From NCBI RefSeq assembly GCF_900109225.1, contig NZ_FNZK01000001.1, positions 1 through 64,000 of the forward strand: 64,000 nucleotides of DNA. Reading direction: 5' to 3'. Below, piece by piece: positions 1-64,000 of the stretch. The DNA is from Propionispira arboris (GTDB lineage Bacteria > Bacillota > Negativicutes > Selenomonadales > Selenomonadaceae). A program made the translations under genes and the position numbers. Under the pieces are notes generated by a model. That model ran no database searches. It was given only the letters and a program-made list of their open reading frames with translations, and was not told the origin of the DNA. Every line of letters begins with the position of its first letter. Position 1 is the stretch's first letter.

Positions 1-327
1 AAAGCAACAGGCGAAGAAATTGTTGAAGAACAAAAAGTAAAAGTTTGCTTTATCCCATCGGGTGACAGCGAATTAGAACTTTTGGAATCGACATCCCCGG
101 ATGGTCCGATTGCAAAATTCATTGAAAAAAACAATGGCAGAAACGGGATTCAGCATATTGCACTTCGTGTTGATAATATTGAACAAACGATTGCAGATTT
201 ATTGGCAAAAGGCGTTCGTATGATTGATGAAAAACCACGTTATGGTGCTGGCGGATCAAGTATTGCGTTTGTTCATCCAAAATCCACAGGCGGAATTTTA
301 GTTGAACTTTGCCAACGCAATAAATAA
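1..327 (+). CDS. mce: methylmalonyl-CoA epimerase, C-terminal part (5' end outside window)
   Basis: The reading frame is open from the first base of the window to TAA at 325-327, giving the last 108 residues of a VOC-fold (glyoxalase-like) protein. Visible family features are the ELLESTSPDGPIAKFIEKN stretch, the GIQHIALRVDNI strand carrying a metal-binding His, and a C-terminal HPKSTGGILVELCQ segment with the metal-ligand Glu. This matches bacterial methylmalonyl-CoA epimerase, which interconverts the (R) and (S) forms of methylmalonyl-CoA in the succinate-propionate route. Its presence fits a propionate-forming or propionate-using anaerobe. The start codon and upstream neighbours are not visible. 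A strong terminator follows directly, so this is the last gene of its transcript. Confidence 0.9.
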   Translation, partial: KATGEEIVEEQKVKVCFIPSGDSELELLESTSPDGPIAKFIEKNNGRNGIQHIALRVDNIEQTIADLLAKGVRMIDEKPRYGAGGSSIAFVHPKSTGGILVELCQRNK

Positions 328-348
328 ACATATCATAATTTAGAGTTA

Positions 349-403
349 AACAAAGAGGAGCAGAAAAAATCATTATGATTTTTTCTGCTCCTCTTTGTTT
401 TTT
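349..403 (+). terminator. intrinsic terminator after mce
   Basis: There is a perfect palindrome with 25-base arms, 349-373 and 375-399, separated by one base and followed by a T run to 403. The A-rich and T-rich flanks could make it work in both directions. It separates mce from the nad operon. Confidence 0.9.
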
Positions 404-460
404 GGTATTCCCCAATATTTAAGATATATAAGTTGTATTAAATATTTTTTTTGCTTACCG

Positions 461-516
461 TTGCGGTATTGGGAAAAAGGATTTATAATTATGATATTGT
501 CAGCTGTCAAGACAGT
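461..516 (+). promoter_or_regulatory. nadABC promoter with palindromic operator candidate
   Basis: A sigma-A-like promoter is visible: TTGCGG at 461-466, a 17-base spacer, and TATAAT at 484-489. Just downstream, around the expected start of transcription, lies CTGTCAAGACAG (504-515), a palindrome with 5-base arms. NAD-synthesis operons in Firmicutes are commonly controlled by NiaR (YrxA) at sites overlapping the promoter. The assignment to NiaR here is inference from position only. Confidence 0.5.
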
Positions 517-541
517 GAAGAAGATGATGGAGAAATTATAA

Positions 542-1450
542 ATGAAAAATTTAGTACAGGAAATCGAAAAATTAAAAAAAGAGCGACGGGCTGTGATTTT
601 AGCTCATGTATACCAGCCACCGGAAATTCAAGCGATTGCGGATTACACAGGAGATTCATTTGGTCTATCACAGCAAGCAGCGGCAACGAATGCCGAAGTC
701 ATTGTGTTTTGCGGTGTTCATTTTATGGCGGAAACCGCTGCTATTTTATCACCGGAAAAAACAATTTTGCTCCCGGCACTGGATGCTGGATGCCTGATGT
801 TTGACGATATGATTGAGCAGGCATTGAAGAAAAAAATACAGGAAAAACCGGATGCGGTCGTTGTGTCATATGTTAATACACCAGCAGCGGTTAAAGCGAT
901 GAGTGATATTTGCTGCACATCCGCCAATGCAGTCGCCGTGGTTGAATCGATCGCGCGTGACAAAGAAATTATTTTTGTGCCGGATCGAAATCTCGCTTCG
1001 TATGTACAAGAGCAAACGAATGCCAATATTTTTTCCTGGCCCAGCTGCTGTCCAACGCATGCACGTCTGTCAAAAGAGGAACTTCAGGCAATGAAAGAAA
1101 AGCACCCCCAGGCGCTCGTTCTAATGCATCCGGAATGTGAGCCGGAAGTGCGGGGGCTTGCTGATTTTATTGGCAGCACGACTAATATTGTAAAAGAAGC
1201 AAAACGAAGCCCAAACCATGAATTTATTATTGCAACGGAGCAGGGCGTTTTATATCAACTGGAAAAGGCGTGTCCAGAGAAAAGTTTCTATTTGGCATCG
1301 GATAAAATGGTTTGCAGCAATATGAAAAAAACGACACTCGAAAAAGTTAAAAGTTCATTGATTCAGTTGGAACCACGAATCATCGTTCCGGAAGAAACTC
1401 GCTTGCGGGCAGTCGGAAGCTTGAAAAAAATGCTGGCAATTTGCGGTTAG
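542..1450 (+). CDS. nadA: quinolinate synthase NadA
   Basis: 302 residues. Quinolinate synthase condenses iminoaspartate with dihydroxyacetone phosphate to make quinolinate, using a [4Fe-4S] cluster. The three expected cluster cysteines are present with the family spacing: C84 in DAGCLM, C170 in SCCPTH and C258 in KMVCSNMKK; the HPECEPEV motif is also intact. The length matches the short Firmicute/Thermotoga form. The ATG at 542 has a GGAG about 9 bases upstream. It is the first gene of a tight nadA-nadB-nadC operon (10 bases to nadB, 4 bases from nadB to nadC) that makes nicotinate mononucleotide from aspartate, behind a promoter with a possible NiaR site. Confidence 0.95.
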   Translation: MKNLVQEIEKLKKERRAVILAHVYQPPEIQAIADYTGDSFGLSQQAAATNAEVIVFCGVHFMAETAAILSPEKTILLPALDAGCLMFDDMIEQALKKKIQEKPDAVVVSYVNTPAAVKAMSDICCTSANAVAVVESIARDKEIIFVPDRNLASYVQEQTNANIFSWPSCCPTHARLSKEELQAMKEKHPQALVLMHPECEPEVRGLADFIGSTTNIVKEAKRSPNHEFIIATEQGVLYQLEKACPEKSFYLASDKMVCSNMKKTTLEKVKSSLIQLEPRIIVPEETRLRAVGSLKKMLAICG

Positions 1451-1460
1451 GAGAATTAGA

Positions 1461-3032
1461 ATGCAGCGTTATTTAATGAATTTTTCGACAAAGGATCTTC
1501 CCGTACAAAAAACGGACTGTCTTGTGGTCGGCAGCGGAGTTGCTGGGCTCACTACTGCCTGGTATGCGGCTGAAAAAGGTCAGAAGGTCTTATTGATGGT
1601 AAAAGATACATTACATGACAGCAATACCAATCAGGCGCAGGGCGGCATTGCTTCCGTTTTTGGTGAAGATGATACCTTTGCTTTGCATGTGGCCGATACA
1701 ATCAAAGCCGGAGCTGGACTTTGCGATGAAGAAATTGTGAGACTGGTTGTTGAAGAAGGACATGATGCGGTAGAGAATCTGATGAAATTAGGGGCGATTT
1801 TCGATCATGATAAACAGGGGAATATTGCTTTGGGGCGTGAGGGTTGTCATTCACGTTCAAGGGTGTTACATGCCAAAGGCGATGCGACCGGGGCTGAAGT
1901 TGTGCGCTGTTTGCTGGCGGCGGTTGAATCACATCCGAATATAGTTATTATGGAACATCATTATTTAGTAGATTTATTGATTCAACAGGGAACTTGTTAT
2001 GGGGGACTTTTATGGTGCGAGCACAATAAAGAATTATTGACGGTTCGTGCAGGCTCGATTGTTTTGGCTACTGGCGGTGCCGGACAATTGTTTGTTCATA
2101 CAACGAATCCGGATGGTGCAACGGGAAGTGGAATTAGCATTGCTTATCGCGCCGGTGCAGTTCTTATGGATATGGAATTTGTTCAATTTCATCCAACAGC
2201 ACTTGCTTTTAGTGGTGGAGATAATTTTTTAATTTCTGAGGCGGTACGTGGGGCGGGCGGTATTTTACGCAATGCACGAGGAGAACGTTTTATGCCAAAG
2301 TATCATGAACTGGCGGAATTGGCACCGCGCGACATCGTGGCACGCGCTATTTTCCAGGAAATGAAACAAGATGGTGCGGATCATATCTATCTGGACGCCA
2401 GGGCGATTGATCAGTTGACGACAAAGTTTCCCATGATTACAGCAACTTGTGAAACGTATGGGATCAACATACAATCGGATCTTATTCCCGTTGCTCCAGC
2501 AGCACATTATATGATGGGAGGTATCCAGGTTGATCGAAATGGCGAGAGCAGCATCCAGCAACTATTTGTTTGTGGTGAAGCTGCTTGTACAGGGCTGCAT
2601 GGTGCGAATCGTCTGGCGAGCAATTCCCTGCTGGAAGGACTCGTTTTTGGACGGCGAATTGCTGAGCTTATCGCACGGCGACATGTGGCAATCCAGGAAA
2701 GCATTGATTGGAAATGTACATCCTTGCAAAAGAAAGCCTATCGCTGTGATATAACAGCCATGCAAAAAATAATGAGCCGTCACTTGGGTCTGATTCGTGA
2801 TTTTTCGGGTTTGACGGTTGCCAATGAATTTTTTGCTGGTATACATAATAATCTCGATGGGACAAACGCTTTTAGCCAACAGGAGCTGGAATATCGTAAT
2901 ATGCTGCTAACTGCGAAGCTTATTGCCCAGACGGCTGCAATGCGCCAAGAAAGCCGTGGCGGACATTATCGCAGTGACTATTCCAGACCTTCGGCTGCCT
3001 GGCAGCAGCATATTTTAGAGAAAAGCAGGTAA
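1461..3032 (+). CDS. nadB: L-aspartate oxidase NadB
   Basis: 523 residues. This flavoprotein oxidises L-aspartate to iminoaspartate for NadA; in anaerobes fumarate can serve as the electron acceptor. The N-terminal FAD dinucleotide motif VVGSGVAGLTTAWYAAE is followed by the NTNQAQGGIA flavin-binding stretch and the HSRSRVLHAKGDATG region typical of the succinate dehydrogenase/fumarate reductase flavoprotein family. HPTAL and the C-terminal ESRGGHYRSDYS motif mark the NadB branch. The start at 1461 has GGAG eight bases upstream and lies 10 bases after nadA. Length is close to the family norm. Confidence 0.95.
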   Translation: MQRYLMNFSTKDLPVQKTDCLVVGSGVAGLTTAWYAAEKGQKVLLMVKDTLHDSNTNQAQGGIASVFGEDDTFALHVADTIKAGAGLCDEEIVRLVVEEGHDAVENLMKLGAIFDHDKQGNIALGREGCHSRSRVLHAKGDATGAEVVRCLLAAVESHPNIVIMEHHYLVDLLIQQGTCYGGLLWCEHNKELLTVRAGSIVLATGGAGQLFVHTTNPDGATGSGISIAYRAGAVLMDMEFVQFHPTALAFSGGDNFLISEAVRGAGGILRNARGERFMPKYHELAELAPRDIVARAIFQEMKQDGADHIYLDARAIDQLTTKFPMITATCETYGINIQSDLIPVAPAAHYMMGGIQVDRNGESSIQQLFVCGEAACTGLHGANRLASNSLLEGLVFGRRIAELIARRHVAIQESIDWKCTSLQKKAYRCDITAMQKIMSRHLGLIRDFSGLTVANEFFAGIHNNLDGTNAFSQQELEYRNMLLTAKLIAQTAAMRQESRGGHYRSDYSRPSAAWQQHILEKSR

Positions 3033-3036
3033 AACT

Positions 3037-3882
3037 ATGAAATTTAAAAACTTTAATCTGGATCGTTGGCTTGAAAACTGGTTAGCTGAAGATATTGGCA
3101 GTGGTGATCTGACAACCGATTTGATTGTACCGGAAGCAGCTGTGGCAAAGGCGTGTATTCATTCTAAAGACGTAGGACTTTTAGCTGGTATTGATGTTGC
3201 TGGGCGTGTTTTTACTTTACTCAATCCCAACATTCAATTTACGGTGTATGCACGAGATGGGGCGCAGCTTGATAAACAAACCGTGATCGCAACCGTCGAA
3301 GGTGATGCACGCAGTATTTTGGCGGGTGAACGACTGGCACTCAACTTGCTTCAGCATTTGAGCGGCATTGCGACCCAAACAGCACATTTCACAGCGTTGG
3401 CAGAGCCATATGGTGCACGGCTGGTAGATACTCGCAAGACTACGCCAGGGCTTAGATTACTCGAAAAATATGCAGTGAGAGTAGGCGGGGGCTTCAATCA
3501 TCGTCTGGGTCTTTATGATGCAGTACTTATTAAAGACAACCATATCAAAGTGGCTGGAGGCATTAAGGCAGCGTTGGAATTGACCAAAAAAGAAATTTCG
3601 CATATGACAAAGGTTGAAATTGAAGTGGAAAATATTGCTGGAGTCGAAGCAGCTCTTCGTGGTGGCGCGGATATTATCATGCTGGATAACATGGATTGTG
3701 ATCAGATGTTAGAAGCCGTAAGACTGATTCGTGGACGTGTCCCAGTGGAGGCTTCCGGTGGTATTACAGAAAAAACGGTGGCTGCTATTGCTGCAACGGG
3801 GGTAGATATTATATCCGTGGGAGCACTGACACATTCGGTTCGATCCCTTGATATCAGTCTTGATATTGATTTAAATAAATAA
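3037..3882 (+). CDS. nadC: nicotinate-nucleotide diphosphorylase (carboxylating) NadC
   Basis: 281 residues. It converts quinolinate and phosphoribosyl pyrophosphate to nicotinate mononucleotide, CO2 and pyrophosphate. Family signatures are EDIGSGDLTTDLIVP near the N-terminus, LNLLQHLSGIAT, the DTRKTTPGLRLLEKYAVRVGGG substrate loop and the KVEIEVEN and MLDNM barrel strands. The start is 4 bases after the nadB stop, so translation is probably coupled. A terminator follows, making this the last gene of the operon. Confidence 0.95.
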   Translation: MKFKNFNLDRWLENWLAEDIGSGDLTTDLIVPEAAVAKACIHSKDVGLLAGIDVAGRVFTLLNPNIQFTVYARDGAQLDKQTVIATVEGDARSILAGERLALNLLQHLSGIATQTAHFTALAEPYGARLVDTRKTTPGLRLLEKYAVRVGGGFNHRLGLYDAVLIKDNHIKVAGGIKAALELTKKEISHMTKVEIEVENIAGVEAALRGGADIIMLDNMDCDQMLEAVRLIRGRVPVEASGGITEKTVAAIAATGVDIISVGALTHSVRSLDISLDIDLNK

Positions 3883-3899
3883 AAAATAGGAAGATGTCG

Positions 3900-3936
3900 A
3901 ATAGAATCGGTGGATGAAGCTGCCGGTTCTATTTTT
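3900..3936 (+). terminator. intrinsic terminator of nadABC
   Basis: A 13-bp stem with G-U pairs (3900-3912 with 3921-3933) is followed by a T run. It closes the nad operon. Confidence 0.75.
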
Positions 3937-4136
3937 ATGTTGAAGCATATTTTGTACTAGTTAGAAATAAAAATATGACAGGCTGCTTGGTAAAAAGAGA
4001 ATTTATTAAGTTTTTATGAATTTTCGTGCATTTATGTAGGACTTTGCTATCTAAAGAACGAATATTATCTTTATTGGGAAGTGTTTTTTGTAAGAGCTGG
4101 AGACTCGATATTAAAAGTATGCCCATTGTATATAAC

Positions 4137-4150
4137 AAAGGTTAACCTTT
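4137..4150. promoter_or_regulatory. palindrome upstream of cheR (operator candidate)
   Basis: AAAGGTTAACCTTT is a perfect 14-base palindrome about 47 bases before the cheR start. The rest of the 260-base gap after the nadC terminator shows no gene. No regulator is recognised for it. Confidence 0.3.
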
Positions 4151-4196
4151 TGACCATAAGGATTATTAGTGTTAATGATAATGAGGGGGTAAATAT

Positions 4197-4979
4197 ATGC
4201 TCGATGAAAAAGATTGGGAATTATTTAAACAAAAATTGAAAATGAAGACGGGTATTGATTTAAATTTGTATAAAGCAAATCAAATGCAGCGCCGGATCGG
4301 GAATCTAATGACGCGGCATGGCAGTACATCGTATGTGGCTTTTTTTAGCAGCATTGAAAATGATAAACAAGCTTTTGCTAATTTTATTGAATATCTGACG
4401 ATAAATGTATCGGAATTTTTTCGGACACCGGATAAATTTTCTCAGCTGGAAACAACGGTAATTCCAGATTTATTGAAAAAAAGTTCAAAACTTAATATTT
4501 GGAGTGCTGGTTGTTCAATTGGAGCGGAACCTTACTCCATGGCAATGATTTTAAAAGAAATGACACCGATGTCAAAACATCGTATTTTAGCGAGTGATCT
4601 TGATATTGAAATTATTACGAAAGCCAAAAAAGGTGTTTATTCTGATAATGAATTAAAAAGTATTTCAGCGGATCGTAAAAGAAAATATTTTACTGCAGAG
4701 GCGGATAAATTTGCAGTTTTGCCTGAGATCAAGTCCTGTATTGAATTTAAACAGCATAATTTATTAAAGGATCGTTTTGAAACGGGCTTTGATCTTATTT
4801 TATGCCGTAACGTAGTAATTTATTTTACAGAAGAAGCTAAGGATCAGTTATATAGGGACTTTTTTGCAGCACTGAAACCAGGTGGCGTTTTATTTGTTGG
4901 TGCCACCGAGGCTATCTTAAATTTCCGCAATATGGGTTATGAATCTTATTTACCATTTTTTTATCGCAGACCAATGTAA
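4197..4979 (+). CDS. cheR: CheR-type protein-glutamate O-methyltransferase
   Basis: 260 residues. CheR methylates glutamates on chemoreceptors using S-adenosylmethionine. The N-terminal helical domain (about 1-75) contains KMKTGIDLNLYKANQMQRR, the receptor-contact region. TINVSEFFRTPDKF and the SAM-binding motif LNIWSAGCSIGAEPYSMAM follow, then CRNVVIYF and KPGGVLFVGATE. The length is typical of the two-domain form, with no TPR extension. GAGGGGG lies about 8 bases before the ATG. It stands alone, with no other chemotaxis or receptor gene in the window. Confidence 0.93.
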   Translation: MLDEKDWELFKQKLKMKTGIDLNLYKANQMQRRIGNLMTRHGSTSYVAFFSSIENDKQAFANFIEYLTINVSEFFRTPDKFSQLETTVIPDLLKKSSKLNIWSAGCSIGAEPYSMAMILKEMTPMSKHRILASDLDIEIITKAKKGVYSDNELKSISADRKRKYFTAEADKFAVLPEIKSCIEFKQHNLLKDRFETGFDLILCRNVVIYFTEEAKDQLYRDFFAALKPGGVLFVGATEAILNFRNMGYESYLPFFYRRPM

Positions 4980-5098
4980 TAGATCATCTGGATTATGGGG
5001 ATGATTTTGCTATAAATTGATTTCGTCAGAATTAATCGTGAGAAATGTGTTACAATGAAAACATACTCTAGAGCGGAATCAATTGCGGAGGAGATTTT

Positions 5099-6058
5099 AT
5101 GTACTCGAATCAGAAAATCGAAACGATGCCTCGCGAACTCATGACGCAGCTGCAGACGGAACGATTGCGCAAGACAATGAAATGGGCTTATGAAAAGAGC
5201 CCGTTTTATCATGAAAAAATGAACTCGATGGGGCTGACAGACCAGTCTATACAGACGTTAGATGATTTAAAAAAAATGCCATTTACAACACAAAATGATC
5301 TGATTGTAAATTCCCCGTTTGGCTTTTTGACGGTACCAATCAGCGGTACGATCCGTATGCGGATTGTTGGAAGAAATTTTAACATTGCTCGTGCCTATAC
5401 AAATGCTGATGTCGGACGCAATGTTGAAATGATGACACGCTGTCTGATGGCTGGGGGTGTAACCAAGGGAACGATCATGGAAGTGATTGATGAATATTCA
5501 GATGAAAATGCTTTGAGTGTTCAATATGCAGCCGAAGTCCTGGGGGCGACGGTTATTCCGTCGCCTTTGACAAACTTAGAACGTGCGATTACGATGATGA
5601 ACCAATTTGGCGTGGATGCAATCGTAAGCAATCCGAAACAACTTTTACAGCTCATCATCAATGCACAGGCATTTGAAAATGATATTAAGGGTATGCCGCT
5701 TACAGCCATCTTTTGTATGAATGATTTGCTTCGCAACAATATGGACACGCATTTGAAGTCCAGAATTGGAGCAAAAATTTATAATATGTATTCACCCGTT
5801 GAGTTTGGCTGTGCGGGAATGTTGTTTGAATGTGAATATAAATGTGGTTTTCATATACAGGAAGACTATTTTTATCCGGAAGTTATTCGATTGGGTGATA
5901 ATCAAGCTATTGATGAAAATCATATGGGTGAACTCGTTATCACATCTTTGGCTTTAGAAGCAATGCCTTTGATTCGTTTCAGAACAGGACAGATGGTGAT
6001 GCTTGATCAGGATACCTGTAAGTGTGGTCGTACATTGATTCGGCTGACGACACCTTAA
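5099..6058 (+). CDS. PaaK-like adenylate-forming protein, shortened and lacking the phosphate-binding motif
   Basis: 319 residues, related to phenylacetate-CoA ligase (PaaK) but about 110 residues shorter. The N-terminal RKTMKWAYEKSPFYHEKM and LDDLKKMPFTTQNDL segments and the late GELVITSL-ALEAMPLIRFRTGQ stretch are clear family features, and CKCGRTLIRL lies at the C-terminus. The Ser/Thr/Gly-rich ATP-phosphate loop (SSGTTG in active ligases) is replaced at about residues 82-90 by a non-matching ISGTIRMRI stretch, and the C-terminal AMP-binding lid domain is absent. It may be a non-catalytic or altered paralogue. The start has a strong GGAGGAG. It is monocistronic, with a terminator after it. 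Substrate unknown. Confidence 0.75.
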   Translation: MYSNQKIETMPRELMTQLQTERLRKTMKWAYEKSPFYHEKMNSMGLTDQSIQTLDDLKKMPFTTQNDLIVNSPFGFLTVPISGTIRMRIVGRNFNIARAYTNADVGRNVEMMTRCLMAGGVTKGTIMEVIDEYSDENALSVQYAAEVLGATVIPSPLTNLERAITMMNQFGVDAIVSNPKQLLQLIINAQAFENDIKGMPLTAIFCMNDLLRNNMDTHLKSRIGAKIYNMYSPVEFGCAGMLFECEYKCGFHIQEDYFYPEVIRLGDNQAIDENHMGELVITSLALEAMPLIRFRTGQMVMLDQDTCKCGRTLIRLTTP

Positions 6059-6089
6059 TACAAGAAAATTTAAAGACTGTACGTTTGCT

Positions 6090-6118
6090 GCACCGGATAA
6101 AAATCTGGTGCTTTTTTT
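6090..6118 (+). terminator. intrinsic terminator
   Basis: A nine-bp stem (6090-6098 with 6103-6111) is followed by seven T's. It ends the PaaK-like gene. Confidence 0.85.
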
Positions 6119-6183
6119 ATTCTTGCAGGGTTTTGAGCAAGCTGAAAAGAATTTAAGCTTTATAGATAGAGGAGGGAACGTCA

Positions 6184-7338
6184 GTGCGTTTTATTCATAC
6201 GTCAGATTGGCATTTAGGACGGTTGTTTCATGGTAAACATTTAACACAGGACCAGTCGTATGTTCTTGAACAATTTTATCAAGTGGTAAAAGACACAAAA
6301 CCAGATGCAATATTGATCGCAGGTGATATTTATGATCGTGCGGTACCACCGATTGAGGCGGTAGAACTTTTAGATGATACGCTGGCACGTCTTTTGCTGG
6401 ATCAAAAGATACCGGTCATTATGATAGCTGGTAATCATGACAGCGCGCAGCGGATTGGATTTGGCAGTAAACTGCTTGCCGGGCAGGGTCTGTATGTAAC
6501 AGGACAACTCACGAATCCTCTCACGCCAGTGGTGCTGACGGATTCGTTTGGCGATGTGTATTTTATGCCGTTCACCTATGCCGAACCATCTTTGGTCCGA
6601 TCCGTATATCAACATAATGAATTGCTGGACTTTGATGGGGCCATGAAATTTTTAGTGCAGCGAAGTCTGCAAAGAATCCCACAAGGCGTACGTAAAGTTG
6701 CCTTGGCACATGCTTTTATTGCTGGCGGGCAAGAGTCAGAATCAGAGCGCCCGTTATCGGTAGGTGGCAGCAGCAATGTTAGTGCAGGAAGCTTTGCCGC
6801 CTTTGACTATACAGCACTAGGGCATTTACATAATTCACAAAAAGCAGGTGGGAAACAGATTTGTTATTCGGGTTCTTTGATGAAATATTCTTTTGATGAG
6901 GCAAATCAAACCAAAGGAATTAATATCGTGGATATGGATAAGAATGGGCAAGTAGAGATTGAGCTGGTTTCACTCAAGCCCAAATATGATGTTTGTAAAG
7001 TGTCAGGTTCTTTTGCCGATATCTTGCAAAACCGTGAAAAATATCCTTCGCAGGAGGATTATATGATGGTTTCACTGAACGATACACAGGCAATTCTTGA
7101 TGTGCATGGGCAATTGGAGAAAATTTATCCGAACCTCATGCAGATTGAACGACCTTATTTAAATATAGGGGGAAAATTAGCTAAGGAGCGTTTGGATTAT
7201 CGTACGAAGACGGAGCTGCAATTATTTGGCGATTTTTTTCAGCAGATGACAGATCGGGAGTTGAGTCAAGAGCAAAAACAAACTTTTGTCACAAATTTGG
7301 ATGAACTTTTGCTTAAAGAACGGGAGGCCAAATCATGA
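6184..7338 (+). CDS. sbcD: exonuclease subunit SbcD (Mre11-type)
   Basis: 384 residues. SbcD is the nuclease of the SbcCD complex, which opens hairpins and processes DNA ends with bound protein. The Mre11 metallophosphoesterase motifs are in order: SDWHLGR near residue 8, AGDIYDRAVPP, AGNHDSAQR, LAHAFIAGG and TALGHLHNSQ, followed by a C-terminal capping domain. Start is GTG at 6184 with GGAGGGAAC upstream. The stop overlaps sbcC by 4 bases (ATGA), so the two are translationally coupled. Confidence 0.95.
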   Translation: MRFIHTSDWHLGRLFHGKHLTQDQSYVLEQFYQVVKDTKPDAILIAGDIYDRAVPPIEAVELLDDTLARLLLDQKIPVIMIAGNHDSAQRIGFGSKLLAGQGLYVTGQLTNPLTPVVLTDSFGDVYFMPFTYAEPSLVRSVYQHNELLDFDGAMKFLVQRSLQRIPQGVRKVALAHAFIAGGQESESERPLSVGGSSNVSAGSFAAFDYTALGHLHNSQKAGGKQICYSGSLMKYSFDEANQTKGINIVDMDKNGQVEIELVSLKPKYDVCKVSGSFADILQNREKYPSQEDYMMVSLNDTQAILDVHGQLEKIYPNLMQIERPYLNIGGKLAKERLDYRTKTELQLFGDFFQQMTDRELSQEQKQTFVTNLDELLLKEREAKS

Positions 7339-10300
7339 AATTGTTGAAACTTGTTTTTAGTGCATTTGGTCCTTATTTGGGCAAAGAAACTCTGGATTTT
7401 GCTGATTTGCAGGGAAGATCTTTTTTTCTGATCCATGGACCGACTGGGGCTGGAAAAACTACTATACTGGATACGATTTGTTTTGCTCTTTATGGTGATG
7501 CCAGCGGCGAAAATCGTGAAGCGAAAATGTTGCGCAGTGATAATGCTGATATTGGACAAATGACAGAGGTCGAGTTTACGTTTTCCTTAGGTCAGGATTT
7601 ATATAAGGTATGGCGTGCTCCTGAACAGCAACGTCCCAAAAAACGCGGCGAGGGGACGACCTTAAGCACGGCCGATGCATTGCTTTATAAAATAAATGGC
7701 AGCGAAGAAAAATTATTGGTGCAGGGCTATACAAATGTTACGCTGCAAATTGAAAAACTACTGGGGTTCAAGAGCAATCAGTTTCGACAGGTTGTGCTGC
7801 TGCCGCAGGGAGAATTTCGTCGGCTGCTTTTAGCGAATTCGGCCGAGCGACAAGAAATCATGCAAACTTTGTTTAAAACAGAATTATATCGTCAAATTGA
7901 GGAACATCTTAAAGAAAAAGCGAAAGATATCGCAGCGGCTAAAAAAGTATTGGATGATGAACAGAATTTTATTTTGCGTGAACTGGAAGTTGATTCTTTG
8001 GTTTGCTTAGAGGCGAGTATTGCAAGTAAAAAAATAACCCTTGAACAGACAGGTGCAAAAGTAGAGGTTTTGAAAGCTTTGCAGCAAAAAGCGCAAGCTG
8101 AAGATGTGGCTGGTCGTCTTACTGAGAGTAAATTTGAGTCAGCAGCAAAAGCTGCCTTGGAAAAAGCAGAACAGAAAACGAAAATTCCAGTGGTGGAAGA
8201 TTATCGTAAAAAATACCAGGCGGCACAGCAAGCGGCAAGCCTGGAGGATCTTGAAGTGCAGGTTCAATCTTTGCTAGTGAATGTCAAAACGGATGAAGGT
8301 AAACTTAGGCAAACGAGTGAGCGTGTAGATTATTTAAAAAAACAGTTACAAGTGGCGGAAGAGAATTTTCGCAAAGGGCAAGAAGACGAACCAAAGCGGC
8401 TGGCTATGGATGCACAAGTTCTGAAATTGACTGCATTTGCTGAACAGTTGACTGGCTTGGCAAATGCCCGGCAGGCTGCCAAACAAAAAGAAGCTGCGCT
8501 CGCACAAGCTTTAGCTTTGCAGACCGATGGTGAAAAAAAGGTTTTGCTGCTCGCTGAAAAACGTCAAAAAGCACAAGCTTTGGTTTTGCCATTAACGCAG
8601 GAAAAGGCGAAAATTGAGGGATATCAGAGTGAACTAGTGCGTCTTGAAAATTTACAGATCAAATTGAATGAAGCGGAAAAAATTGATCGTGAATTGCTTA
8701 TAATACTTGAAAGAAAGCAGCAGGAAGACCTGAAAATGCAGCAGGTAAATGAACTTTATGAAAACCAGCAGCTGCAAGTGATACGTCTTCAACATCTATT
8801 TTCGATTGGACAGGCTGCTATCTTAGCCCGGGGTTTAAAAGAAAAACAGCCTTGTCCGGTTTGTGGATCTTTGTCACATCCCCATGCAGCGAGCAGTACA
8901 GAACTATTGCCAACTGAAAACGAAGTGCAGGCAGCACAGCAGCAATTGGCAGAACTTGATAAAAAAAGACAGCAGCAGCACCTTGATTTTAGTAAGATTG
9001 AAACCCAATATGCTACAGCTATGAATCGGAAAAATGACAGTAAATTTGTCTTGGGAGAAAACCCACCAGCCATTGGTGAAGTGAGACAGCAGATTACATT
9101 ATATGAGAGTTATCTGGAACGAGCGAAACAGGCAGGCACGGAGCTGACGGAAGTAGAGCAATTATTAGAAAAACTGCAGATGGAAGAAAATGTAAATAAC
9201 GAACAACAAGCTGAGTGGAGCCTTCGCTGCAAACAAACCGATAATGAATATCAGGCAGCGGTAGCTGTTACCAAGGAACGGGAAGAGTCCTTGCCAGAAA
9301 TCTATCGGGATTCAACTGTTTTATTAGAAGCTCAACGTGATGCAATCCGTAAACAAAAAGATCTTAAATATGCCTTTGAAAAAGCAGATCAGGAAGTTCA
9401 GCGTTTTCGCAGTGAATATGCTGTAGCAACGGCAACTCTTGAAATGGTACAGAAAAATTTACTGCAAGAGCAGGACCGGTTAGCGCAGACTGAACAAAAA
9501 TTTACTATGCGGCGTCAAAATGCGGGATTTAGTAGTCAGGAAGAATATCTGGCTGCGAAATGGACGGAGAAAAAAAGGCAGGAAGTTAAGGAAAAGATCC
9601 GGATATTTGATGATAAGTTGGCCGCGGTAGAAGATGCTGACCAAAAAGCACAGGCGGCGATTTCAATGTTAACGCGGCCTGATCTGACCGCATTAGAACA
9701 AGAACTGCAACAGACGGCGAAGGATTATAATGAAGCCTATGCCCTGTGGCAGCGAGACAAAGAGCAGATCAGGCAAAGTCAAAATAAAGCGAAACGGTTG
9801 CAGACCCTTGAGGCGAGATCAGCTTCTATTCAGGAAGAATATGGTGTGGTTGGAACTTTGGCAGCTGTTGCTGGCGGCAATAATATACATGGCATGACAT
9901 TTCAGCGTTTTGTTTTGAAATCATTATTGGAGGATGTGATTGATGCTTCCAATATGCGATTGAAAATTATGAGCCGTGGCCAGTATACTTTGCAAAGCAC
10001 GCCGGAACGAACGCGTAAAAATGCAGCAGGTGGTCTTGAAATAGAGATTTTTGATCAATATACGGGATATGCGAGATCTGTGGCAACCTTATCAGGTGGC
10101 GAAACATTTTTAGCATCTTTATCACTGGCTTTGGGCTTGGCTGATGTGGTGCAAAGCTATGCTGGCGGAATACATTTGGATACGATTTTAGTTGATGAAG
10201 GTTTTGGAACTTTAGATCCGGAGGCACTGGATATGGCAATTAAAGCTCTGATTGATTTGCAAAAAGGCGGTCGACTGGTGGGGATTATTTCGCATGTGCC

Positions 10301-10382
10301 AGAACTTAAAGAACGAATTGATGCGAGACTTGAAGTTACCAAAGGCAAACAAGGCAGTCAGGCTGCTTTTCATGTGGGATAG
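7335..10382 (+). CDS. sbcC: exonuclease subunit SbcC (Rad50-type ATPase)
   Basis: 1015 residues. This is the SMC-like ATPase partner of SbcD. The Walker A motif GPTGAGKTT is near residue 36. Long heptad-rich coiled coils occupy about 180-850 and are broken at the middle by a zinc hook CPVC (C507 and C510). The ABC signature LSGGETFLASLSLALGLA and the Walker B DTILVDEGFGTLD lie near the C-terminus. The length is typical. The TAG stop (10380-10382) lies within the terminal inverted repeat of a MITE-like element, so the last bases of the gene and the end of the repeat coincide. Confidence 0.95.
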   Translation: MKLLKLVFSAFGPYLGKETLDFADLQGRSFFLIHGPTGAGKTTILDTICFALYGDASGENREAKMLRSDNADIGQMTEVEFTFSLGQDLYKVWRAPEQQRPKKRGEGTTLSTADALLYKINGSEEKLLVQGYTNVTLQIEKLLGFKSNQFRQVVLLPQGEFRRLLLANSAERQEIMQTLFKTELYRQIEEHLKEKAKDIAAAKKVLDDEQNFILRELEVDSLVCLEASIASKKITLEQTGAKVEVLKALQQKAQAEDVAGRLTESKFESAAKAALEKAEQKTKIPVVEDYRKKYQAAQQAASLEDLEVQVQSLLVNVKTDEGKLRQTSERVDYLKKQLQVAEENFRKGQEDEPKRLAMDAQVLKLTAFAEQLTGLANARQAAKQKEAALAQALALQTDGEKKVLLLAEKRQKAQALVLPLTQEKAKIEGYQSELVRLENLQIKLNEAEKIDRELLIILERKQQEDLKMQQVNELYENQQLQVIRLQHLFSIGQAAILARGLKEKQPCPVCGSLSHPHAASSTELLPTENEVQAAQQQLAELDKKRQQQHLDFSKIETQYATAMNRKNDSKFVLGENPPAIGEVRQQITLYESYLERAKQAGTELTEVEQLLEKLQMEENVNNEQQAEWSLRCKQTDNEYQAAVAVTKEREESLPEIYRDSTVLLEAQRDAIRKQKDLKYAFEKADQEVQRFRSEYAVATATLEMVQKNLLQEQDRLAQTEQKFTMRRQNAGFSSQEEYLAAKWTEKKRQEVKEKIRIFDDKLAAVEDADQKAQAAISMLTRPDLTALEQELQQTAKDYNEAYALWQRDKEQIRQSQNKAKRLQTLEARSASIQEEYGVVGTLAAVAGGNNIHGMTFQRFVLKSLLEDVIDASNMRLKIMSRGQYTLQSTPERTRKNAAGGLEIEIFDQYTGYARSVATLSGGETFLASLSLALGLADVVQSYAGGIHLDTILVDEGFGTLDPEALDMAIKALIDLQKGGRLVGIISHVPELKERIDARLEVTKGKQGSQAAFHVG

Positions 10383-10524
10383 AACGCATTAAATACTTTA
10401 TATGGCAATCGTCAGGAAGGGGGTATAGGTTTGAGTGGCGTTACGTAGGAAGCAAACGATGCCCTATACCTCCTTCCTGGCAGACTGATAGACTGGATGT
10501 AATTTCTTTCATGCGTTATATATA
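10379..10524 (-). repeat. MITE-like repeat, copy A
   Basis: An ~146 bp element fills most of the sbcC-addB gap. It begins with the terminal sequence ATAGAACGCATTAAA and ends with its imperfect inverse. Between these lies a hairpin core: an arm with GTCAGGAAGGGGGTATAGG is matched by CCTATACCTCCTTCCTGGC, and a loop carries GAGTGGCGTTACGTAGGAAG. It is in the opposite orientation to copies at 19119 and 63828. It overlaps the sbcC stop. Confidence 0.85.
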
Positions 10525-10551
10525 TTATAAAATAGGGAGTCAGGTGGAACG

Positions 10552-13500
10552 ATGTCATTGCAATTTATTATTGGACGCGGCGGATCTGGGAAAACAGCGT
10601 ATTGTTTAGAGTCCATGCGCTCTAAACTTTTTGCCAAGCCGGAAGGGGCGCCTTTGGTTTTGATTTTACCGGAACACATGACATTTAAAGTAGAAAAAGA
10701 ATTAGCGAATACGCCCGGTTTACATGGCTTTACAAGAGCGTATGTTTTTGGTTTTCGACGCTTGGCCCAGCGCGTACTTTTAGAGACTGGTGGCGCGATT
10801 TATCCATCAATTACAGAAATTGGAAAACGATTGCTTCTTTCCCGGGTACTGAGTGATAATCTTGATACATTGCATACATTGGGCAGGGCAGCCCGCCAGC
10901 GTAATTTTACTGATTCACTCTCACGCATGATTGAGGAATTCAAAAGCTATGGTGTTGATGCAAAGACTTTGCAGCAAGCGGCAGAATCTATGACAGCCAG
11001 TGCATTAAAAGATAAGTTGACGGATTTAGCTTTGATTTATCAGGGCTTTAACCTTGGGATGGAAGGACATTATACGGATGCGGAAGATGTACTTGAGGTG
11101 ATGGAGCAGAAAATTGCAGATTCGTCTATTTTGCGTGATGCCGAAGTTTGGATTGATGGATTCATTTTTTTTAATCCACAGGAAATGAATATTTTGCGGG
11201 AGATTTTATTGACTGCGAAAAGTGTGAAAATAACGCTTTCTTTAGAGGCTATTGATTCGGTGGAGCATACGATTGATACATCGCTTTTTCATCGGCAGTG
11301 GAAGACGCTGCAGCAAGTCAAACGTTTGGCAGAAGAATTGGATATGAAGGCAGAGGTATTGGAGCTTACTGCGCCAATACGTTTTATAAGGGCAAATTTA
11401 GGGCATATCGAGTCAAATTTATTTAAGTATCCCATCCAGCAGTTTGCTGAAGTTGATGGGGTCGCGATTGTGGAAGCTGCGAATCGTCGTATTGAAGTTG
11501 AAGGTGTTGCGGTAGATATTTTACGATTATGCCGCGAAGAACACTACAAGTGGCGTGATATTGGTATATTAGTACGTGACAGCAGTGCCTATGAAGATGT
11601 ATTGCAGGCGGTATTACAAGATTATCAAATTCCATTTTTTAGTGACAGCAAACGTCAAACAATTCATCATCCATTGGCAGAACTTTTGCGTTCGGTTCTT
11701 GAAGCCTTGCGTGGCTGGAAATATGAGCCTTTATTTCGGTGTTTTAAAACGGATTTTTTTCCCGTCACACGCTCACAAATTGATTTGCTCGAAAATTATG
11801 TATTGGAATTTGGTATCCGCGGCAATCGCTGGCTGATGGAAGAAGATTGGAGTTATCATAAACGTTTATCTTTGGACGAAGACAGTGAAATAAGTGATGA
11901 AAATGCCGAACGGTTAGCACAAATCAATCAGATTCGGCGACAGGTTATGCTTCCGTTGACAAAATTTGCGCAGCAGATAAAAAAAGCAGCCACTGTTTGT
12001 GAACGCACGGCGGCTTTATATCAGTTGTTTACGGATTTGGCAGTGCCGGATACACTCGAAAAATGGGCCAAAGCAGCCGAAAAGCAGGGGAATCTTGCCG
12101 AAGCTCGTCAGCATCAGCAGCTTTGGGATAATGTTATTCAGTTGTTTGATCAATTAGTGGAAACTTGCGGCGCGGATGTAATGACCGCGGATGTTTATGA
12201 GCAAACAATCAATGATGGGCTCGATGGGCTGATGATTAGTTTGATTCCTCCGGGACTTGATTATGTGACGATTGCGCCATTTGATCAAAATAGCCTGGAC
12301 AATACAAAAGCTATTTATATTATTGGGGCAAATGAAGGTGTAATGCCAAGGCGCGGTCGGGCAGAGGGCTTGCTGACGGATGGTGAAAGAGCAGAGCTGG
12401 CTTCGCTGGGACTAGAACTTTCTCAAGGGGTCGGTGCCGACAATTTTGCGGAAAAATATTTCTTGTATAGCGCTTTTACACGCGGCACAGAATATCTTTG
12501 GGTGTCTTATCCTTTGGCGGATCAGGAAGGGGCAGGGCTGAATCCATCTTCATTGGTACAGCGGCTGCGTGAACTTTTGCCGGCTGTAAAACTACAGTCT
12601 TTGCCGCTGGAACCTTTACCGGGATCTGAATACTGGTCAATTGCTCAACCGCGACAGGCGGTAGCGAAATTGGCGGGAGCCTTACGTGCTTATCGGAAAA
12701 ACGGTTTTTTAAGTCCTGTTTGGCAGGATGTGTATAATTGGGCTTTGAAGGATGAGACCATGAATCCTGTTTTAAAAATGGTTACAGCGGGTTTGTTTGA
12801 TTTGCGTCAAGCCGAAGCCTTACCAATGGATGTAGCAAAACTGCTCTTTACGAAAAATAAACGTTTACGTGGTAGTGTAACCCGCTTTGAAAGATTTCGT
12901 GCCTGTCCGTTTCAGCATTTTGCGCAGTATGGACTAAAACTTAAAGAACGAGCTGAATTTTCTTTTGCTGCTCCGGATTTAGGAAATTTTTTACATGCAT
13001 CACTAAAAGCCTTTGGTGAACGGATGAAGGCGGAAGATCGTAATTGGAGTGATGTTAAAGAGGACGAATATCAAAATATATGCGGTGAAATTGTTGCGGA
13101 TTTGGCACCTAAATTGCAAAATGAAATTTTGCTTAGTTCAGCTAAATATCAGCATTTGTTAGGTCGAATTCGTCGTACGGTCGAGCGAGCGGTGAAACGT
13201 TTGATTGCCTTTGATTATGTGAGCTGCTTTAAGCCAATTGGTTTTGAAAAAGCGTTTGGTCATGGTTTTGATGCACTGCCTCCGCTCACATATAGTTTGG
13301 AAGATGGTTATCAGATAGAAATCACTGGACAGATTGATCGCATTGACTGTATGGAAGCGGAAAATCGTAAGTATTTTTTGGTGATTGATTATAAATCCGG
13401 TAATGCTTATTTGAATTTGATTGATGTCTACTATGGACTTAGATTACAGCTGCTGACCTATCTGCTTGTCGCACAAAATGCGGCACAAAAACTAGTTGGT

Positions 13501-14007
13501 GGTAAAACGATACCGGCCGGTATTTTATATTATTTCTTAAAAAATCCCGTGGTGAGTGCAAAATATCGACTGAGTGAGAAAGAAACCGAAGCGGAATTAA
13601 CGAAAATGCTTAAAATGCCGGGGTGGATACTGGCGGATTCAGAGATTATTCGTCAGATTGATTCGTCGTTTAATTTTATTAAAGTTTCATTAAAAACGGA
13701 TGGTGAAATAAAGCAAACCGGAAAAAACAATGTAAAAAGTGAAGAGGAATTTATGGCTTTGCTGGGGTTTGTTGATTATATTTTATCGGATACGGGGCGG
13801 CAGATCCTTAGCGGTGAGGTTTCCGTCAGTCCGTTTGCTTTAGATAATAAAGAGGCTTGTACGTTTTGTCCGTATCGTTCTTTTTGTCAATTTGACCGTA
13901 TGATACCAGGACATGAATATAGACAACTGAAAAAAATGGGGAATGAAGCGGTTATGGAATCCATTACAGAGGAGGCAGCAACATGGCATGGTCTAAAGCA
14001 CAATTAA
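10552..14007 (+). CDS. addB: ATP-dependent helicase/deoxyribonuclease subunit B
   Basis: 1151 residues. AddB is the second subunit of the AddAB helicase-nuclease, which resects double-strand breaks for RecA. An N-terminal Walker A motif GRGGSGKTAY (about 8-17) belongs to the inactivated helicase domain. The C-terminal nuclease carries TGQIDRID and D946-Y947-K948 (VIDYKSGN). Four cysteines bind the expected iron-sulfur cluster: C785, then C1103, C1106 and C1112 (CTFCPYRSFC). GGTGG precedes the ATG at 10552. The gene overlaps addA by 25 bases. Confidence 0.95.
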   Translation: MSLQFIIGRGGSGKTAYCLESMRSKLFAKPEGAPLVLILPEHMTFKVEKELANTPGLHGFTRAYVFGFRRLAQRVLLETGGAIYPSITEIGKRLLLSRVLSDNLDTLHTLGRAARQRNFTDSLSRMIEEFKSYGVDAKTLQQAAESMTASALKDKLTDLALIYQGFNLGMEGHYTDAEDVLEVMEQKIADSSILRDAEVWIDGFIFFNPQEMNILREILLTAKSVKITLSLEAIDSVEHTIDTSLFHRQWKTLQQVKRLAEELDMKAEVLELTAPIRFIRANLGHIESNLFKYPIQQFAEVDGVAIVEAANRRIEVEGVAVDILRLCREEHYKWRDIGILVRDSSAYEDVLQAVLQDYQIPFFSDSKRQTIHHPLAELLRSVLEALRGWKYEPLFRCFKTDFFPVTRSQIDLLENYVLEFGIRGNRWLMEEDWSYHKRLSLDEDSEISDENAERLAQINQIRRQVMLPLTKFAQQIKKAATVCERTAALYQLFTDLAVPDTLEKWAKAAEKQGNLAEARQHQQLWDNVIQLFDQLVETCGADVMTADVYEQTINDGLDGLMISLIPPGLDYVTIAPFDQNSLDNTKAIYIIGANEGVMPRRGRAEGLLTDGERAELASLGLELSQGVGADNFAEKYFLYSAFTRGTEYLWVSYPLADQEGAGLNPSSLVQRLRELLPAVKLQSLPLEPLPGSEYWSIAQPRQAVAKLAGALRAYRKNGFLSPVWQDVYNWALKDETMNPVLKMVTAGLFDLRQAEALPMDVAKLLFTKNKRLRGSVTRFERFRACPFQHFAQYGLKLKERAEFSFAAPDLGNFLHASLKAFGERMKAEDRNWSDVKEDEYQNICGEIVADLAPKLQNEILLSSAKYQHLLGRIRRTVERAVKRLIAFDYVSCFKPIGFEKAFGHGFDALPPLTYSLEDGYQIEITGQIDRIDCMEAENRKYFLVIDYKSGNAYLNLIDVYYGLRLQLLTYLLVAQNAAQKLVGGKTIPAGILYYFLKNPVVSAKYRLSEKETEAELTKMLKMPGWILADSEIIRQIDSSFNFIKVSLKTDGEIKQTGKNNVKSEEEFMALLGFVDYILSDTGRQILSGEVSVSPFALDNKEACTFCPYRSFCQFDRMIPGHEYRQLKKMGNEAVMESITEEAATWHGLKHN

Positions 14008-17000
14008 AAGCAATTACTACCTATAATAAAAATTTATTGGTAGCTGCTGCTGCAGGTTCGGGTAAAACATCTGTTTTGGTAGAGCGCATTATTCAGCGAC
14101 TGCTCAGTGGAAATTGTAGTATTGATGAAATTTTAGTGGTCACATTTACAAATGCGGCAGCGGCAGAAATGCGGGAGCGAATTGCTCTGGCAATTGATGC
14201 CGAACTTAAAAAAAATCCGCAGTCATCTAATCTGGAACGGCAGTCTGTTTTACTCAATACAGCATCAATTTCGACGATGCACTCTTTTTGCCAAACGATC
14301 ATTCGGCAAAATTTTCATCTTTTGGATTTGGACCCGAAATTTCGTCTGGCAAATCAACAGGAAATGAACTTATTGAAGCGGGATGTTTTGGAGGCGATAT
14401 TTGAAGAGGGGTATGAAAGCAAGAATGCTGAATTTTTGAGCTTTGTTGATGCTTATGCCGACGAACGTAGTGATGAAGAAATGTATGGAATTTTATTAAA
14501 GCTGTATGAATTTTCGCGTAGTCAGCCTTATCCAGAGCATTGGATTGAAACTCTGCCGGAAAACTTTGTTTTGTCAGAAGCTATGACGGTCGATGATACA
14601 CCGTGGCCACGAATCATTAAAGAACAGCTAAACCTGGTATTTGAAGAGTGCCGAGTCTACTGTGATGAGCTTGTGCAAATGGCGCAAGAGCTCGATTGTG
14701 CCTTTTATCTACCGGTTTTGCAATCGGATCTGGACACAATCATTCAGTTGCAGGAGTTGTTACAAGCGGATTGGGAAACATTGCGCAATGGTCTGTATGC
14801 GGTGAAATTTGCAACACTTACGGCACCACGTGGCACGGATGTCGATTTGAAAACATTGTTTCAAAAACCACGACAGCAAGTCAAAGAAAAAATAAAAGCT
14901 ATAAAAGAAGTCTATTTTATGTCAGATAGTATGGAATTGGTTGAGGATTTACGTGAAACAGCTCCATTGATACAGGCTATTTGTGATATGACAGTCGCCT
15001 TTGCGAATGGCTTTGCGGCTGCAAAACGTAATAAGATGGTTGTGGATTTTAGTGATTTAGAACATTTTGCTTTACAGATTTTACTCGACAAAGAATCCAC
15101 ACCGCAGCAGATGAAGCCATCGGTTACAGCACGGAATTTGCAGCAGAAATATGTCGAAGTCATGGTTGATGAATATCAAGATACGAATGGGGTACAGGAA
15201 GCAATTTTGTCATTGGTACGAAAATCATCGAGACCAAATCTTTTTGTTGTTGGTGATGTAAAGCAAAGTATTTATCGGTTTCGCCTGGCTGATCCAGAAC
15301 TTTTTTTGAAAAAATATCGTGAATATCCAATGGCAGGCAGTGATTTTGCCCGTATTGATTTAGCGCAAAACTTTCGCAGCCGGGCGGGGATTTTAGAGGC
15401 AATCAATTATATTTTTGCCCAGGTCATGTCAGAAAAGGCCATGGAACTTCCCTATGGTGCAGCCGAACAACTAAACCCTGGACCGCCATATCCTGAAGGC
15501 GAAGGAACTTTGGATGACTCGATCGAGGTTGATTTGATTGACCGCGATGAAACGGGAACTTTTAGTGAAACCGAATTTGCTGTGAGTGAGACACAAGCGG
15601 CTGAGGAAGAAACGGAAGAGTTAAAAGGATTCCCTTTAGAAGCCAGATTTATTACTAGTAGAATTCAAAAATTGATGGAAGAAAAAAAACAGGTTTTTGA
15701 TAAAGCGACAAAAACATATCGCCCTTTAGAATGGCGTGATATTGTAATTTTATTGCGTTCTGTCAAGGGAAAGGCAAACATTTTACTGGAAATATTGCAT
15801 GCGAATAATATTCCAGCTTATGCGGCAGTGGACTCGGGCTATTTTGAGGAAACGGAAGTACGAATCATGCTAGCCTTATTGAATATTATTGACAATCCAC
15901 GTCAGGACATACCGCTGGCCAGTATCTTATATTCGCCAATTATTGGTTTATCACCAGTCATGCTGGCAAAAATTAAACTTTTACAGCCCAATGATGATTT
16001 GTTTGCAGCGCTCCTGCTGGTCAATGAGCCTTCGACTGAGATAGATCGTGAAGTTAAAGAAAAAGTGATGAAATTTGTGCTTCAATTAAGCAGTTGGCGT
16101 AATTTGGCGAGGTGCAGCAGTGTACCAGATCTTATTTGGCAATTATTTCGTGATACGGGCTATTATGATTATGTCGGGGGGATGCCGGGCGGTCTTTTGC
16201 GACAGGCAAATCTCAGGGTGCTTTATGACAGAGCTAGAGAATACGAGACCACAAATTTTCGTGGACTATTTCGTTTTTTGCGTTTTGTCGATAAGATGAA
16301 AGATACTGGTACGGATTTGGCCGTGGCCAGAACGCTGGGGGAAAGTGAAAATGTAGTACGTGTCATGAGTATTCATAAAAGCAAAGGACTGGAATTTCCG
16401 GTCGTTATCGTTGCTGATCTTGGTAAAAAATTTAATCTTCAAGATAGCAGTGATACACTTTTGGTGCATCGAAAATATGGTCTGGGTCCATTTGTAAGTA
16501 AGCCGGATATTTCTTTGCGCTATCCAACCATTGCCAGACAGGCAATCGCTTGTTTAATGAATCGGGAAAGTAAAGCCGAAGAAATGAGGGTTTTATATGT
16601 TGCGCTAACGCGTTCGCGTGAAAAATTAATTTTAGTTGGATCAAGTACAAAGCTGGCTGACCGGGCTTTAAACTGGTGCCGTAATATTGATTTGACCTGC
16701 CCGGTGCTGCCAACGTATACAATTGCGGGTGCGAAGACTTATTTAGATTGGATTGGTGCCGCGCTTGCCCGCCATGAGGATGGTAAAGTGCTGCGGGATT
16801 TTGCGCAGACAACGAAAAAACGTCTTAATATAGTTTATGAGAATCATTCACGTTGGGAAATTCATATTATACCAGCCAGTGACATTCAAAACCAAGACGT
16901 TATATCCAGCGAAACGGAGGTATTGCTGGCTGCGGTTAAAGCGCAGCAGATTTTACCGGGATCGCCACAGCAAAAATGGGTTGAACAAGTTTTGAATTGG

Positions 17001-17666
17001 CAATATCCTGATAAGACCATGCAGGAAGTTCCGGCAAAACTTTCTGTGACGGAGATGAAACGGCGTTTTGAGGTAATGGATACACAAGCCTTGCCGCTTT
17101 TTAAACCAAAATTGATTGTCACAAGACCACGCTTTATTCAAGAACAAACACAGCTTACTGGTGCGGAATATGGGACGCTTATGCATGGTGTTATGCAGCA
17201 TATTGATTTTTGTAAAGACTTGAGTGAAAATGGACTAAAATTGCAACTGGAATCCCTTGTTAAAAAAGAGATGATTTTGCCAAAACAGATCAGCCTCATT
17301 GATTTAGCAGGGGTGCATAAATTTTTCACTTCTCCACTCGGGCAAAGAATGACAGTCTCAACTAAGGTAAGGCGCGAACTTCCTTTTAGCATAATGCTGC
17401 AAGCGAAAAAGTTTTATCCGGATATATTGGATGAGCGGGAAAATATTTTTGTGCAAGGAATTATTGATGTTTTATTTGATGAACCAGATGGCATGGTTTT
17501 AATTGATTATAAAACTGATAAAAATACACAAACGGAAGCGGTAATCAATAAATACAAACTGCAGATTGATCTTTACAGTGAAGCTGCTGAGAAAATATTA
17601 AAAAAAGACATAAAAGAAAAATATCTTTATCTATTTCATAATGGAACCGTAATTCCGATGGATTGA
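13983..17666 (+). CDS. addA: ATP-dependent helicase/nuclease subunit A
   Basis: 1227 residues, a UvrD-like superfamily 1 helicase fused to a RecB-type nuclease. The Walker A motif VAAAAGSGKTSVLVERI is near residue 18, followed by DEYQDTN, GDVKQSIYRFR and VMSIHKSKGLEFPVV. The C-terminal nuclease motif is GIIDVLFDEPDGMVLIDYKTDK. The ATG at 13983 is preceded by GAGGAGG within the end of addB, and the 25-base overlap implies coupled expression. sbcDC and addBA follow one another, so four end-processing proteins are encoded together. Confidence 0.95.
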   Translation: MAWSKAQLKAITTYNKNLLVAAAAGSGKTSVLVERIIQRLLSGNCSIDEILVVTFTNAAAAEMRERIALAIDAELKKNPQSSNLERQSVLLNTASISTMHSFCQTIIRQNFHLLDLDPKFRLANQQEMNLLKRDVLEAIFEEGYESKNAEFLSFVDAYADERSDEEMYGILLKLYEFSRSQPYPEHWIETLPENFVLSEAMTVDDTPWPRIIKEQLNLVFEECRVYCDELVQMAQELDCAFYLPVLQSDLDTIIQLQELLQADWETLRNGLYAVKFATLTAPRGTDVDLKTLFQKPRQQVKEKIKAIKEVYFMSDSMELVEDLRETAPLIQAICDMTVAFANGFAAAKRNKMVVDFSDLEHFALQILLDKESTPQQMKPSVTARNLQQKYVEVMVDEYQDTNGVQEAILSLVRKSSRPNLFVVGDVKQSIYRFRLADPELFLKKYREYPMAGSDFARIDLAQNFRSRAGILEAINYIFAQVMSEKAMELPYGAAEQLNPGPPYPEGEGTLDDSIEVDLIDRDETGTFSETEFAVSETQAAEEETEELKGFPLEARFITSRIQKLMEEKKQVFDKATKTYRPLEWRDIVILLRSVKGKANILLEILHANNIPAYAAVDSGYFEETEVRIMLALLNIIDNPRQDIPLASILYSPIIGLSPVMLAKIKLLQPNDDLFAALLLVNEPSTEIDREVKEKVMKFVLQLSSWRNLARCSSVPDLIWQLFRDTGYYDYVGGMPGGLLRQANLRVLYDRAREYETTNFRGLFRFLRFVDKMKDTGTDLAVARTLGESENVVRVMSIHKSKGLEFPVVIVADLGKKFNLQDSSDTLLVHRKYGLGPFVSKPDISLRYPTIARQAIACLMNRESKAEEMRVLYVALTRSREKLILVGSSTKLADRALNWCRNIDLTCPVLPTYTIAGAKTYLDWIGAALARHEDGKVLRDFAQTTKKRLNIVYENHSRWEIHIIPASDIQNQDVISSETEVLLAAVKAQQILPGSPQQKWVEQVLNWQYPDKTMQEVPAKLSVTEMKRRFEVMDTQALPLFKPKLIVTRPRFIQEQTQLTGAEYGTLMHGVMQHIDFCKDLSENGLKLQLESLVKKEMILPKQISLIDLAGVHKFFTSPLGQRMTVSTKVRRELPFSIMLQAKKFYPDILDERENIFVQGIIDVLFDEPDGMVLIDYKTDKNTQTEAVINKYKLQIDLYSEAAEKILKKDIKEKYLYLFHNGTVIPMD

Positions 17667-17706
17667 TGACAGATACGAGAAACTGTAGCAGATAAAAAAG
17701 TGGATG

Positions 17707-17744
17707 AAAAATAGCACGGGTCGGTGTCGACTCGTGCTATTTTT
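17707..17744 (+). terminator. intrinsic terminator of addBA
   Basis: A 16-bp stem with one G-U pair (17707-17722 with 17729-17744) is A-rich on the left and T-rich on the right, so it could act on both strands. Confidence 0.85.
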
Positions 17745-17801
17745 AGGTAATTAGCGGATTTTTGAAATCGTAAATATTGGCTAAAGGAAATTGACCAATA
17801 A

Positions 17802-17835
17802 AAAAGCGACTGCATATTACATGCGAGTCGCTTTT
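17802..17835. terminator. second hairpin terminator
   Basis: AAAAGCGACT (17802-17811) pairs with its inverse ending at 17835, extended by a GCAT/ATGC stem with a one-base bulge. It lies 57 bases after the first terminator and may serve as backup or act on minus-strand transcription. Confidence 0.6.
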
Positions 17836-18454
17836 ACGAGTTACGAGTTATCATTGTTTACCTTCTTTATTCATTTGTCTGCAAGACTTCTCTTAAGTAG
17901 AAGTAATGCTTTATCAAACAGTTAGATCTAGCTATAAATGATGCATGTCATGCTTACGCATTCATTTACGAATTTTTCGATACTACTTACAGGGACAAGA
18001 ACCAGGATACGCAACATATATCGAAGTGCCTTATAAATATATCGAGCTTGGAATTTTGTATTGCAATACATTGGAAGGCTGGTTGTCAAATCGTTATGCT
18101 CTCAACTGTGTTATTACTGTGCGACTTTAATTTTCCTCTAGGCTTTTGAGTACGCATAATGCTAAGAGCCATCATTGCGTCTAACTGTGCCGTTTGAAAA
18201 TAATCTTTCCAAAAATGCACGTGAATCCAAACCCACTTGAGAACGACTTGCTGTGTTTTTTTATAACACCACATCCCTTCACATTTGGTAAAAGAAGAGT
18301 AAAATTGAGGTGGTAAATGATTTTCTGTTGCTCTTCTTTATGTTTTTATTATAACATAGAAAATATGTTATGGCAATATTCTAATTATTATTTTTAAAAT
18401 AATTAGGGACAAATAATATAGTGGATATTTTTGACGGAGATGGGTTTTGTTTAT
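17836..18454. other. gene-free stretch, no recognisable gene
   Basis: About 600 bases with only short ORFs (the longest are 61-62 codons on either strand) that I cannot assign. A 9-bp inverted repeat, AAAGAAGAG near 18293 with CTCTTCTTT near 18335, is followed by T-rich sequence and may be a terminator. The stretch could hold a decayed gene but nothing supports one firmly. Confidence 0.4.
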
Positions 18455-18497
18455 AAAAAAAAAGACCCTTATCGTAATAAGAAAATCGATAGGAGTC
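18455..18497 (-). terminator. intrinsic terminator of the Lrp-type gene
   Basis: On the minus strand an 11-bp stem with G-U pairs (18497-18487 with 18474-18464) is followed by nine T's (18463-18455). Confidence 0.8.
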
Positions 18498-18541
18498 ACC
18501 GTTATGTATTTAAGTAAAATAGATTTTCTGATCCAGTGATT

Positions 18542-18988
18542 TTAATCAGGGATAATAGAAGGACTATCCGTAATCGTTGATAAAATAACAATAGTTTGTG
18601 TTTTTACGATTCCAGGATGATTTTTGATTCGGGTCAATAATAGTTCCAAAGTTCGGGTGTTTTCAGTAATGATTTTCAACGAATAATCAAAATCTCCGGT
18701 AATGTAAAAACACTCTTTGATTTCAGCTTCGTTTTTTACAAATTCGGCAAAGCTGTCGCTATGGGTTGGATTGTCAAAACGAAGAAACATTAAAGCCATC
18801 AGGTGTTTATTGAGCATGGCTGGATCTAAGATGACTGTATATTGCTTAATGACGCCGGATGCTTCCAGCTTTTTTAGTCTTTCACTGATTGCCGGCATGG
18901 ACAAAGAAACTTGCGAACTCAAATCAGAAATTGTCATGCGAGCATTTTGCTGTAGATTTTTCAGAATTTTTTTATCAATATCATCCAT
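18542..18988 (-). CDS. Lrp/AsnC family transcriptional regulator
   Basis: 148 residues. An N-terminal winged helix-turn-helix (about 1-60: DDIDKKILKNLQQNARMTISDLSSQVSLSMPAISERLKKLEASGVIKQYT) is joined to a RAM/Lrp ligand-binding domain. The domain's ECFYITGDFDYSLKII strand-turn is the usual effector region. Such proteins assemble as dimers to octamers and respond to amino acids. The gene is monocistronic on the minus strand with its own terminator, and is divergent from the PBP gene about 390 bases away. The regulated genes are not evident. Confidence 0.9.
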   Translation of the reverse strand: MDDIDKKILKNLQQNARMTISDLSSQVSLSMPAISERLKKLEASGVIKQYTVILDPAMLNKHLMALMFLRFDNPTHSDSFAEFVKNEAEIKECFYITGDFDYSLKIITENTRTLELLLTRIKNHPGIVKTQTIVILSTITDSPSIIPD

Positions 18989-19118
18989 TATGAAACACCG
19001 CCGTTCTATATAATTTTAAGCATCTTTTTGTTTTATATGCATATTATATTATAACAGGCTCAAGCGAATCTGTAAGCTTTTTTCTACTATATAATGTAAA
19101 ATTTGTGATCAATACATT

Positions 19119-19264
19119 ATATATAAGTTGATTAAAGAAATTGCATCTAGTCTATTAGGTTTCCAGTAATTGGCAGGAAATCGTTTGCTTCCTATGTAAT
19201 GCCACGGAGCCCTATACCCAACTCCGGACGATTGCCATATAAAATATGTAATGCAACTTATATA
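19119..19264 (+). repeat. MITE-like repeat, copy B
   Basis: The same element family as 63828-63973, in the same orientation. The ends are the variant ATATAAGTTG-ATTAAAG and its inverse, ending TAATGCAACTTATATAG. The core keeps ATCGTTTGCTTCCTATGTAA and CGATTGCCATAT, but the left hairpin arm is degenerate. It lies between the Lrp-type gene and the PBP gene. Confidence 0.8.
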
Positions 19265-19275
19265 GATCATAGGTA

Positions 19276-19306
19276 TTTTAGAAAATAATATAGGTATTTT
19301 CTAAAA
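19276..19306. promoter_or_regulatory. inverted repeat before the PBP gene
   Basis: TTTTAGAAAATA (19276-19287) and TATTTTCTAAAA (19295-19306) form a perfect 12-bp inverted repeat with a 7-base loop, embedded in two copies of ATAGGTATTTT. It is 68 bases before the PBP start. It could be an operator or a weak terminator. Confidence 0.35.
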
Positions 19307-19373
19307 ACAAAGGAACTTTAATGACAGCAAACGAATATATATCACATTGAAATATTTTTAGGAGTGAAGTAGT

Positions 19374-21341
19374 TTGATTCGATTGCAAGTAAACGTTCAG
19401 AAACGTATTGCTATTTTTATAGGATTGATCTTGTGTTTTCTTATCATTTTGTGTGGACGCTATGCTTGGCTGCAACTGGTTCAAGGGGGGCAGCTGGCTG
19501 AACGAGTCAAGGCACAAAGCGGTGAACAAAAAGTTTTGCAGTCACCTCGTGGTACTATTTACGATCGCAATGGTCGGGAACTTGCCGTGAGTATGCTGAC
19601 CAAATCACTTTTTGTCGATCCAAGTAATGTAAAAGATGGCGATCAGCTGGCGGCTGACTTAGCACCGATACTGATGATAAGTGAAGCTGAAATCAAAGCA
19701 GACATAGCTCAAGGCGGTGGTTTTGTATGGATTAAACGCCGGCTTGAACATGATGAATCTGAGAAGGTACAAAAACTTATCGATGAACAAGGATTGAATT
19801 GTCTGGGGTTTAAAGAAGAAAGCAAACGTTATTATCCGAATGATATGTTAGCGGCGAATGTAATCGGTTTTGTCGGTACGGATGATTTAGGTCTTGATGG
19901 AATTGAACAGGAGTTTAATTCTGTTATAAAAGGTGAATCAAAAAAGCAGTTGTTGTTTACGGACATGCAGGCTCGTCCCATTTTTGATTCTATTTTTTCC
20001 AGTAGATCCTTTACGGGGGAACGCTGCAAGGATGTTTATTTGACTCTCGATTCTACGGTGCAGTTTATTGTTGAGCAAACGCTTGATAAAGCAGTGACTG
20101 AAAATAATCCACGTGCAGTTACAGCGATTGTAATGAATCCACAAACTGGCGAAATTTTAGCTATGGCAAGTCGTCCGTCTTATAATCCAAATAAATTTTA
20201 TGATTATAAAGCGGCTGATTGGAAAAATAAAGCAGTTTCATTTGTCTATGAACCTGGATCAACATTTAAAGCCGTTGTGGCAGCTGCCGCACTGCAGGAA
20301 AATCTCGTTACGCCACAGCAAGTTTTCGTTGATCCCGGATATGTCATGGTTTCGGGACGTCGAATCCAAAACTGGAGCGCAGACAGTTTTGGTACCGTTA
20401 CGTTTTTGGATGTGGTCAAACAGTCTATCAATACAGGTTTTGTTCAGGTTGGTCTTCGTGTAGGTGCTGAAAAACTGACACATTATGCTAAGCTTTTTGG
20501 CTTTGGTCAGCCTACTGGTGTTGAATTACCGGGTGAAGAACAAGGAATTTTATTTGATCCGAAAGATATGCGTGACTCAGATGTGGCAACGATGTCGATT
20601 GGGCAAAGCATTGCTGTTACACCACTACAGTTAGTAACAGCAATGTCCGCAATTGCGAATAATGGCGTATTACTAAAACCACATATTTTAAAAGCTGTTA
20701 ATAACGCCGATGGTTCGACGTATGCGCAAACACAGACGGATACCGTACGTCGTGTTATCGACCAAGATACCGATACGACGTTGGTTGGCATGCTGGAACA
20801 GGTTGTAGCTTCTGGTGGTGGCAGCAAGGCAGCGGTAAAAGGATATCGTATTGCTGGTAAGACCGGTACGGCACAAAAAATTCGCGATGATAGCAGAGGC
20901 TATATGGAAGGCCATTATATTGCTTCTTTTTGCGGGTTTGCCCCTGTTGAAAATCCACAGATAACAGTTCTCGTGATGATTGATGACCCATCAGGGATCT
21001 ATTATGGCGGTCAGATTGCTGCACCAATTGCCAGGGATATTTTTTCACAATTGTTTCGTTATTTGAATATTGCTCCATCAAGTGATCCCTTGGCAGGGCA
21101 GCCTAAAAATGCTCAAGTAGAAGGAACCTTTCCGGCAACAGCCATTCCAATGGTGCCTCAGGGCAAAATTCTTGTGCCAGATATGACGGGCAAAAGCCTG
21201 CGTCAGGTTTCTGATGAATTGGATGGTCTGGGGCTCGTTATGAAACCAAGCGGTACAGGGATTGCCGTACGGCAAAGCATCGAACCAAATACGATTGTCG
21301 ATCAGCACACAGAGCTGGCGGTTTATTTTGAGACGAGTTGA
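19374..21341 (+). CDS. PASTA-domain penicillin-binding protein (class B transpeptidase, SpoVD/PBP2 type)
   Basis: 655 residues. An N-terminal membrane anchor (about 11-28) is followed by a dimerisation domain starting at SPRGTIYDRNGRELA and a transpeptidase domain. The transpeptidase has all three catalytic motifs: S296-T-F-K in EPGSTFK, S351-I-N353 and K496-T-G-T. A PASTA domain occupies about 594-655 (LVPDMTGKSLRQVSDELDGLGL). It cross-links peptidoglycan outside the membrane. The architecture fits SpoVD or a PBP2/PBP3-type septal enzyme, but it is not in a mur-division cluster here, so the exact role is open. The start is TTG at 19374 with TAGGAGTG eight bases before it. Confidence 0.88.
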   Translation: MIRLQVNVQKRIAIFIGLILCFLIILCGRYAWLQLVQGGQLAERVKAQSGEQKVLQSPRGTIYDRNGRELAVSMLTKSLFVDPSNVKDGDQLAADLAPILMISEAEIKADIAQGGGFVWIKRRLEHDESEKVQKLIDEQGLNCLGFKEESKRYYPNDMLAANVIGFVGTDDLGLDGIEQEFNSVIKGESKKQLLFTDMQARPIFDSIFSSRSFTGERCKDVYLTLDSTVQFIVEQTLDKAVTENNPRAVTAIVMNPQTGEILAMASRPSYNPNKFYDYKAADWKNKAVSFVYEPGSTFKAVVAAAALQENLVTPQQVFVDPGYVMVSGRRIQNWSADSFGTVTFLDVVKQSINTGFVQVGLRVGAEKLTHYAKLFGFGQPTGVELPGEEQGILFDPKDMRDSDVATMSIGQSIAVTPLQLVTAMSAIANNGVLLKPHILKAVNNADGSTYAQTQTDTVRRVIDQDTDTTLVGMLEQVVASGGGSKAAVKGYRIAGKTGTAQKIRDDSRGYMEGHYIASFCGFAPVENPQITVLVMIDDPSGIYYGGQIAAPIARDIFSQLFRYLNIAPSSDPLAGQPKNAQVEGTFPATAIPMVPQGKILVPDMTGKSLRQVSDELDGLGLVMKPSGTGIAVRQSIEPNTIVDQHTELAVYFETS

Positions 21342-21441
21342 TGCTGGAGAAAAATGGCTGAATTTTAACCTTTCAATTTAGAACTGAACGGTGTAAAATA
21401 AAAAAAGAATTCAGCAGAGAAAATCTTTAGGTTATAGCTAT

Positions 21442-21485
21442 AAATAAAATTCAGAGAGGCAATACCTGCTATCTGAATTTTATTT
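21442..21485 (+). terminator. intrinsic terminator after the PBP gene
   Basis: A perfect 14-bp stem (21442-21455 with 21472-21485) is T-rich on its 3' side. It overlaps an upstream TTG that is in frame with alr, which argues for the later ATG as the alr start. Confidence 0.75.
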
Positions 21486-21514
21486 TGCAATTATTTAATG
21501 AGGGAGTGAACCGT

Positions 21515-22621
21515 ATGCCAAATCGTGCAGTCTGGGCTGAAGTTGATTTAGCAGCCATTGAACACAATATCAGAGAAATTAAGAAAAAAGTGCATGGCGG
21601 CGCAAAATTCTGCGCAGTCATCAAAGCGAATGCGTATGGCCACGGGGTTATACCTGTAGCTAGAACTGCGATTGCTGCTGGGGCTGATTATCTGGCAGTA
21701 GCAATTTTGAATGAAGCAGTTGAGCTGCGCGATGCAGGCTTTACGGAGCCTGTCTTGATCTTGGGCTTTACGCCGCTCGAACAGTCGGGCATTCTCGTTG
21801 ATCGTGGTATTACACAGACGGTATTTTCTTATGAAGCAGCAGAGGCTTTGTCAAAAGAAGCTGTTTTACAGAAAAAAACGGCAAAAATTCATCTAAAAAT
21901 TGATACGGGGATGAGTCGTATCGGTATTTTACCGGAAGATGCAGGTGAACTTGCCAGAAAAATTCAACAATTACCTCATATTGAATTAGAAGGATTGTTT
22001 TCTCATTTTGCCTTAGCTGACAGCCGTGATAAATCGTTTGCGAACGAACAGCTGCAGCGGTTTCAAACAGCCATTGATCTGATCGAAAAACAAGGTATCG
22101 ATATTCCGCTGAAACATATTGCCAATAGTGCAGCAACATTAGAAATGCCGCAAGCTCATTTTGATATGGTTAGAGCGGGGATTATTCTTTATGGATTATG
22201 GCCGTCTGATGAAGTAGAACGCTGCGTGGATCTTCATCCAGCTATGGTTCTTAAGGCGAAAATTGCTTATTTGAAAGAACTGAAAAAAGGGCAGTCGATT
22301 GGTTATGGTCGCACATTTATAACCAATCGTGATAGTTTGATTGCGACACTGCCGATTGGCTATGCGGATGGTTATACGCGGCTCTTTTCCGGTAAAGCAC
22401 AAATTGAGATCGCCGGAGAACGTGCTTTTTTGGTGGGACGTATTTGTATGGATCAATGTATGATTGATGTGACGGATCTTGAAACTGTACATAATGGCGA
22501 TGAGGTTGTTTTGTTTGGCAGTGCAACGCTGCCAATGGATGAAGCAGCAGCATGGCTGGGTACTATCAATTATGAGCTGGCTTGTATGGTTAGCAGTCGT
22601 GTACCGAGAATATATCGTTGA
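21515..22621 (+). CDS. alr: alanine racemase
   Basis: 368 residues. A PLP enzyme that makes D-alanine for peptidoglycan. The N-terminal barrel carries the PLP lysine K37 in AVIKANAYGHG, and LKIDTGMSRIG is a further barrel signature. The C-terminal domain has the catalytic tyrosine motif IGYGRTF and the GRICMDQCMIDVT stretch. ATG 21515 is chosen because GAGGGAG lies nine bases upstream and a longer frame from 21485 would begin inside a terminator. The gene follows a cell-wall transpeptidase but is separated from it by that terminator. Confidence 0.95.
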   Translation: MPNRAVWAEVDLAAIEHNIREIKKKVHGGAKFCAVIKANAYGHGVIPVARTAIAAGADYLAVAILNEAVELRDAGFTEPVLILGFTPLEQSGILVDRGITQTVFSYEAAEALSKEAVLQKKTAKIHLKIDTGMSRIGILPEDAGELARKIQQLPHIELEGLFSHFALADSRDKSFANEQLQRFQTAIDLIEKQGIDIPLKHIANSAATLEMPQAHFDMVRAGIILYGLWPSDEVERCVDLHPAMVLKAKIAYLKELKKGQSIGYGRTFITNRDSLIATLPIGYADGYTRLFSGKAQIEIAGERAFLVGRICMDQCMIDVTDLETVHNGDEVVLFGSATLPMDEAAAWLGTINYELACMVSSRVPRIYR

Positions 22622-22665
22622 AGACGAATTCATGGAGTAAAATGAATCCAGTAAGGGGATCTGGT

Positions 22666-22695
22666 TTGACAGAAATTTGAACTATATACTATAAT
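22666..22695 (+). promoter_or_regulatory. serS promoter
   Basis: TTGACA at 22666-22671, an 18-base spacer and TATAAT at 22690-22695. The expected leader is only about 65-70 nt, with no room for a T-box riboswitch. Confidence 0.75.
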
Positions 22696-22769
22696 AGAGA
22701 GATATATTTGTAAATTATAAGACATAACAGGATGTTTCCCTTGTTTTTAATTATATGGAGGTCGAAGAG

Positions 22770-24044
22770 ATGTTAGATATTAAATTTGTCCGCGATAATC
22801 CGGAAAAAGTAGAAGCGGCTTTAAAAAACCGTCGTAGTTCAATGACTCTGGCTGGGTTTATGGAACTAGAAAAAGAACGCCGGGCTATTTTAGGCGAAGT
22901 TGAAATACTGAAAAGTCAGCGCAATTCCGTTTCTAAACAGGTTAGCGTGATGAAAAAAAACAATGAAAATACAGATGCAATTGTTCTTGAAATGCGTCAG
23001 GTTGGTGAAAAAATCAGTGGCTTGGATAGCCGTCTTAAAGAAGTCGAAGCAGAACTGCGAGATATCATGCTCAGTATTCCCAACATACCAAATGAATCTG
23101 TACCGGTAGGCAAAGACGAAAATGATAATCCTGAAGTTAGAAAATGGGGTCAGCCAAAGCAATTTGATTTTACACCGAAGCCACATTGGGAAATTGGTGA
23201 GGATTTAGGAATTTTAGATGCTGAACGTGCCGCTAAAGTGACCGGAGCCAGGTTTACTTTTTATAAAGGACTGGGAGCGCGTTTGGAACGTTCTCTCATT
23301 AATTTTATGATGGATCTGCATACCGATCAGCATGGTTATACGGAAATGTTAGCACCTTTTATTGCTAACAAAGAAAGCATGATTGGGACTGGACAGCTGC
23401 CCAAATTTGCGGATGATATGTTTAAGTTAGAAGGTCTTGATTATTATTTAGTACCAACGGCTGAAGTTCCAACCACCAATTATCATCGTGGCGAAATCCT
23501 CGACGGCGATCAATTGCCGGAAAAATATAGTGCATATACGGCTTGCTTTCGTGCTGAAGCAGGATCCGCGGGGCGTGATACACGCGGCCTGATTCGTCAG
23601 CATCAATTCAATAAAGTTGAATTGATCAAGTTCGTAAAACCTGAAACATCTTATGATGAATTGGAAAAATTAACGAATGATGCCGAACATGTTTTGCAAA
23701 TATTGGGACTGCCTTATCATGTGGTACTGCTTTGCACGGGAGATATGGGCTTCACGGCGGCAAAAACGTATGATATTGAAGTGTGGCTGCCAAGTGCTGA
23801 TATGTATCGCGAAATTTCATCCTGTTCAAATACGGAATCATATCAGGCACGTCGTGCTGATATTAAATTCCGTCGGGATGCAAAATCAAAACCGGAGTTT
23901 GTTCATACTTTAAATGGTTCCGGTTTAGCTGTAGGACGAACCGTGGCAGCTATTTTGGAAAATTATCAACAAGCAGATGGCTCGGTTATTGTTCCTGAGG
24001 CATTGCGTAAATATATGGGCGTGGATATTATTAAAAAAGCATAA
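22770..24044 (+). CDS. serS: serine--tRNA ligase
   Basis: 424 residues. Class II aminoacyl-tRNA synthetase that charges tRNA-Ser (and tRNA-Sec where present). An N-terminal coiled-coil arm (about 30-100) for tRNA binding is followed by the catalytic domain. That domain has the [18 protein letters not shown] motif, motif 2 ([25 protein letters not shown]) and motif 3 ([19 protein letters not shown]). ATG 22770 ([12 protein letters not shown]) is preferred over one 15 bases earlier because GGAGG lies eight bases before it and the family begins there. Confidence 0.96.
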
Positions 24045-24052
24045 GGTTTTTG

Positions 24053-24091
24053 AACTGTATTCATCTTTCTCGAGATGAATACAGTTTTTTT
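24053..24091 (+). terminator. intrinsic terminator of serS
   Basis: A perfect 14-bp stem (24053-24066 with 24073-24086) is followed by a T run. Confidence 0.9.
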
Positions 24092-24115
24092 GATGTGATG
24101 CTTCGCTGCGAACTA

Positions 24116-24143
24116 TTTACAAATCTGTTGATTTCGTTATAAT
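24116..24143 (+). promoter_or_regulatory. promoter of the TSCPD-hisJ pair
   Basis: TTTACA at 24116-24121, a 16-base spacer and TATAAT at 24138-24143, about 30 bases before the next start codon. Confidence 0.6.
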
Positions 24144-24176
24144 AAGAACTATACTATTTGTTAGGAGTGTTTAGTA

Positions 24177-24437
24177 ATGAGTACTTATGTATATAAAACC
24201 AAGGGAACATGTTCCCGTCAAATTAGCATTGATTTAGAAGGAACAACCATTAAAAAAGTAGAATTTGAAGGTGGTTGCGCCGGTAATTTAAGTGGTATAT
24301 CACAAATTGTAGAAGGCATGGATATGGATTTTGTTATTGCAAAATTTGCTGGTAATACTTGTGGCCCAAGGTCGACATCTTGTCCAGATCAATTAGCGAA
24401 AGCTTTGCAAGAAGCCTATGCAGCCGAAAACGCATAA
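24177..24437 (+). CDS. TIGR03905-type TSCPD-domain protein
   Basis: 86 residues. The C-terminal motif RSTSCPDQLAKAL names the TSCPD domain, which is also found at the end of some ribonucleotide reductases and as small stand-alone proteins in anaerobic Firmicutes. Three further cysteines (GTCSRQ, GGCAGN, NTCGPR) could bind a metal. No function is established for the stand-alone form. It is cotranscribed with the PHP phosphatase that starts 32 bases later. Confidence 0.85.
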   Translation: MSTYVYKTKGTCSRQISIDLEGTTIKKVEFEGGCAGNLSGISQIVEGMDMDFVIAKFAGNTCGPRSTSCPDQLAKALQEAYAAENA

Positions 24438-24469
24438 GATCGAGATCAATAGAAAGAAGGCTGGTTCGC

Positions 24470-25237
24470 ATGATATTTGATACCCATCTTCACACGAAAG
24501 TGTCGGCCGATTCCGAAATGCAGATAACAGAGGCTTTGACCAGAGCCCGTGAACTGAAGCTTGGTTTAATCGTAACAGAACATATGGATTTTGATTATCC
24601 AGATCCAAGTTTTATCTTTGATCCGCAAGCTTATTTTACTGAATATGCCAGCTATAGGAGTGAGTCTTTATTGCTTGGTGTGGAAATTGGTATGCAGGAA
24701 TCCTGCTATGAAAAAAGTCGTGCTTTGGCAGAGGAAAACCAATTTGATTACGTTATTGGCTCAATTCATTTATTGGAGCATACCGGAGATATATATTATC
24801 CAGCTTTTTACGGAAATCGACTGAAACAGGAAGTGTATTCGATTTATTTTAAGACGATGGCAGATTCTGTGAAGCAGTATTCTTTTATTGATGCCTTGGG
24901 ACATATTGATTATATTGCACGATATGCTCCTTATGCGGAACCAGAAATTTATTATCATGAATTTGCCGAGCAGATTGATGAAGTATTACAAGCATTGATC
25001 ACACATGATACCGTCATAGAGCTCAATACGCGGCGTTTAGGGGATCGTTCTGTCATTAAATCCCTGGCACCTATTTATAAGCGATACTATGATTTGGGTG
25101 GACGTTATGTAACGCTTGGTTCCGATGCACATAAAATGGTCGATATTGGCAGTCATTTTACGGCGGCAAAGGAATTAAGTGAATGGTGCAATTTGAAAAT
25201 GGTGTATTTTAAAAATCGGCGAATGCAGTATGTATAA
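24470..25237 (+). CDS. PHP-domain phosphatase (histidinol-phosphatase HisJ-like)
   Basis: 255 residues. The PHP metal motifs are in order: DTHLHTKVSADSEM at the N-terminus, VTEHMDFDYPD, GVEIGMQE, VIGSIHLLEH, ALGHIDYIARY and TLGSDAHKMVDIG. These belong to the HisJ branch of histidinol-phosphate phosphatases. No his genes are near, so the in vivo substrate could be another phosphomonoester. The frame is open further upstream, but ATG 24470 has a GAAGG ribosome site and the family's N-terminus. Confidence 0.85.
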   Translation: MIFDTHLHTKVSADSEMQITEALTRARELKLGLIVTEHMDFDYPDPSFIFDPQAYFTEYASYRSESLLLGVEIGMQESCYEKSRALAEENQFDYVIGSIHLLEHTGDIYYPAFYGNRLKQEVYSIYFKTMADSVKQYSFIDALGHIDYIARYAPYAEPEIYYHEFAEQIDEVLQALITHDTVIELNTRRLGDRSVIKSLAPIYKRYYDLGGRYVTLGSDAHKMVDIGSHFTAAKELSEWCNLKMVYFKNRRMQYV

Positions 25238-25244
25238 ATTTTAA

Positions 25245-25300
25245 AAAGAAACCTTCGTATGACAAGTATAGAATATTTGTCAGGCGAAGGTTTCTTTTTT
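25245..25300. terminator. bidirectional terminator between hisJ-like and iolR
   Basis: A long stem (AAAGAAACCTTCG on the left with its inverse at 25284-25296, plus an inner TGACAA/TTGTCA pair) has A-rich and T-rich edges. It serves the two convergent genes and touches the iolR stop codon. Confidence 0.85.
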
Positions 25301-26097
25301 TATAGTTTGTAAAAATTTTCTTCTTGCGAGAAATTTGTTTGATTTGTAAGGAGCTTCACTTTATGTTTGCTGAGGTAGGTTAAATACTCCACAGGTGGTT
25401 CTTTATCGACAATGAGGTAATTGAGATCGCTGATTTCACAGTAGGTCATTAGTGAGGAAACATTAATTTTTGAAGAATCAATGAGTAACACTTTCATATT
25501 GTTTTTCTGGGCAAGATAGCGTTTGATTTCGCATTCGAGAGGAGAAGCATTCGTTACACCGTTTTCTAGTGAGATCCCAGTTGAAGCAAGAAATGTTTTT
25601 GATATATTATAGTTGTTTAAACAGTTTACAACACTAGGACCAACGAATGCATTAGATGGCAGGTATAGAGAGCCGCCAGTCGCGATGATATTGAGTTGGC
25701 TGTATGCTGCTGCCAGGTTGATGACATGGACGCTGGCCGTTACAATTGTTAGATTTTTCTTTTCGGCAAGATATGGGATCATATGCATTGTAGTTGTCCC
25801 TGAATCAATATAGATAACATCACCGTCACAGACAAGATCAGCTGCCAAGCGAGCAATTTGCTTCTTTAAAGATGGGTTTTTTATTTCGCGGGTAGCAAAT
25901 GGCTCAGGGGATTCTGTACTATGTTTCAGCATGATTCCACCATATACTTTTGTTATAATACCGTGCTTTTCAAGTTCAGCAATATCGCGGCGAATCGTAT
26001 TTTTGGATACATCAAAAATTTCACAAAGTTTATTGATGGAAATACTATCGGAATCTTCGAGGATTTCTTCAATCTTGTTTAAGCGGTTAATTTTCAT
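25300..26097 (-). CDS. iolR: DeoR-family regulator, IolR-like repressor
   Basis: 265 residues. The DeoR winged helix is at 12-60 (KLCEIFDVSKNTIRRDIAELEKHGIITKVYGG), followed by a sugar-phosphate-binding domain with the DVIYIDSGTTT phosphate loop. The pattern closely follows Bacillus subtilis IolR, whose inducer is 2-deoxy-5-keto-gluconate 6-phosphate, the product of IolC. The start at 26097 is taken because AGGGG lies eight bases upstream; the frame extends 17 codons further without a good site. It is divergent from the iol operon, with repeat copy D and an operator candidate in the gap. Confidence 0.85.
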   Translation of the reverse strand: MKINRLNKIEEILEDSDSISINKLCEIFDVSKNTIRRDIAELEKHGIITKVYGGIMLKHSTESPEPFATREIKNPSLKKQIARLAADLVCDGDVIYIDSGTTTMHMIPYLAEKKNLTIVTASVHVINLAAAYSQLNIIATGGSLYLPSNAFVGPSVVNCLNNYNISKTFLASTGISLENGVTNASPLECEIKRYLAQKNNMKVLLIDSSKINVSSLMTYCEISDLNYLIVDKEPPVEYLTYLSKHKVKLLTNQTNFSQEENFYKL

Positions 26098-26264
26098 AAA
26101 TTTTCCCCTGTTCTCTTTTGATTTTCGTAGATCTTCACACATACTCACAATGTGTTCATAAAAATAAGTATATTTTGAGTATGTTCCTTATGTTTTATTA
26201 TAAATGTCTTTCCTTGAATATACAAGTTATTTTCACAAAGATCGGTTTGGATGTTTATTTTAAC

Positions 26265-26378
26265 TATATAGAACGCATTAAAGAAATTACATTTAGTCTG
26301 TCAGTCTGTCAGGAATGGGGTATAGGTATACCCCATTCCTGACAGACTGACAGACTAAATGTTTCATGCCATATATAT
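26265..26378. repeat. MITE-like repeat, copy D (palindromic derivative)
   Basis: It begins with the family end TATATAGAACGCATTAAA and finishes with a decayed inverse. The core is an inverted repeat with 36-base arms, 26289-26324 and 26327-26362, perfectly complementary and separated by only GG. Both arms copy the same half of the family core; the asymmetric loop of the other copies is missing. It lies between iolR and the iol operon promoter. Confidence 0.85.
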
Positions 26379-26459
26379 AATTATTAATAATTCAAATCTA
26401 ATATGAAATTATTAATAGTTATGGAGGAATAATAAAAATTAATAAAACATGAAAAACTA

Positions 26460-26516
26460 TTGACAAAAAGAAGTAAATGTATTAACTTATAACCATAAGA
26501 TAATCAAAAGATTATC
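26460..26516 (+). promoter_or_regulatory. iol operon control region with IolR operator candidate
   Basis: TTGACA (26460-26465) is a good -35 box but no convincing -10 lies at the usual distance. Downstream, GATAATC-AAAA-GATTATC (26499-26516) is a perfect inverted repeat with 7-base arms, 45 bases before the first start codon. It is a natural candidate for the site of the divergent IolR-type repressor. Confidence 0.5.
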
Positions 26517-26560
26517 AAGATAATAATAAAATATACTCAGTTATATAAGGGGTGTTCATA

Positions 26561-27712
26561 GTGGGGAATGTATTTTTAGTGCCAGCAAAAATAATATCCG
26601 GTGTAGATGTTATAAATGAACTTGGTATACATATTGCAGGAAAAGGCACAAAAGCACTGATTGTTACGGATAAATTTATGGTTCAATTTGGCAATGCTGC
26701 AAAAGTTACAGCAGTTTTAGATAGGGAACATATTGATTATGTTATTTATGATGGAGCGAATAGTGAACCAACCGATACCATTGTTGCAGATGGTGTTGCA
26801 CTTTATAAAAAAGAGCAATGTGATTTTTTGATTGCCTTAGGCGGAGGCAGTCCCATTGATACGGCAAAAGCCATTGGCTTTATGGCGAATTCATCGGGGC
26901 ATATCCGAGAATATCTCCATAAAACAATTGATGAAAAAGTTCCTTATCTTGTTGCAATACCAACTACGGCGGGAACTGGTTCAGAAGCGACTAAATTTAC
27001 AATCATTGCCGATACAAAAAACAATGTTAAAATGCTTTTAGCAGGTCCTTCAATTTTGCCGGCTCTTGCCGTTATTGATCCTGTTTTTACGATGACTGCT
27101 CCACCAAAAGTAACATCGGCAACCGGGGTTGATGCTTTAACACATGCGATAGAAGCCTATACCTCTCGCAAAGCACAGCCGCTTTCCGATATATTCGCGC
27201 TGTCAGCAATTAAAAAAATTCATAAAAATCTACCGATTTGCTTTCATGATGCGAAAAATGAAGCTTCAAGATTGCAGATGTCATTAGGTGCGAATGAAGC
27301 TGGAATTGCTTTTAATAATGCTTCCGTCACATTGGTTCACGGCATGAGTCGGCCAATTGGAGCACTTTTTCATATTGCACATGGTGTATCAAATGCGGTG
27401 TTATTGCCAGCTTGTCTCGAGTTTGCGATTGAAGACAATACGAAACGATTCGCGGAGATTGGCAGGCTCATGGAAGTTGCTGATCAAAAAACCGATGATA
27501 AAACTGCGGCCAAGGCCATGGTAAAAGAAGTCAGCCGCTTTTGTAAAGAAATAGAAATTCCAACAATGACGGAATTGGGTGTGCGGAAAGAAGACTTTAT
27601 GTCAAAGCTTGATAAAATGGCAGAAGATGCCTTAGACAGCGGCAGCCCACAAAATACGTTTCGGAGTCCAACAAAAGAACAAATTATTGAAATATACAAA
27701 AAATTGTTTTAA
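26561..27712 (+). CDS. iron-containing alcohol dehydrogenase (possible 3-hydroxypropionate dehydrogenase)
   Basis: 383 residues. A group III metal-dependent dehydrogenase: the NAD(P) loop GGGSPIDTAKAIG is near residue 94, and the iron ligands lie in GVDALTHAIEAYTS and the HIAHGVSNAVLLP histidine motif. It is the first gene of the iol operon. Because iolA (malonic/methylmalonic semialdehyde dehydrogenase) is absent, I infer it may reduce the malonic semialdehyde released by IolJ to 3-hydroxypropionate; that is not shown by sequence. GTG 26561 is chosen over GTG 26552 because AAGGGG sits eight bases before it. Confidence 0.85.
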   Translation: MGNVFLVPAKIISGVDVINELGIHIAGKGTKALIVTDKFMVQFGNAAKVTAVLDREHIDYVIYDGANSEPTDTIVADGVALYKKEQCDFLIALGGGSPIDTAKAIGFMANSSGHIREYLHKTIDEKVPYLVAIPTTAGTGSEATKFTIIADTKNNVKMLLAGPSILPALAVIDPVFTMTAPPKVTSATGVDALTHAIEAYTSRKAQPLSDIFALSAIKKIHKNLPICFHDAKNEASRLQMSLGANEAGIAFNNASVTLVHGMSRPIGALFHIAHGVSNAVLLPACLEFAIEDNTKRFAEIGRLMEVADQKTDDKTAAKAMVKEVSRFCKEIEIPTMTELGVRKEDFMSKLDKMAEDALDSGSPQNTFRSPTKEQIIEIYKKLF

Positions 27713-27747
27713 TTTTAAGAATATATTACTTTAAAGGAGGACAAAAA

Positions 27748-28593
27748 ATGCCACTCGTAAAATTAAGCGAACTTTTAAATGATGTAACAGACAATACCTA
27801 TGCAGTTGGCTCCTTTAATGTTTCGAATATGGAAATGGCAATGGGAGCGGTGCAGGCAGCGGAAGAACTAAATGCACCACTGATTTTGCAAATTGCGGAA
27901 GGTCGGCTTAAATATTCACCACTGGAAATTCTGGGACCGATGATGGTGGCGGCAGCCAGACAGGCAAAAGTACCAACAGCGGTGCATCTTGATCATGGCT
28001 TTACACTGGAAACAATCCAATTAGCACTGGATGTTGGTTTTACTTCTGTAATGTTTGATGGTTCGAAATATTCCCTCAAGGAAAACATAGAAAAAACAAA
28101 AGCTGTAAAAGCATTGGCAAGTCGCTATGGTGCTGATGTTGAAGGTGAAATTGGTCGTGTTGGCGGAGCCGAAGGTGATTATAAAAGTGTGGATATACTT
28201 TTGACAAGTGTAGCGGAAGCGGTTCAGTTTGCGGAAGAGACTGGTGTTGATGCTTTGGCCATTGCCATTGGGACAGCACATGGCAATTATAAAGAACAGC
28301 CAAAGCTTAACATTGAAAGATTGAAAGAAATTGCCGCAGTCGTCAAGTGCCCGCTCGTACTGCATGGTGGGACTGGACTTACGGATGCTGATTTCAAAAA
28401 TTGTTTAGCAAACGGTATTAAAAAAATTAATATTGCTACGGCATCCTATGATCATATTGCAAAACGGGTAAAACTTTTACTGAAAACGAAACCCGAAGCG
28501 AATTATTTTGATTTAAGTCATGAAACAGTGGCGGCTGCTTGTGAAAACATTGAGCATCATATGTTGATTTTTGGATTAAAAGACAAAGCTTGA
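27748..28593 (+). CDS. iolJ: class II aldolase, 2-deoxy-5-keto-gluconate 6-phosphate aldolase
   Basis: 281 residues. Zinc-dependent class II aldolase of the fructose-bisphosphate/tagatose family: HLDHG (catalytic region), SVMFDGSKYSLKEN, VEGEIGRVGG, IGTAHGNYK and LHGGTGL. In this operon, between a dehydrogenase and iolC, it should split 2-deoxy-5-keto-gluconate 6-phosphate into dihydroxyacetone phosphate and malonic semialdehyde. Family members differ little in sequence, so the assignment leans on context. AAAGGAGG precedes the start. Confidence 0.85.
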   Translation: MPLVKLSELLNDVTDNTYAVGSFNVSNMEMAMGAVQAAEELNAPLILQIAEGRLKYSPLEILGPMMVAAARQAKVPTAVHLDHGFTLETIQLALDVGFTSVMFDGSKYSLKENIEKTKAVKALASRYGADVEGEIGRVGGAEGDYKSVDILLTSVAEAVQFAEETGVDALAIAIGTAHGNYKEQPKLNIERLKEIAAVVKCPLVLHGGTGLTDADFKNCLANGIKKINIATASYDHIAKRVKLLLKTKPEANYFDLSHETVAAACENIEHHMLIFGLKDKA

Positions 28594-28609
28594 AGGAGGC
28601 AGATTAAAA

Positions 28610-29641
28610 ATGGCAGTGATAGAGTTTGATCAGACGAAAAGCAGGGATTTGGTTTTAATTGGCCGCGTAACGATTGACTTCAATCCGAATGAATTAAATC
28701 GTACGCTTGATAGAGTTGAAACGTTTTCGATGTATCTTGGCGGGTCACCGGGGAATATGGCCGTTGGTGTTAATAAATTAGGTAAAAATGTTGGATTTAT
28801 CGGTTGCGTATCCAATGATCAATTTGGCACGTTTATCCTTAATTATTTTAAGGAACGCAAGATTGATATATCACAAATGGTCAGAGCGCAGCATGGTGAA
28901 AATTTAGGGCTGACATTCACGGAAATATCGAGTCCAACGGATAGCCAAATATTGATGTATCGAAATGGTGTGGCAGATCTGCAGATTTCACCGCAGGATG
29001 TCTCAGAAAAATATATTGCCGATAGTAAGATTTTACTGGTTTCAGGCACAGCTTTGGCAGCAAGTCCATCTCGTGAAGCCTGTCTTTTAGCCGTACAATA
29101 TGCAAAAAAACATGGGGTTAAAGTGATTTTTGATATTGATTATCGAGAATACACTTGGAAATCAAAAGAAGAACTGGCAATTTATTATTCTTTGCTGGGG
29201 AAGATGAGTGATATTATTATTGGGTCCCGAGAAGAATTTAATTTAATGGAAAATATCTCGGAAGACAGTAAAATTGCTGATCACGAATTGGCAGATACAT
29301 ATATTGCGCATGGCAATCAAATTGTTATCATCAAACACGGAAAAAAAGGTTCAATTGCCTATAGTGCAGATAAAAATGCCTATAAAATTGATTCCTATAA
29401 TATTAAATTGCTGAAATCATTTGGTGGTGGTGATGCGTATGGTTCTGCTTTTGTGTATGGATTACTTGAAGGCTGGTCACTACCCGAAGCATTGAAATAT
29501 GCTACAGCTCATGCCGCAATGGTTGTTGCCAGTCATAGCTGTTCGAATGCAATGCAGACGGCAGAGCAGATTCGAGATTTTATTGAAAAACATAAAGAGG
29601 AACAAGTCGTTACAAAATTAGATTGGAGTGAAAAAATATGA
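28610..29641 (+). CDS. iolC: 5-dehydro-2-deoxygluconokinase
   Basis: 343 residues. A PfkB/ribokinase-family sugar kinase: the N-terminal GRVTIDFNP region and the GGSPGNMAVGVNKLG substrate loop. The C-terminal anion-hole motif SFGGGDAYGSAFVYGLLEG contains the catalytic Asp. It phosphorylates 5-dehydro-2-deoxygluconate, producing the usual IolR inducer. It is 16 bases after iolJ, with GAAGGAGG, and overlaps iolB by 4 bases (ATGA). Confidence 0.92.
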   Translation: MAVIEFDQTKSRDLVLIGRVTIDFNPNELNRTLDRVETFSMYLGGSPGNMAVGVNKLGKNVGFIGCVSNDQFGTFILNYFKERKIDISQMVRAQHGENLGLTFTEISSPTDSQILMYRNGVADLQISPQDVSEKYIADSKILLVSGTALAASPSREACLLAVQYAKKHGVKVIFDIDYREYTWKSKEELAIYYSLLGKMSDIIIGSREEFNLMENISEDSKIADHELADTYIAHGNQIVIIKHGKKGSIAYSADKNAYKIDSYNIKLLKSFGGGDAYGSAFVYGLLEGWSLPEALKYATAHAAMVVASHSCSNAMQTAEQIRDFIEKHKEEQVVTKLDWSEKI

Positions 29642-30396
29642 AATTTGGGCGGTTAGACAAACTTCAGCATGGTTATAATGCAATGACAACTTGTGATAGC
29701 AAAATGTTAATGGATATTGGCTATCAGGTAATGGAACCAAAAGAAATTTTGAGCTTTATTGATACAACGAAAGAAACAGCTTTTGTTATTTTAACTGGAC
29801 AGATCAGCATAACTTGGGATGAAAAAACTGAGACTATGGAACGCAGATCTTTGTTTGATGAAAATCCATATTGTTTGCATGTACCAGTCAATACACAAGT
29901 ACAAATAAAAGCAGTATCAGCAGCAGAAATATTGATTCAAAAAACAGAAAATGAAAAATTGTTTCCAGCTAAATTTTATCGTCCTGCAGACGTGCAGTGC
30001 GATCAATTTGGTGCAGGAATGTGGAATGGTACGGCTGAACGAACCGTTCGAACAATTTTTGATTATACCAATGCACCCTATTCAAATATGGTCAACGGCG
30101 AAGTTATCAACCGCCCAGGACGCTGGTCCGGCTATATTCCGCACACGCATCCGCAGCCTGAAGTATATACATATAAATTTGATAAACCGCAGGGATTTGG
30201 TTGTTCTTTTATCGGTGAGGAAGCATTTAAAATTTCACATAATAGTTGGTCGGCGATTCCGGGGGGAGATAGTCATCCTCAGGTTACGGCACCTGGTTAT
30301 GCAATGTGGTATAGCTGGATGATTCGCCATTTACCAGGAGATCCATGGAATAAAACAAGAACAGATGATCCGGATCATGTATGGTTATTGGAGTAA
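29638..30396 (+). CDS. iolB: 5-deoxy-glucuronate isomerase
   Basis: 252 residues, a bicupin. It converts 5-deoxyglucuronate to 5-dehydro-2-deoxygluconate between IolD and IolC. The C-terminal cupin carries PHTHPQPEVYTYKFDKPQGFG with metal-binding His/Glu residues, followed by the conserved IPGGDSHPQVTAPGYAMWYSWMIRHL motif. The protein is slightly shorter than the ~270-residue Bacillus IolB. It is translationally coupled to iolC. Confidence 0.92.
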   Translation: MKFGRLDKLQHGYNAMTTCDSKMLMDIGYQVMEPKEILSFIDTTKETAFVILTGQISITWDEKTETMERRSLFDENPYCLHVPVNTQVQIKAVSAAEILIQKTENEKLFPAKFYRPADVQCDQFGAGMWNGTAERTVRTIFDYTNAPYSNMVNGEVINRPGRWSGYIPHTHPQPEVYTYKFDKPQGFGCSFIGEEAFKISHNSWSAIPGGDSHPQVTAPGYAMWYSWMIRHLPGDPWNKTRTDDPDHVWLLE

Positions 30397-30451
30397 GTTG
30401 TTAAAATTTTGTAATTTTAAGGTATGACAGATCACGAAAGGGTGGAATGAA

Positions 30452-32398
30452 ATGGCAAATACGATTAAACTCACAGTAGCGCAGGCTCTTGTTAAATTTT
30501 TAAATAATCAGTATATTGAATTTGATGGTAAACAAAATAGAATGTTCAAAGGTATTTTTACTATTTTTGGGCATGGTAATGTAATTGGGTTAGGACAGGC
30601 ATTGGAGGAAGATCCAGGAGAACTGGTTGTACATCAGGGACGCAATGAACAAGGCATGGCTCATGCGGCGATGGGGTTTGCCAAGCAAAAAATGCGTAAA
30701 CAGATTTATGCTTGTACTTCATCGGTTGGACCTGGTGCGGCCAATATGGTGACAGCAGCAGCAACAGCAACTGCCAATTGTATTCCAGTGCTATTTTTAC
30801 CAGGCGATGTCTATGCGACGCGTCAACCGGATCCAGTATTGCAGCAGATGGAGCAACCGAGTAATTTGTCTATTAGCACAAATGACGCGTTTAAGGCTGT
30901 CAGCAAGTATTGGGACAGAATTACTCGCCCGGAAATTCTCATGTCGGCTTGTATCAATGCAATGCGTGTGCTTACGGACCCAGCCGATACGGGGGCGGTT
31001 ACAATTGCGCTGCCGCAGGATGTAGAAGGTGAAGCCTATGATTATCCGGAATATTTCTTCCAAAAGCGTGTTCATCGTATTGACCGTCGTCCGGCGACAA
31101 AAGCAATGGTTGCTGATGCGGTGGATATTATTACGCGCAAGAAAAAGCCGATTATTATTTTCGGCGGAGGGGTAAAATATTCAGAAGCTGTTGAAATGTA
31201 CAAAGAATTTGCCGAAACCTATAATATTCCCATCGCTGAAACACAAGCTGGTCGTGGTGCAATTGTGTGGAATCATCCATTAAATCTTGGCGGCATTGGT
31301 GAAACAGGTGGTTTGGCTGCAAATATGATTGCTAAAGAAGCAGATTTAGTTATTGGTGTAGGCACACGTTATACGGATTTTACAACATCTTCGAAATGGT
31401 TGTTTCAAAATCCAGATGTGGAATTCCTTAATATCAATGTATCTGAATTCCATGCTGCTAAAATGGATGGAGTACAGATTATAGCCGATGCAAAAGCGGG
31501 TTTGGCGGCAATTGAGGAAATTCTTAGTACAACAGATTGGAAAACAGCGTATACAGATGAAATAAAGATAGCAAAAAGGAAATATGATACTGAGATAGAT
31601 CGTGTTTATAACGTAGAATACACAGGTGTAGGCTTCATTCCTGAAATTGATGACAGCTTAGATCGCGAAAAAGTGTTTGCTGAATATCAAGCAATTACGG
31701 GGTCTTGTCTCACACAATCGCGTGCTTTAGGTGTATTAAATGAATGTTTGAATGATACAGATATTATTGTAGGTTCTTCAGGCAGTCTGCCGGGAGATTT
31801 GCAGAGGGCGTGGCGCGTAAAAGGATCCAATACATATCATGTGGAATATGGATTTTCCTGTATGGGTTATGAAGTTAATGCGGCACTTGGTGTAAAGCTG
31901 GCTGAACCAGATAAAGAAGTGTATTCTTTTCTAGGCGATGGTTCATATATGATGCTTCATTCAGAATTACCAACCTCTATTCAAGAACGCAAAAAAATCA
32001 ATGTTATATTATTTGATAATATGACGTTTGGCTGTATCAATAATTTACAGATTGAACATGGACAAGGCAGCTTTGGTACAGAATTTAGATTTAGAAATCA
32101 AGCAACAGGTAAGCTTGATGGCGGGTTTGTGCCGATTGATTTTGCGATGAATGCAGCATCTTATGGCTGCAAGACATATACTGTTAAAACGGTAGAAGAA
32201 CTGAAAACTGCACTTATTGACTCGAAAAAGCAAACTGTATCTACTTTAATTGATATTAAAGTATTACCGAAAACCATGGTGCATAAATATGGATCTTGGT
32301 GGCGTGTCGGCGTTGCGGAAGTTTCAAAAAGTCAAAAAGTACACGATGTTTATGAAAATGTAATTTTACCTCATTTGGCTGAAGCTAGGAAATACTAA
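30452..32398 (+). CDS. iolD: 3D-(3,5/4)-trihydroxycyclohexane-1,2-dione acylhydrolase
   Basis: 648 residues, a thiamine-diphosphate enzyme that hydrolyses the ring of trihydroxycyclohexane-dione to 5-deoxyglucuronate. It has the three-domain POX/AHAS architecture: an N-terminal PYR domain with [19 protein letters not shown] (catalytic Glu), a central domain, and a C-terminal PP domain with [15 protein letters not shown] and [12 protein letters not shown]. The length matches the family. GAAAGGGTGG precedes the start. It is the last gene of the iolJCBD block, followed by a terminator. Confidence 0.94.
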
Positions 32399-32414
32399 AA
32401 GGTTCTTTTGATAT

Positions 32415-32481
32415 ACGAAATCCGCATAAAATATTTATTACTGACATATATTATAAAAATGGCATTGCGGGTTTCGTTTTA
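32415..32481 (+). terminator. terminator after iolD
   Basis: A 12-bp stem with one G-U pair (32415-32426 with 32466-32477) encloses a 39-base loop and is followed by TTTT. The rest of the gap to 32676 shows no gene. Confidence 0.6.
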
Positions 32482-32676
32482 TCTTTAGATAGGTGACCCA
32501 GGATTATCCAGTAGAATAGACTGAATAGTTTTAATTTTGAGTTATGAATTTGTAAGAACCGTAATGAAAATTTCTTAATCTTTTAATTTCTTAAAATATA
32601 ATACTGCTTCAGGATATTCTCGCAAATTACTATTTTATAAAGTCTATTAAAGACTAAATGATGAGGGGGAAATAGT

Positions 32677-34101
32677 ATGGGACAACAGAAAACACCTAAG
32701 CAATTTTTAAGAACAGTCACAATTATATCTACATTTGGAGGTTTGCTTTTTGGGTATGATACGGGTGTGGTCAATGGTGCATTGCCGTACATGGCACTTC
32801 CCGATCAATTAAATCTTACACCATTTACAGAAGGACTTGTCGCGAGTGGGCTTCTATTTGGAGCGGCAATTGGTTCATTTTTGGGTGGACGCATTTCCGA
32901 TGCAAAGGGTCGCAGAAAAATGCTTTTAATGCTTGCCGTTATTTTCTTTTTTGCAACAATTGGCTGCACATTATCACCAACCGTTGAAGTTATGGTATGC
33001 TTTAGATTTTTGCTGGGGTTAGCAGTTGGGGGTGCATCTGTAACGGTGCCAGCATATTTAGCTGAAATGTCACCAGCGGAAAATCGTGGACGAATGGTTA
33101 CACAAAATGAACTGATGATTGTAACTGGTCAGTTATGTGCTTTTGTTTTTAATGCAATCATTGGTGTAAGTTTTGGTGAAAGCGCACATGTTTGGCGTTA
33201 CATGTTAGTAATTGCCTCGCTTCCAGCGGTTGTGCTCTGGTTTGGAATGCTGGCGATGCCAGAAAGCCCAAGATGGCTTGTGATGAATGGTAAAATTGGT
33301 GAAGCTCTTAAAGTTTTGAAACAGGCCAGAGATGAAGGTCGCGCGATTGCTGAGTTAAATGAAATTCAGGATAATCTGGCACAAGAAACAAGTATTGAAA
33401 AAGCAACACTAAAAGATCTTACAACGCCTTGGGTGAGGCGAATTGTCTTTATCGCTATGGGGATTGCAATTTGCCAGCAGATATCGGGCGTAAATTCAAT
33501 TATGTATTACGGAACGCAGATTTTGCAAAAAGCGGGATTTAGTACAGAAGCAGCACTGATTGGTAACATTGCGAATGGTGTAATTGCGGTGTCGGCTACA
33601 TTTTTTGGCATTTGGATGATGGGCCGTCATGGGCGCCGACCACTCTTAATGACAGGTCAGATTGGTACGATTTGTGCACTGTTTTTAATTGGAACATTTT
33701 CCAATGTATTAGAAGGAACTACCATATTGCCATATGTTGTACTTTCATTGACTGTAACTTTCTTATTTTTTCAACAAGGTTTTTTGTCACCAATTACCTG
33801 GTTGATGCTTTCCGAACTTTTTCCTATGAGGCTCCGTGGTATGGGGATGGGATTAACGGTTTTATGTTTATGGATCACAAATTTCTTCGTTGGTTTAAGT
33901 TTTCCTGTATTAATGGATGCATTTGGACTATCGCATACATTTTTTGCGTTTGTAGGAATTGGTCTTTTTGGGTTACTATTTGCGTATAAATTTGTTCCAG
34001 AAACGAGAGGCCGCTCCTTAGAACAGATCGAACAAGATTTTAGAAATCATGGCAAAAAAAAAGCAGAAACACTGACTAAAGCGAGTACTTCTGCAGAATG
34101 A
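32677..34101 (+). CDS. MFS sugar porter, inositol transporter IolT-like
   Basis: 474 residues with 12 predicted membrane helices. Sugar-porter signatures are present: GGLLFGYDTGVVNGAL in helix 1, GRISDAKGRRKML in the first cytoplasmic loop, PESPRWLVMNGK after helix 6, QQISGVNSIMYYGTQIL in helix 7 and PETRGRSLEQIE at the C-terminus. These match proton-coupled myo-inositol transporters such as IolT, and the position between iolD and iolE supports inositol as substrate. Close family members also carry pentoses or hexoses. Confidence 0.88.
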   Translation: MGQQKTPKQFLRTVTIISTFGGLLFGYDTGVVNGALPYMALPDQLNLTPFTEGLVASGLLFGAAIGSFLGGRISDAKGRRKMLLMLAVIFFFATIGCTLSPTVEVMVCFRFLLGLAVGGASVTVPAYLAEMSPAENRGRMVTQNELMIVTGQLCAFVFNAIIGVSFGESAHVWRYMLVIASLPAVVLWFGMLAMPESPRWLVMNGKIGEALKVLKQARDEGRAIAELNEIQDNLAQETSIEKATLKDLTTPWVRRIVFIAMGIAICQQISGVNSIMYYGTQILQKAGFSTEAALIGNIANGVIAVSATFFGIWMMGRHGRRPLLMTGQIGTICALFLIGTFSNVLEGTTILPYVVLSLTVTFLFFQQGFLSPITWLMLSELFPMRLRGMGMGLTVLCLWITNFFVGLSFPVLMDAFGLSHTFFAFVGIGLFGLLFAYKFVPETRGRSLEQIEQDFRNHGKKKAETLTKASTSAE

Positions 34102-34129
34102 TAAGAGGTGCAGGATGATAATTACATAT

Positions 34130-34224
34130 AAAAAAGAACGCTATGGTTCAGTCCCGCTAAGACCTGAGAACCAGCACTGCAAAGCAGGCCTCGCATAAAT
34201 TGCGAATAACGTCCTAAGTGTTAC
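34130..34224 (-). ncRNA. small RNA candidate between iolT and iolE
   Basis: On the minus strand a consensus promoter (34259-34231) predicts a start near 34224. The following ~90 bases fold into TAAC/GTTA, TCGCA-TAAAT-TGCGA (34205-34191), CTGC-TTT-GCAG (34187-34177) and a longer interrupted stem joining GCTGGTTC (34174-34168 region) to GAACCATAGC. After the last stem comes GTTCTTTTTT (T run 34135-34130), an intrinsic terminator. There is no coding potential. I do not recognise the family. It could be an independent sRNA acting on nearby iol transcripts, or antisense to an iolT-iolE readthrough RNA. Confidence 0.55.
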
Positions 34225-34230
34225 ATCCTA

Positions 34231-34259
34231 ATACTAGAGTTATTTTTTTAACTTGTCAA
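34231..34259 (-). promoter_or_regulatory. minus-strand promoter of the sRNA candidate, with internal palindrome
   Basis: On the minus strand: TTGACA (34259-34254), a spacer of exactly 17 bases and TAGTAT (34236-34231). The spacer itself is a palindrome, AGTTA-A6-TAACT (34253-34238), a possible operator between the two boxes. Confidence 0.6.
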
Positions 34260-34284
34260 TGTCTGATTGAGTTTCTCTGTGTTG

Positions 34285-34326
34285 TTTAACAGCAGGTTAT
34301 CTAATTAATGATAGACTGCTGTTAAA
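34285..34326. promoter_or_regulatory. inverted repeat upstream of iolE
   Basis: TTTAACAGCAG (34285-34295) and CTGCTGTTAAA (34316-34326) are perfect inverses, with a partial GTTATC/GATAGA extension inside. There is no T run on either side, so it is not a standard terminator. It is about 107 bases before iolE and also upstream of the sRNA promoter, so it may be a regulatory site. Confidence 0.4.
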
Positions 34327-34432
34327 ATTAAATTACAATTAAGCTAAGCGAAATTTTTCGGGGAATAGGATGATCAAATGATAAAAAAATTATAAATATA
34401 CAGATTAGTAGAATGAATTGGAGGAAAATGAA

Positions 34433-35320
34433 ATGGCAGATATAACATTGGGTATTGCACCGATTGCTTGGACAAACGATGATATGCCCGATCTTGGAAA
34501 AGAAAATACATTTGAACAATGTGTCAGCGAAATGGCCCTGGCTGGCTTTACAGGGTGCGAAGTTGGTGGTAAATATCCACGAGATACAGAGGTTTTACAA
34601 AAAGCACTAAAACTTCGCAATATGTCAATTGCCAGCGCTTGGTTTAGTTCATTTTTAACAACGAAACCATTACAAGAAACAGTAACGGCTTTTATTGAAC
34701 ATCGGGATTTTCTCTTTGCCATGGGCGCAAAGGTTATTGTTGTTGCTGAACAAGGGCATAGTGTTCAGGGAATGCTCAATACACCCGTATTTGCGGGGAA
34801 ACCATATTTTACAGATATGGAATGGGACAAACTTGTCCAAGGACTTAATAAACTAGGTGAACTGGCAAAAGAAAAGGGCATGAAAGTCGTGTATCATCAT
34901 CATATGGGGACTGGTGTCCAAACTGAAAGTGAAATTGATAAACTGATGGAAATGACAGATCCAGCATTGGTATATCTTTTATTTGATACGGGGCATTTAG
35001 TCTGTTCAGGTGAAGATTATCTGGGCATTCTCCAAAAATACTTACCGCGTATCCAGCATATCCATTTAAAGGATATTCGTAAGAATATAGTTAAACAGGT
35101 TAAGGAAAAAAATATGAGTTTCCTTGATGGCGTTCGAGCTGGTATGTTTACGGTTCCTGGCGATGGAGATGTTGATTTTGCGCCAGTATTTGACCTTGTT
35201 AATAAAAGTCAGTATCAGGGTTGGTATATTGTCGAAGCAGAACAAGATCCAGCTAAGGCAAATCCTCTGGAATATGCACAAATAGCAAGAAAATATATCA
35301 GAGAACAGGCAAAATTGTAA
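34433..35320 (+). CDS. iolE: myo-inosose-2 dehydratase
   Basis: 295 residues, a TIM-barrel enzyme of the xylose-isomerase-like group. It dehydrates scyllo-inosose to trihydroxycyclohexane-dione for IolD. Family features: [16 protein letters not shown] at the N-terminus, [36 protein letters not shown] and [13 protein letters not shown] with metal ligands. ATG 34433 has GGAGG eight bases upstream; an earlier in-frame ATG at 34418 overlaps that site. It is separated from iolD by the transporter and the sRNA region. Confidence 0.93.
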
Positions 35321-35376
35321 TATTCAGCAATACAATTTTTTATGTTAAATTTATAGGTTAGGCTGGTAGGGGTGCT

Positions 35377-36897
35377 GTGAAAATAAATATACCTATTTTA
35401 GATGAATTTCTAAAATTGAGGTTGGCTTATTGGCCATATTTATTTCGCAGCAGCTCATTTTTTATAGATGGGGTGATTTTCGTGGGACTTACAATGATTG
35501 TAATCAGTTTACTGTTGCTTATGTTTTTTGCGTATCGAGGTTATTCTATTATTTTTATTGCCCCATTGTTTGCTATTGTAGCTGCGATCGGCAGCGGGCA
35601 TGCAGCTATGCCGATTTATAGTGAGATTTATATGACTAAGGCCGCAGAATATATTAAAACGTATTATCCGGTTTTTTTATTGGGAGCAGTTTTTGCTAAA
35701 ATCATGGAAGAAGGTGGGTTGGCCGCAGCTGTAGCCGAAAAAATTGTATCCACATTGGGAAAAGAAAAAGCGATTCTGGCTATACTTTTGGGGTGTGGTG
35801 TTCTAACATACGGTGGATTAAGTGTATTTGTTGTTGCTTTTGTAATGTATCCGTTTTCAGCAATTTTATTTAAAGAAGCAGATATTCCGAAACGTTTGTT
35901 GCCGGCATTGCTTTGGATGGGGATTTTTACATATAGCATGGTAGCCATCCCGGGAACACCGCAAATTCAAAATATTATTCCAACTTCTTTTTTTGGAACG
36001 ACGACTTGGGCCGGTATAGGGTTGGGGCTTATTGGTGCAGTTCTTTATTTTTTGATTGCCTGGGGCTGGATTCGTCATCGCCATATAAAATTAAAAGCCC
36101 GTGGTGAAGGCTATGGTAAACATGTATTAAATGAGCCAGAGGTAGCAAAAGAAGCTTTACCAGATTGGCGATTGTCAGCATTGCCGCTTCTGTTAGTTAT
36201 TGTTTTAAATTTATTGATAAGTAATCCATTCCATTGGGCGTGGGCCTATCATTGGGATAGCAGCAGTTTGGATTCCTTTTTACCATTAAATTTGTCTTTA
36301 TTGGCATCCAGTGTTGATAAAGTACAGGCAATCTGGTCGATTAATGCAGCACTTGTAATCAGCAGTATAGCAGCTGCTGTGATTGGCAAAAAACGCTTAC
36401 AAGGAAAAGGTGGTGTGGTACATCCCATTAATAGTGGTGCGATTGGGTCAACCAGTGCAATTTTAAATGTTGCTTCTGGGTATGCTTTTGGTTGTGTTAT
36501 TGCGGCCTTACCGGCATTTCAGGTCATTCGAGAAATGCTGTTAGGTATAACTTTTGGCGGCGGACCGCTTTTGTCAGTGATTTTTACGACCAATATTATG
36601 ACGGCAGTGACAGGATCTTCTTCAGGTGGGATGACGATTGCTCTTGGAATGCTGGGACAGCAATGGCTTGATTGGGCACAGCAAATTGGCATGTCACCAG
36701 AAGTTTTACACCGTATAATCTGTATGGCTTCGGAGTGTATAGATACAGTACCTCAAGCTGGGGCATTGGTGACCCTTATGGCAGTTTGTGGGCTTACGCA
36801 CAAAGAATCTTATTATGATGTTATAATTTTAACAGGGCTAAAGACCGCGGTAGTATTTATCTGCTTAGCAATTTATACATTAACTGGACTGGTCTGA
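35377..36897 (+). CDS. GntP-family permease
   Basis: 506 residues with about 12 hydrophobic segments. The block LLLMFFAYRGYSIIFIAPLFAIVAAIGSG and the repeated glycine-rich helices (FLLGAVFAKIMEEGGLA, GSTSAILNVASGYAFG, TAVTGSSSGGMTIALG) point to the GntP gluconate/organic acid:H+ symporter group. GTG 35377 gives the longest protein, but its ribosome site is very close. GTG 35482, preceded by GGGGTG at a better distance, would give a protein starting right before helix 1 and may be the true start. Substrate unknown; it follows iolE by 56 bases and is probably cotranscribed. Confidence 0.75.
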   Translation: MKINIPILDEFLKLRLAYWPYLFRSSSFFIDGVIFVGLTMIVISLLLLMFFAYRGYSIIFIAPLFAIVAAIGSGHAAMPIYSEIYMTKAAEYIKTYYPVFLLGAVFAKIMEEGGLAAAVAEKIVSTLGKEKAILAILLGCGVLTYGGLSVFVVAFVMYPFSAILFKEADIPKRLLPALLWMGIFTYSMVAIPGTPQIQNIIPTSFFGTTTWAGIGLGLIGAVLYFLIAWGWIRHRHIKLKARGEGYGKHVLNEPEVAKEALPDWRLSALPLLLVIVLNLLISNPFHWAWAYHWDSSSLDSFLPLNLSLLASSVDKVQAIWSINAALVISSIAAAVIGKKRLQGKGGVVHPINSGAIGSTSAILNVASGYAFGCVIAALPAFQVIREMLLGITFGGGPLLSVIFTTNIMTAVTGSSSGGMTIALGMLGQQWLDWAQQIGMSPEVLHRIICMASECIDTVPQAGALVTLMAVCGLTHKESYYDVIILTGLKTAVVFICLAIYTLTGLV

Positions 36898-36941
36898 GTG
36901 ATATCGAGGGATAGGGATAAGATCATTAAGAAGGAATTCAT

Positions 36942-37868
36942 ATGGAAAATAAAAACAAGACCTATTTTTTGTTGGTAATTGCGACAGCTTTTTGGGGAAT
37001 TCAGCCACTTTGTATCAAACTGCTTGTTACAAAGTGGACACCAGTGACAATCACCTGCGCCCGCTACTTTGTAATCAGTGGGATACTTTTCTTTATTTTA
37101 TACCTGCGGAAGGATAAAGGTTTGTTCCCACCGCAAAAATGTCTTTTCCCTTTGATTCTCATGGGGATTATGGGGATTGCGATAAACAATATTGCCCAGT
37201 TTACGGGGCTGCAGTATTCTACTATTATTAATTGCACGCTTATTTCCGCTACCTCACCGGCTATTACAGCTTTTTTATCAGCTATCTGTATTAAAGAACG
37301 TCTTAATGGCATACAATGGATGGGAATTGGAATTTCTTTTGCGGGAGTATTATGTATAATAAGCCATGGTTCCCTAACATTTATATTACATAGTGAGTTT
37401 AATCGGGGCGATATTTTATTTTTTATCTGTCAGCTTAGTTGGACCCTTTATTCGATAATCGGTCTTAAAGTTATGCATCAAATATCGGCACTTGCTGCAA
37501 CTGCCTGGGCGGGCTTTTTTGGAGCAACGTTTACAGCTCTTTATGGTTTAATCGTTGAGGAGGTACATTTTTTGCCATTATTCGTACCAGCAGTTGCGGC
37601 ATTTATGTATACGGTAATTTGTGGTGGTGTCTTAGCAATGTTATTTTGGAACATGGGCGTAAAAGATGCTGGTCCGAGCTTGACAGCAATTTTCCAAAAT
37701 ATTACACCAGTTGTTGGTGTAATAGGGGGAACCATATTTTTTAATGAAATAATCGGACGGGCTGATATTGTTGGTGCTATAGGAATTTTTGCTGGTGTAT
37801 ATCTAACGATGCACAGTAATAAAGTACAAGAATATCTAGCACGATGTTGGTTGAAAAAAAGTATTTAA
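36942..37868 (+). CDS. DMT-superfamily (EamA) transporter
   Basis: 308 residues with ten predicted helices in two EamA repeats (about 8-140 and 155-295). It begins YFLLVIATAFWGIQPLCIKLL, typical of EamA carriers, and the second repeat starts near GDILFFICQLSWTLYSIIGLKVM. The substrate cannot be told from the sequence; family members export metabolites and amino acids. It starts 44 bases after the GntP-like gene with AAGGAA and is followed by a terminator, so it ends the iolE transcript. Confidence 0.85.
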   Translation: MENKNKTYFLLVIATAFWGIQPLCIKLLVTKWTPVTITCARYFVISGILFFILYLRKDKGLFPPQKCLFPLILMGIMGIAINNIAQFTGLQYSTIINCTLISATSPAITAFLSAICIKERLNGIQWMGIGISFAGVLCIISHGSLTFILHSEFNRGDILFFICQLSWTLYSIIGLKVMHQISALAATAWAGFFGATFTALYGLIVEEVHFLPLFVPAVAAFMYTVICGGVLAMLFWNMGVKDAGPSLTAIFQNITPVVGVIGGTIFFNEIIGRADIVGAIGIFAGVYLTMHSNKVQEYLARCWLKKSI

Positions 37869-37881
37869 TCTAGGGATAAAT

Positions 37882-37920
37882 ATCGAGTTCACAGACAAAG
37901 TTGTGGGACTCGATGTTTTT
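37882..37920 (+). terminator. intrinsic terminator after the DMT gene
   Basis: ATCGAGT pairs with ACTCGAT, extended inward by TCACA/TGTGG, with TTTTT after the stem. Confidence 0.7.
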
Positions 37921-37964
37921 GACGTATGATAAAAAAATAAATTGTAATATCTTAATAAAATATA

Positions 37965-38002
37965 TTGACTTTAACAATAACTAATAGTATGCTACATACA
38001 GG
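37965..38002 (+). promoter_or_regulatory. gntR promoter overlapped by its operator
   Basis: TTGACT (37965-37970), a 17-base spacer and TATGCT (37988-37993). The -10 box lies inside the palindrome GTATGCTACATAC (37987-37999), and an 18-base stretch (37985-38002) recurs exactly before the dehydrogenase gene at 38791. This is the arrangement expected for GntR autorepression. Confidence 0.7.
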
Positions 38003-38054
38003 CAATCAAAACGAAAGAATATAAAACAATACATAATGCGTAGTTACTCTTTTA

Positions 38055-38735
38055 TTGCAGAAAGGCGGTGATACTATTTTACAGAGAATTTCTTTTAAAG
38101 ATCAGGTTTATGAATATTTAAAAAAAGCCATTGTAAATGGTGAACTGAGTACCGGTGAAATTTACTCTGAACAGATGTTTGCTGATCAACTGCAAGTTTC
38201 AAGGACTCCTGTGCGGGAAGCTGTTTTACAGCTTAAAAATGAAAATATGCTTGAAGTTTATAATAATCGCGGTATTATGGTAAAACCGTTGTCTTTTCTT
38301 GACGCGCAGAAAATCATCCAAACACGTGTAGCCATTGAAGGCTATAGTGTACGTTATTTAACGCAGCGTGTAGAAACGGATGTTGCGCGCGAAACTTTAA
38401 AAAAAATGCAGTCGTGTCTTGATCAAGAACGAGCCGTTGAAGTGCAAGACTTAGGAATTTATGATTTTATGAAAGCCGATGTACAGTTCCATGGACTTAT
38501 TATAGCCTTTACAGATAATGAATATTTTGTTAAGACGATCGATATGCTCAGATCCCGACTGGAAAAAGCAACGGTCAGTTCACTTAAAGCATATAATAGA
38601 ACCAATGCCGCTTTAATTGAACATCGGGATTTACTGACAAAGATACAGAGCGGTAATGTTGACGCAGCGTATCAATCATTTGAAAAACATATGAAAATAA
38701 CGGAAGAAATTATGAAACATTGCCAGTTAGACTAA
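38055..38735 (+). CDS. GntR-family (FadR/FCD) transcriptional regulator
   Basis: 226 residues from TTG 38055. The N-terminal winged helix (about 10-75) includes YSEQMFADQLQVSRTPVREAVLQLKNENMLEV, followed by a helical FCD effector domain with RVAIEGYSVRYL and metal-ligand-type His residues (FHGLII, EHRDLL). FCD regulators often bind organic or sugar acids. The start is unsettled: TTG 38055 has no clear ribosome site, while AGGCGGTG at 38062-38069 points to a rare ATT at 38076. It probably represses itself and the sugar-acid genes that follow. Confidence 0.87.
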   Translation: MQKGGDTILQRISFKDQVYEYLKKAIVNGELSTGEIYSEQMFADQLQVSRTPVREAVLQLKNENMLEVYNNRGIMVKPLSFLDAQKIIQTRVAIEGYSVRYLTQRVETDVARETLKKMQSCLDQERAVEVQDLGIYDFMKADVQFHGLIIAFTDNEYFVKTIDMLRSRLEKATVSSLKAYNRTNAALIEHRDLLTKIQSGNVDAAYQSFEKHMKITEEIMKHCQLD

Positions 38736-38790
38736 TTTCAAGAAAATGAAAATATAGCCTTTCATAGCAATGTTTTGTTTTTATATCTAG

Positions 38791-38808
38791 TAGTATGCTA
38801 CATACAGG
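38791..38808 (+). promoter_or_regulatory. second copy of the GntR operator
   Basis: TAGTATGCTACATACAGG is identical to 37985-38002, including the palindrome GTATGCTACATAC (38793-38805), and is 65 bases before the dehydrogenase start. It links the regulator to the downstream catabolic genes. Confidence 0.7.
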
Positions 38809-38872
38809 TTCATATAAAAAAGTAGTGTACAGCCTATCATTTATAAATAGAAAATATCAAGGAGGTCTTTTT

Positions 38873-39769
38873 ATGTCAAAAGTAGGTTTTGTTGGATTAG
38901 GAATTATGGGAAAACCAATGGTATTGAATTTATTAAAAGCAGGAATTGAAACAACGGTATATGATATTAATCCGGCAGCGGTTGATGCATTAAAAGAAGC
39001 TGGGGCAAAAGGTGCAGTTTCGCCGAAAGAATTAGCAGGCGGAAATGATGTTATTATCACAATGGTTCCAAATGCTAAGATTGTTGGCATTTTACTAGAA
39101 GGTCCTGATGGAATTTTAGCTGGTGTAAAACCAGGCACTGTCATTGTCGATATGAGTTCGGTTTCACCTGTGGATTCAAAATATTTTGCGGAACTGGCAA
39201 AGAGCAAACAATGTCCTTTCCTTGATTCTCCAGTAAGTGGTGGGGAGCCCGGTGCCATTCATGCAACGTTGGCATTTATGGTTGGTGGTGATGAAGCTGT
39301 TGTGGAACAAATCAGAGATGTTTATGATGCAATGGGAACTTCAATTACAGTAGTTGGACCAAATGGTAGTGGTTCGGTAGCAAAACTTGCAAATCAGATC
39401 ATGGTAAATCTTAATATTGCCGCGGTTTCCGAAGCTTTGATTTTAGCCCAAAAAGCCGGCGCAGATCCGAAGAAAGTATATGAAGCAGTTCGCGGCGGAC
39501 TTGCGGGCAGTACCGTACTCGATGCAAAAGCACCGATGATGTTCAATCGTAATTTTAAACCAGGCGGAACGCTTGCAATCAATTTAAAAGATATTACCAA
39601 TGTTATGGATACCGCCAAAAGTCTTGAAGTACCGTTGATTCTTACAAGCCAGTTACAGCAAATTATGCTGAGCCTAAAATCCGATGGACATATTATGGAT
39701 GACCATAGTGGTATTGTTCAATTTTATGAAAAAATTTCTGGCGTGGAAGTAAAAACTCCACAAAAATAA
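38873..39769 (+). CDS. beta-hydroxyacid dehydrogenase (tartronate semialdehyde reductase / LtnD-like)
   Basis: 298 residues. A 3-hydroxyisobutyrate dehydrogenase-family enzyme: the NAD(P) loop VGFVGLGIMGKPMVLNLLKAG at the N-terminus, the substrate motif DSPVSGGEPGA near residue 120, GPNGSGSVAKLANQIMVN with the catalytic Lys, and a C-terminal KDITNVMDTA helix. Close relatives are 2-hydroxy-3-oxopropionate reductase (GarR) and L-threonate dehydrogenase (LtnD). With a DUF1537 kinase next door, oxidation of an aldonate is as likely as tartronate semialdehyde reduction. ATG 38873 has AAGGAGG upstream; the frame extends earlier without support. Confidence 0.85.
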   Translation: MSKVGFVGLGIMGKPMVLNLLKAGIETTVYDINPAAVDALKEAGAKGAVSPKELAGGNDVIITMVPNAKIVGILLEGPDGILAGVKPGTVIVDMSSVSPVDSKYFAELAKSKQCPFLDSPVSGGEPGAIHATLAFMVGGDEAVVEQIRDVYDAMGTSITVVGPNGSGSVAKLANQIMVNLNIAAVSEALILAQKAGADPKKVYEAVRGGLAGSTVLDAKAPMMFNRNFKPGGTLAINLKDITNVMDTAKSLEVPLILTSQLQQIMLSLKSDGHIMDDHSGIVQFYEKISGVEVKTPQK

Positions 39770-39785
39770 ATTGTGAGTCAATTCT

Positions 39786-39919
39786 AGATAAGTTGCATTA
39801 AATATTTTGTATGGCAATCGTCAGGAAAGGGGTGTAGGGTTGAGTGGCGTTACGGAGGAAGCAAACGATGCCCTATACCTCTTTCCTAGCAGCCTAATAA
39901 GCTGCAATTTATATATAGC
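39786..39919 (-). repeat. MITE-like repeat, copy C
   Basis: It begins AAGTTGCATTAAATA (the end variant shared with copy B), carries TGGCAATCGTCAGGAA, a GGGTGTAGGG/CCCTATACC hairpin and AGGAAGCAAACGATG, and ends near 39919. It has the same orientation as copy A. It sits inside the putative sugar-acid operon, between the dehydrogenase and the kinase. Confidence 0.82.
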
Positions 39920-40003
39920 TTATAAATTATTTCAGCCTGAGCTGGCAGAATCGTTTCACTAGTCTTAGGCTGAAAATTAAATGAAAGACAGAGGAGCTTT
40001 ATC

Positions 40004-41428
40004 ATGGCAAAAATACTCAAAAGTGAATTATTTAAAGATATTCCAGTAATCGACGAAACAATGGTCGATGACACATTAAAAGATGTATTAAAAGCATTTG
40101 GTAAAAAAATTGTGGTTTTAGATGATGATCCAACAGGGGTTCAAACGGTACATGATATTTCGGTCTATACAGATTGGTCTGCAGAAAGTATTGCTGCCGG
40201 TTTTGCCGAAAAAAATTCGATGTTCTTTATCTTAACGAATTCACGCGCTTTTTCAACAGCCGAAACCGAACTTGTTCATCGTGATATTGCGAATCGTATA
40301 GCAAGCGAAGCTAAAAAAACGCAGCAAGAATTTATGATTATCAGCCGTAGTGATTCTACGCTGCGGGGACATTATCCATTAGAAACACAGATACTTGAAA
40401 GCACAGTTGCAAAAAATTCCGGTGTACAGACGGATGGTGAAGTTATCATGCCATTTTTTAAAGAAGGCGGACGTTTTACAATCAATAATATTCATTATGT
40501 ACAGGAAGATGAATATTTGGTTCCAGCAGGTGAAACGGAATTTGCGAAGGATAAAACTTTTGCTTATACAGCTTCTAATCTAGGTGAGTATATAGAAGAG
40601 AAAACAAAAGGAGCATACAAAGCGGCGGATACAACGTATATATCGCTTACAGATATCAGAAAATTTAAAATTCAAGAAATTACCAATCAACTCTTAAAAG
40701 TAGAAAATTTCAATAAAGTTATTGTTAATGCTGTCGATTATGTTGATGTGAAAGTGTTTGCAATTGCTTTGATTCAAGCGATGAGTCAGGGAAAAACATT
40801 TATGTTTAGAACTGCTGCTGCATTTACTAAAGTCATTGGTGGCGTTACAGATCAACCGCTTTTAACGAAAAAAGAATTGGTTGAAAAGGGGAATACAAAT
40901 GGTGGTCTGGTAATTGTTGGTTCACATGTACAAAAAACAACCCAGCAGTTAGCTGAACTACAAAAATGTGATTATATTAAATTTATTGAATTTAACCATT
41001 TATTAGTTTTGCAGCCAGAAAATTTAGAACTTGAATTAAAACGCATTATTAATGAAGCCGAAAGCGATATTAAAAACGGACAAGCGGTTGTTGTCTTTAC
41101 TGGCAGAAAAAGATTGGATGTTGGTTCGGAGGAAGAATCACTCAAAGTATCTGTTAAGATTTCCGAAGCAATTACCAGTATCGTTCAGCGTTTGTCAATC
41201 AAACCTGGGTTTTTAATAGCAAAAGGCGGTATTACATCTAGTGATGTTGGAACAAAAGGTCTTGGCGTGAAAAAAGCGCAAGTTTTAGGACAGGTGAAAC
41301 CAGGTATTCCCGTTTGGAAAACCGGCAGTGAAAGTAAATTCCCTAATATGTCTTATATTATTTTCCCCGGCAATGTTGGAGCGGTTGAAACACTGCGTGA
41401 AGTAGTAGACATGCTGAATGATCGTTAA
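40004..41428 (+). CDS. four-carbon acid sugar kinase family protein (DUF1537, OtnK/DtnK-like)
   Basis: 474 residues. The N-terminal domain holds VVLDDDPTGVQTVHDISVYTDW and the SRSDSTLRGHYPLE motif that binds substrate. The C-terminal nucleotide-binding domain has KPGFLIAKGGITSSDVGTKGLGVKKAQVLGQVKPGIPVWKTG and ends FPGNVGAVETLREVV. Characterised relatives phosphorylate D-threonate, D-erythronate or L-threonate. The length is a little above the usual ~420-470. It forms a unit with the following FBA-type aldolase (33-base gap) and permease. Confidence 0.88.
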   Translation: MAKILKSELFKDIPVIDETMVDDTLKDVLKAFGKKIVVLDDDPTGVQTVHDISVYTDWSAESIAAGFAEKNSMFFILTNSRAFSTAETELVHRDIANRIASEAKKTQQEFMIISRSDSTLRGHYPLETQILESTVAKNSGVQTDGEVIMPFFKEGGRFTINNIHYVQEDEYLVPAGETEFAKDKTFAYTASNLGEYIEEKTKGAYKAADTTYISLTDIRKFKIQEITNQLLKVENFNKVIVNAVDYVDVKVFAIALIQAMSQGKTFMFRTAAAFTKVIGGVTDQPLLTKKELVEKGNTNGGLVIVGSHVQKTTQQLAELQKCDYIKFIEFNHLLVLQPENLELELKRIINEAESDIKNGQAVVVFTGRKRLDVGSEEESLKVSVKISEAITSIVQRLSIKPGFLIAKGGITSSDVGTKGLGVKKAQVLGQVKPGIPVWKTGSESKFPNMSYIIFPGNVGAVETLREVVDMLNDR

Positions 41429-41460
41429 ACTTTTAATTTTATTTTAATGAAGGAGTTTTT

Positions 41461-42303
41461 ATGTTACTGAATTTAAAAGATATATTAGAGTATGCCAAGG
41501 TCAATCAATCGGCGATTGGTTCCTTCAATGTTTATAATTTAGAATCTATTCAGGCTGTCGTACAGGCAGCCTTGGCTGCAAAACAACCTGTTATTATATC
41601 GTTTGGCGAATCGTATACTTCACATGCACCAATCGAAGTTATTGCCGAAATTGTCAAAATATACTGTATTAAATCAGATGTGCCATTTTGTTTGCACTTA
41701 GACCATAGCAAAGAATTAGCAACGATAATGAAAGCAATTCGTGCTGGCTTTACCTCGATCATGTATGATGGATCGGCTTTACCCCTTAATGAAAATATAC
41801 GAAGAAGTCGCCAAGTTGTGGAATTGTCGCATTTGGTGGGTGTGAGTGTTGAAGGTGAATTAGGGTATATGAATAATGAAGATGGAACATCACCGGATGG
41901 CTTATGTTTGGCGGAGGGTTACACAACCGTTGCAGCGGCTAAAGAATATACGGAGCAATCTGGAGTAGATGCATTAGCTATCGCAATTGGTAATGCGCAT
42001 GGTATCTATAAAGGTATTCCCACCCTTGATTTTCTAAGACTGGAAGAGATTAAGCGAACTATCAAGGTGCCGATTGTTTTGCATGGCAGCTCTGGTATTC
42101 CATTGGATTCTCTGCGTAAGGCAATTTCCTTAGGTGTGCGGAAAATCAATATTAATACGGAAGTATCAACAAAAGGAATTCAAACGGCACGATCATTTTT
42201 AGCAGACCATCTCGATAAAAATACTCGTTTCGAGATATTGGCAAAAGCCGTTGAAGGCGCCATGTCTCAAACCGTAGCAGAGTATATCAATTTGTTTAAA
42301 TAA
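41461..42303 (+). CDS. class II aldolase of the fructose/tagatose-bisphosphate family
   Basis: 280 residues. Zinc aldolase motifs: CLHLDHSKELATIMKAIRAGFTSIMYDGSALPLNENI, VEGELGYMNNEDG, IGNAHGIYKGIP and LHGSSGI. It is paralogous to iolJ in this window but clearly diverged (HSSGI for GGTGL, HLDHS for HLDHG). In the usual tetronate clusters the decarboxylase is of the OtnC type. Pairing a DUF1537 kinase with an FBA-type aldolase instead suggests retro-aldol cleavage of a phosphorylated sugar acid. Substrate unresolved. GAAGGAG precedes the start. Confidence 0.85.
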   Translation: MLLNLKDILEYAKVNQSAIGSFNVYNLESIQAVVQAALAAKQPVIISFGESYTSHAPIEVIAEIVKIYCIKSDVPFCLHLDHSKELATIMKAIRAGFTSIMYDGSALPLNENIRRSRQVVELSHLVGVSVEGELGYMNNEDGTSPDGLCLAEGYTTVAAAKEYTEQSGVDALAIAIGNAHGIYKGIPTLDFLRLEEIKRTIKVPIVLHGSSGIPLDSLRKAISLGVRKININTEVSTKGIQTARSFLADHLDKNTRFEILAKAVEGAMSQTVAEYINLFK

Positions 42304-42383
42304 ATGAGATCGACAATGCACCATATGTTAAAATTATGTTTTTACAAATGCGTAGGCGTTCGGCGATATAGGAGGACTTTGTG

Positions 42384-43718
42384 ATGGAAACCACATTTTT
42401 AGTTATTACTTTGTTTACAGCAATCTTGTTAGTTGTATTTTTGATAATGAAAATGCATTTGCATGCATTTGTTAGTTTGATTGTTGCTTGTATGTATGTA
42501 GGGTTTATGACAGGGATGCCTTTGGTTAAGATTTGTGCATCCATTGAAGCGGGAATGGGCAGTACGCTTGGCTTTTTGGCGACGGTTCTGGGGCTTGGCA
42601 GTATTTTAGGTAAAATGCTGGAAACTTCAGGCGGGGCTGAACGTTTGGCACGGACGTTGATTGATAAGCTCGGGAAGCAGCGGGCAAATTGGGCTATGAT
42701 GGTCGTTGGTCTGATTACAGGGATTCCTGTGTTTTTTCAAGTAGGATTTGTATTATTGATACCATTGGTTATTAGTGTAGCTAGGGCTACAGGGATGTCA
42801 ATTGTAGCAATCGGTATTCCAATGGGCGTATCTCTGCAGATTGTTCATTGCATGCTGCCGCCGCATCCGGCTGCTATGGCCATTGCTGCGACACTCAATG
42901 CTGATATTGGTAAAGTGATTATGCTGGGGCTTTTGGTCTGTGTTGTATCCGCTACAATTGCCGGACCAATTTGGACGAAATTCATTAAAAATGGTATTAA
43001 AGTAGATCTTCCATCCTTAACGACACCAATAAAAGAAATAGCGGATAAAGATCTGCCTGCTTTTGGCATTACTTTATTTACGATTTTATTACCAATGCTT
43101 ATTATGGTTTCAAAAACGATTTTTGATTTAAGTTCATTAAAAACATCAGAATTTGCTCCAATTGTGAACTTTATTGGTAATCCGATTACAGCCTTAATGA
43201 TTTCAGCTTTTTTTGCCTACTGGTCTTTAGGGCTGGCACGTGGCTTTAAAATGCCGGAACTTTTAAAATTTACGGACCAATCCTTTGCTCCGGTTGCGGG
43301 TATACTGCTCGTTATTGGTGCCGGTGGTGCATTTAACCGCGTATTGATTGATAGCGGCCTGGGGGTGGCACTGGGGAAAGTTCTTACGGGTCTAGACCTA
43401 AGTCCTTTGATTCTAGCTTGGATCGTGGCCGCAGTTATGCGTTTTTCTGTTGGTTCGGCTACGGTTGCAATGATGACGTCAGCTGGTATTGTCATGCCAA
43501 TGCTTGTGCAATATCCAAACCTTGATCCGGCTTTTGTTGCCTTAGCTGTAGGCTCGGGCGCAATCTGTTTTTCGCATGTAACAGATTCTGGATTTTGGAT
43601 TGTTAAAGAATATTTTGGGCTAACGGTTGCTGATGCATTAAAATCTTATACATTAGCGACTTGTATTGCATCTCTGGTTGCAATTAGCATGACAGTCATG
43701 TTATCAAAAATTATTTAA
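42384..43718 (+). CDS. GntP-family gluconate/aldonate:H+ symporter
   Basis: 444 residues, about 12-13 hydrophobic segments. GntP features: LLVVFLIMKMHLHAFVSLIVACMYVGFMTGMP at the N-terminus, GLGSILGKMLETSGGAERLARTLI, GIPVFFQVGFVLLIPLV, HCMLPPHPAAMAIA and GSGAICFSHVTDSGFWIVKEYFGL. It likely imports the substrate of the preceding enzymes. ATG 42384 is preferred to an adjoining GTG at 42381 on ribosome-site spacing (AGGAGG). It ends the GntR-controlled unit; a bidirectional terminator follows. Confidence 0.88.
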   Translation: METTFLVITLFTAILLVVFLIMKMHLHAFVSLIVACMYVGFMTGMPLVKICASIEAGMGSTLGFLATVLGLGSILGKMLETSGGAERLARTLIDKLGKQRANWAMMVVGLITGIPVFFQVGFVLLIPLVISVARATGMSIVAIGIPMGVSLQIVHCMLPPHPAAMAIAATLNADIGKVIMLGLLVCVVSATIAGPIWTKFIKNGIKVDLPSLTTPIKEIADKDLPAFGITLFTILLPMLIMVSKTIFDLSSLKTSEFAPIVNFIGNPITALMISAFFAYWSLGLARGFKMPELLKFTDQSFAPVAGILLVIGAGGAFNRVLIDSGLGVALGKVLTGLDLSPLILAWIVAAVMRFSVGSATVAMMTSAGIVMPMLVQYPNLDPAFVALAVGSGAICFSHVTDSGFWIVKEYFGLTVADALKSYTLATCIASLVAISMTVMLSKII

Positions 43719-43804
43719 TGAGGATAAGCGAGGAATCAGACGATGAAGTCTGAAGTTACAATCAATACGTATTGGTGATCTCGTTCAATTCGCTTCAAGA
43801 AATA

Positions 43805-43841
43805 AGTAAAAACCGCTGAGATAGTTTCAGCGGTTTTTACT
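43805..43841. terminator. bidirectional terminator between gntP and iolG
   Basis: A perfect 15-bp stem (43805-43819 with 43827-43841), A-rich on the left and T-rich on the right, lies between two convergent genes. Confidence 0.9.
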
Positions 43842-43866
43842 TTATAAAGATGTGGTTATTTTATTT

Positions 43867-44892
43867 TTATAAACCATAAGCAGCGCGGATTTCTTTAAGT
43901 GAAATGGGACGATTTTCCGCTGCGGATTTTTGTGCTGCTAAACCAATGAGTACGGGTTCTAGTCCATCTTGGGCCGTTACCAGAGTTGGCGTATCTTTGA
44001 TAATTGCATTAACAAAGGATGCAATTTCATCAGCATAGGCATTCATGTAACGTTCCAGAAAGAAAAAGAGTGGTTTTTCAGCTACTACACCATTTTTGCC
44101 GCTGAATACTGCATTGGAACTGGAATCATTTTTAATGGAAATTGCCCCGTTTGTTCCGAATACTTCGGCACGCTGGTCATAACCATAACAAGCTTGACGA
44201 CAGTTATCAATGACAGCTGTTGCACCGTTGGCAAGTTTTAATGTTATGATGGCAGTATCAACATCACCAGCTTGACCGATAGCAGGATCTACCGTAACTG
44301 AGCCGGCAGCATAAACTTCTTCTACTTCCGAGCCGGATAAGTAGCGGACCATGTCAAAATCATGAATGGTCATATCGAGGAACATACCACCGGAAATTTT
44401 CACATAATCAATAGAAGGTGGTTCAGGGTCACGTGAGGTGATTTTTATAATTTGTTGCTTGCCGATTTGACCGGCGGCTACAGCTTCCTGAATTGCTTTA
44501 AAGTTATGATCAAAACGACGATTGAAGCCTACTTGATATTTTTTACCGGAGGTTTCAACCACTTTAAGAACTTCTTTGATTTTTTCAATACTGTGATCGA
44601 TTGGTTTTTCACAAAAAACGTGTTTGCCAGCTTGAAGTGCTTCGATAGAAAGTGGCGAATGCTGATCGGTTGATGCACAGATTAATACAGCATCAATGGT
44701 TGGATCGGCCAGTATTTTTTTATAATTCGTATAGGTTTCTTTAATGCCAAGGGAGTTTGCCCAAGCTATTGAATTTTCATTCAGGAATGGGTCTGCTACC
44801 GCCTTTACTTGAGCATTTTTTACATGATTGGAAATACTTTCGCCATGAACGCGGCCAATTCGACCTATGCCAATAATACCAATGTTAATCAT
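43867..44892 (-). CDS. iolG: inositol 2-dehydrogenase
   Basis: 341 residues, a Gfo/Idh/MocA oxidoreductase. The Rossmann motif IGIIGIGRIGRVHGESI is at the N-terminus, then CASTDQHSPLSIEALQAGKHVFCEKPID with the catalytic Lys of EKP. The DMTIHDFDMVRYLSG motif carries the Asp/His pair that binds inositol. It oxidises myo-inositol to scyllo-inosose, the first pathway step. ATG 44892 has GGCGGA upstream and starts directly on the Rossmann strand. It stands apart from the main iol operon, next to the AraC-type genes. Confidence 0.9.
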   Translation of the reverse strand: MINIGIIGIGRIGRVHGESISNHVKNAQVKAVADPFLNENSIAWANSLGIKETYTNYKKILADPTIDAVLICASTDQHSPLSIEALQAGKHVFCEKPIDHSIEKIKEVLKVVETSGKKYQVGFNRRFDHNFKAIQEAVAAGQIGKQQIIKITSRDPEPPSIDYVKISGGMFLDMTIHDFDMVRYLSGSEVEEVYAAGSVTVDPAIGQAGDVDTAIITLKLANGATAVIDNCRQACYGYDQRAEVFGTNGAISIKNDSSSNAVFSGKNGVVAEKPLFFFLERYMNAYADEIASFVNAIIKDTPTLVTAQDGLEPVLIGLAAQKSAAENRPISLKEIRAAYGL

Positions 44893-45229
44893 AATTTTTA
44901 TTCCGCCTTTCAAAATGAGTTCCATTTCGCAGGAACTTGTTAATTTTGTTTTCCAGTATTCATTTTACTGGCTATTATCTTTGGTTTTTGGTAATATAAT
45001 AATAGAGTGATTCGGAAAATGATAACTTTATTGTTATATTATATGTTTGTTTTGATTATCTTTATGTTTAAGTATACGGTGAAATAACAAATATTACCTC
45101 TAGTATTTTGCTTTTTTTGCAAAGAAAAACATTGATTTTTCAGCTCTTTTAATGAGTTTGCTAAATATACTCCAAATTATTGCTTTGTTTATAAATAAAT
45201 ATTAGAATTTTCGATTAACTATAGAGTGG
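44893..45229. promoter_or_regulatory. divergent control region between iolG and the AraC-type gene
   Basis: This 337-base AT-rich gap must hold both divergent promoters. Visible repeats are CCAGTA-N7-TACTGG (around 44953-44971), ATAAC-TTTATT-GTTAT near 45022 and TTTTGC-T-run-GCAAA near 45110. None can be tied to a regulator. Confidence 0.35.
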
Positions 45230-46129
45230 GTGATTCGTTTGCTGCAGTATTTTGTCAAAGAAAAATTGTCATCGATTTTTGTTGAGAATCAAAATCCGGA
45301 ACTTTTATACGTATGTGAAGTCGATCCTGTGCATGCTAAAATGCCGCGGACAATGCATGTACATGAAGATCGGGTGGAAATTGTTTTGATTGTAGAAGGT
45401 TTTGGTGACTATACGATTCATAATAATAAATATCATGTACAAAAAGGCGATTTATTATTTTTTAATAGTGGTGTTATTCATGATGAGGCAGTTTGTGAAG
45501 ATCAGAATATTTTAACATACTGTGCTGCTATTAAAAATCTTCAAATTACGGGTTTGGGAAAAAATGAAATTTTATCGAATTTGATGTGTCCGGTTATTCA
45601 CTTGGACCAAGATTTTGAAAAAGTAAAACAAATATTTTTGCTGCTTTGCGATACAGTGAAAGAAGAAACGAACTGCAAGACGGAAATGAGCCATTACCTG
45701 ATGCGGGCTTTCGTTGTGAAAGTTCATGATTGTATCGAAAAATATGAAGTGCCGATGGCACCAATTCCGTATAATTTAGGTATACAGATCAAACAGTATA
45801 TTGATATGCATTATCTAGAAGATTTGAATTTAAGTAAAATTTCGGAGGCTTTACATATAAATACATATTATTTATCACATGTTTTTAAAGAAATGGTAGG
45901 TTATTCTCCCATGCAATATGTAATGCGCCGCCGCGTGGGGGAAGCGCAGAACTTATTGATTAATACGGAGGATAGTATCACAAAAATAGCTATGCGGGTA
46001 GGTTATAATAATTCGAATTATTTTCAACTGGTTTTTAGTACAATCGTTGGAATGTCGCCAGGACGTTATCGTAAATCGTGGGTGAAAGAAACGGATGTCC
46101 CAGAATTTTTTGATAAAACAGGAAAATAA
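45230..46129 (+). CDS. AraC-family regulator with cupin sensor domain
   Basis: 299 residues. An N-terminal cupin (about 25-110; MHVHEDRVEIVLIVEGFGDYTIHNNKYHVQKGDLLFFNSGVIHD) binds the effector. The C-terminal AraC pair of helix-turn-helices follows (IKQYIDMHYLEDLNLSKISEALHINTYYLSHVFKEMVGYSPMQYVMRRRVGEAQNLLINTEDSITKIAMRVGYNNSNYFQLVF). It is closely similar to the convergent gene at 46212. GTG 45230 lies directly on its possible ribosome site, so TTG 45239 may be the real start. It is divergent from iolG, which it may control. Confidence 0.88.
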   Translation: MIRLLQYFVKEKLSSIFVENQNPELLYVCEVDPVHAKMPRTMHVHEDRVEIVLIVEGFGDYTIHNNKYHVQKGDLLFFNSGVIHDEAVCEDQNILTYCAAIKNLQITGLGKNEILSNLMCPVIHLDQDFEKVKQIFLLLCDTVKEETNCKTEMSHYLMRAFVVKVHDCIEKYEVPMAPIPYNLGIQIKQYIDMHYLEDLNLSKISEALHINTYYLSHVFKEMVGYSPMQYVMRRRVGEAQNLLINTEDSITKIAMRVGYNNSNYFQLVFSTIVGMSPGRYRKSWVKETDVPEFFDKTGK

Positions 46130-46186
46130 AAAGTTCTTTGTCGTTAAATTAAGTACAATTTGTTTAACGGCAAAGAACTTTTTTTG
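46128..46186. terminator. bidirectional terminator between the two AraC-type genes
   Basis: A 20-bp stem with one G-U pair (AAAAGTTCTTTG at 46128 onward with its inverse ending near 46181) and T runs on both strands. Confidence 0.9.
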
Positions 46187-46211
46187 TATGTTAATCGATA
46201 AAAGCAGTCTA

Positions 46212-47075
46212 CTATTTAGAAGAATTATTTAACCATGATTTACGGTACTTTCCGGGAGGCATACCAACCATGGTATTGAAGACTACTTGAAAATAATTTG
46301 AATTGTTGTATCCGCTCATTAAGGCAATCTGTGTGATACTGTAATCGGTATTGATGAGGAGGTTTTGGGCTTCACCAATACGGCGATGAATAACATATTG
46401 CATGGGTGAGTATCCCACTATTTTTTTAAATACATGAGATAGATAATATGTATTAACACGAATGGCGGTTGAGATGGTTGAGAGATTAATATCTTCGAGA
46501 TAATGTTCATCAATATATTCCTTGATTCGTAAGCCGAGGTTATAATCTTCACCTTCTAACACGACTTTATTATTATCGATTAAGATCCGGCATAGGACTA
46601 ATAAAGACCGCATTGTGCAGTTCCCAATTTCGGCGGCACCAGGTTCTAAATTATGTTCAACGAAATAAGCCAAAATTGAAAAAAACTGATGTATGCGTGA
46701 AAAAAGCATGCCGCTTTGGAGAACTGGACACATAGTATTGGGCAACAATTGATTTTCAGCTAAACTTTTTAAACGAAGTTTTTTGATGCCAATACAATAG
46801 GTACTTATAGAATTCTGTTCATTGTTTTCATTGTGAAGAATACCGCTGTTGATAAAAATAAGATCTCCTTTTTTTATTTCATAGGAGTGATTATTAATGG
46901 TATAGGTTCCCTGCCCGTGACGAATAAAAATAATTTCTGCTAAATCGTGATGAACATGGAATGTTCGAGGCAGGGGCGTGGTCGTTTGACTTGTTTTGCC
47001 GATGTAGGCTAAAGCCGGTACGCTGTTCAGCTCAAAAATTGTGGTGAATGTCTCCTGGGCAAAATATTGTGACAT
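46212..47075 (-). CDS. AraC-family regulator with cupin sensor domain, paralogue
   Basis: 287 residues. Same layout as its convergent neighbour: cupin with FHVHHDLAEIIFIRHGQGTYTINNHSYEIKKGDLIFINSGILH, then two AraC helix-turn-helices (EYIDEHYLEDINLSTISTAIRVNTYYLSHVFKKIVGYSPMQYVIHRRIGEAQNLLINTDYSITQIALMSGYNNSNYF). The DNA-reading regions of the two are almost the same, so they may share or compete for sites. The start at 47075 has AAGGGAG upstream; the frame runs 42 codons further without a site. It is divergent from the MFS-phosphoesterase pair, its likely target. Confidence 0.88.
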   Translation of the reverse strand: MSQYFAQETFTTIFELNSVPALAYIGKTSQTTTPLPRTFHVHHDLAEIIFIRHGQGTYTINNHSYEIKKGDLIFINSGILHNENNEQNSISTYCIGIKKLRLKSLAENQLLPNTMCPVLQSGMLFSRIHQFFSILAYFVEHNLEPGAAEIGNCTMRSLLVLCRILIDNNKVVLEGEDYNLGLRIKEYIDEHYLEDINLSTISTAIRVNTYYLSHVFKKIVGYSPMQYVIHRRIGEAQNLLINTDYSITQIALMSGYNNSNYFQVVFNTMVGMPPGKYRKSWLNNSSK

Positions 47076-47451
47076 AAAAATATCTCCCTTCTGATTAATT
47101 ATATAGACACGGTTTGTACTATTGAATGCTGCAGTTTTTAAGATTTTACAAAAAGAGCAAAAATTTAAAGTATTTTGTCTTTTTTGCTTATAAAATAGCA
47201 AGAATTCAAAGATACAGTATTCAAACTGTCTCTATAATGAGAATCAGAGGACAAGAAGTACACATAATATAATATTAAATGTTTCAAAATATGATCATGA
47301 TGAAACTATTTATATTATACTAACAAAAATGCCAGAGAAAAGCCACTTAATTTTCTATTGAAAATTAATATCTTGCGCATAACTGACAAAGATCTTATGT
47401 ATCATTTACTTACTGTATGATTATTGAAATTTTAAGAGGAGGTCTATTTTT
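47076..47451. promoter_or_regulatory. divergent control region between AraC-type gene and MFS gene
   Basis: 376 bases, AT-rich, without a gene. It must carry the promoters of both flanking genes; I see no clear consensus promoter or palindrome. Confidence 0.3.
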
Positions 47452-48843
47452 ATGTTAAAATGGTTTTTAACAGGTAAGCAGCAATCCAAAATCACAGATC
47501 CAACGATGGTGAGAAAAATGTTTCGTAGTGCCAGAATACAAGGTGTCACAGCGATGATTCTTGGGTATGGCATGTATTATGTTATGCGAATGACCTTGGG
47601 GGTTGTAAAAAAACCAATGATTGAAGCTGGTTTTACACCGACAGAACTTGGACAAATCGGTGCAGCCATGCTTATTGCTATCGCTGTCGGGAAATGTTTG
47701 AATGGGTTTATTGCGGATCGCTGCAATATAAAAAAAATTGTGCCAATTGGGTTATTGGGGGCGGCAATTGTAAATTTCATTTTGGGATTTTCTAGCCAAT
47801 ATTGGATTTTTTTGGCTTTATGGTTTGTAAATGGCTGGTTTCAATCGATGGGGTCAGCACCATGTATTGTTTCTTTGGCGCAATGGTATTCAAAAAGCCA
47901 GCTAGCCACGTATTATGGTGTATTCAGTATTGCTCATTATATCGGAGAAGGTGCAACATATTTTGGAACGGCGATGCTTGTGGTTGCTTTTGGCTGGCAT
48001 GCAGCCTTTTTTGTTCCGGGAATTGCTTGTATTGTTTTAGCCTTTATCATGTATCGTTATATGTATGATCGTCCCGAAGCTTATGGACTGCCTTCAGCAA
48101 ATGAATTTGAAGGTGAAGTTCTTCAGGAAAAAAAAGAAAAAGAAAAAACAACACGGGATGCACAATTAGAAGTTATAAAAAACCCATATGTCTGGTTGAT
48201 TGCTCTTTCGGCAACTTGTCTTGGGATAGCAAGATACTCAATGAGCAGCTGGGGGGTTATATTCTTACAAGAATATAAAGCGTATTCTCTCGTGACAGCT
48301 GGTAGTATAATGGCTTTATCACCTTTAATGGGAGGTGTTGGTTCATTCTTTTCTGGCATTATTTCGGATAAGATATTCAAAGCAAATCATGCTTTGACGA
48401 CGATTGTTTTTGGTTGTATGATGCTGGTTGGAATTATAGGTTTTTGTTATACACCAGCAGGCAGTCCTTGGATTGATATGCTATGGATTTCGGTTTTTGG
48501 ATTTGGGTTAGGGGTTATTTTGTGTTTTGTTGGCGGCATGCTTGCGGTGGATCTTTGCTCACGTAAAGCGACAGGTGCCGCCATGGGAACAATTGGGTTA
48601 TTATCTTATGGTGGTGCAGCGGCACAAGATTTGATTAATGGGTTGCTTATGGATGCCGCTAAGACGGTTGTAGATGGTCAGGTGATTTATCATTTTGAAA
48701 ATATCATGCTTTTTTGGATTGGTGCAGTTGCGCTTATGACAATTCTTATTGTTCCGACGCTATGGGCTAAAAAAGTAAAGCACAATGAAAGTTCCAACAA
48801 TAAGAATTTAGATGAGAAACTGCAAAAGAAAACGCAGGCATAA
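47452..48843 (+). CDS. MFS transporter, organophosphate:phosphate antiporter (GlpT/UhpT) type
   Basis: 463 residues, 12 predicted helices. The N-terminus GYGMYYVMRMTLGVVKKPMIEAGFTPTELGQIGAAMLIAIAVGKCLNGFIADR is the characteristic region of the GlpT/UhpT/PgtP family, including the helix-1 Arg. NGWFQSMGSAPCIVSLAQWYSKSQLATYYGVFS follows, as in these exchangers. Such carriers import glycerol-3-phosphate, hexose phosphates or phosphoglycerate against phosphate. The next gene is a cytoplasmic phosphoesterase, which fits import of a phosphorylated compound. GAGGAGG precedes the start. Confidence 0.87.
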   Translation: MLKWFLTGKQQSKITDPTMVRKMFRSARIQGVTAMILGYGMYYVMRMTLGVVKKPMIEAGFTPTELGQIGAAMLIAIAVGKCLNGFIADRCNIKKIVPIGLLGAAIVNFILGFSSQYWIFLALWFVNGWFQSMGSAPCIVSLAQWYSKSQLATYYGVFSIAHYIGEGATYFGTAMLVVAFGWHAAFFVPGIACIVLAFIMYRYMYDRPEAYGLPSANEFEGEVLQEKKEKEKTTRDAQLEVIKNPYVWLIALSATCLGIARYSMSSWGVIFLQEYKAYSLVTAGSIMALSPLMGGVGSFFSGIISDKIFKANHALTTIVFGCMMLVGIIGFCYTPAGSPWIDMLWISVFGFGLGVILCFVGGMLAVDLCSRKATGAAMGTIGLLSYGGAAAQDLINGLLMDAAKTVVDGQVIYHFENIMLFWIGAVALMTILIVPTLWAKKVKHNESSNNKNLDEKLQKKTQA

Positions 48844-48918
48844 AGATCAAAATTTTAACAAGGCTGTACATTAGGGCTTTACACAAATTAGACGATGCAG
48901 TAACGGGGAGGCAGCAAT

Positions 48919-51840
48919 ATGAATAGCAATTTTTTTATACTAAATGGACCGTATTTATTGGACCCGGCAGCATCACATATGACGATTGCCTGGGAAACAA
49001 ACTCTCCGGTGGATATTCAAGTGATTTATGGTGAACAAGAATTTTTAAATCAGACGATGACACCGAATTTTGAACGTGAAATTCCATATGAAGATAATAA
49101 TAAGGGGAATTGTCTTTATACAGCAGTTTTACGTGATTTAAAGCCGGATACAAAATATATGTATCAAATTAAATTGCATTCGGGTGCGATGGAATCAGGA
49201 ACTTTTAAAACGTTAGAAAAACAACCAAATGAACTAAAAATTGTAATGCTAAGTGATTCACATCTTTTTCATACAGAAAAACAGTTTTCAGATATGGTGG
49301 AACGGATAAAGCCGGAATTTATCATCCATAGTGGAGATATTTCTTTTGGAACAGGCTACCAACATGAACAATATGTAAATAATTGGTTTAAGAAAATACC
49401 AGAGTTGTTAAAGCATATACCCGTTTTTTATATTCCGGGTAATCATGATGATGGACCATTTTATGATGAGTTTTTTACAAAACCACAGGCGAAAACATGT
49501 CGATGTGATGAAACCGGTCGCACATATTCGTTTGATTGCGGCAAAACACATTTTACGCTAGTAGATAGCAACTCTTGGGGTCTGTTTGAAATGAATGCAA
49601 TTAATTCTGGGGTGGAGGCAGATGCCAAAACAAAGCGGACCATCCAGCAGACATTGAATTGGATTAAGCAGGATTTGGCGAGTGAAGCTGCGGCAAACGC
49701 AGCTTGGCGTGTACTGGTTCTTCATCACCCGTATACAGATGAATTTAATAATCGTTATATTGTGCCGGTTGCTGAAGCTTATAATGTAAATTTGGTGATC
49801 GGGGGGCACCTGCATTATTATGTAAAAACAGTATCAATTGATCCCAAAGTTGGTGCTAAAACAGTTTATATTAGTCAAGGCAGTACGCAGGAACCGGAAT
49901 GTGAGCTGGATACGGGCGGAGGCGAACATCGACTATTAGAAGAGTTTCCGGAAGTTGTAGCGATGGGAAAAAGTAATTACACATTACTTACTATTGAAGA
50001 AGAACATTTGCAATGTGAAACATATGGATTTTCACAGAAATTAGGGAATGAAGCACTTGTAGATCGTGTGCTTTTAGTTCATGATGAACCTAAAATTTCA
50101 ATTTCTAAAGTTGAAATTCGCCGTATTGATAACAATGGAAAGGTTGAAATTAAAGGAATTGCTGAAAATATTGGTCGGGGTCTGGCCGAGGTGACATTAC
50201 AGCTTTTTGACAATAATGTGGAAAATATCATGAATTTATTTGGACCTGCGGACAAAGAAAGAGTCATTGTTTTAAATGAAAAAGAAAAGCGCAGCTTTAC
50301 AATGCTGTATAGAGCAGTTAATCAAGGTCAGCATGAAATTAAAGTCCAAAATGTCAGTGAAAATATCACGGTTTTTGAGCCAGAACAGTTGACATTTCAG
50401 TATATGAAACTTACGTTAGATCATGTTAAACATGCAAGTCTGCTTATGGCAAGCATTGAAGCAACGAATAATTTGGATCGGGAGATTTTTGTTCCCGTCC
50501 ATTTATATATTGATCAAAGAATTGCTGAAACTAAAAATATATTTTTTCGGGGGCACGAAAAAAAACAGGTTGATTTTTGTTATAAATTTTATCAGGGTGG
50601 AAGTTATCAGGTTAGTATTGCGGATCAATTGCCGCGTGATATTAAAATTCCTGGACCGATTCGGATCATACCAAGAATTCAGGATAAATCAGGGCAGGGA
50701 AACTATGCACTTTTGCATGGCAATCCAAAAGTGATCACAAGACCCGACAAAGTTGAGATTTGTCTGGAGCAATATGGTGATTATATTGAGATACCGGCGC
50801 GACCCAATTTGCGAGTAAAGAATGCTTTTAGTGGAATGGTTTGGGCAAATGTAGATCGTTTGGCCAAGCAGAACGAAATGGGGCATAATCCTTTAATGGT
50901 AAAGGGTAAATCGGTTGGCTGGGGAGCAACTTATTTAATGAGGATGGTTGTTGAACGTGCGGGTGGACTCAAATGGGGGACTTGCCATGATATTACAGAA
51001 TATTCATGGCAGGGCGGTATGGTCAACTTGAACCAATGGACACAATATACATTGACTTTTGATAAGCAAATAGGGGGGAATTCATATTGTAATGGAAAAC
51101 GTGTGGCCCATGTTTCAGGAATTGCTGCTGATACCAAACTGCGAAATTGGGAAAATGAACCAATTTTTATTGGATACTCCTATATAGGTCATGTGATAAC
51201 AGAAATTGATAGACCTAAATATTTTACGCATCTTCCGGCAAAAATAAGTCAAGTCCGCTTTTATAAAGATCATTTATCAGAACAAGAAAATCGGCAGATT
51301 TATGAACAGCCGCAAAAAGCTGGCATAAAGGCTGAGAAAATGGCAGTGTGGCTTGATTTTCATGATATTTTAACAGTGGGGACACATACAACGGAATGGT
51401 GTCATCCAGCTGTATTTGATCCAGCATATAAGACTGAAAAAAAATATTGGAACTTTAAACAGTTGAAAACAAAAGCAAAACTCCCGTTGCAAGCAGGAAT
51501 GAAAGCGAGTGTTGAGGTATCAGATGATGGTGCTTCCATTAAAGCACGTCAACAAATTATTCTTAAAAATGGAACAAACTATATTGTTTTAGAAGGTTTG
51601 CCACCAGCTCAGTACATTCGTATTGTCACTGAATTTTCAGCTGAAGTAGGTTCAGAAGGTACATTTATTCCTGAATTACAGGAATATCAAATCAGTGCTT
51701 TCAATGAAACGGATTTTACCGAAATGTTTTGGTCAACACAAGAAGATTGGCAACGGGGCAAGTTTACCGGGGCAGTTGGGTTTGAACCAATTGACAGATT
51801 ATCTGATTTTCCAGAGTATACGGATGTTATACACGGTTGA
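48919..51840 (+). CDS. large metallophosphoesterase: Fn3-like N-terminus, phosphoesterase, C-terminal LamG-like domain
   Basis: 973 residues with no signal peptide or membrane segment. Residues 8-98 form an Fn3-like domain as in purple acid phosphatases (TIAWETNSPVDIQVIYG, LKPDTKYMYQIKL). The metallophosphoesterase core has D113 and H115, D140 (HSGD), N175-H176 (GNHDD), H269-H270 and H297/H299 (GGHLHYY). A beta-rich middle follows, then a concanavalin/LamG-like part (about 585-780: GDYIEIPARPNLRVKNAFSG, WTQYTLTF). These enzymes are usually secreted; a cytoplasmic version behind a phosphoester importer is unusual. I infer hydrolysis of an imported phosphodiester or inositol phosphate. Exact substrate unknown. 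Confidence 0.8.
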   Translation: MNSNFFILNGPYLLDPAASHMTIAWETNSPVDIQVIYGEQEFLNQTMTPNFEREIPYEDNNKGNCLYTAVLRDLKPDTKYMYQIKLHSGAMESGTFKTLEKQPNELKIVMLSDSHLFHTEKQFSDMVERIKPEFIIHSGDISFGTGYQHEQYVNNWFKKIPELLKHIPVFYIPGNHDDGPFYDEFFTKPQAKTCRCDETGRTYSFDCGKTHFTLVDSNSWGLFEMNAINSGVEADAKTKRTIQQTLNWIKQDLASEAAANAAWRVLVLHHPYTDEFNNRYIVPVAEAYNVNLVIGGHLHYYVKTVSIDPKVGAKTVYISQGSTQEPECELDTGGGEHRLLEEFPEVVAMGKSNYTLLTIEEEHLQCETYGFSQKLGNEALVDRVLLVHDEPKISISKVEIRRIDNNGKVEIKGIAENIGRGLAEVTLQLFDNNVENIMNLFGPADKERVIVLNEKEKRSFTMLYRAVNQGQHEIKVQNVSENITVFEPEQLTFQYMKLTLDHVKHASLLMASIEATNNLDREIFVPVHLYIDQRIAETKNIFFRGHEKKQVDFCYKFYQGGSYQVSIADQLPRDIKIPGPIRIIPRIQDKSGQGNYALLHGNPKVITRPDKVEICLEQYGDYIEIPARPNLRVKNAFSGMVWANVDRLAKQNEMGHNPLMVKGKSVGWGATYLMRMVVERAGGLKWGTCHDITEYSWQGGMVNLNQWTQYTLTFDKQIGGNSYCNGKRVAHVSGIAADTKLRNWENEPIFIGYSYIGHVITEIDRPKYFTHLPAKISQVRFYKDHLSEQENRQIYEQPQKAGIKAEKMAVWLDFHDILTVGTHTTEWCHPAVFDPAYKTEKKYWNFKQLKTKAKLPLQAGMKASVEVSDDGASIKARQQIILKNGTNYIVLEGLPPAQYIRIVTEFSAEVGSEGTFIPELQEYQISAFNETDFTEMFWSTQEDWQRGKFTGAVGFEPIDRLSDFPEYTDVIHG

Positions 51841-51872
51841 GGCCCTCTTCATCATTTTGTGATGATTATATA

Positions 51873-51906
51873 GCCGCTGTAAAAATTTTATAGCGGCACT
51901 TTTTTT
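51873..51906 (+). terminator. intrinsic terminator of the MFS-phosphoesterase unit
   Basis: GCCGCT (51873-51878) pairs with AGCGGC (51892-51897), extended by TAAAA/TTTTA, with a T run after it. Confidence 0.85.
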
Positions 51907-51949
51907 AACGAACAATGGATTTGTACTCAATAAACATGGATACAAAACA

Positions 51950-52016
51950 AAATAAAGCAGCCATTTGAACAGTCTGTTAAGTAACCAGTAAATAGTTCAA
52001 AATGGCTGCTTTATTT
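51950..52016 (-). terminator. terminator of the minus-strand membrane protein gene
   Basis: A 17-bp stem joins 51950-51966 to 52000-52016 with GAAC/GTTC inside. On the minus strand it ends in T-rich sequence and overlaps the stop codon of the gene at 52015. Confidence 0.7.
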
Positions 52017-52680
52017 ATTTTTCATCAGGGAGTGTTAAATTTTCCTTAAGTACGGCAACTTCGTCGGCAATGGTGAGAGGGGCAGGGGCGCCGATCGTCA
52101 TGATTCGTTCGAGTATTTGTACTTGTTCATCATGGCTTTTGGTCTTGAGGTTAGCTGGATCAACAGCAGCTTTTGACTTTGTTATAACATCTGTTTGCAT
52201 TGTAATATAATTACTCGTTTTCTCAATTATTTTTGCGGTCAGAGTATAATTTGTATCTTCTAAACTTTCGGGAGGTTTTTGCTGGATAAATTTATTTTTA
52301 AGTGCAAGCGATTGTTCTTGTAATTGCGTCAATCGTAGATATACGGTTTGAATGCTGATGTCATCATTTTTAAAAGACTGTAGTATTTTATCATATTGCT
52401 GCCAGTTACTATCCAGAAGGTCGATGTCTTTTTTATAATTGGTATACCAATCGATAAAAGTGTGCTGCTGTTGGAGAATTTGATTTTTTTGTGCAATTGT
52501 CATTGCTGCTTCTGGTGTTGTAACGTGCGTCATCAAGACAAAAATAGATGCACCCAAAATGCTAATCAGAAAGAGCGCAATCATTTTTTTGCTGCGGAAT
52601 TCAATGTAAATAGCATACCCAATCAAGATTAGGGTAATGAAAATTGCAGTTTTGGCTGAGGTGTAGGATAAAATTTCCAT
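52015..52680 (-). CDS. membrane-anchored protein of unknown function
   Basis: 221 residues. Two hydrophobic segments (about 10-25 and 33-51) form a hairpin or anchor, followed by a charged, Gln-rich helical region (about 60-200) with coiled-coil character (QKNQILQQQHTFIDWYTNYKKDIDLLDSNWQQYDKILQSF). I recognise no family. ATG 52680 is chosen because AGGAG lies eight bases before it, whereas it is too close to the ATG six bases earlier. It is divergent from an SbmA-type ABC transporter across a 167-base gap. Confidence 0.65.
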   Translation of the reverse strand: MEILSYTSAKTAIFITLILIGYAIYIEFRSKKMIALFLISILGASIFVLMTHVTTPEAAMTIAQKNQILQQQHTFIDWYTNYKKDIDLLDSNWQQYDKILQSFKNDDISIQTVYLRLTQLQEQSLALKNKFIQQKPPESLEDTNYTLTAKIIEKTSNYITMQTDVITKSKAAVDPANLKTKSHDEQVQILERIMTIGAPAPLTIADEVAVLKENLTLPDEK

Positions 52681-52847
52681 AATCATATCTCCTATATCAT
52701 AAAGTGTCTTCGTTTATTTTATCATATTTAGCTTATTTATATATAGTTGAGGGGATATTTCTTGCGATAATGTTCAATAAAGTTTATACTAGGAGATATT
52801 TACAGTGGATTTGATTTATAGATAGAGGGAAAGCTTGGTGTGAAGTA

Positions 52848-54551
52848 ATGAATAAGAAGTTCTTGGCTGATTTTTGGCGGCTGTTTAAAGGATATTGGAG
52901 TTCAGATGAAAAGTGGAAGGCGCGAGGTTTATTGGGGGCCGTTATTGTACTTAATTTTGCCGCAGTTTATATTTTAGTGTTGCTCAATCAATGGTATAAC
53001 ACTTTCTATACTGCCTTGCAGGATTATAATTATGAAGCATTCTGGCCGCTGATTGGGCGGTTCACATTGCTGGCTGTTGTTCATATCGCCATTGCTGTTT
53101 ATGCAATTTATCTTCGGCAAATGGTCGAGATAAAGTGGCGGACCTGGATGACAACTCGTTATTTAGAGCATTGGATGGATAAGCAGACTTATTATAAATT
53201 ACAAATCTTAGACTATGATACAGATAATCCCGATCAGCGTATTTCGGAAGATATCAATCAGTTTGTGAGTTTGACATTACAGTTGGCATTGGGGTTTTTG
53301 AAACAAACCGCTACATTAGGTGCTTTTGTCATGATCCTTTGGAATTTATCAGGTATCATTCGGGTGCCGTTTGGTGGTTACGAATTTACTATATATGGAT
53401 ATATGGTATGGTTATCTTTGATTTATGCAATTGCGGGTACCTATTTAACGCATCGGGTAGGTCGCGAATTGATCCATTTAAATTATGATCAGCAGCGTTA
53501 TGAAGCTGATTTTCGTTTCAATATGGTGCGAGTTCGAGAAAATGGTGAAAGTATAGCATTTTATCGCGGGGAAGAGCCAGAAAAAACGGGATTTTCGGAG
53601 CGGTTTGCTAAGGTGATAAAAAATTATTGGAGTTTGATGCGTCGAGAAAAAGCATTGACCTGGTTTACAGCCGGGTATGGACAGCTGGCGATAATTTTTC
53701 CACTCTTATTTGCTGCACCGCGTTATTTTGCCAAAGAAATGGCTTTGGGTGGACTTATGCAGACGACTAGTGCTTTTGGCAGAGTGCAGGATGCTTTATC
53801 ATTTTTTGTTGATGCCTATACATCTGTAGCGCAATGGCTTGCCGTTGTAAAACGTCTGGTTGGTTTTACGGAACATATGCAATTGGTGGAGAATGTGCAA
53901 TCAGATTTGCAATTTAAGAAAAATGGTCAAGTGATTGCGATTGAAGATTTAACAGTGGATCTTCCTAGTGGCCAGGTTCTTTTGAAAAAGTGCAGCTTTG
54001 TTTTAAAACAAGGTGATAAACTTTTGATTACGGGAGCTTCAGGGTGTGGAAAGAGTACTTTGATGCGGACGATTGCGGGTATTTGGCCATTCGGTAAAGG
54101 CAATATTACCATTCCTTTAGGAACGAGCCGGTTGTTCTTACCGCAGCGGCCATATTTGCCACTGGGAAATCTTAGAACTGTCTTGTTTTATCCCGAGAAA
54201 AACATTGCGGTGAGTGATCATGAAATCCAGAATGTTTTGCAGCTTTGCCAGTTGGGACAATTGATCAATAGGCTGGATGTTGTGGAGGATTGGTCGAGAA
54301 TTTTATCTTTGGGAGAACAGCAGCGCATTGCCTTTGCGCGCGTATTACTGATTCGTCCAGATTGGACATTTTTAGATGAAGCTTCATCGGCATTGGATGA
54401 AGCAACTGAAAAAATCATGTATCAACTGCTGGCTGAAAATTTGCCACAGATGGTGATGATAAGTATTGGTCATCGTGATACGCTCAAACAGCATCATCAA
54501 ACAAAGCTGCATCTTACGGGTGATGGTGCTTTCATATTAGGAAATATATAA
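52848..54551 (+). CDS. SbmA/BacA-like ABC transporter (fused permease and ATPase, YddA type)
   Basis: 567 residues. An N-terminal ABC_membrane_2 domain (about 20-330, six helices; GYWSSDEKWKARGLL, QRISEDINQFVSLTLQLALGFLKQ, NYDQQRYEADFRFNMVRVRENGESIAFYRGE) is fused to an ATPase. The ATPase has Walker A GASGCGKST (about 395), signature LSLGEQQRIAFAR and Walker B WTFLDEASSALDEATE. The family includes the E. coli YddA group and SbmA/BacA/Rv1819c relatives, linked to import of cobalamin, bleomycin or peptides. The ribosome site is weak. The transcript ends in the hairpin carried by the IS1182-type left end. Confidence 0.87.
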   Translation: MNKKFLADFWRLFKGYWSSDEKWKARGLLGAVIVLNFAAVYILVLLNQWYNTFYTALQDYNYEAFWPLIGRFTLLAVVHIAIAVYAIYLRQMVEIKWRTWMTTRYLEHWMDKQTYYKLQILDYDTDNPDQRISEDINQFVSLTLQLALGFLKQTATLGAFVMILWNLSGIIRVPFGGYEFTIYGYMVWLSLIYAIAGTYLTHRVGRELIHLNYDQQRYEADFRFNMVRVRENGESIAFYRGEEPEKTGFSERFAKVIKNYWSLMRREKALTWFTAGYGQLAIIFPLLFAAPRYFAKEMALGGLMQTTSAFGRVQDALSFFVDAYTSVAQWLAVVKRLVGFTEHMQLVENVQSDLQFKKNGQVIAIEDLTVDLPSGQVLLKKCSFVLKQGDKLLITGASGCGKSTLMRTIAGIWPFGKGNITIPLGTSRLFLPQRPYLPLGNLRTVLFYPEKNIAVSDHEIQNVLQLCQLGQLINRLDVVEDWSRILSLGEQQRIAFARVLLIRPDWTFLDEASSALDEATEKIMYQLLAENLPQMVMISIGHRDTLKQHHQTKLHLTGDGAFILGNI

Positions 54552-54565
54552 ATAAAAATAAAAAC

Positions 54566-54897
54566 GGGGCTGTCGCACGTTACAAAAACGTGCGGCAACT
54601 TTTTTTTGCAAAAAAAGAACTTACAGGATTTTAATCGTCTGAGAGTACGTGTAAAATTTAAGTATGCAAAAAAGCAAATCAAGAAAAATCAGGCGGTACT
54701 ATGGAAGATTCTGGAAATCATTATATATGCTCACATGAACTGTATTCGTAACTCCCGCAAAATAGAGCAGGCCTACAGACGAGACCTCAATTTCATGTTT
54801 CTCCTTGAGGATAAGCACCTCCGAATCATGCGACTATTTCCAACTTTCGTATTCATCTGGCATAAAAATGACATACGCAGAACCGGGGCAAAAATTT
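54566..54897 (+). mobile_element. IS1182-type remnant 1 (left end plus internally deleted transposase)
   Basis: It begins GGGGCTGTCGCACG, the usual IS1182 end, with a GCACG/CGTGC hairpin. The first ~105 bases match 59212-59317 closely. After ATGCAAAAA the transposase N-terminus is deleted and resumes at KNQAVLWKILEIIIYAHMN, followed by IRNSRKIEQAYRRDLNFMFLLED, the conserved IS1182 motif, then decays. The catalytic domain and right end are absent, so it is inactive. It directly follows the SbmA-like gene, whose terminator it may provide. Confidence 0.8.
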
Positions 54898-55006
54898 AAA
54901 ATAGTGTCGGACTATTCGTATGCAATAAAATATCTAAAGAAATTTCATCTGATTTTGATTGACTTTTGTTAGCAGGTTTTTATGTTTGTTTTATAAAAAT
55001 TAATTA

Positions 55007-55036
55007 TTGACTATATTGGTGCAATTACATTATAAT
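55007..55036 (+). promoter_or_regulatory. promoter upstream of a decayed gene
   Basis: TTGACT (55007-55012), an 18-base spacer and TATAAT (55031-55036). CATTATAATG around the -10 is palindromic and flanked by GCAATTA repeats. Further down, TTCAAAATA and TATTTTGAA form an inverted repeat near 55116-55152. Confidence 0.5.
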
Positions 55037-55183
55037 GCAATTAAATTAATATCATAATATAATCAATATATTAATAATTTATTAGCTATTTTTGAATTTA
55101 AAATCCATTTTTATTCAAAATATACTCATTGAGTAACTTTGTGTATTTTGAATTTAAATTTATAGAATAGGAGATGAAATGTT

Positions 55184-55560
55184 ATGACAGTGTATTTATT
55201 AGGAATGGTATTCCTTGATTGCTGGGGGAATTTTGGATATAGTTAATAAATCGGATAATATTCTTGTCAAAATCAGTGAATCGAAAGCTGGGACTGAAAG
55301 CGTATTGAAAGAGATTTCTACACATACTTTTCAAGAATAGACGGAAGATCATAATTGAGTTAAAATACGTAATGCGATTTCATCATTAATATTTGTAATT
55401 ACGTTTGCCAGTTTTATATTTCCTTTCTTTTCGATGGGAATAATAGTTTGTTTTCACAAGATCATGCTTTAATAAATATACAATCCACTCTGCAGTTTTT
55501 ACATCTGTTACTACTGTCGTTACGGTGCGTTTTTTGTTAAAATGTAGGTAGGAAAGTTAA
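55184..55560 (+). pseudogene. decayed gene fragment with hydrophobic segments
   Basis: An ATG at 55184 with AGGAGATG upstream opens MTVYLLGMVF. The frame then breaks, and the next frame continues LIAGGILDIVNKSDNILVKISESKAGTESVLKEISTHTFQE to TAG at 55338. A further hydrophobic stretch NAISSLIFVITFASFIFPFFSMGI is readable near 55371. It reads as the wreck of a membrane protein gene, still behind a good promoter. Family not recognised. Confidence 0.35.
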
Positions 55561-55588
55561 TTATTTGGCAGTAAAGAGGTATCAAAGT

Positions 55589-56491
55589 ATGACTGTAGTT
55601 TACTATAATAAAAATGTGTTCCAGCCGGAGTTTTCCGAAAAGGAGCTGCAACTGCTCTATGTTTGTTATGCGGACCAGGAGCAGACGAGTATGCCAGCAG
55701 CATTTCATTCACATGAACATCATCTTGAGTTACAGTATATTAGCAAAGGAGGCGGCAATATTCGCATTGGAAATCGGGTGTATGACGTGCGGGCTGGTGA
55801 TATGGTTGTTTATAACAGCGGTATGTTACATGATGAATGTGCAGACCCAAAAGAAGGTCTCTGGTTCTATAACTGCGGCCTCATGGGTTTACAGCTGGCT
55901 GGTTTACCAGAAAACCATCTGCTAGAGGAAGCAGCTTCGCCGATATTGCATACTGGAATGATGAGCGGACGTATATTGGCGTTGTTCGATGCTTTATATG
56001 ATCAGATTCTGGAAGGGCGGATGCAGGGCGGAGCCGTTTGTCATTATTTAATGTATGCACTCTTGGTCATGCTGTTGCATCAGGTGCCGCACGAACCAGA
56101 AGAACAGAAGAACAATAAAGATAGTTTGTTCTTCGAGCTTAAAGGTTATATCGATCAGCATTATTTGGAGGAGGTTACGGTGGAGGAACTCAGCGTTCGG
56201 GCACATATGAGTACATCGAGTTTTGCTCATCAGTTTAAGAAGCGTTCGGGGTTTTCGCCCATTCAATACATTATTCGGCGGCGTATTGGTCGGGCACAAA
56301 GTTTGCTCATCAGTACCGACCTTTCGATTACCGAGGTTAGTGAAAGCGCAGGCTATGATAGTATTAGCTATTTCAATAACCAGTTCAAAAAAATTGTGGG
56401 AATGTCACCGCAAAGCTATCGAAAATATAGAGTGGGCGCTAATCAATATAAACAACTCAATCAAATTTACGAATTGTGGCAGAAAAAATGA
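55589..56491 (+). CDS. AraC-family regulator with cupin sensor domain (third copy)
   Basis: 300 residues. The cupin has FHSHEHHLELQYISKGGGNIRIGNRVYDVRAGDMVVYNSGMLHDE. The AraC domain has LKGYIDQHYLEEVTVEELSVRAHMSTSSFAHQFKKRSGFSPIQYIIRRRIGRAQSLLISTDLSITEVSESAGYDSISYFNNQFKKIVGMSPQSYRKYR. It is more distant from the two AraC paralogues at 45-47 kb. ATG 55589 with AGAGGT at a good distance is preferred to TTG 55565. It precedes iolI-iolG2 and probably controls them. Confidence 0.88.
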   Translation: MTVVYYNKNVFQPEFSEKELQLLYVCYADQEQTSMPAAFHSHEHHLELQYISKGGGNIRIGNRVYDVRAGDMVVYNSGMLHDECADPKEGLWFYNCGLMGLQLAGLPENHLLEEAASPILHTGMMSGRILALFDALYDQILEGRMQGGAVCHYLMYALLVMLLHQVPHEPEEQKNNKDSLFFELKGYIDQHYLEEVTVEELSVRAHMSTSSFAHQFKKRSGFSPIQYIIRRRIGRAQSLLISTDLSITEVSESAGYDSISYFNNQFKKIVGMSPQSYRKYRVGANQYKQLNQIYELWQKK

Positions 56492-56518
56492 GTGGGTTGG
56501 ATATGTTTTTTGCAGAAA

Positions 56519-56551
56519 AGTGCAAAACTTGGGGTTTGCACTCTTTTTTTT
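56519..56551 (+). terminator. intrinsic terminator of the third AraC-type gene
   Basis: AGTGCAAA (56519-56526) pairs with TTTGCACT (56535-56542), followed by a T run. Confidence 0.8.
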
Positions 56552-57035
56552 GCTTAAAAACGAACAGAAAAAACAAAGTATTTTTCTGAATATTACATTA
56601 TAATTAACTTAATGTGTATTGCACAAACCATAAGTCTTCTAGAGTAACTGAAGTTATAGTAAATGCGTGAGTATTGCAAAACGCTTGTTGAACTGATTGA
56701 GATGGTGAGGAGAAATTGAGTTATATCACCACAAGGTGGGGCGAATTGTTCAAAATTGAAGTTGAACATTATCATGACCAAAGATGATTGTTACCCAAAG
56801 CGAACGCGGCAGATAAAATCTATAGAAACAGTGATAATCTGGTTATACTGCAAGGAAAAAGAATGATGTTTATCCTTGTACTTATCTAAAGTAACAATGA
56901 TAGCGCTGTTGGTTTCTACATTGAATATGGTTTTTAGAGGCTTAAACTGGGAGATATTAAAAAAACAGTTTTTGTGTAGTAAGCATTAATTTATAAATTG
57001 TGCACAGAAAAGAACAAAAAGGAGATTGAAAAACA
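56552..57035. other. gap before iolI without a recognisable gene
   Basis: 484 bases with only short, broken frames. It should contain the iolI promoter and the AraC-type binding site, but I see no consensus promoter. A short readable stretch KIYRNSDNLVILQ near 56815-56860 faintly recalls DNA methylase N-termini, but is too short to claim. Confidence 0.3.
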
Positions 57036-57869
57036 ATGAGATTGAGTATGAATGAAGCTACAGTTTTGGAAAAATCCAATTTGGAAAAAGATTTGGCGCT
57101 TTGTGAGAAATATGGCTATGACATGATCGAACTGCGCACGATGGATTGCTTACCCGATTATTTGAAAACGCATACGATTGATGATCTGGGAGAGTATTTC
57201 AAAACGCACCATGTAAAGCCATTGGCTTTTAATACGCTTTGCTTTTTTAACAACCGTACACCAGAAGATTATCAGAAAGTTCTGGCAGAACTTCACCAGA
57301 TGTGTGCGTGGGGGAAGAAGATTGGCTGCAAAACTGTTATTACAGTACCGACTGTTGATCTTAAAAAAGTTACGCGTACGGAAATCCATGAATCCGCTGT
57401 GAAATGCCTGAAGGAAATGGGGAAGATTGCTGCGAGCTATGAAATGCGTATATCGGTAGAATTCATCGGTCATCCTGCAGCATCTATTAATACGTTTGGT
57501 GAAGCATATTCGGTCATCGAGGAAGTTGCTATGGATAATGTCGGCATTACTCTTGATTGTTTCCATTTTCATGGAATGAATTCCAACGTTGAAGATCTGG
57601 CAAAGGCCGATGGCAAAAAAATCTTTATCGTTCATCTCAATGATACAGAGGATTTTCCAATTGGCTCTCTGTTGGATGAAGACCGTGTATGGCCAGGAAC
57701 GGGCTGTATAAATCTTGATGAAATTTTCCAGAATCTTAAGAAGATTGGCTGGAATGCGGATATTGTATCGCTCGAGCTTTTCCGCCCAGAATATTACAAG
57801 ATGAATCCAGATGAAGTCTATCGCATTGGTAAAGAAAAATCAGAGACTGTTATTAAAAGAAATTTTTAA
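57036..57869 (+). CDS. iolI: 2-keto-myo-inositol isomerase IolI
   Basis: 277 residues. A TIM-barrel isomerase very like Bacillus subtilis IolI in length and sequence: MNEATVLEKSNLEKDLALCEKYGYDMIELRTMD at the N-terminus, FKTHHVKPLAFNTLCFFNNR, then metal-binding SVEFIGHP, LDCFHFHGM and HLNDTEDFPIG, and the C-terminal SLELFRPEYYKM. It interconverts scyllo-inosose with 1-keto-D-chiro-inositol, letting D-chiro-inositol enter the same pathway. AAAGGAG precedes the start. It pairs with the iolG-like dehydrogenase that follows. Confidence 0.93.
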   Translation: MRLSMNEATVLEKSNLEKDLALCEKYGYDMIELRTMDCLPDYLKTHTIDDLGEYFKTHHVKPLAFNTLCFFNNRTPEDYQKVLAELHQMCAWGKKIGCKTVITVPTVDLKKVTRTEIHESAVKCLKEMGKIAASYEMRISVEFIGHPAASINTFGEAYSVIEEVAMDNVGITLDCFHFHGMNSNVEDLAKADGKKIFIVHLNDTEDFPIGSLLDEDRVWPGTGCINLDEIFQNLKKIGWNADIVSLELFRPEYYKMNPDEVYRIGKEKSETVIKRNF

Positions 57870-57945
57870 GGAATGGTGAATTTATCAGCGATCCCTAAAA
57901 TACACAGAAATAAAAAATACGATAAGTCTAGAGGAGGAAATTATT

Positions 57946-58956
57946 ATGTTAAATGTAGGTGTTATTGGTTGCGGCGGAATGGGCAGAGATCATATTAAAC
58001 GTCTGACGGAAAGAACTCAGGGGGCAAAGGTTGTCGCTGTGGCTGATATGGTGGATGAGCTGGCTAAGAAAGGTGCTGCAGTTGCTGGTGTAGACTGCAA
58101 AATTTATAAAGATGCGATCGATCTAATCAATGATCCTGAGGTCAATGCGGTATTTATCATTACCCCTGGCTTTGCACATAAAGCAGCATTGCTGCTAGCA
58201 ATTAAAGCAGGTAAGCGGATTTTCTGCGAGAAACCATTGTGTACGACAGCTGAGGATTGTTTGGAGGTTATTGATGCTGAGGTTAAATCCGGTAAACATC
58301 TCATCCAACTAGGATTCATGCGCCGCTATGATAAGGGCTATCTACAAGTAAAGGAAGCCATTAAATCCGGTCATTATGGTGAACCACTAATGGTACATTG
58401 CACGCATCGCAATCCGGAAGTTGGCACGAACTATGACACGCCGATGGCAGTACATGACACCGCTATTCATGAAATTGATGTTATTCATTGGCTCGTAGGT
58501 GATGACTTTGTGTCGGCACAGGTTCTAATGCCGCGTGTAACAAAATATTCCCATTCAAAACTTCAGGACCCGCAAATTATGCTGTTGCGCACGAAAAATG
58601 GCATCTGTGTTGATAATGAAGTATTTGTTAATTGCAAATTCGGTTACGATATCAATTGCGAAGTGGTTTGTGAAGATGGTGCCATCAAGATGCCGAACCC
58701 GGCTTACCCGAGCATCCGTAAGAATGCAGCAGCTGCGACAACTATCGATACGGACTGTTTCGTGAGATTCCACGATGCCTATGATGCTGAAGTCCAGAGC
58801 TGGGTCAATGATGCGGAAAAAAATATCATTGGTGGACCGACAACATGGGATGGCTATCTTGCAGCGATTACAGCAGATGCTTTAGTAAGAGCACAGACGA
58901 GCGGTGCTATCGAAAAAATCAAACCAGCTATAGAAAAACCAGGCTTTTATAAATAA
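57946..58956 (+). CDS. Gfo/Idh/MocA oxidoreductase, second inositol dehydrogenase
   Basis: 336 residues. The Rossmann motif VGVIGCGGMGRDHIKRL is followed by IITPGFAHKAALLLAIKAGKRIFCEKPLCTT with the EKP lysine, then VHDTAIHEIDVIHWLVG with the catalytic His/Asp. It belongs to the same family as iolG at 43867 but is clearly divergent. Next to iolI it probably oxidises D-chiro- or another inositol isomer to a ketoinositol. AGAGGAGG precedes the start. It ends the AraC-iolI cassette. Confidence 0.87.
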   Translation: MLNVGVIGCGGMGRDHIKRLTERTQGAKVVAVADMVDELAKKGAAVAGVDCKIYKDAIDLINDPEVNAVFIITPGFAHKAALLLAIKAGKRIFCEKPLCTTAEDCLEVIDAEVKSGKHLIQLGFMRRYDKGYLQVKEAIKSGHYGEPLMVHCTHRNPEVGTNYDTPMAVHDTAIHEIDVIHWLVGDDFVSAQVLMPRVTKYSHSKLQDPQIMLLRTKNGICVDNEVFVNCKFGYDINCEVVCEDGAIKMPNPAYPSIRKNAAAATTIDTDCFVRFHDAYDAEVQSWVNDAEKNIIGGPTTWDGYLAAITADALVRAQTSGAIEKIKPAIEKPGFYK

Positions 58957-58960
58957 AGTA

Positions 58961-59032
58961 GCACATATGAATCTGTGTATGGAATACATTTTTCTATTCC
59001 AATTGCTGAGTATACATTGATGTGCCATTTTT
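58961..59032 (+). terminator. terminator after the second inositol dehydrogenase
   Basis: GCACAT (58961-58966) pairs with ATGTGC (59020-59025) and an inner GGAATA pairs with TATTCC; a short T run follows. The long bulged stem makes it less certain. Confidence 0.5.
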
Positions 59033-59211
59033 ATACACACTAAAAGCGACTTTTTGAGAAGCATTTCATTTGCAGTGCCTTAAAATGCTTGTGTGATGAT
59101 TACTACTAATTTTAAAATTTGAGTGCATTGAATATTGCTCAAATTCAGCAGTTTAATTTATATTGCAGGTCCGAGAGAAGACGTACATTTTATGGATTAT
59201 ATACGATAAAA

Positions 59212-59609
59212 GGGGCTGTCACACGTTACAAAAGCGTGCGACAGTTTTTTTTGCAAAAAAAAGAACTCCCAGGCTTTTAATAGTCTGAGAGTACGTGTAA
59301 AATTTAAGTATGCAAAAACCAAATATTACACAAAAAGATTATACAACTTTTGGGCGTTCTTATCAATTGCATCTTCCATTAAATATTGAATTTAAAATTC
59401 CAAAGGATGACGCAGTCCGGCTACTGCGCTACTTTGTTGAAGGGATGGATTTATCAGAGCTTTACCGTACATATTCTCATATCGAAAAAAATCAGGCGAC
59501 GCCACGGCAGAGGCTGGAAATCCTTAAAAGCACAGTGCATTCATGGGAATCACAGCAAGATGCCTTTAGAAGCACAAACCAAGCATTTGAAATCTCAAAG
59601 ACTTTCTAG
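59212..59609 (+). mobile_element. IS1182-type remnant 2 (left end and transposase N-terminus)
   Basis: It starts GGGGCTGTCACACG and matches 54566-54670 over about 105 bases. The transposase opens at 59310 (MQKPNITQKDYTTFG) with the typical LPLNIEFKIPKDDAVRLLRYFVEGMDLSELYRTYS region. After SHIEKNQA the sequence no longer matches the family, and it stops at 59609, well short of the ~450-550 residues expected. It is truncated and abuts an IS4-type remnant. Confidence 0.8.
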
Positions 59610-59656
59610 CAGAAACGGGCAGAAGATTTGGAACGCATTACGTCAAAGAAAGGGAT

Positions 59657-60527
59657 TCAACTTGAGCAATGCACATAGACGTAGCGGACAGGAAGTGCCT
59701 TGCCGTCCTTCACAGCTTCTGCTTCTACGGAAAGCAGATATTTAGCACGGCCACGGCATTTCGTATTTTGCTGGTAAATTGCTTTAACATCCTGCATCTT
59801 GCCCTGGTAACGGTAATGCATCTTGCTGGTTTTCTTGGCCATAGCGATGACGTCAAAACCAATATCCTTTATGGCTGTTAATGAAGCTGGAGCGCAGAAC
59901 CATGTGTCAAACAAGACATGCTGTGCAGAAATGCCAGCAGCCTTTGTTTCTTTGAGCAGCTTTAGGACAACATCCGTTGCTTTCAGCTGTGCCAGCTTGC
60001 GTTGCCTACCTCCGTTGGTACGTGGATCTACTTTAGTCGAAGCTTCATTGATCCGATTTTTCTGATTCGCCGTAGACAAAAGGCAATGGCTGACCGGCAG
60101 GAAGGTATTGCCATCTGACCATCCGGGAGTGAGCATACGGAAGCCGAAGGTGTAAAGACCATGAGCATGGGCGAATACCTTCGCCAACAGCTCGACTTTT
60201 TTCGAACGAGACCGGCTAAAGATAGAGTCAGCGATGATAAGTACATTGCGTCTCTTCTCGTCAGTCAATGGCTCAATAGAGTGCCGGATGATACTGAAAC
60301 TCAGCAGTGTAGTGAACTTGCGCCAATTCGTATGGCAGGAATTCATGAAACGGTAGAACGTATCCTTGCCGAATGCAGCGTGTCCGGATATAGATTCATC
60401 TGCATATAGAGAGACTTGTGCTGGAATACGATGCTGACGGCCAGCAGGAAAATCTGCATAGCTGGAATTCCCTTGATTTTGCCGAAAGGCATTCGTCTGA
60501 TGTGTTGTCTTGTGTTATACTTTTCAT
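59657..60527 (-). pseudogene. IS4-family transposase, frameshifted and truncated
   Basis: A 229-codon stretch on the minus strand carries the IS4 DDE core: NVLIIADSIFSRSRSKKVELLAKVF (first Asp), GFRMLTPGWSDGNTFLPV, and VLFDTWFCAPASLTAIKDIGFDVIAMAKK (second Asp). It then runs out at VYVHCSS, before the third catalytic residue. Upstream, from an ATG at 60527, family-like sequence continues in other frames (IPAMQIFLLAVSIVFQHKSLYMQMN), so at least one frameshift separates start and core. Inactive remnant fused to the IS1182 fragment. Confidence 0.8.
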
Positions 60528-60734
60528 AGCATGAGCCTCCATTTGTATGGTTTTATTTCGCAATTTTATTATACAAAATGGTTGTGGTTCATGCTATTTT
60601 TATTGTCATAAATATTGAATTTTTAAGGCTCATAGGCGATTATTTATCTGCGAAGTTTGAGATTTTAACTATTATTCTATTATTTTAGTACTAATTTAAT
60701 GTTTTTTATAGTTTTTTTTAATTTTTCAACGCAA

Positions 60735-60780
60735 AATAGACTGTCTAAGAAAATTTCTATGTTTCTCAGACAATCTTATT
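60735..60780. terminator. hairpin downstream of the frameshifted membrane gene
   Basis: AATAGACTGTCTAAGAAA (60735-60752) pairs imperfectly with 60762-60780; on the minus strand the stem is followed by TTTT. Confidence 0.55.
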
Positions 60781-60815
60781 TATTCCAGTGTTCAAGCTAT
60801 AATCTGATTGAAGAC

Positions 60816-61429
60816 TTATCCTTCGGCTCGCAACGCATGAATGACCGTTTTTGCCAAAAATTCTTTATTTGACTTCAACCTTCCCATCACGTTTATCACA
60901 AAGAGTCCTCTTTTGCTGCAGTAAATAAAGCTTTCATACTGAGTGCCAAAACTGACGCTGTACCAAAAAAGCAGCATAGCGATCGATAATGCTGCTACAA
61001 TATGAATGGCATCTTTCGTCTGAGGTATACTGCCGACGGAAGATGCCATAAATGCCACATACAACCATGAAAAAGAATACCCTAATCCACCAAGACCAAA
61101 CATAAAGAAAAAACTTTTTTAGATAAGTCCGAAATATTGAGCTGCGCCAAAATTGCTATCAAAACTAATGCTGCTGTTCCAACTGCTGCTGCATGCATGT
61201 GGGCCCGCTGTAACATTTTCCAAGAACTCTCAACAATCGCCGATATCTTTTGTGGATCATTCTGGTAAATAGTCATCAAACCTGGCTGAGCTGCTGCCGT
61301 CCAAGCATCTTTGATCTGTGCTTCGGCACCACCCATAGCAGCGCCAAGAACAAATCCCAATAAATTTGTTAACACAGCTAATGTAATACCCCATTTTACC
61401 GACATCAAATTTTTCAGCAGGTAAGACAT
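60816..61429 (-). pseudogene. small four-helix membrane protein gene with a frameshift
   Basis: Two overlapping frames make one protein. The first (61429 to 61082) starts MSYLLKNLMSVKWGITLAVLTNLLGFVLGAAMGG and includes RAHMHAAAVGTAALVLIAILA. The second (to 60816) continues MFGLGGLGYSFSWLYVAFMASS and AIHIVAALSIAMLLFWYSVSFG. The shift falls in a T-rich stretch near 61095-61110; one extra T would restore a single frame reading SKKVFFFMFGLGGLGYS. It predicts four membrane helices with a short N-terminal and a basic C-terminal tail. I cannot name the family. It may be a pseudogene or a sequencing error at a homopolymer. Confidence 0.6.
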
Positions 61430-61652
61430 CCCCTTAAAATTTTATGGACTAATATTTTATCTATTATAATCAATAATATACCTTGTTTTTGAAAATTAAA
61501 GGAGAGTCCGGGAAAAATGATCAACAAAAACAAACATTATTTTTTGCAATCAAATACAAAAGCATGCAATAAAATCGACACAGCTGCGTCTTTCTGAGAG
61601 AAATGTATTATAAATAGAAATAGATCCTAGTGTAATAAAAGCTTTTGAATTA

Positions 61653-61961
61653 ATGTGGGGCAGTTTCCCCGAACCAGTTACCCTGGTACATAAAAGCCGC
61701 ACCGTAGTTGCAATAAATGAAGCCTGCCGCGGCATGCGTGAAGTGGGTATGAATTGTGCAAAGCAGGGAACTCCAGAAGCACATCGTGGCTGCCTGGCAA
61801 ATCAGGCCTTAAAATCCGGCAAAGCGACTTATGTTAAAGGAGAGTATGCCGGCCGCAAGATGGTTTCTTATTGGCTGCCACTTAATGGTTATCCTGAATT
61901 ATTTGTGCATTTTGGTGTTGGTATTACCATTGATTATGATGCAGCAATGAAACAAGCCTAA
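61653..61961 (+). CDS. small PAS-like protein
   Basis: 102 residues from ATG 61653, though the frame is open eleven codons upstream (IEIDPSVIKAFELMWG) without a usual start codon, so the N-terminus is uncertain. LMWGSFPEPVTLVHKSRTVVAINEACR has the layout of the first strands of a PAS domain. Two cysteines (NCAKQ and GCLANQAL) resemble a redox or metal-binding loop. The end YWLPLNGYPELFVHFGVGITIDYD fits the last PAS strands. It has no output domain. It is 67 bases before a diiron protein gene, so a joint redox role is possible. Confidence 0.5.
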   Translation: MWGSFPEPVTLVHKSRTVVAINEACRGMREVGMNCAKQGTPEAHRGCLANQALKSGKATYVKGEYAGRKMVSYWLPLNGYPELFVHFGVGITIDYDAAMKQA

Positions 61962-62028
61962 AACAACATCCCAACTGCATAAACCCAAATTAGAATGGAA
62001 AAAACGATCTTTGAAGGAGAAATGAACC

Positions 62029-62436
62029 ATGAGTTTATATAAAATCACTAAAGGAACGGCTCTGGAAAAACAAGTAGATTCTTACATGAAAGCGGAAGCA
62101 CATGGCGTGATGCTCTATTATGCACTCAGTCGTTTAGCTAAAGAACAAGGCCTCAACGATCTAGCCGAAACGCTTATAACGATTGCCAACGATGAAGCCC
62201 GTCATGCTGGTTTATATGCAGTATTAAATGGAGAAGTTCCACAGGATATTTTTGCTATGCTGGCGCAGGTTCAAAAAGCCGAAGAAGCTGGCGCTGTCCA
62301 AATTGCCAAAATTGCTGCAACAGCGCGTACACTTGGCTTAGATACAGCCGCTGCTGAAATTGATGCCGGCGCAAAAGATGAAGAACGTCATGGGGTGATT
62401 TTAGCGAAAATCCTTAAAGACTATGCTAAAGCTTAA
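62029..62436 (+). CDS. rubrerythrin-like diiron protein without rubredoxin domain
   Basis: 135 residues, a ferritin-like four-helix bundle. Diiron ligands are visible as E23 in KAEAHG, E57-x-x-H60 in NDEARH and E119-x-x-H122 in KDEERH, with a further Glu in AEEAG. The C-terminal rubredoxin CxxC module of classical rubrerythrin is missing, as in the erythrin-type short forms. Such proteins reduce peroxide in anaerobes; the electron donor here is unknown. AAGGAG precedes the start and a perfect terminator follows. Confidence 0.88.
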   Translation: MSLYKITKGTALEKQVDSYMKAEAHGVMLYYALSRLAKEQGLNDLAETLITIANDEARHAGLYAVLNGEVPQDIFAMLAQVQKAEEAGAVQIAKIAATARTLGLDTAAAEIDAGAKDEERHGVILAKILKDYAKA

Positions 62437-62450
62437 AAAATGATCATGAC

Positions 62451-62500
62451 AAAAAAGCCTTATAGAAATTGCAATAACTCAATTTCTATAAGGCTTTTTT
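62451..62500 (+). terminator. intrinsic terminator of the rubrerythrin-like gene
   Basis: A perfect 21-bp stem (62451-62471 with 62480-62500) with an 8-base loop, A6 on the left and T6 on the right. Confidence 0.95.
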
Positions 62501-62585
62501 GCGTTTTGCAGGTGAATTACGACTTTTCTTTAATAATCCTAAAAGTATTGTTATGGCTGTTAGGATTTATTAATATGGGTCAGCT

Positions 62586-63751
62586 TTACTTGAAGTATCC
62601 TCCGACCGCATCATCAACTCGGTCTCGGCTTAACCGATCGTCACGCAGTGCTTGCAGCATGCCATTATAAGCAGCGATTTCATGATCGTATTCATGGCAG
62701 ACCAGCACGATATCCGCTCCGGCATGGCTGCCCGCACACCAAGTTCATCAAAAGAATAAAGTTTTGCTACAGCGCCCATTTCCATATCATCCGTGATAAT
62801 CAAACCATTGAAACGCAGCTGTTGACGCAAAATATCCTGCATAATAGCATGCGAGAGACTCGTTGGATTTTCGGCATCGAGAGCCGGATATTTTAAATGT
62901 GAAACCATGATAAAAAAATCACTATTATCTATAGAATTGATAATGAACCTAAATGGTGTGATATCTTCTTTTTCCAACTTATCACGTGTCACCATAATCT
63001 CTGAAGACATCAAATGCGAATCCACTTTCGATTTGCCGATACCCGGAAAATGTTTCAGACTAAACAACAGCTGATCGGCCTGATAAGCTCCAGCCGCCGC
63101 GACAAATTTTGCAGCCTGCTGCGGATCTTTACTGTACGAACGGCCATGTGACAATCCTAGATCGGCATCCGGTGCAAAATTCACATTGATACCTAATGCC
63201 TTGATTTCAGCTGCTGTCTTGTGAGCATAATCAGCCACGGCTTGTTCATCTCCAGATTGTCCCAACTTTTCAGCTTCCGGTGCCACGGTCAAATACTGTA
63301 ACATACGGACAACCTGACCGCCTTCTTCGTCAACAGCAATAAAAAGCGGCAAATCTTCCGCCTGTTTGGCTTCTTTCTGCAAATCAGCAGTAAGTTTCTG
63401 CACTTGCTGGGGTGTGTCCATGTTCCAATCGAATAAAATGATACCACCTATATTGTACTTATTCAAACTATAGCGTAAATTATCATCGACATTCTGTCCC
63501 TGTATGCCAATCATAAGCATCTGCCCAATTTTCTGACCGTCTGACATTTTACTGAGAACGCCTTCGACCTGCTCATCAATCGTCAGCTGTTTAACCGCCT
63601 TCACCGTGGCTGGCTTAGCAGTCTCTTCTACAATTCCAAACTGAACCGCTAAATTATGCCCCTGACTGCTATTCGCCGCAAAATGGCCAAAAACGATCGC
63701 TAAAATGAGCATTCCCAGACCACCAATAACAATGATTTTTTTCTTATTCAT
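62586..63751 (-). pseudogene. nagZ: beta-N-acetylhexosaminidase (GH3, NagZ-like) with a C-terminal frameshift
   Basis: An N-terminal membrane anchor or signal (about 4-25) precedes a GH3 domain: KIGQMLMIGIQG, GGIILFDWN, FIAVDEEGGQVVRMLQ, INVNFAPDADLG, the KHFPGIGKSKVDSHL catalytic loop with its His/Asp, and GLIITDDMEMGAV with the nucleophile Asp. After SFDELGVRA the frame changes. The family ending AGADIVLVCHEYDHEIAAYNGMLQALRDDRLSRDRVDDAVGGYF is read in another frame, to a stop at 62586-62588. The break is near 62720-62735. NagZ trims N-acetylglucosamine from cell-wall fragments. Either a recent mutation or a sequencing error. Confidence 0.8.
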
Positions 63752-63827
63752 AATAGTATTGCCCTTGCCTTATCCGATACCATCAGTATCACTACGTCTA
63801 TAAAAACATTTCGTCAGAAAAAGCATA

Positions 63828-63973
63828 TATATAGAACGCATTAAAGAAATTCCATCAAGTCTATCAGTCTGCCAGGAATGGGGTATAGGGCATCGTTTGC
63901 TTCCTATGTAACGCCACTCAGCCCTATGCCCCATTTTGACGATTGCCATAAAATGTTTAATGCGTTCTATATA
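63828..63973 (+). repeat. MITE-like repeat, copy E (reference copy)
   Basis: 146 bp bounded by perfect 18-base inverted ends, TATATAGAACGCATTAAA (63828-63845) and its complement (63956-63973). The core has CAGTCTGCCAGGAATGGGG, a loop with ATCGTTTGCTTCCTATGTAA, and a weaker return arm ending CGATTGCCATAAAATG. It has no coding capacity. This is the best-preserved copy of the family and sits in front of the nagZ-like gene. Confidence 0.88.
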
Positions 63974-64000
63974 GTATCCCTGACGAAATTGCAAGATCAG

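Follow-up and report, generated by a model that had tools for sequence, protein, structure and literature searches.

The window analysed here, a stretch of 64,000 nucleotides from Propionispira arboris (positions 1 to 64,000 of contig NZ_FNZK01000001.1), contains on its plus strand a gene for an iolT-like sugar porter at 32677-34101 (TIGR00879, 340.7 bits against a cut-off of 237.8), whose substrate we infer from its neighbors to be inositol, and behind it iolE, encoding myo-inosose-2 dehydratase, at 34433-35320 (TIGR04379, 427.6 bits against a cut-off of 290). In the profile search, iolC, iolD, and iolE scored above their cut-offs and iolB below its cut-off, and iolG was identified above cut-off at 43867-44925. 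Between the stop of iolT at 34101 and the ATG of iolE at 34433 lies a genus-specific gap of 331 bp (34102-34432), in which we identified a candidate small RNA of about 95 nt on the minus strand (34130-34224). Its surroundings are thus an iol cluster, as the first-pass annotation had stated; the further description of the candidate as antisense to the surrounding operon was too strong, since with these gene limits neither coding sequence is overlapped by it. The genome encodes Hfq (PF17209, 117.5 bits, cut-off 27).

Several other features were recorded in the window. A frame of 506 aa (35377-36897) adjoins iolE, looks like a membrane protein by eye, and matched neither NCBIfam nor Pfam profiles at E 0.001, and a 229-aa minus-strand frame at 59657-60346 is a transposase-like piece carrying most of a DDE_5 domain (PF13546, matched over profile positions 65-230 out of 272). 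No other fold in the window is as strong (z -16.7) as that of a palindrome at 26272-26376, whose arms measure about 35 bp and which is located between a DeoR-type regulator gene and the iol gene start. It belongs to a dispersed family with at least 73 genome matches at E <= 0.001 (both arms and the palindrome itself counted, 40 of 90 candidates scored), of which 2 further matches are in the window, at 10463-10517 and 63835-63889. The other genome of the genus is without 99 bp at this position, so the palindrome has the appearance of a miniature element that was recently inserted ahead of the iol operon.

Signals on the two strands of the gap

The first-pass annotation had read a TTGACA, exactly 17 bases, and a TAGTAT on the minus strand, and these are present (TTGACA at 34259-34254, TAGTAT at 34236-34231), forming a promoter-like site at 34231-34259 with 10 of 12 consensus bases. 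By itself, the site is as common as in shuffled sequence: sites with at least 9 of 12 consensus bases numbered 12 in 4.5 kb against 16.1 expected, those with at least 10 of 12 numbered 32 in 64 kb against 31.75 (20 shuffles), and when the gap was shuffled, such a site turned up in 588 of 3000 cases.

Downstream of this site, consecutive hairpins lead to six T's at 34135-34130, again as first described, and the predicted fold of the RNA is a four-way junction ending in U6. Its closing stem P1 has 10 bp, with the 5' arm at 34206-34215 and the 3' arm at 34135-34144 running into the U run (34215-34206 paired with 34144-34135; 3 G-C, 5 A-U, and 2 G-U pairs), and it encloses arm P2 (34191-34205; 5 bp, 5-base loop), arm P3 (34173-34190; 7 bp with one bulge, 3-base loop), and arm P4 (34145-34172; 5 + 6 bp, 3-base bulge, 3-base loop). 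The junction is predicted to be without unpaired bases, and the last P1 pair takes the first U of U6. The predicted ensemble leaves little unpaired beyond a 5' tail of 9 bases, the short loops, and the 3' U's, and blocking the P1 5' arm (34215-34207) costs 9.4 kcal/mol, leaving -22.6. The final GC stem followed by six T's in the first-pass annotation was borne out in its T run, but the stem that abuts the run is a long-range one of 10 bp and not a local GC hairpin, the last local hairpin ending 9 bases short of the U run. The scan for intrinsic terminators gave no entry here; in the predicted fold, the 10-bp stem directly adjoins U6.

For the minus strand over 34128-34224, the computed energy is -32.0 kcal/mol, whereas its shuffles average -22.4 (z -3.3); 0 of 200 shuffles and, in a larger test, 4 of 1000 were as good. 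Over nearly the same bases the plus strand folds at -23.9 kcal/mol, with 13 of 1000 shuffles as good, and with DNA parameters the z scores were -3.2 for the minus and -2.2 for the plus strand, each against its own shuffles. G-U pairs make up 6 of the 33 pairs and would be A-C on the opposite strand, which favors the minus strand as the folded strand over a plain DNA palindrome. Windows of 97 bases reaching z -3.29 numbered 49 of 2131 on the minus and 56 of 2131 on the plus strand (30 shuffles each); the fold alone is modest evidence, with about 2% of windows as good.

We also considered the signals jointly. A promoter-like site with six T's within 50 to 200 bases and a paired stem before them was found 4 times in the window, where 3.05 (20 shuffles) or 2.7 (200 shuffles) were expected. 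With a strong fold added, 0.05 sites were expected per shuffled 64-kb window (at least 1 in 10 of 200 shuffles, 2 in none), and the real window held 2, namely, the candidate RNA and a strong but short hairpin (roughly 340-400). The full composite arose in 5 of 3000 gap shuffles, and in 20 of 3000 when the fold term was omitted. The composite thresholds were set after the element had been seen, and the shuffles do not imitate real terminators, so this rarity is moderate support only.

On the plus strand, an AU-rich, terminator-like hairpin was computed behind iolT at 34204-34249, with its stem leading into a run of seven T's (34243-34249) and with its position overlying the minus-strand promoter-like site. 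The computed energy of 34200-34250 is -8.9 kcal/mol (z -2.4), and 34204-34247 has z -2.6, with 21 of 1000 shuffles as good; without the U run (34204-34240), z is -1.0, and 161 of 1000 shuffles do as well. The palindrome in the promoter spacer (AGTTA to TAACT), taken earlier to indicate a regulated promoter, is present, but its left half and T run are also explained by this hairpin.

Nearer to iolE, the perfect 11-bp inverted repeat noted just upstream was confirmed as TTTAACAGCAG-N20-CTGCTGTTAAA at 34285-34326 (arms 34285-34295 and 34316-34326), and arms of this kind arose in 12 of 2000 gap shuffles. It folds well (-19.7 kcal/mol, z -5.9) and has no U run behind it on either strand, which gives it the look of an operator. 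Over its right arm extends TAGACT-16-TACAAT (34312-34339), which resembles a weak plus-strand promoter ahead of iolE (9 of 12, by consensus match only). In a search of 31 genomes allowing up to 3 mismatches, the repeat was found in the 2 genomes of the genus, and the only occurrence elsewhere was a 2-mismatch palindrome in one other genome; we rejected it as a shared regulon site.

The earlier statement that no protein could be encoded broadly holds, but at a floor of 20 aa there are three frames, of 23, 24, and 27 aa, that touch the RNA. Minus-strand frames upstream of the RNA (105, 63, and 45 aa) coincide with iolE or its leader and appear mechanical, and upstream of the candidate there is no known minus-strand gene needing a terminator at that place.

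Occurrence in related genomes

The RNA is present once in its own genome and once in one other genome of the genus, where it is identical over the RNA, so that the pair offers no base changes in the stems. Divergence between the 2 genomes was 0.1-0.6% per 2-kb bin in six bins covering 30-42 kb, against 2-7% in nine bins covering 0-18 kb; the RNA thus falls within a tract that was shared recently, and the identity of its two copies is uninformative about selection. Over positions 1-60000, the divergence of the pair forms a patchwork in which changes cluster sharply at 28.9-29.5 kb; this suggests recombination across the iol region.

The first-pass annotation had proposed a covariance-model search in Negativicutes. 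We built the model from the two identical rows and the given fold and ran it under strict filters that may lose weak homologues; no convincing match appeared in other genomes of the family or class. A match at E <= 1 was present in 4 of the 189 family genomes, two of these matches being weak and in coding sequence. In the class, 3 of 380 genomes had a match at E <= 0.1, of which one was likewise weak and in coding sequence. The single match at E <= 0.01 in a phylum sample of 398 genomes was the window's own genome. The model was also run on 39 iol loci, out of 80 fetched, and none of the 39 gave a match up to E 10. The weak matches in relatives L107 (pheT-like), L025 (peptide-synthetase-like), and L026 (sucC-like), named by our own reading, lie inside long frames with several pairs broken and were taken as chance.

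By DNA search, 15 of 60 relatives had a match at E <= 0.1, and those listed from outside the genus were all short, covering 17-42 query bases. Two of the relatives' matches were set aside as coding by our own reading, one (L007) lying inside a 267-aa CbiQ-like frame and the other (L021) in sequence that reads as recN-like. Viral contigs gave 0 exact matches to one 26-base pattern, and phages gave no match at E <= 0.1. In the plasmid search, a single 41-base match (E 0.08) came from each of 19 Staphylococcus records, and we likewise took these as chance.

We identified iolE at E <= 1e-100 in 45 of the 189 family genomes. Out of 30 iolE loci compared, 2 are those of the genus itself, with the gap of 331 bp; in 13 others iolT lies directly upstream (0-95 bp away), in 8 the upstream gene is iolD (23-348 bp away), and 7 are without an iol gene in reach. 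A set of 80 loci from named genomes, overlapping the 30 in part, likewise contained 13 with iolT directly upstream and gaps of 0-95 bp. Given the short iolT-iolE gaps of the relatives, the 331-bp block is a genus-level addition. One relative (L116) also has a long gap, of 348 bp, from iolD to iolE.

Competing readings of the gap

The best single reading of the gap, though we place it somewhat short of an even chance, is a minus-strand small-RNA gene composed of the promoter-like site and about 95 bases with a predicted four-way junction ending in U6. It is favored because the promoter-like site is well placed, because the minus-strand fold beats both its shuffles and the plus strand and includes G-U pairs, because the full composite is rare among shuffles, because no known minus-strand gene upstream would call for a terminator, and because the gap is far longer than in the 13 relatives, the genome has Hfq, and the small RNAs of a Salmonella inositol cluster set a precedent. 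It is disfavored because promoter-like sites occur at the shuffled rate, the composite is post hoc, the terminator is unusual, no convincing match exists outside the genus among the genomes searched, and the pairing comparison yielded no target. The minus-strand RNA gene originally proposed for the iol cluster stands as the leading reading, with part of its signals explained by the plus-strand hairpin.

That hairpin is central to the next most probable reading, which follows closely: 34102-34249 would be the 3' tail of iolT with an AU-rich intrinsic terminator, 34285-34345 would be the operator and promoter of iolE, and the minus-strand signals would be coincidental. The hairpin within 34200-34250 draws on part of the spacer palindrome (its left half and its T run), the plus-strand promoter-like site overlaps the inverted repeat, and promoter-like sites are no commoner than in shuffles, all as this account would have it; the hairpin is, however, weak and AU-rich and no better than shuffles once its U run is removed, and the stronger minus-strand four-way junction with its G-U pairs is left unexplained. 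Alternatively, the gap could be a structured spacer within a single iolT-iolE transcript, acting in processing or stability, with the 42-bp inverted repeat as an mRNA hairpin. The strong fold of the repeat in the absence of a U run suits such a spacer, as does the nearness of iolT and iolE in the 13 relatives, where one transcript could span both, but terminator-like and promoter-like sites intervene here and 34128-34224 folds better on the minus strand, and we regard the spacer as improbable.

Lower still, we rank a decayed mobile insertion whose ends would have left the fold as a remnant. The absence of the block from relatives, the apparent insertion of another repeat family of the genome elsewhere in the window, and the two occurrences of AGGATGAT, at 34112 and 34367, speak for such an origin; against it, a single copy was found in the genome, 8-base repeats of this kind arise in 356 of 2000 shuffles, and the repeat search gave no inverted repeat at the AGGATGAT ends. 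When the gap was compared with the genome for a miniature mobile element, the other matches at E <= 1 covered only 17-42 bases, and the 42-base match was the inverted repeat matching itself. Least probable of all, and very unlikely in our judgment, is a small protein from the 27-aa plus-strand frame at 34115-34198, which follows directly behind iolT and has an AGAGGT-like ribosome site. Frame and leader are present in the sequence, whereas the RNA region is identical in both genus genomes and hence without a coding signature to compare.

Possible action of the candidate RNA and known systems

Under the small-RNA reading, transcription would start near 34224 and run away from iolE toward the iolT end, and termination would follow from the 10-bp closing stem forming just before the U run. 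Control of inositol genes in trans, as initially suggested, found no backing: of 23 gene starts, taken from some of the window's genes, 0 paired with the RNA better than with 95% of shuffled RNAs, the lowest fraction of equally good shuffles being 7.5% of 200 in a comparison that does not charge for the RNA's own structure. The nearly complete pairing of the predicted ensemble also speaks against a seed-based trans regulator. If the iolT mRNA ended at the plus-strand hairpin (34204-34249), its tail would be a perfect complement of the RNA, and this exact complementarity of a tail reaching to about 34249 makes cis-antisense action the most natural mechanism. The RNA might then pair with the iolT 3' tail and alter its stability or processing, and perhaps also slow convergent polymerases; the outcome would be separate expression of iolT and iolE. 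The inverted repeat at 34285-34326, located between the minus-strand promoter-like site and the weak one of iolE, could serve as an operator coupling both.

Taken as a whole, this model describes a genus-private small RNA that arose within an insertion of roughly 300 bp separating iolT from iolE, a perfect four-way junction with its closing helix serving as terminator, an operator shared with the divergent iolE, and exact antisense complementarity to the iolT 3' tail that sets uptake and breakdown apart; in this full form, we consider it unlikely. Transcription of the candidate would make it an example of a regulatory RNA originating inside a single genus, in an intergenic gap that is missing from the operons of relatives. 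Otherwise, the locus illustrates how a complete transcription unit can be mimicked by promoter letters present by chance, together with an operator and a weak terminator.

Some described Rfam families are compact multi-arm folds, but no Rfam 15 family reaches its gathering score anywhere in the window. With E raised to 10 over 34000-34500, 2 matches appeared (E 5.5 at 34031-34098 and E 6.6 at 34267-34376), both far below gathering scores and outside the RNA. ARAGORN identified 0 tRNA or tmRNA genes in the window, and literature searches on small RNAs in Negativicutes and on Selenomonas and Propionispira turned up nothing on this locus.

Cis-antisense RNAs that overlap the 3' end of a convergent gene are a known kind. 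The candidate resembles them in its opposite strand, its convergence with iolT, and its complementarity to the likely iolT 3' tail; it differs in stopping short of the iolT coding sequence, and both transcripts are here predicted.

A closer likeness in setting is offered by the inositol island of Salmonella, which has 2 small RNAs, RssR (STnc2160) and STnc1740, with transcripts demonstrated by Northern blot (PMC6288124). STnc1740 is placed between iolB and iolT2, and RssR, encoded in the iolB 3' region, is reported to act on the 5' leader of reiD mRNA and raise its stability, to be lost without Hfq, and to affect growth on inositol (PMC6288124). Salmonella is a distant bacterium, the neighboring genes are other ones, and its RNAs were identified as transcripts, whereas the candidate is predicted from sequence; the systems are likened by setting and not by sequence. 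The shared feature is the location within an inositol cluster and beside a transporter gene (PMC6288124), and the P. arboris candidate, if transcribed, would be a further, apparently independent small RNA inside such a cluster after those of Salmonella.
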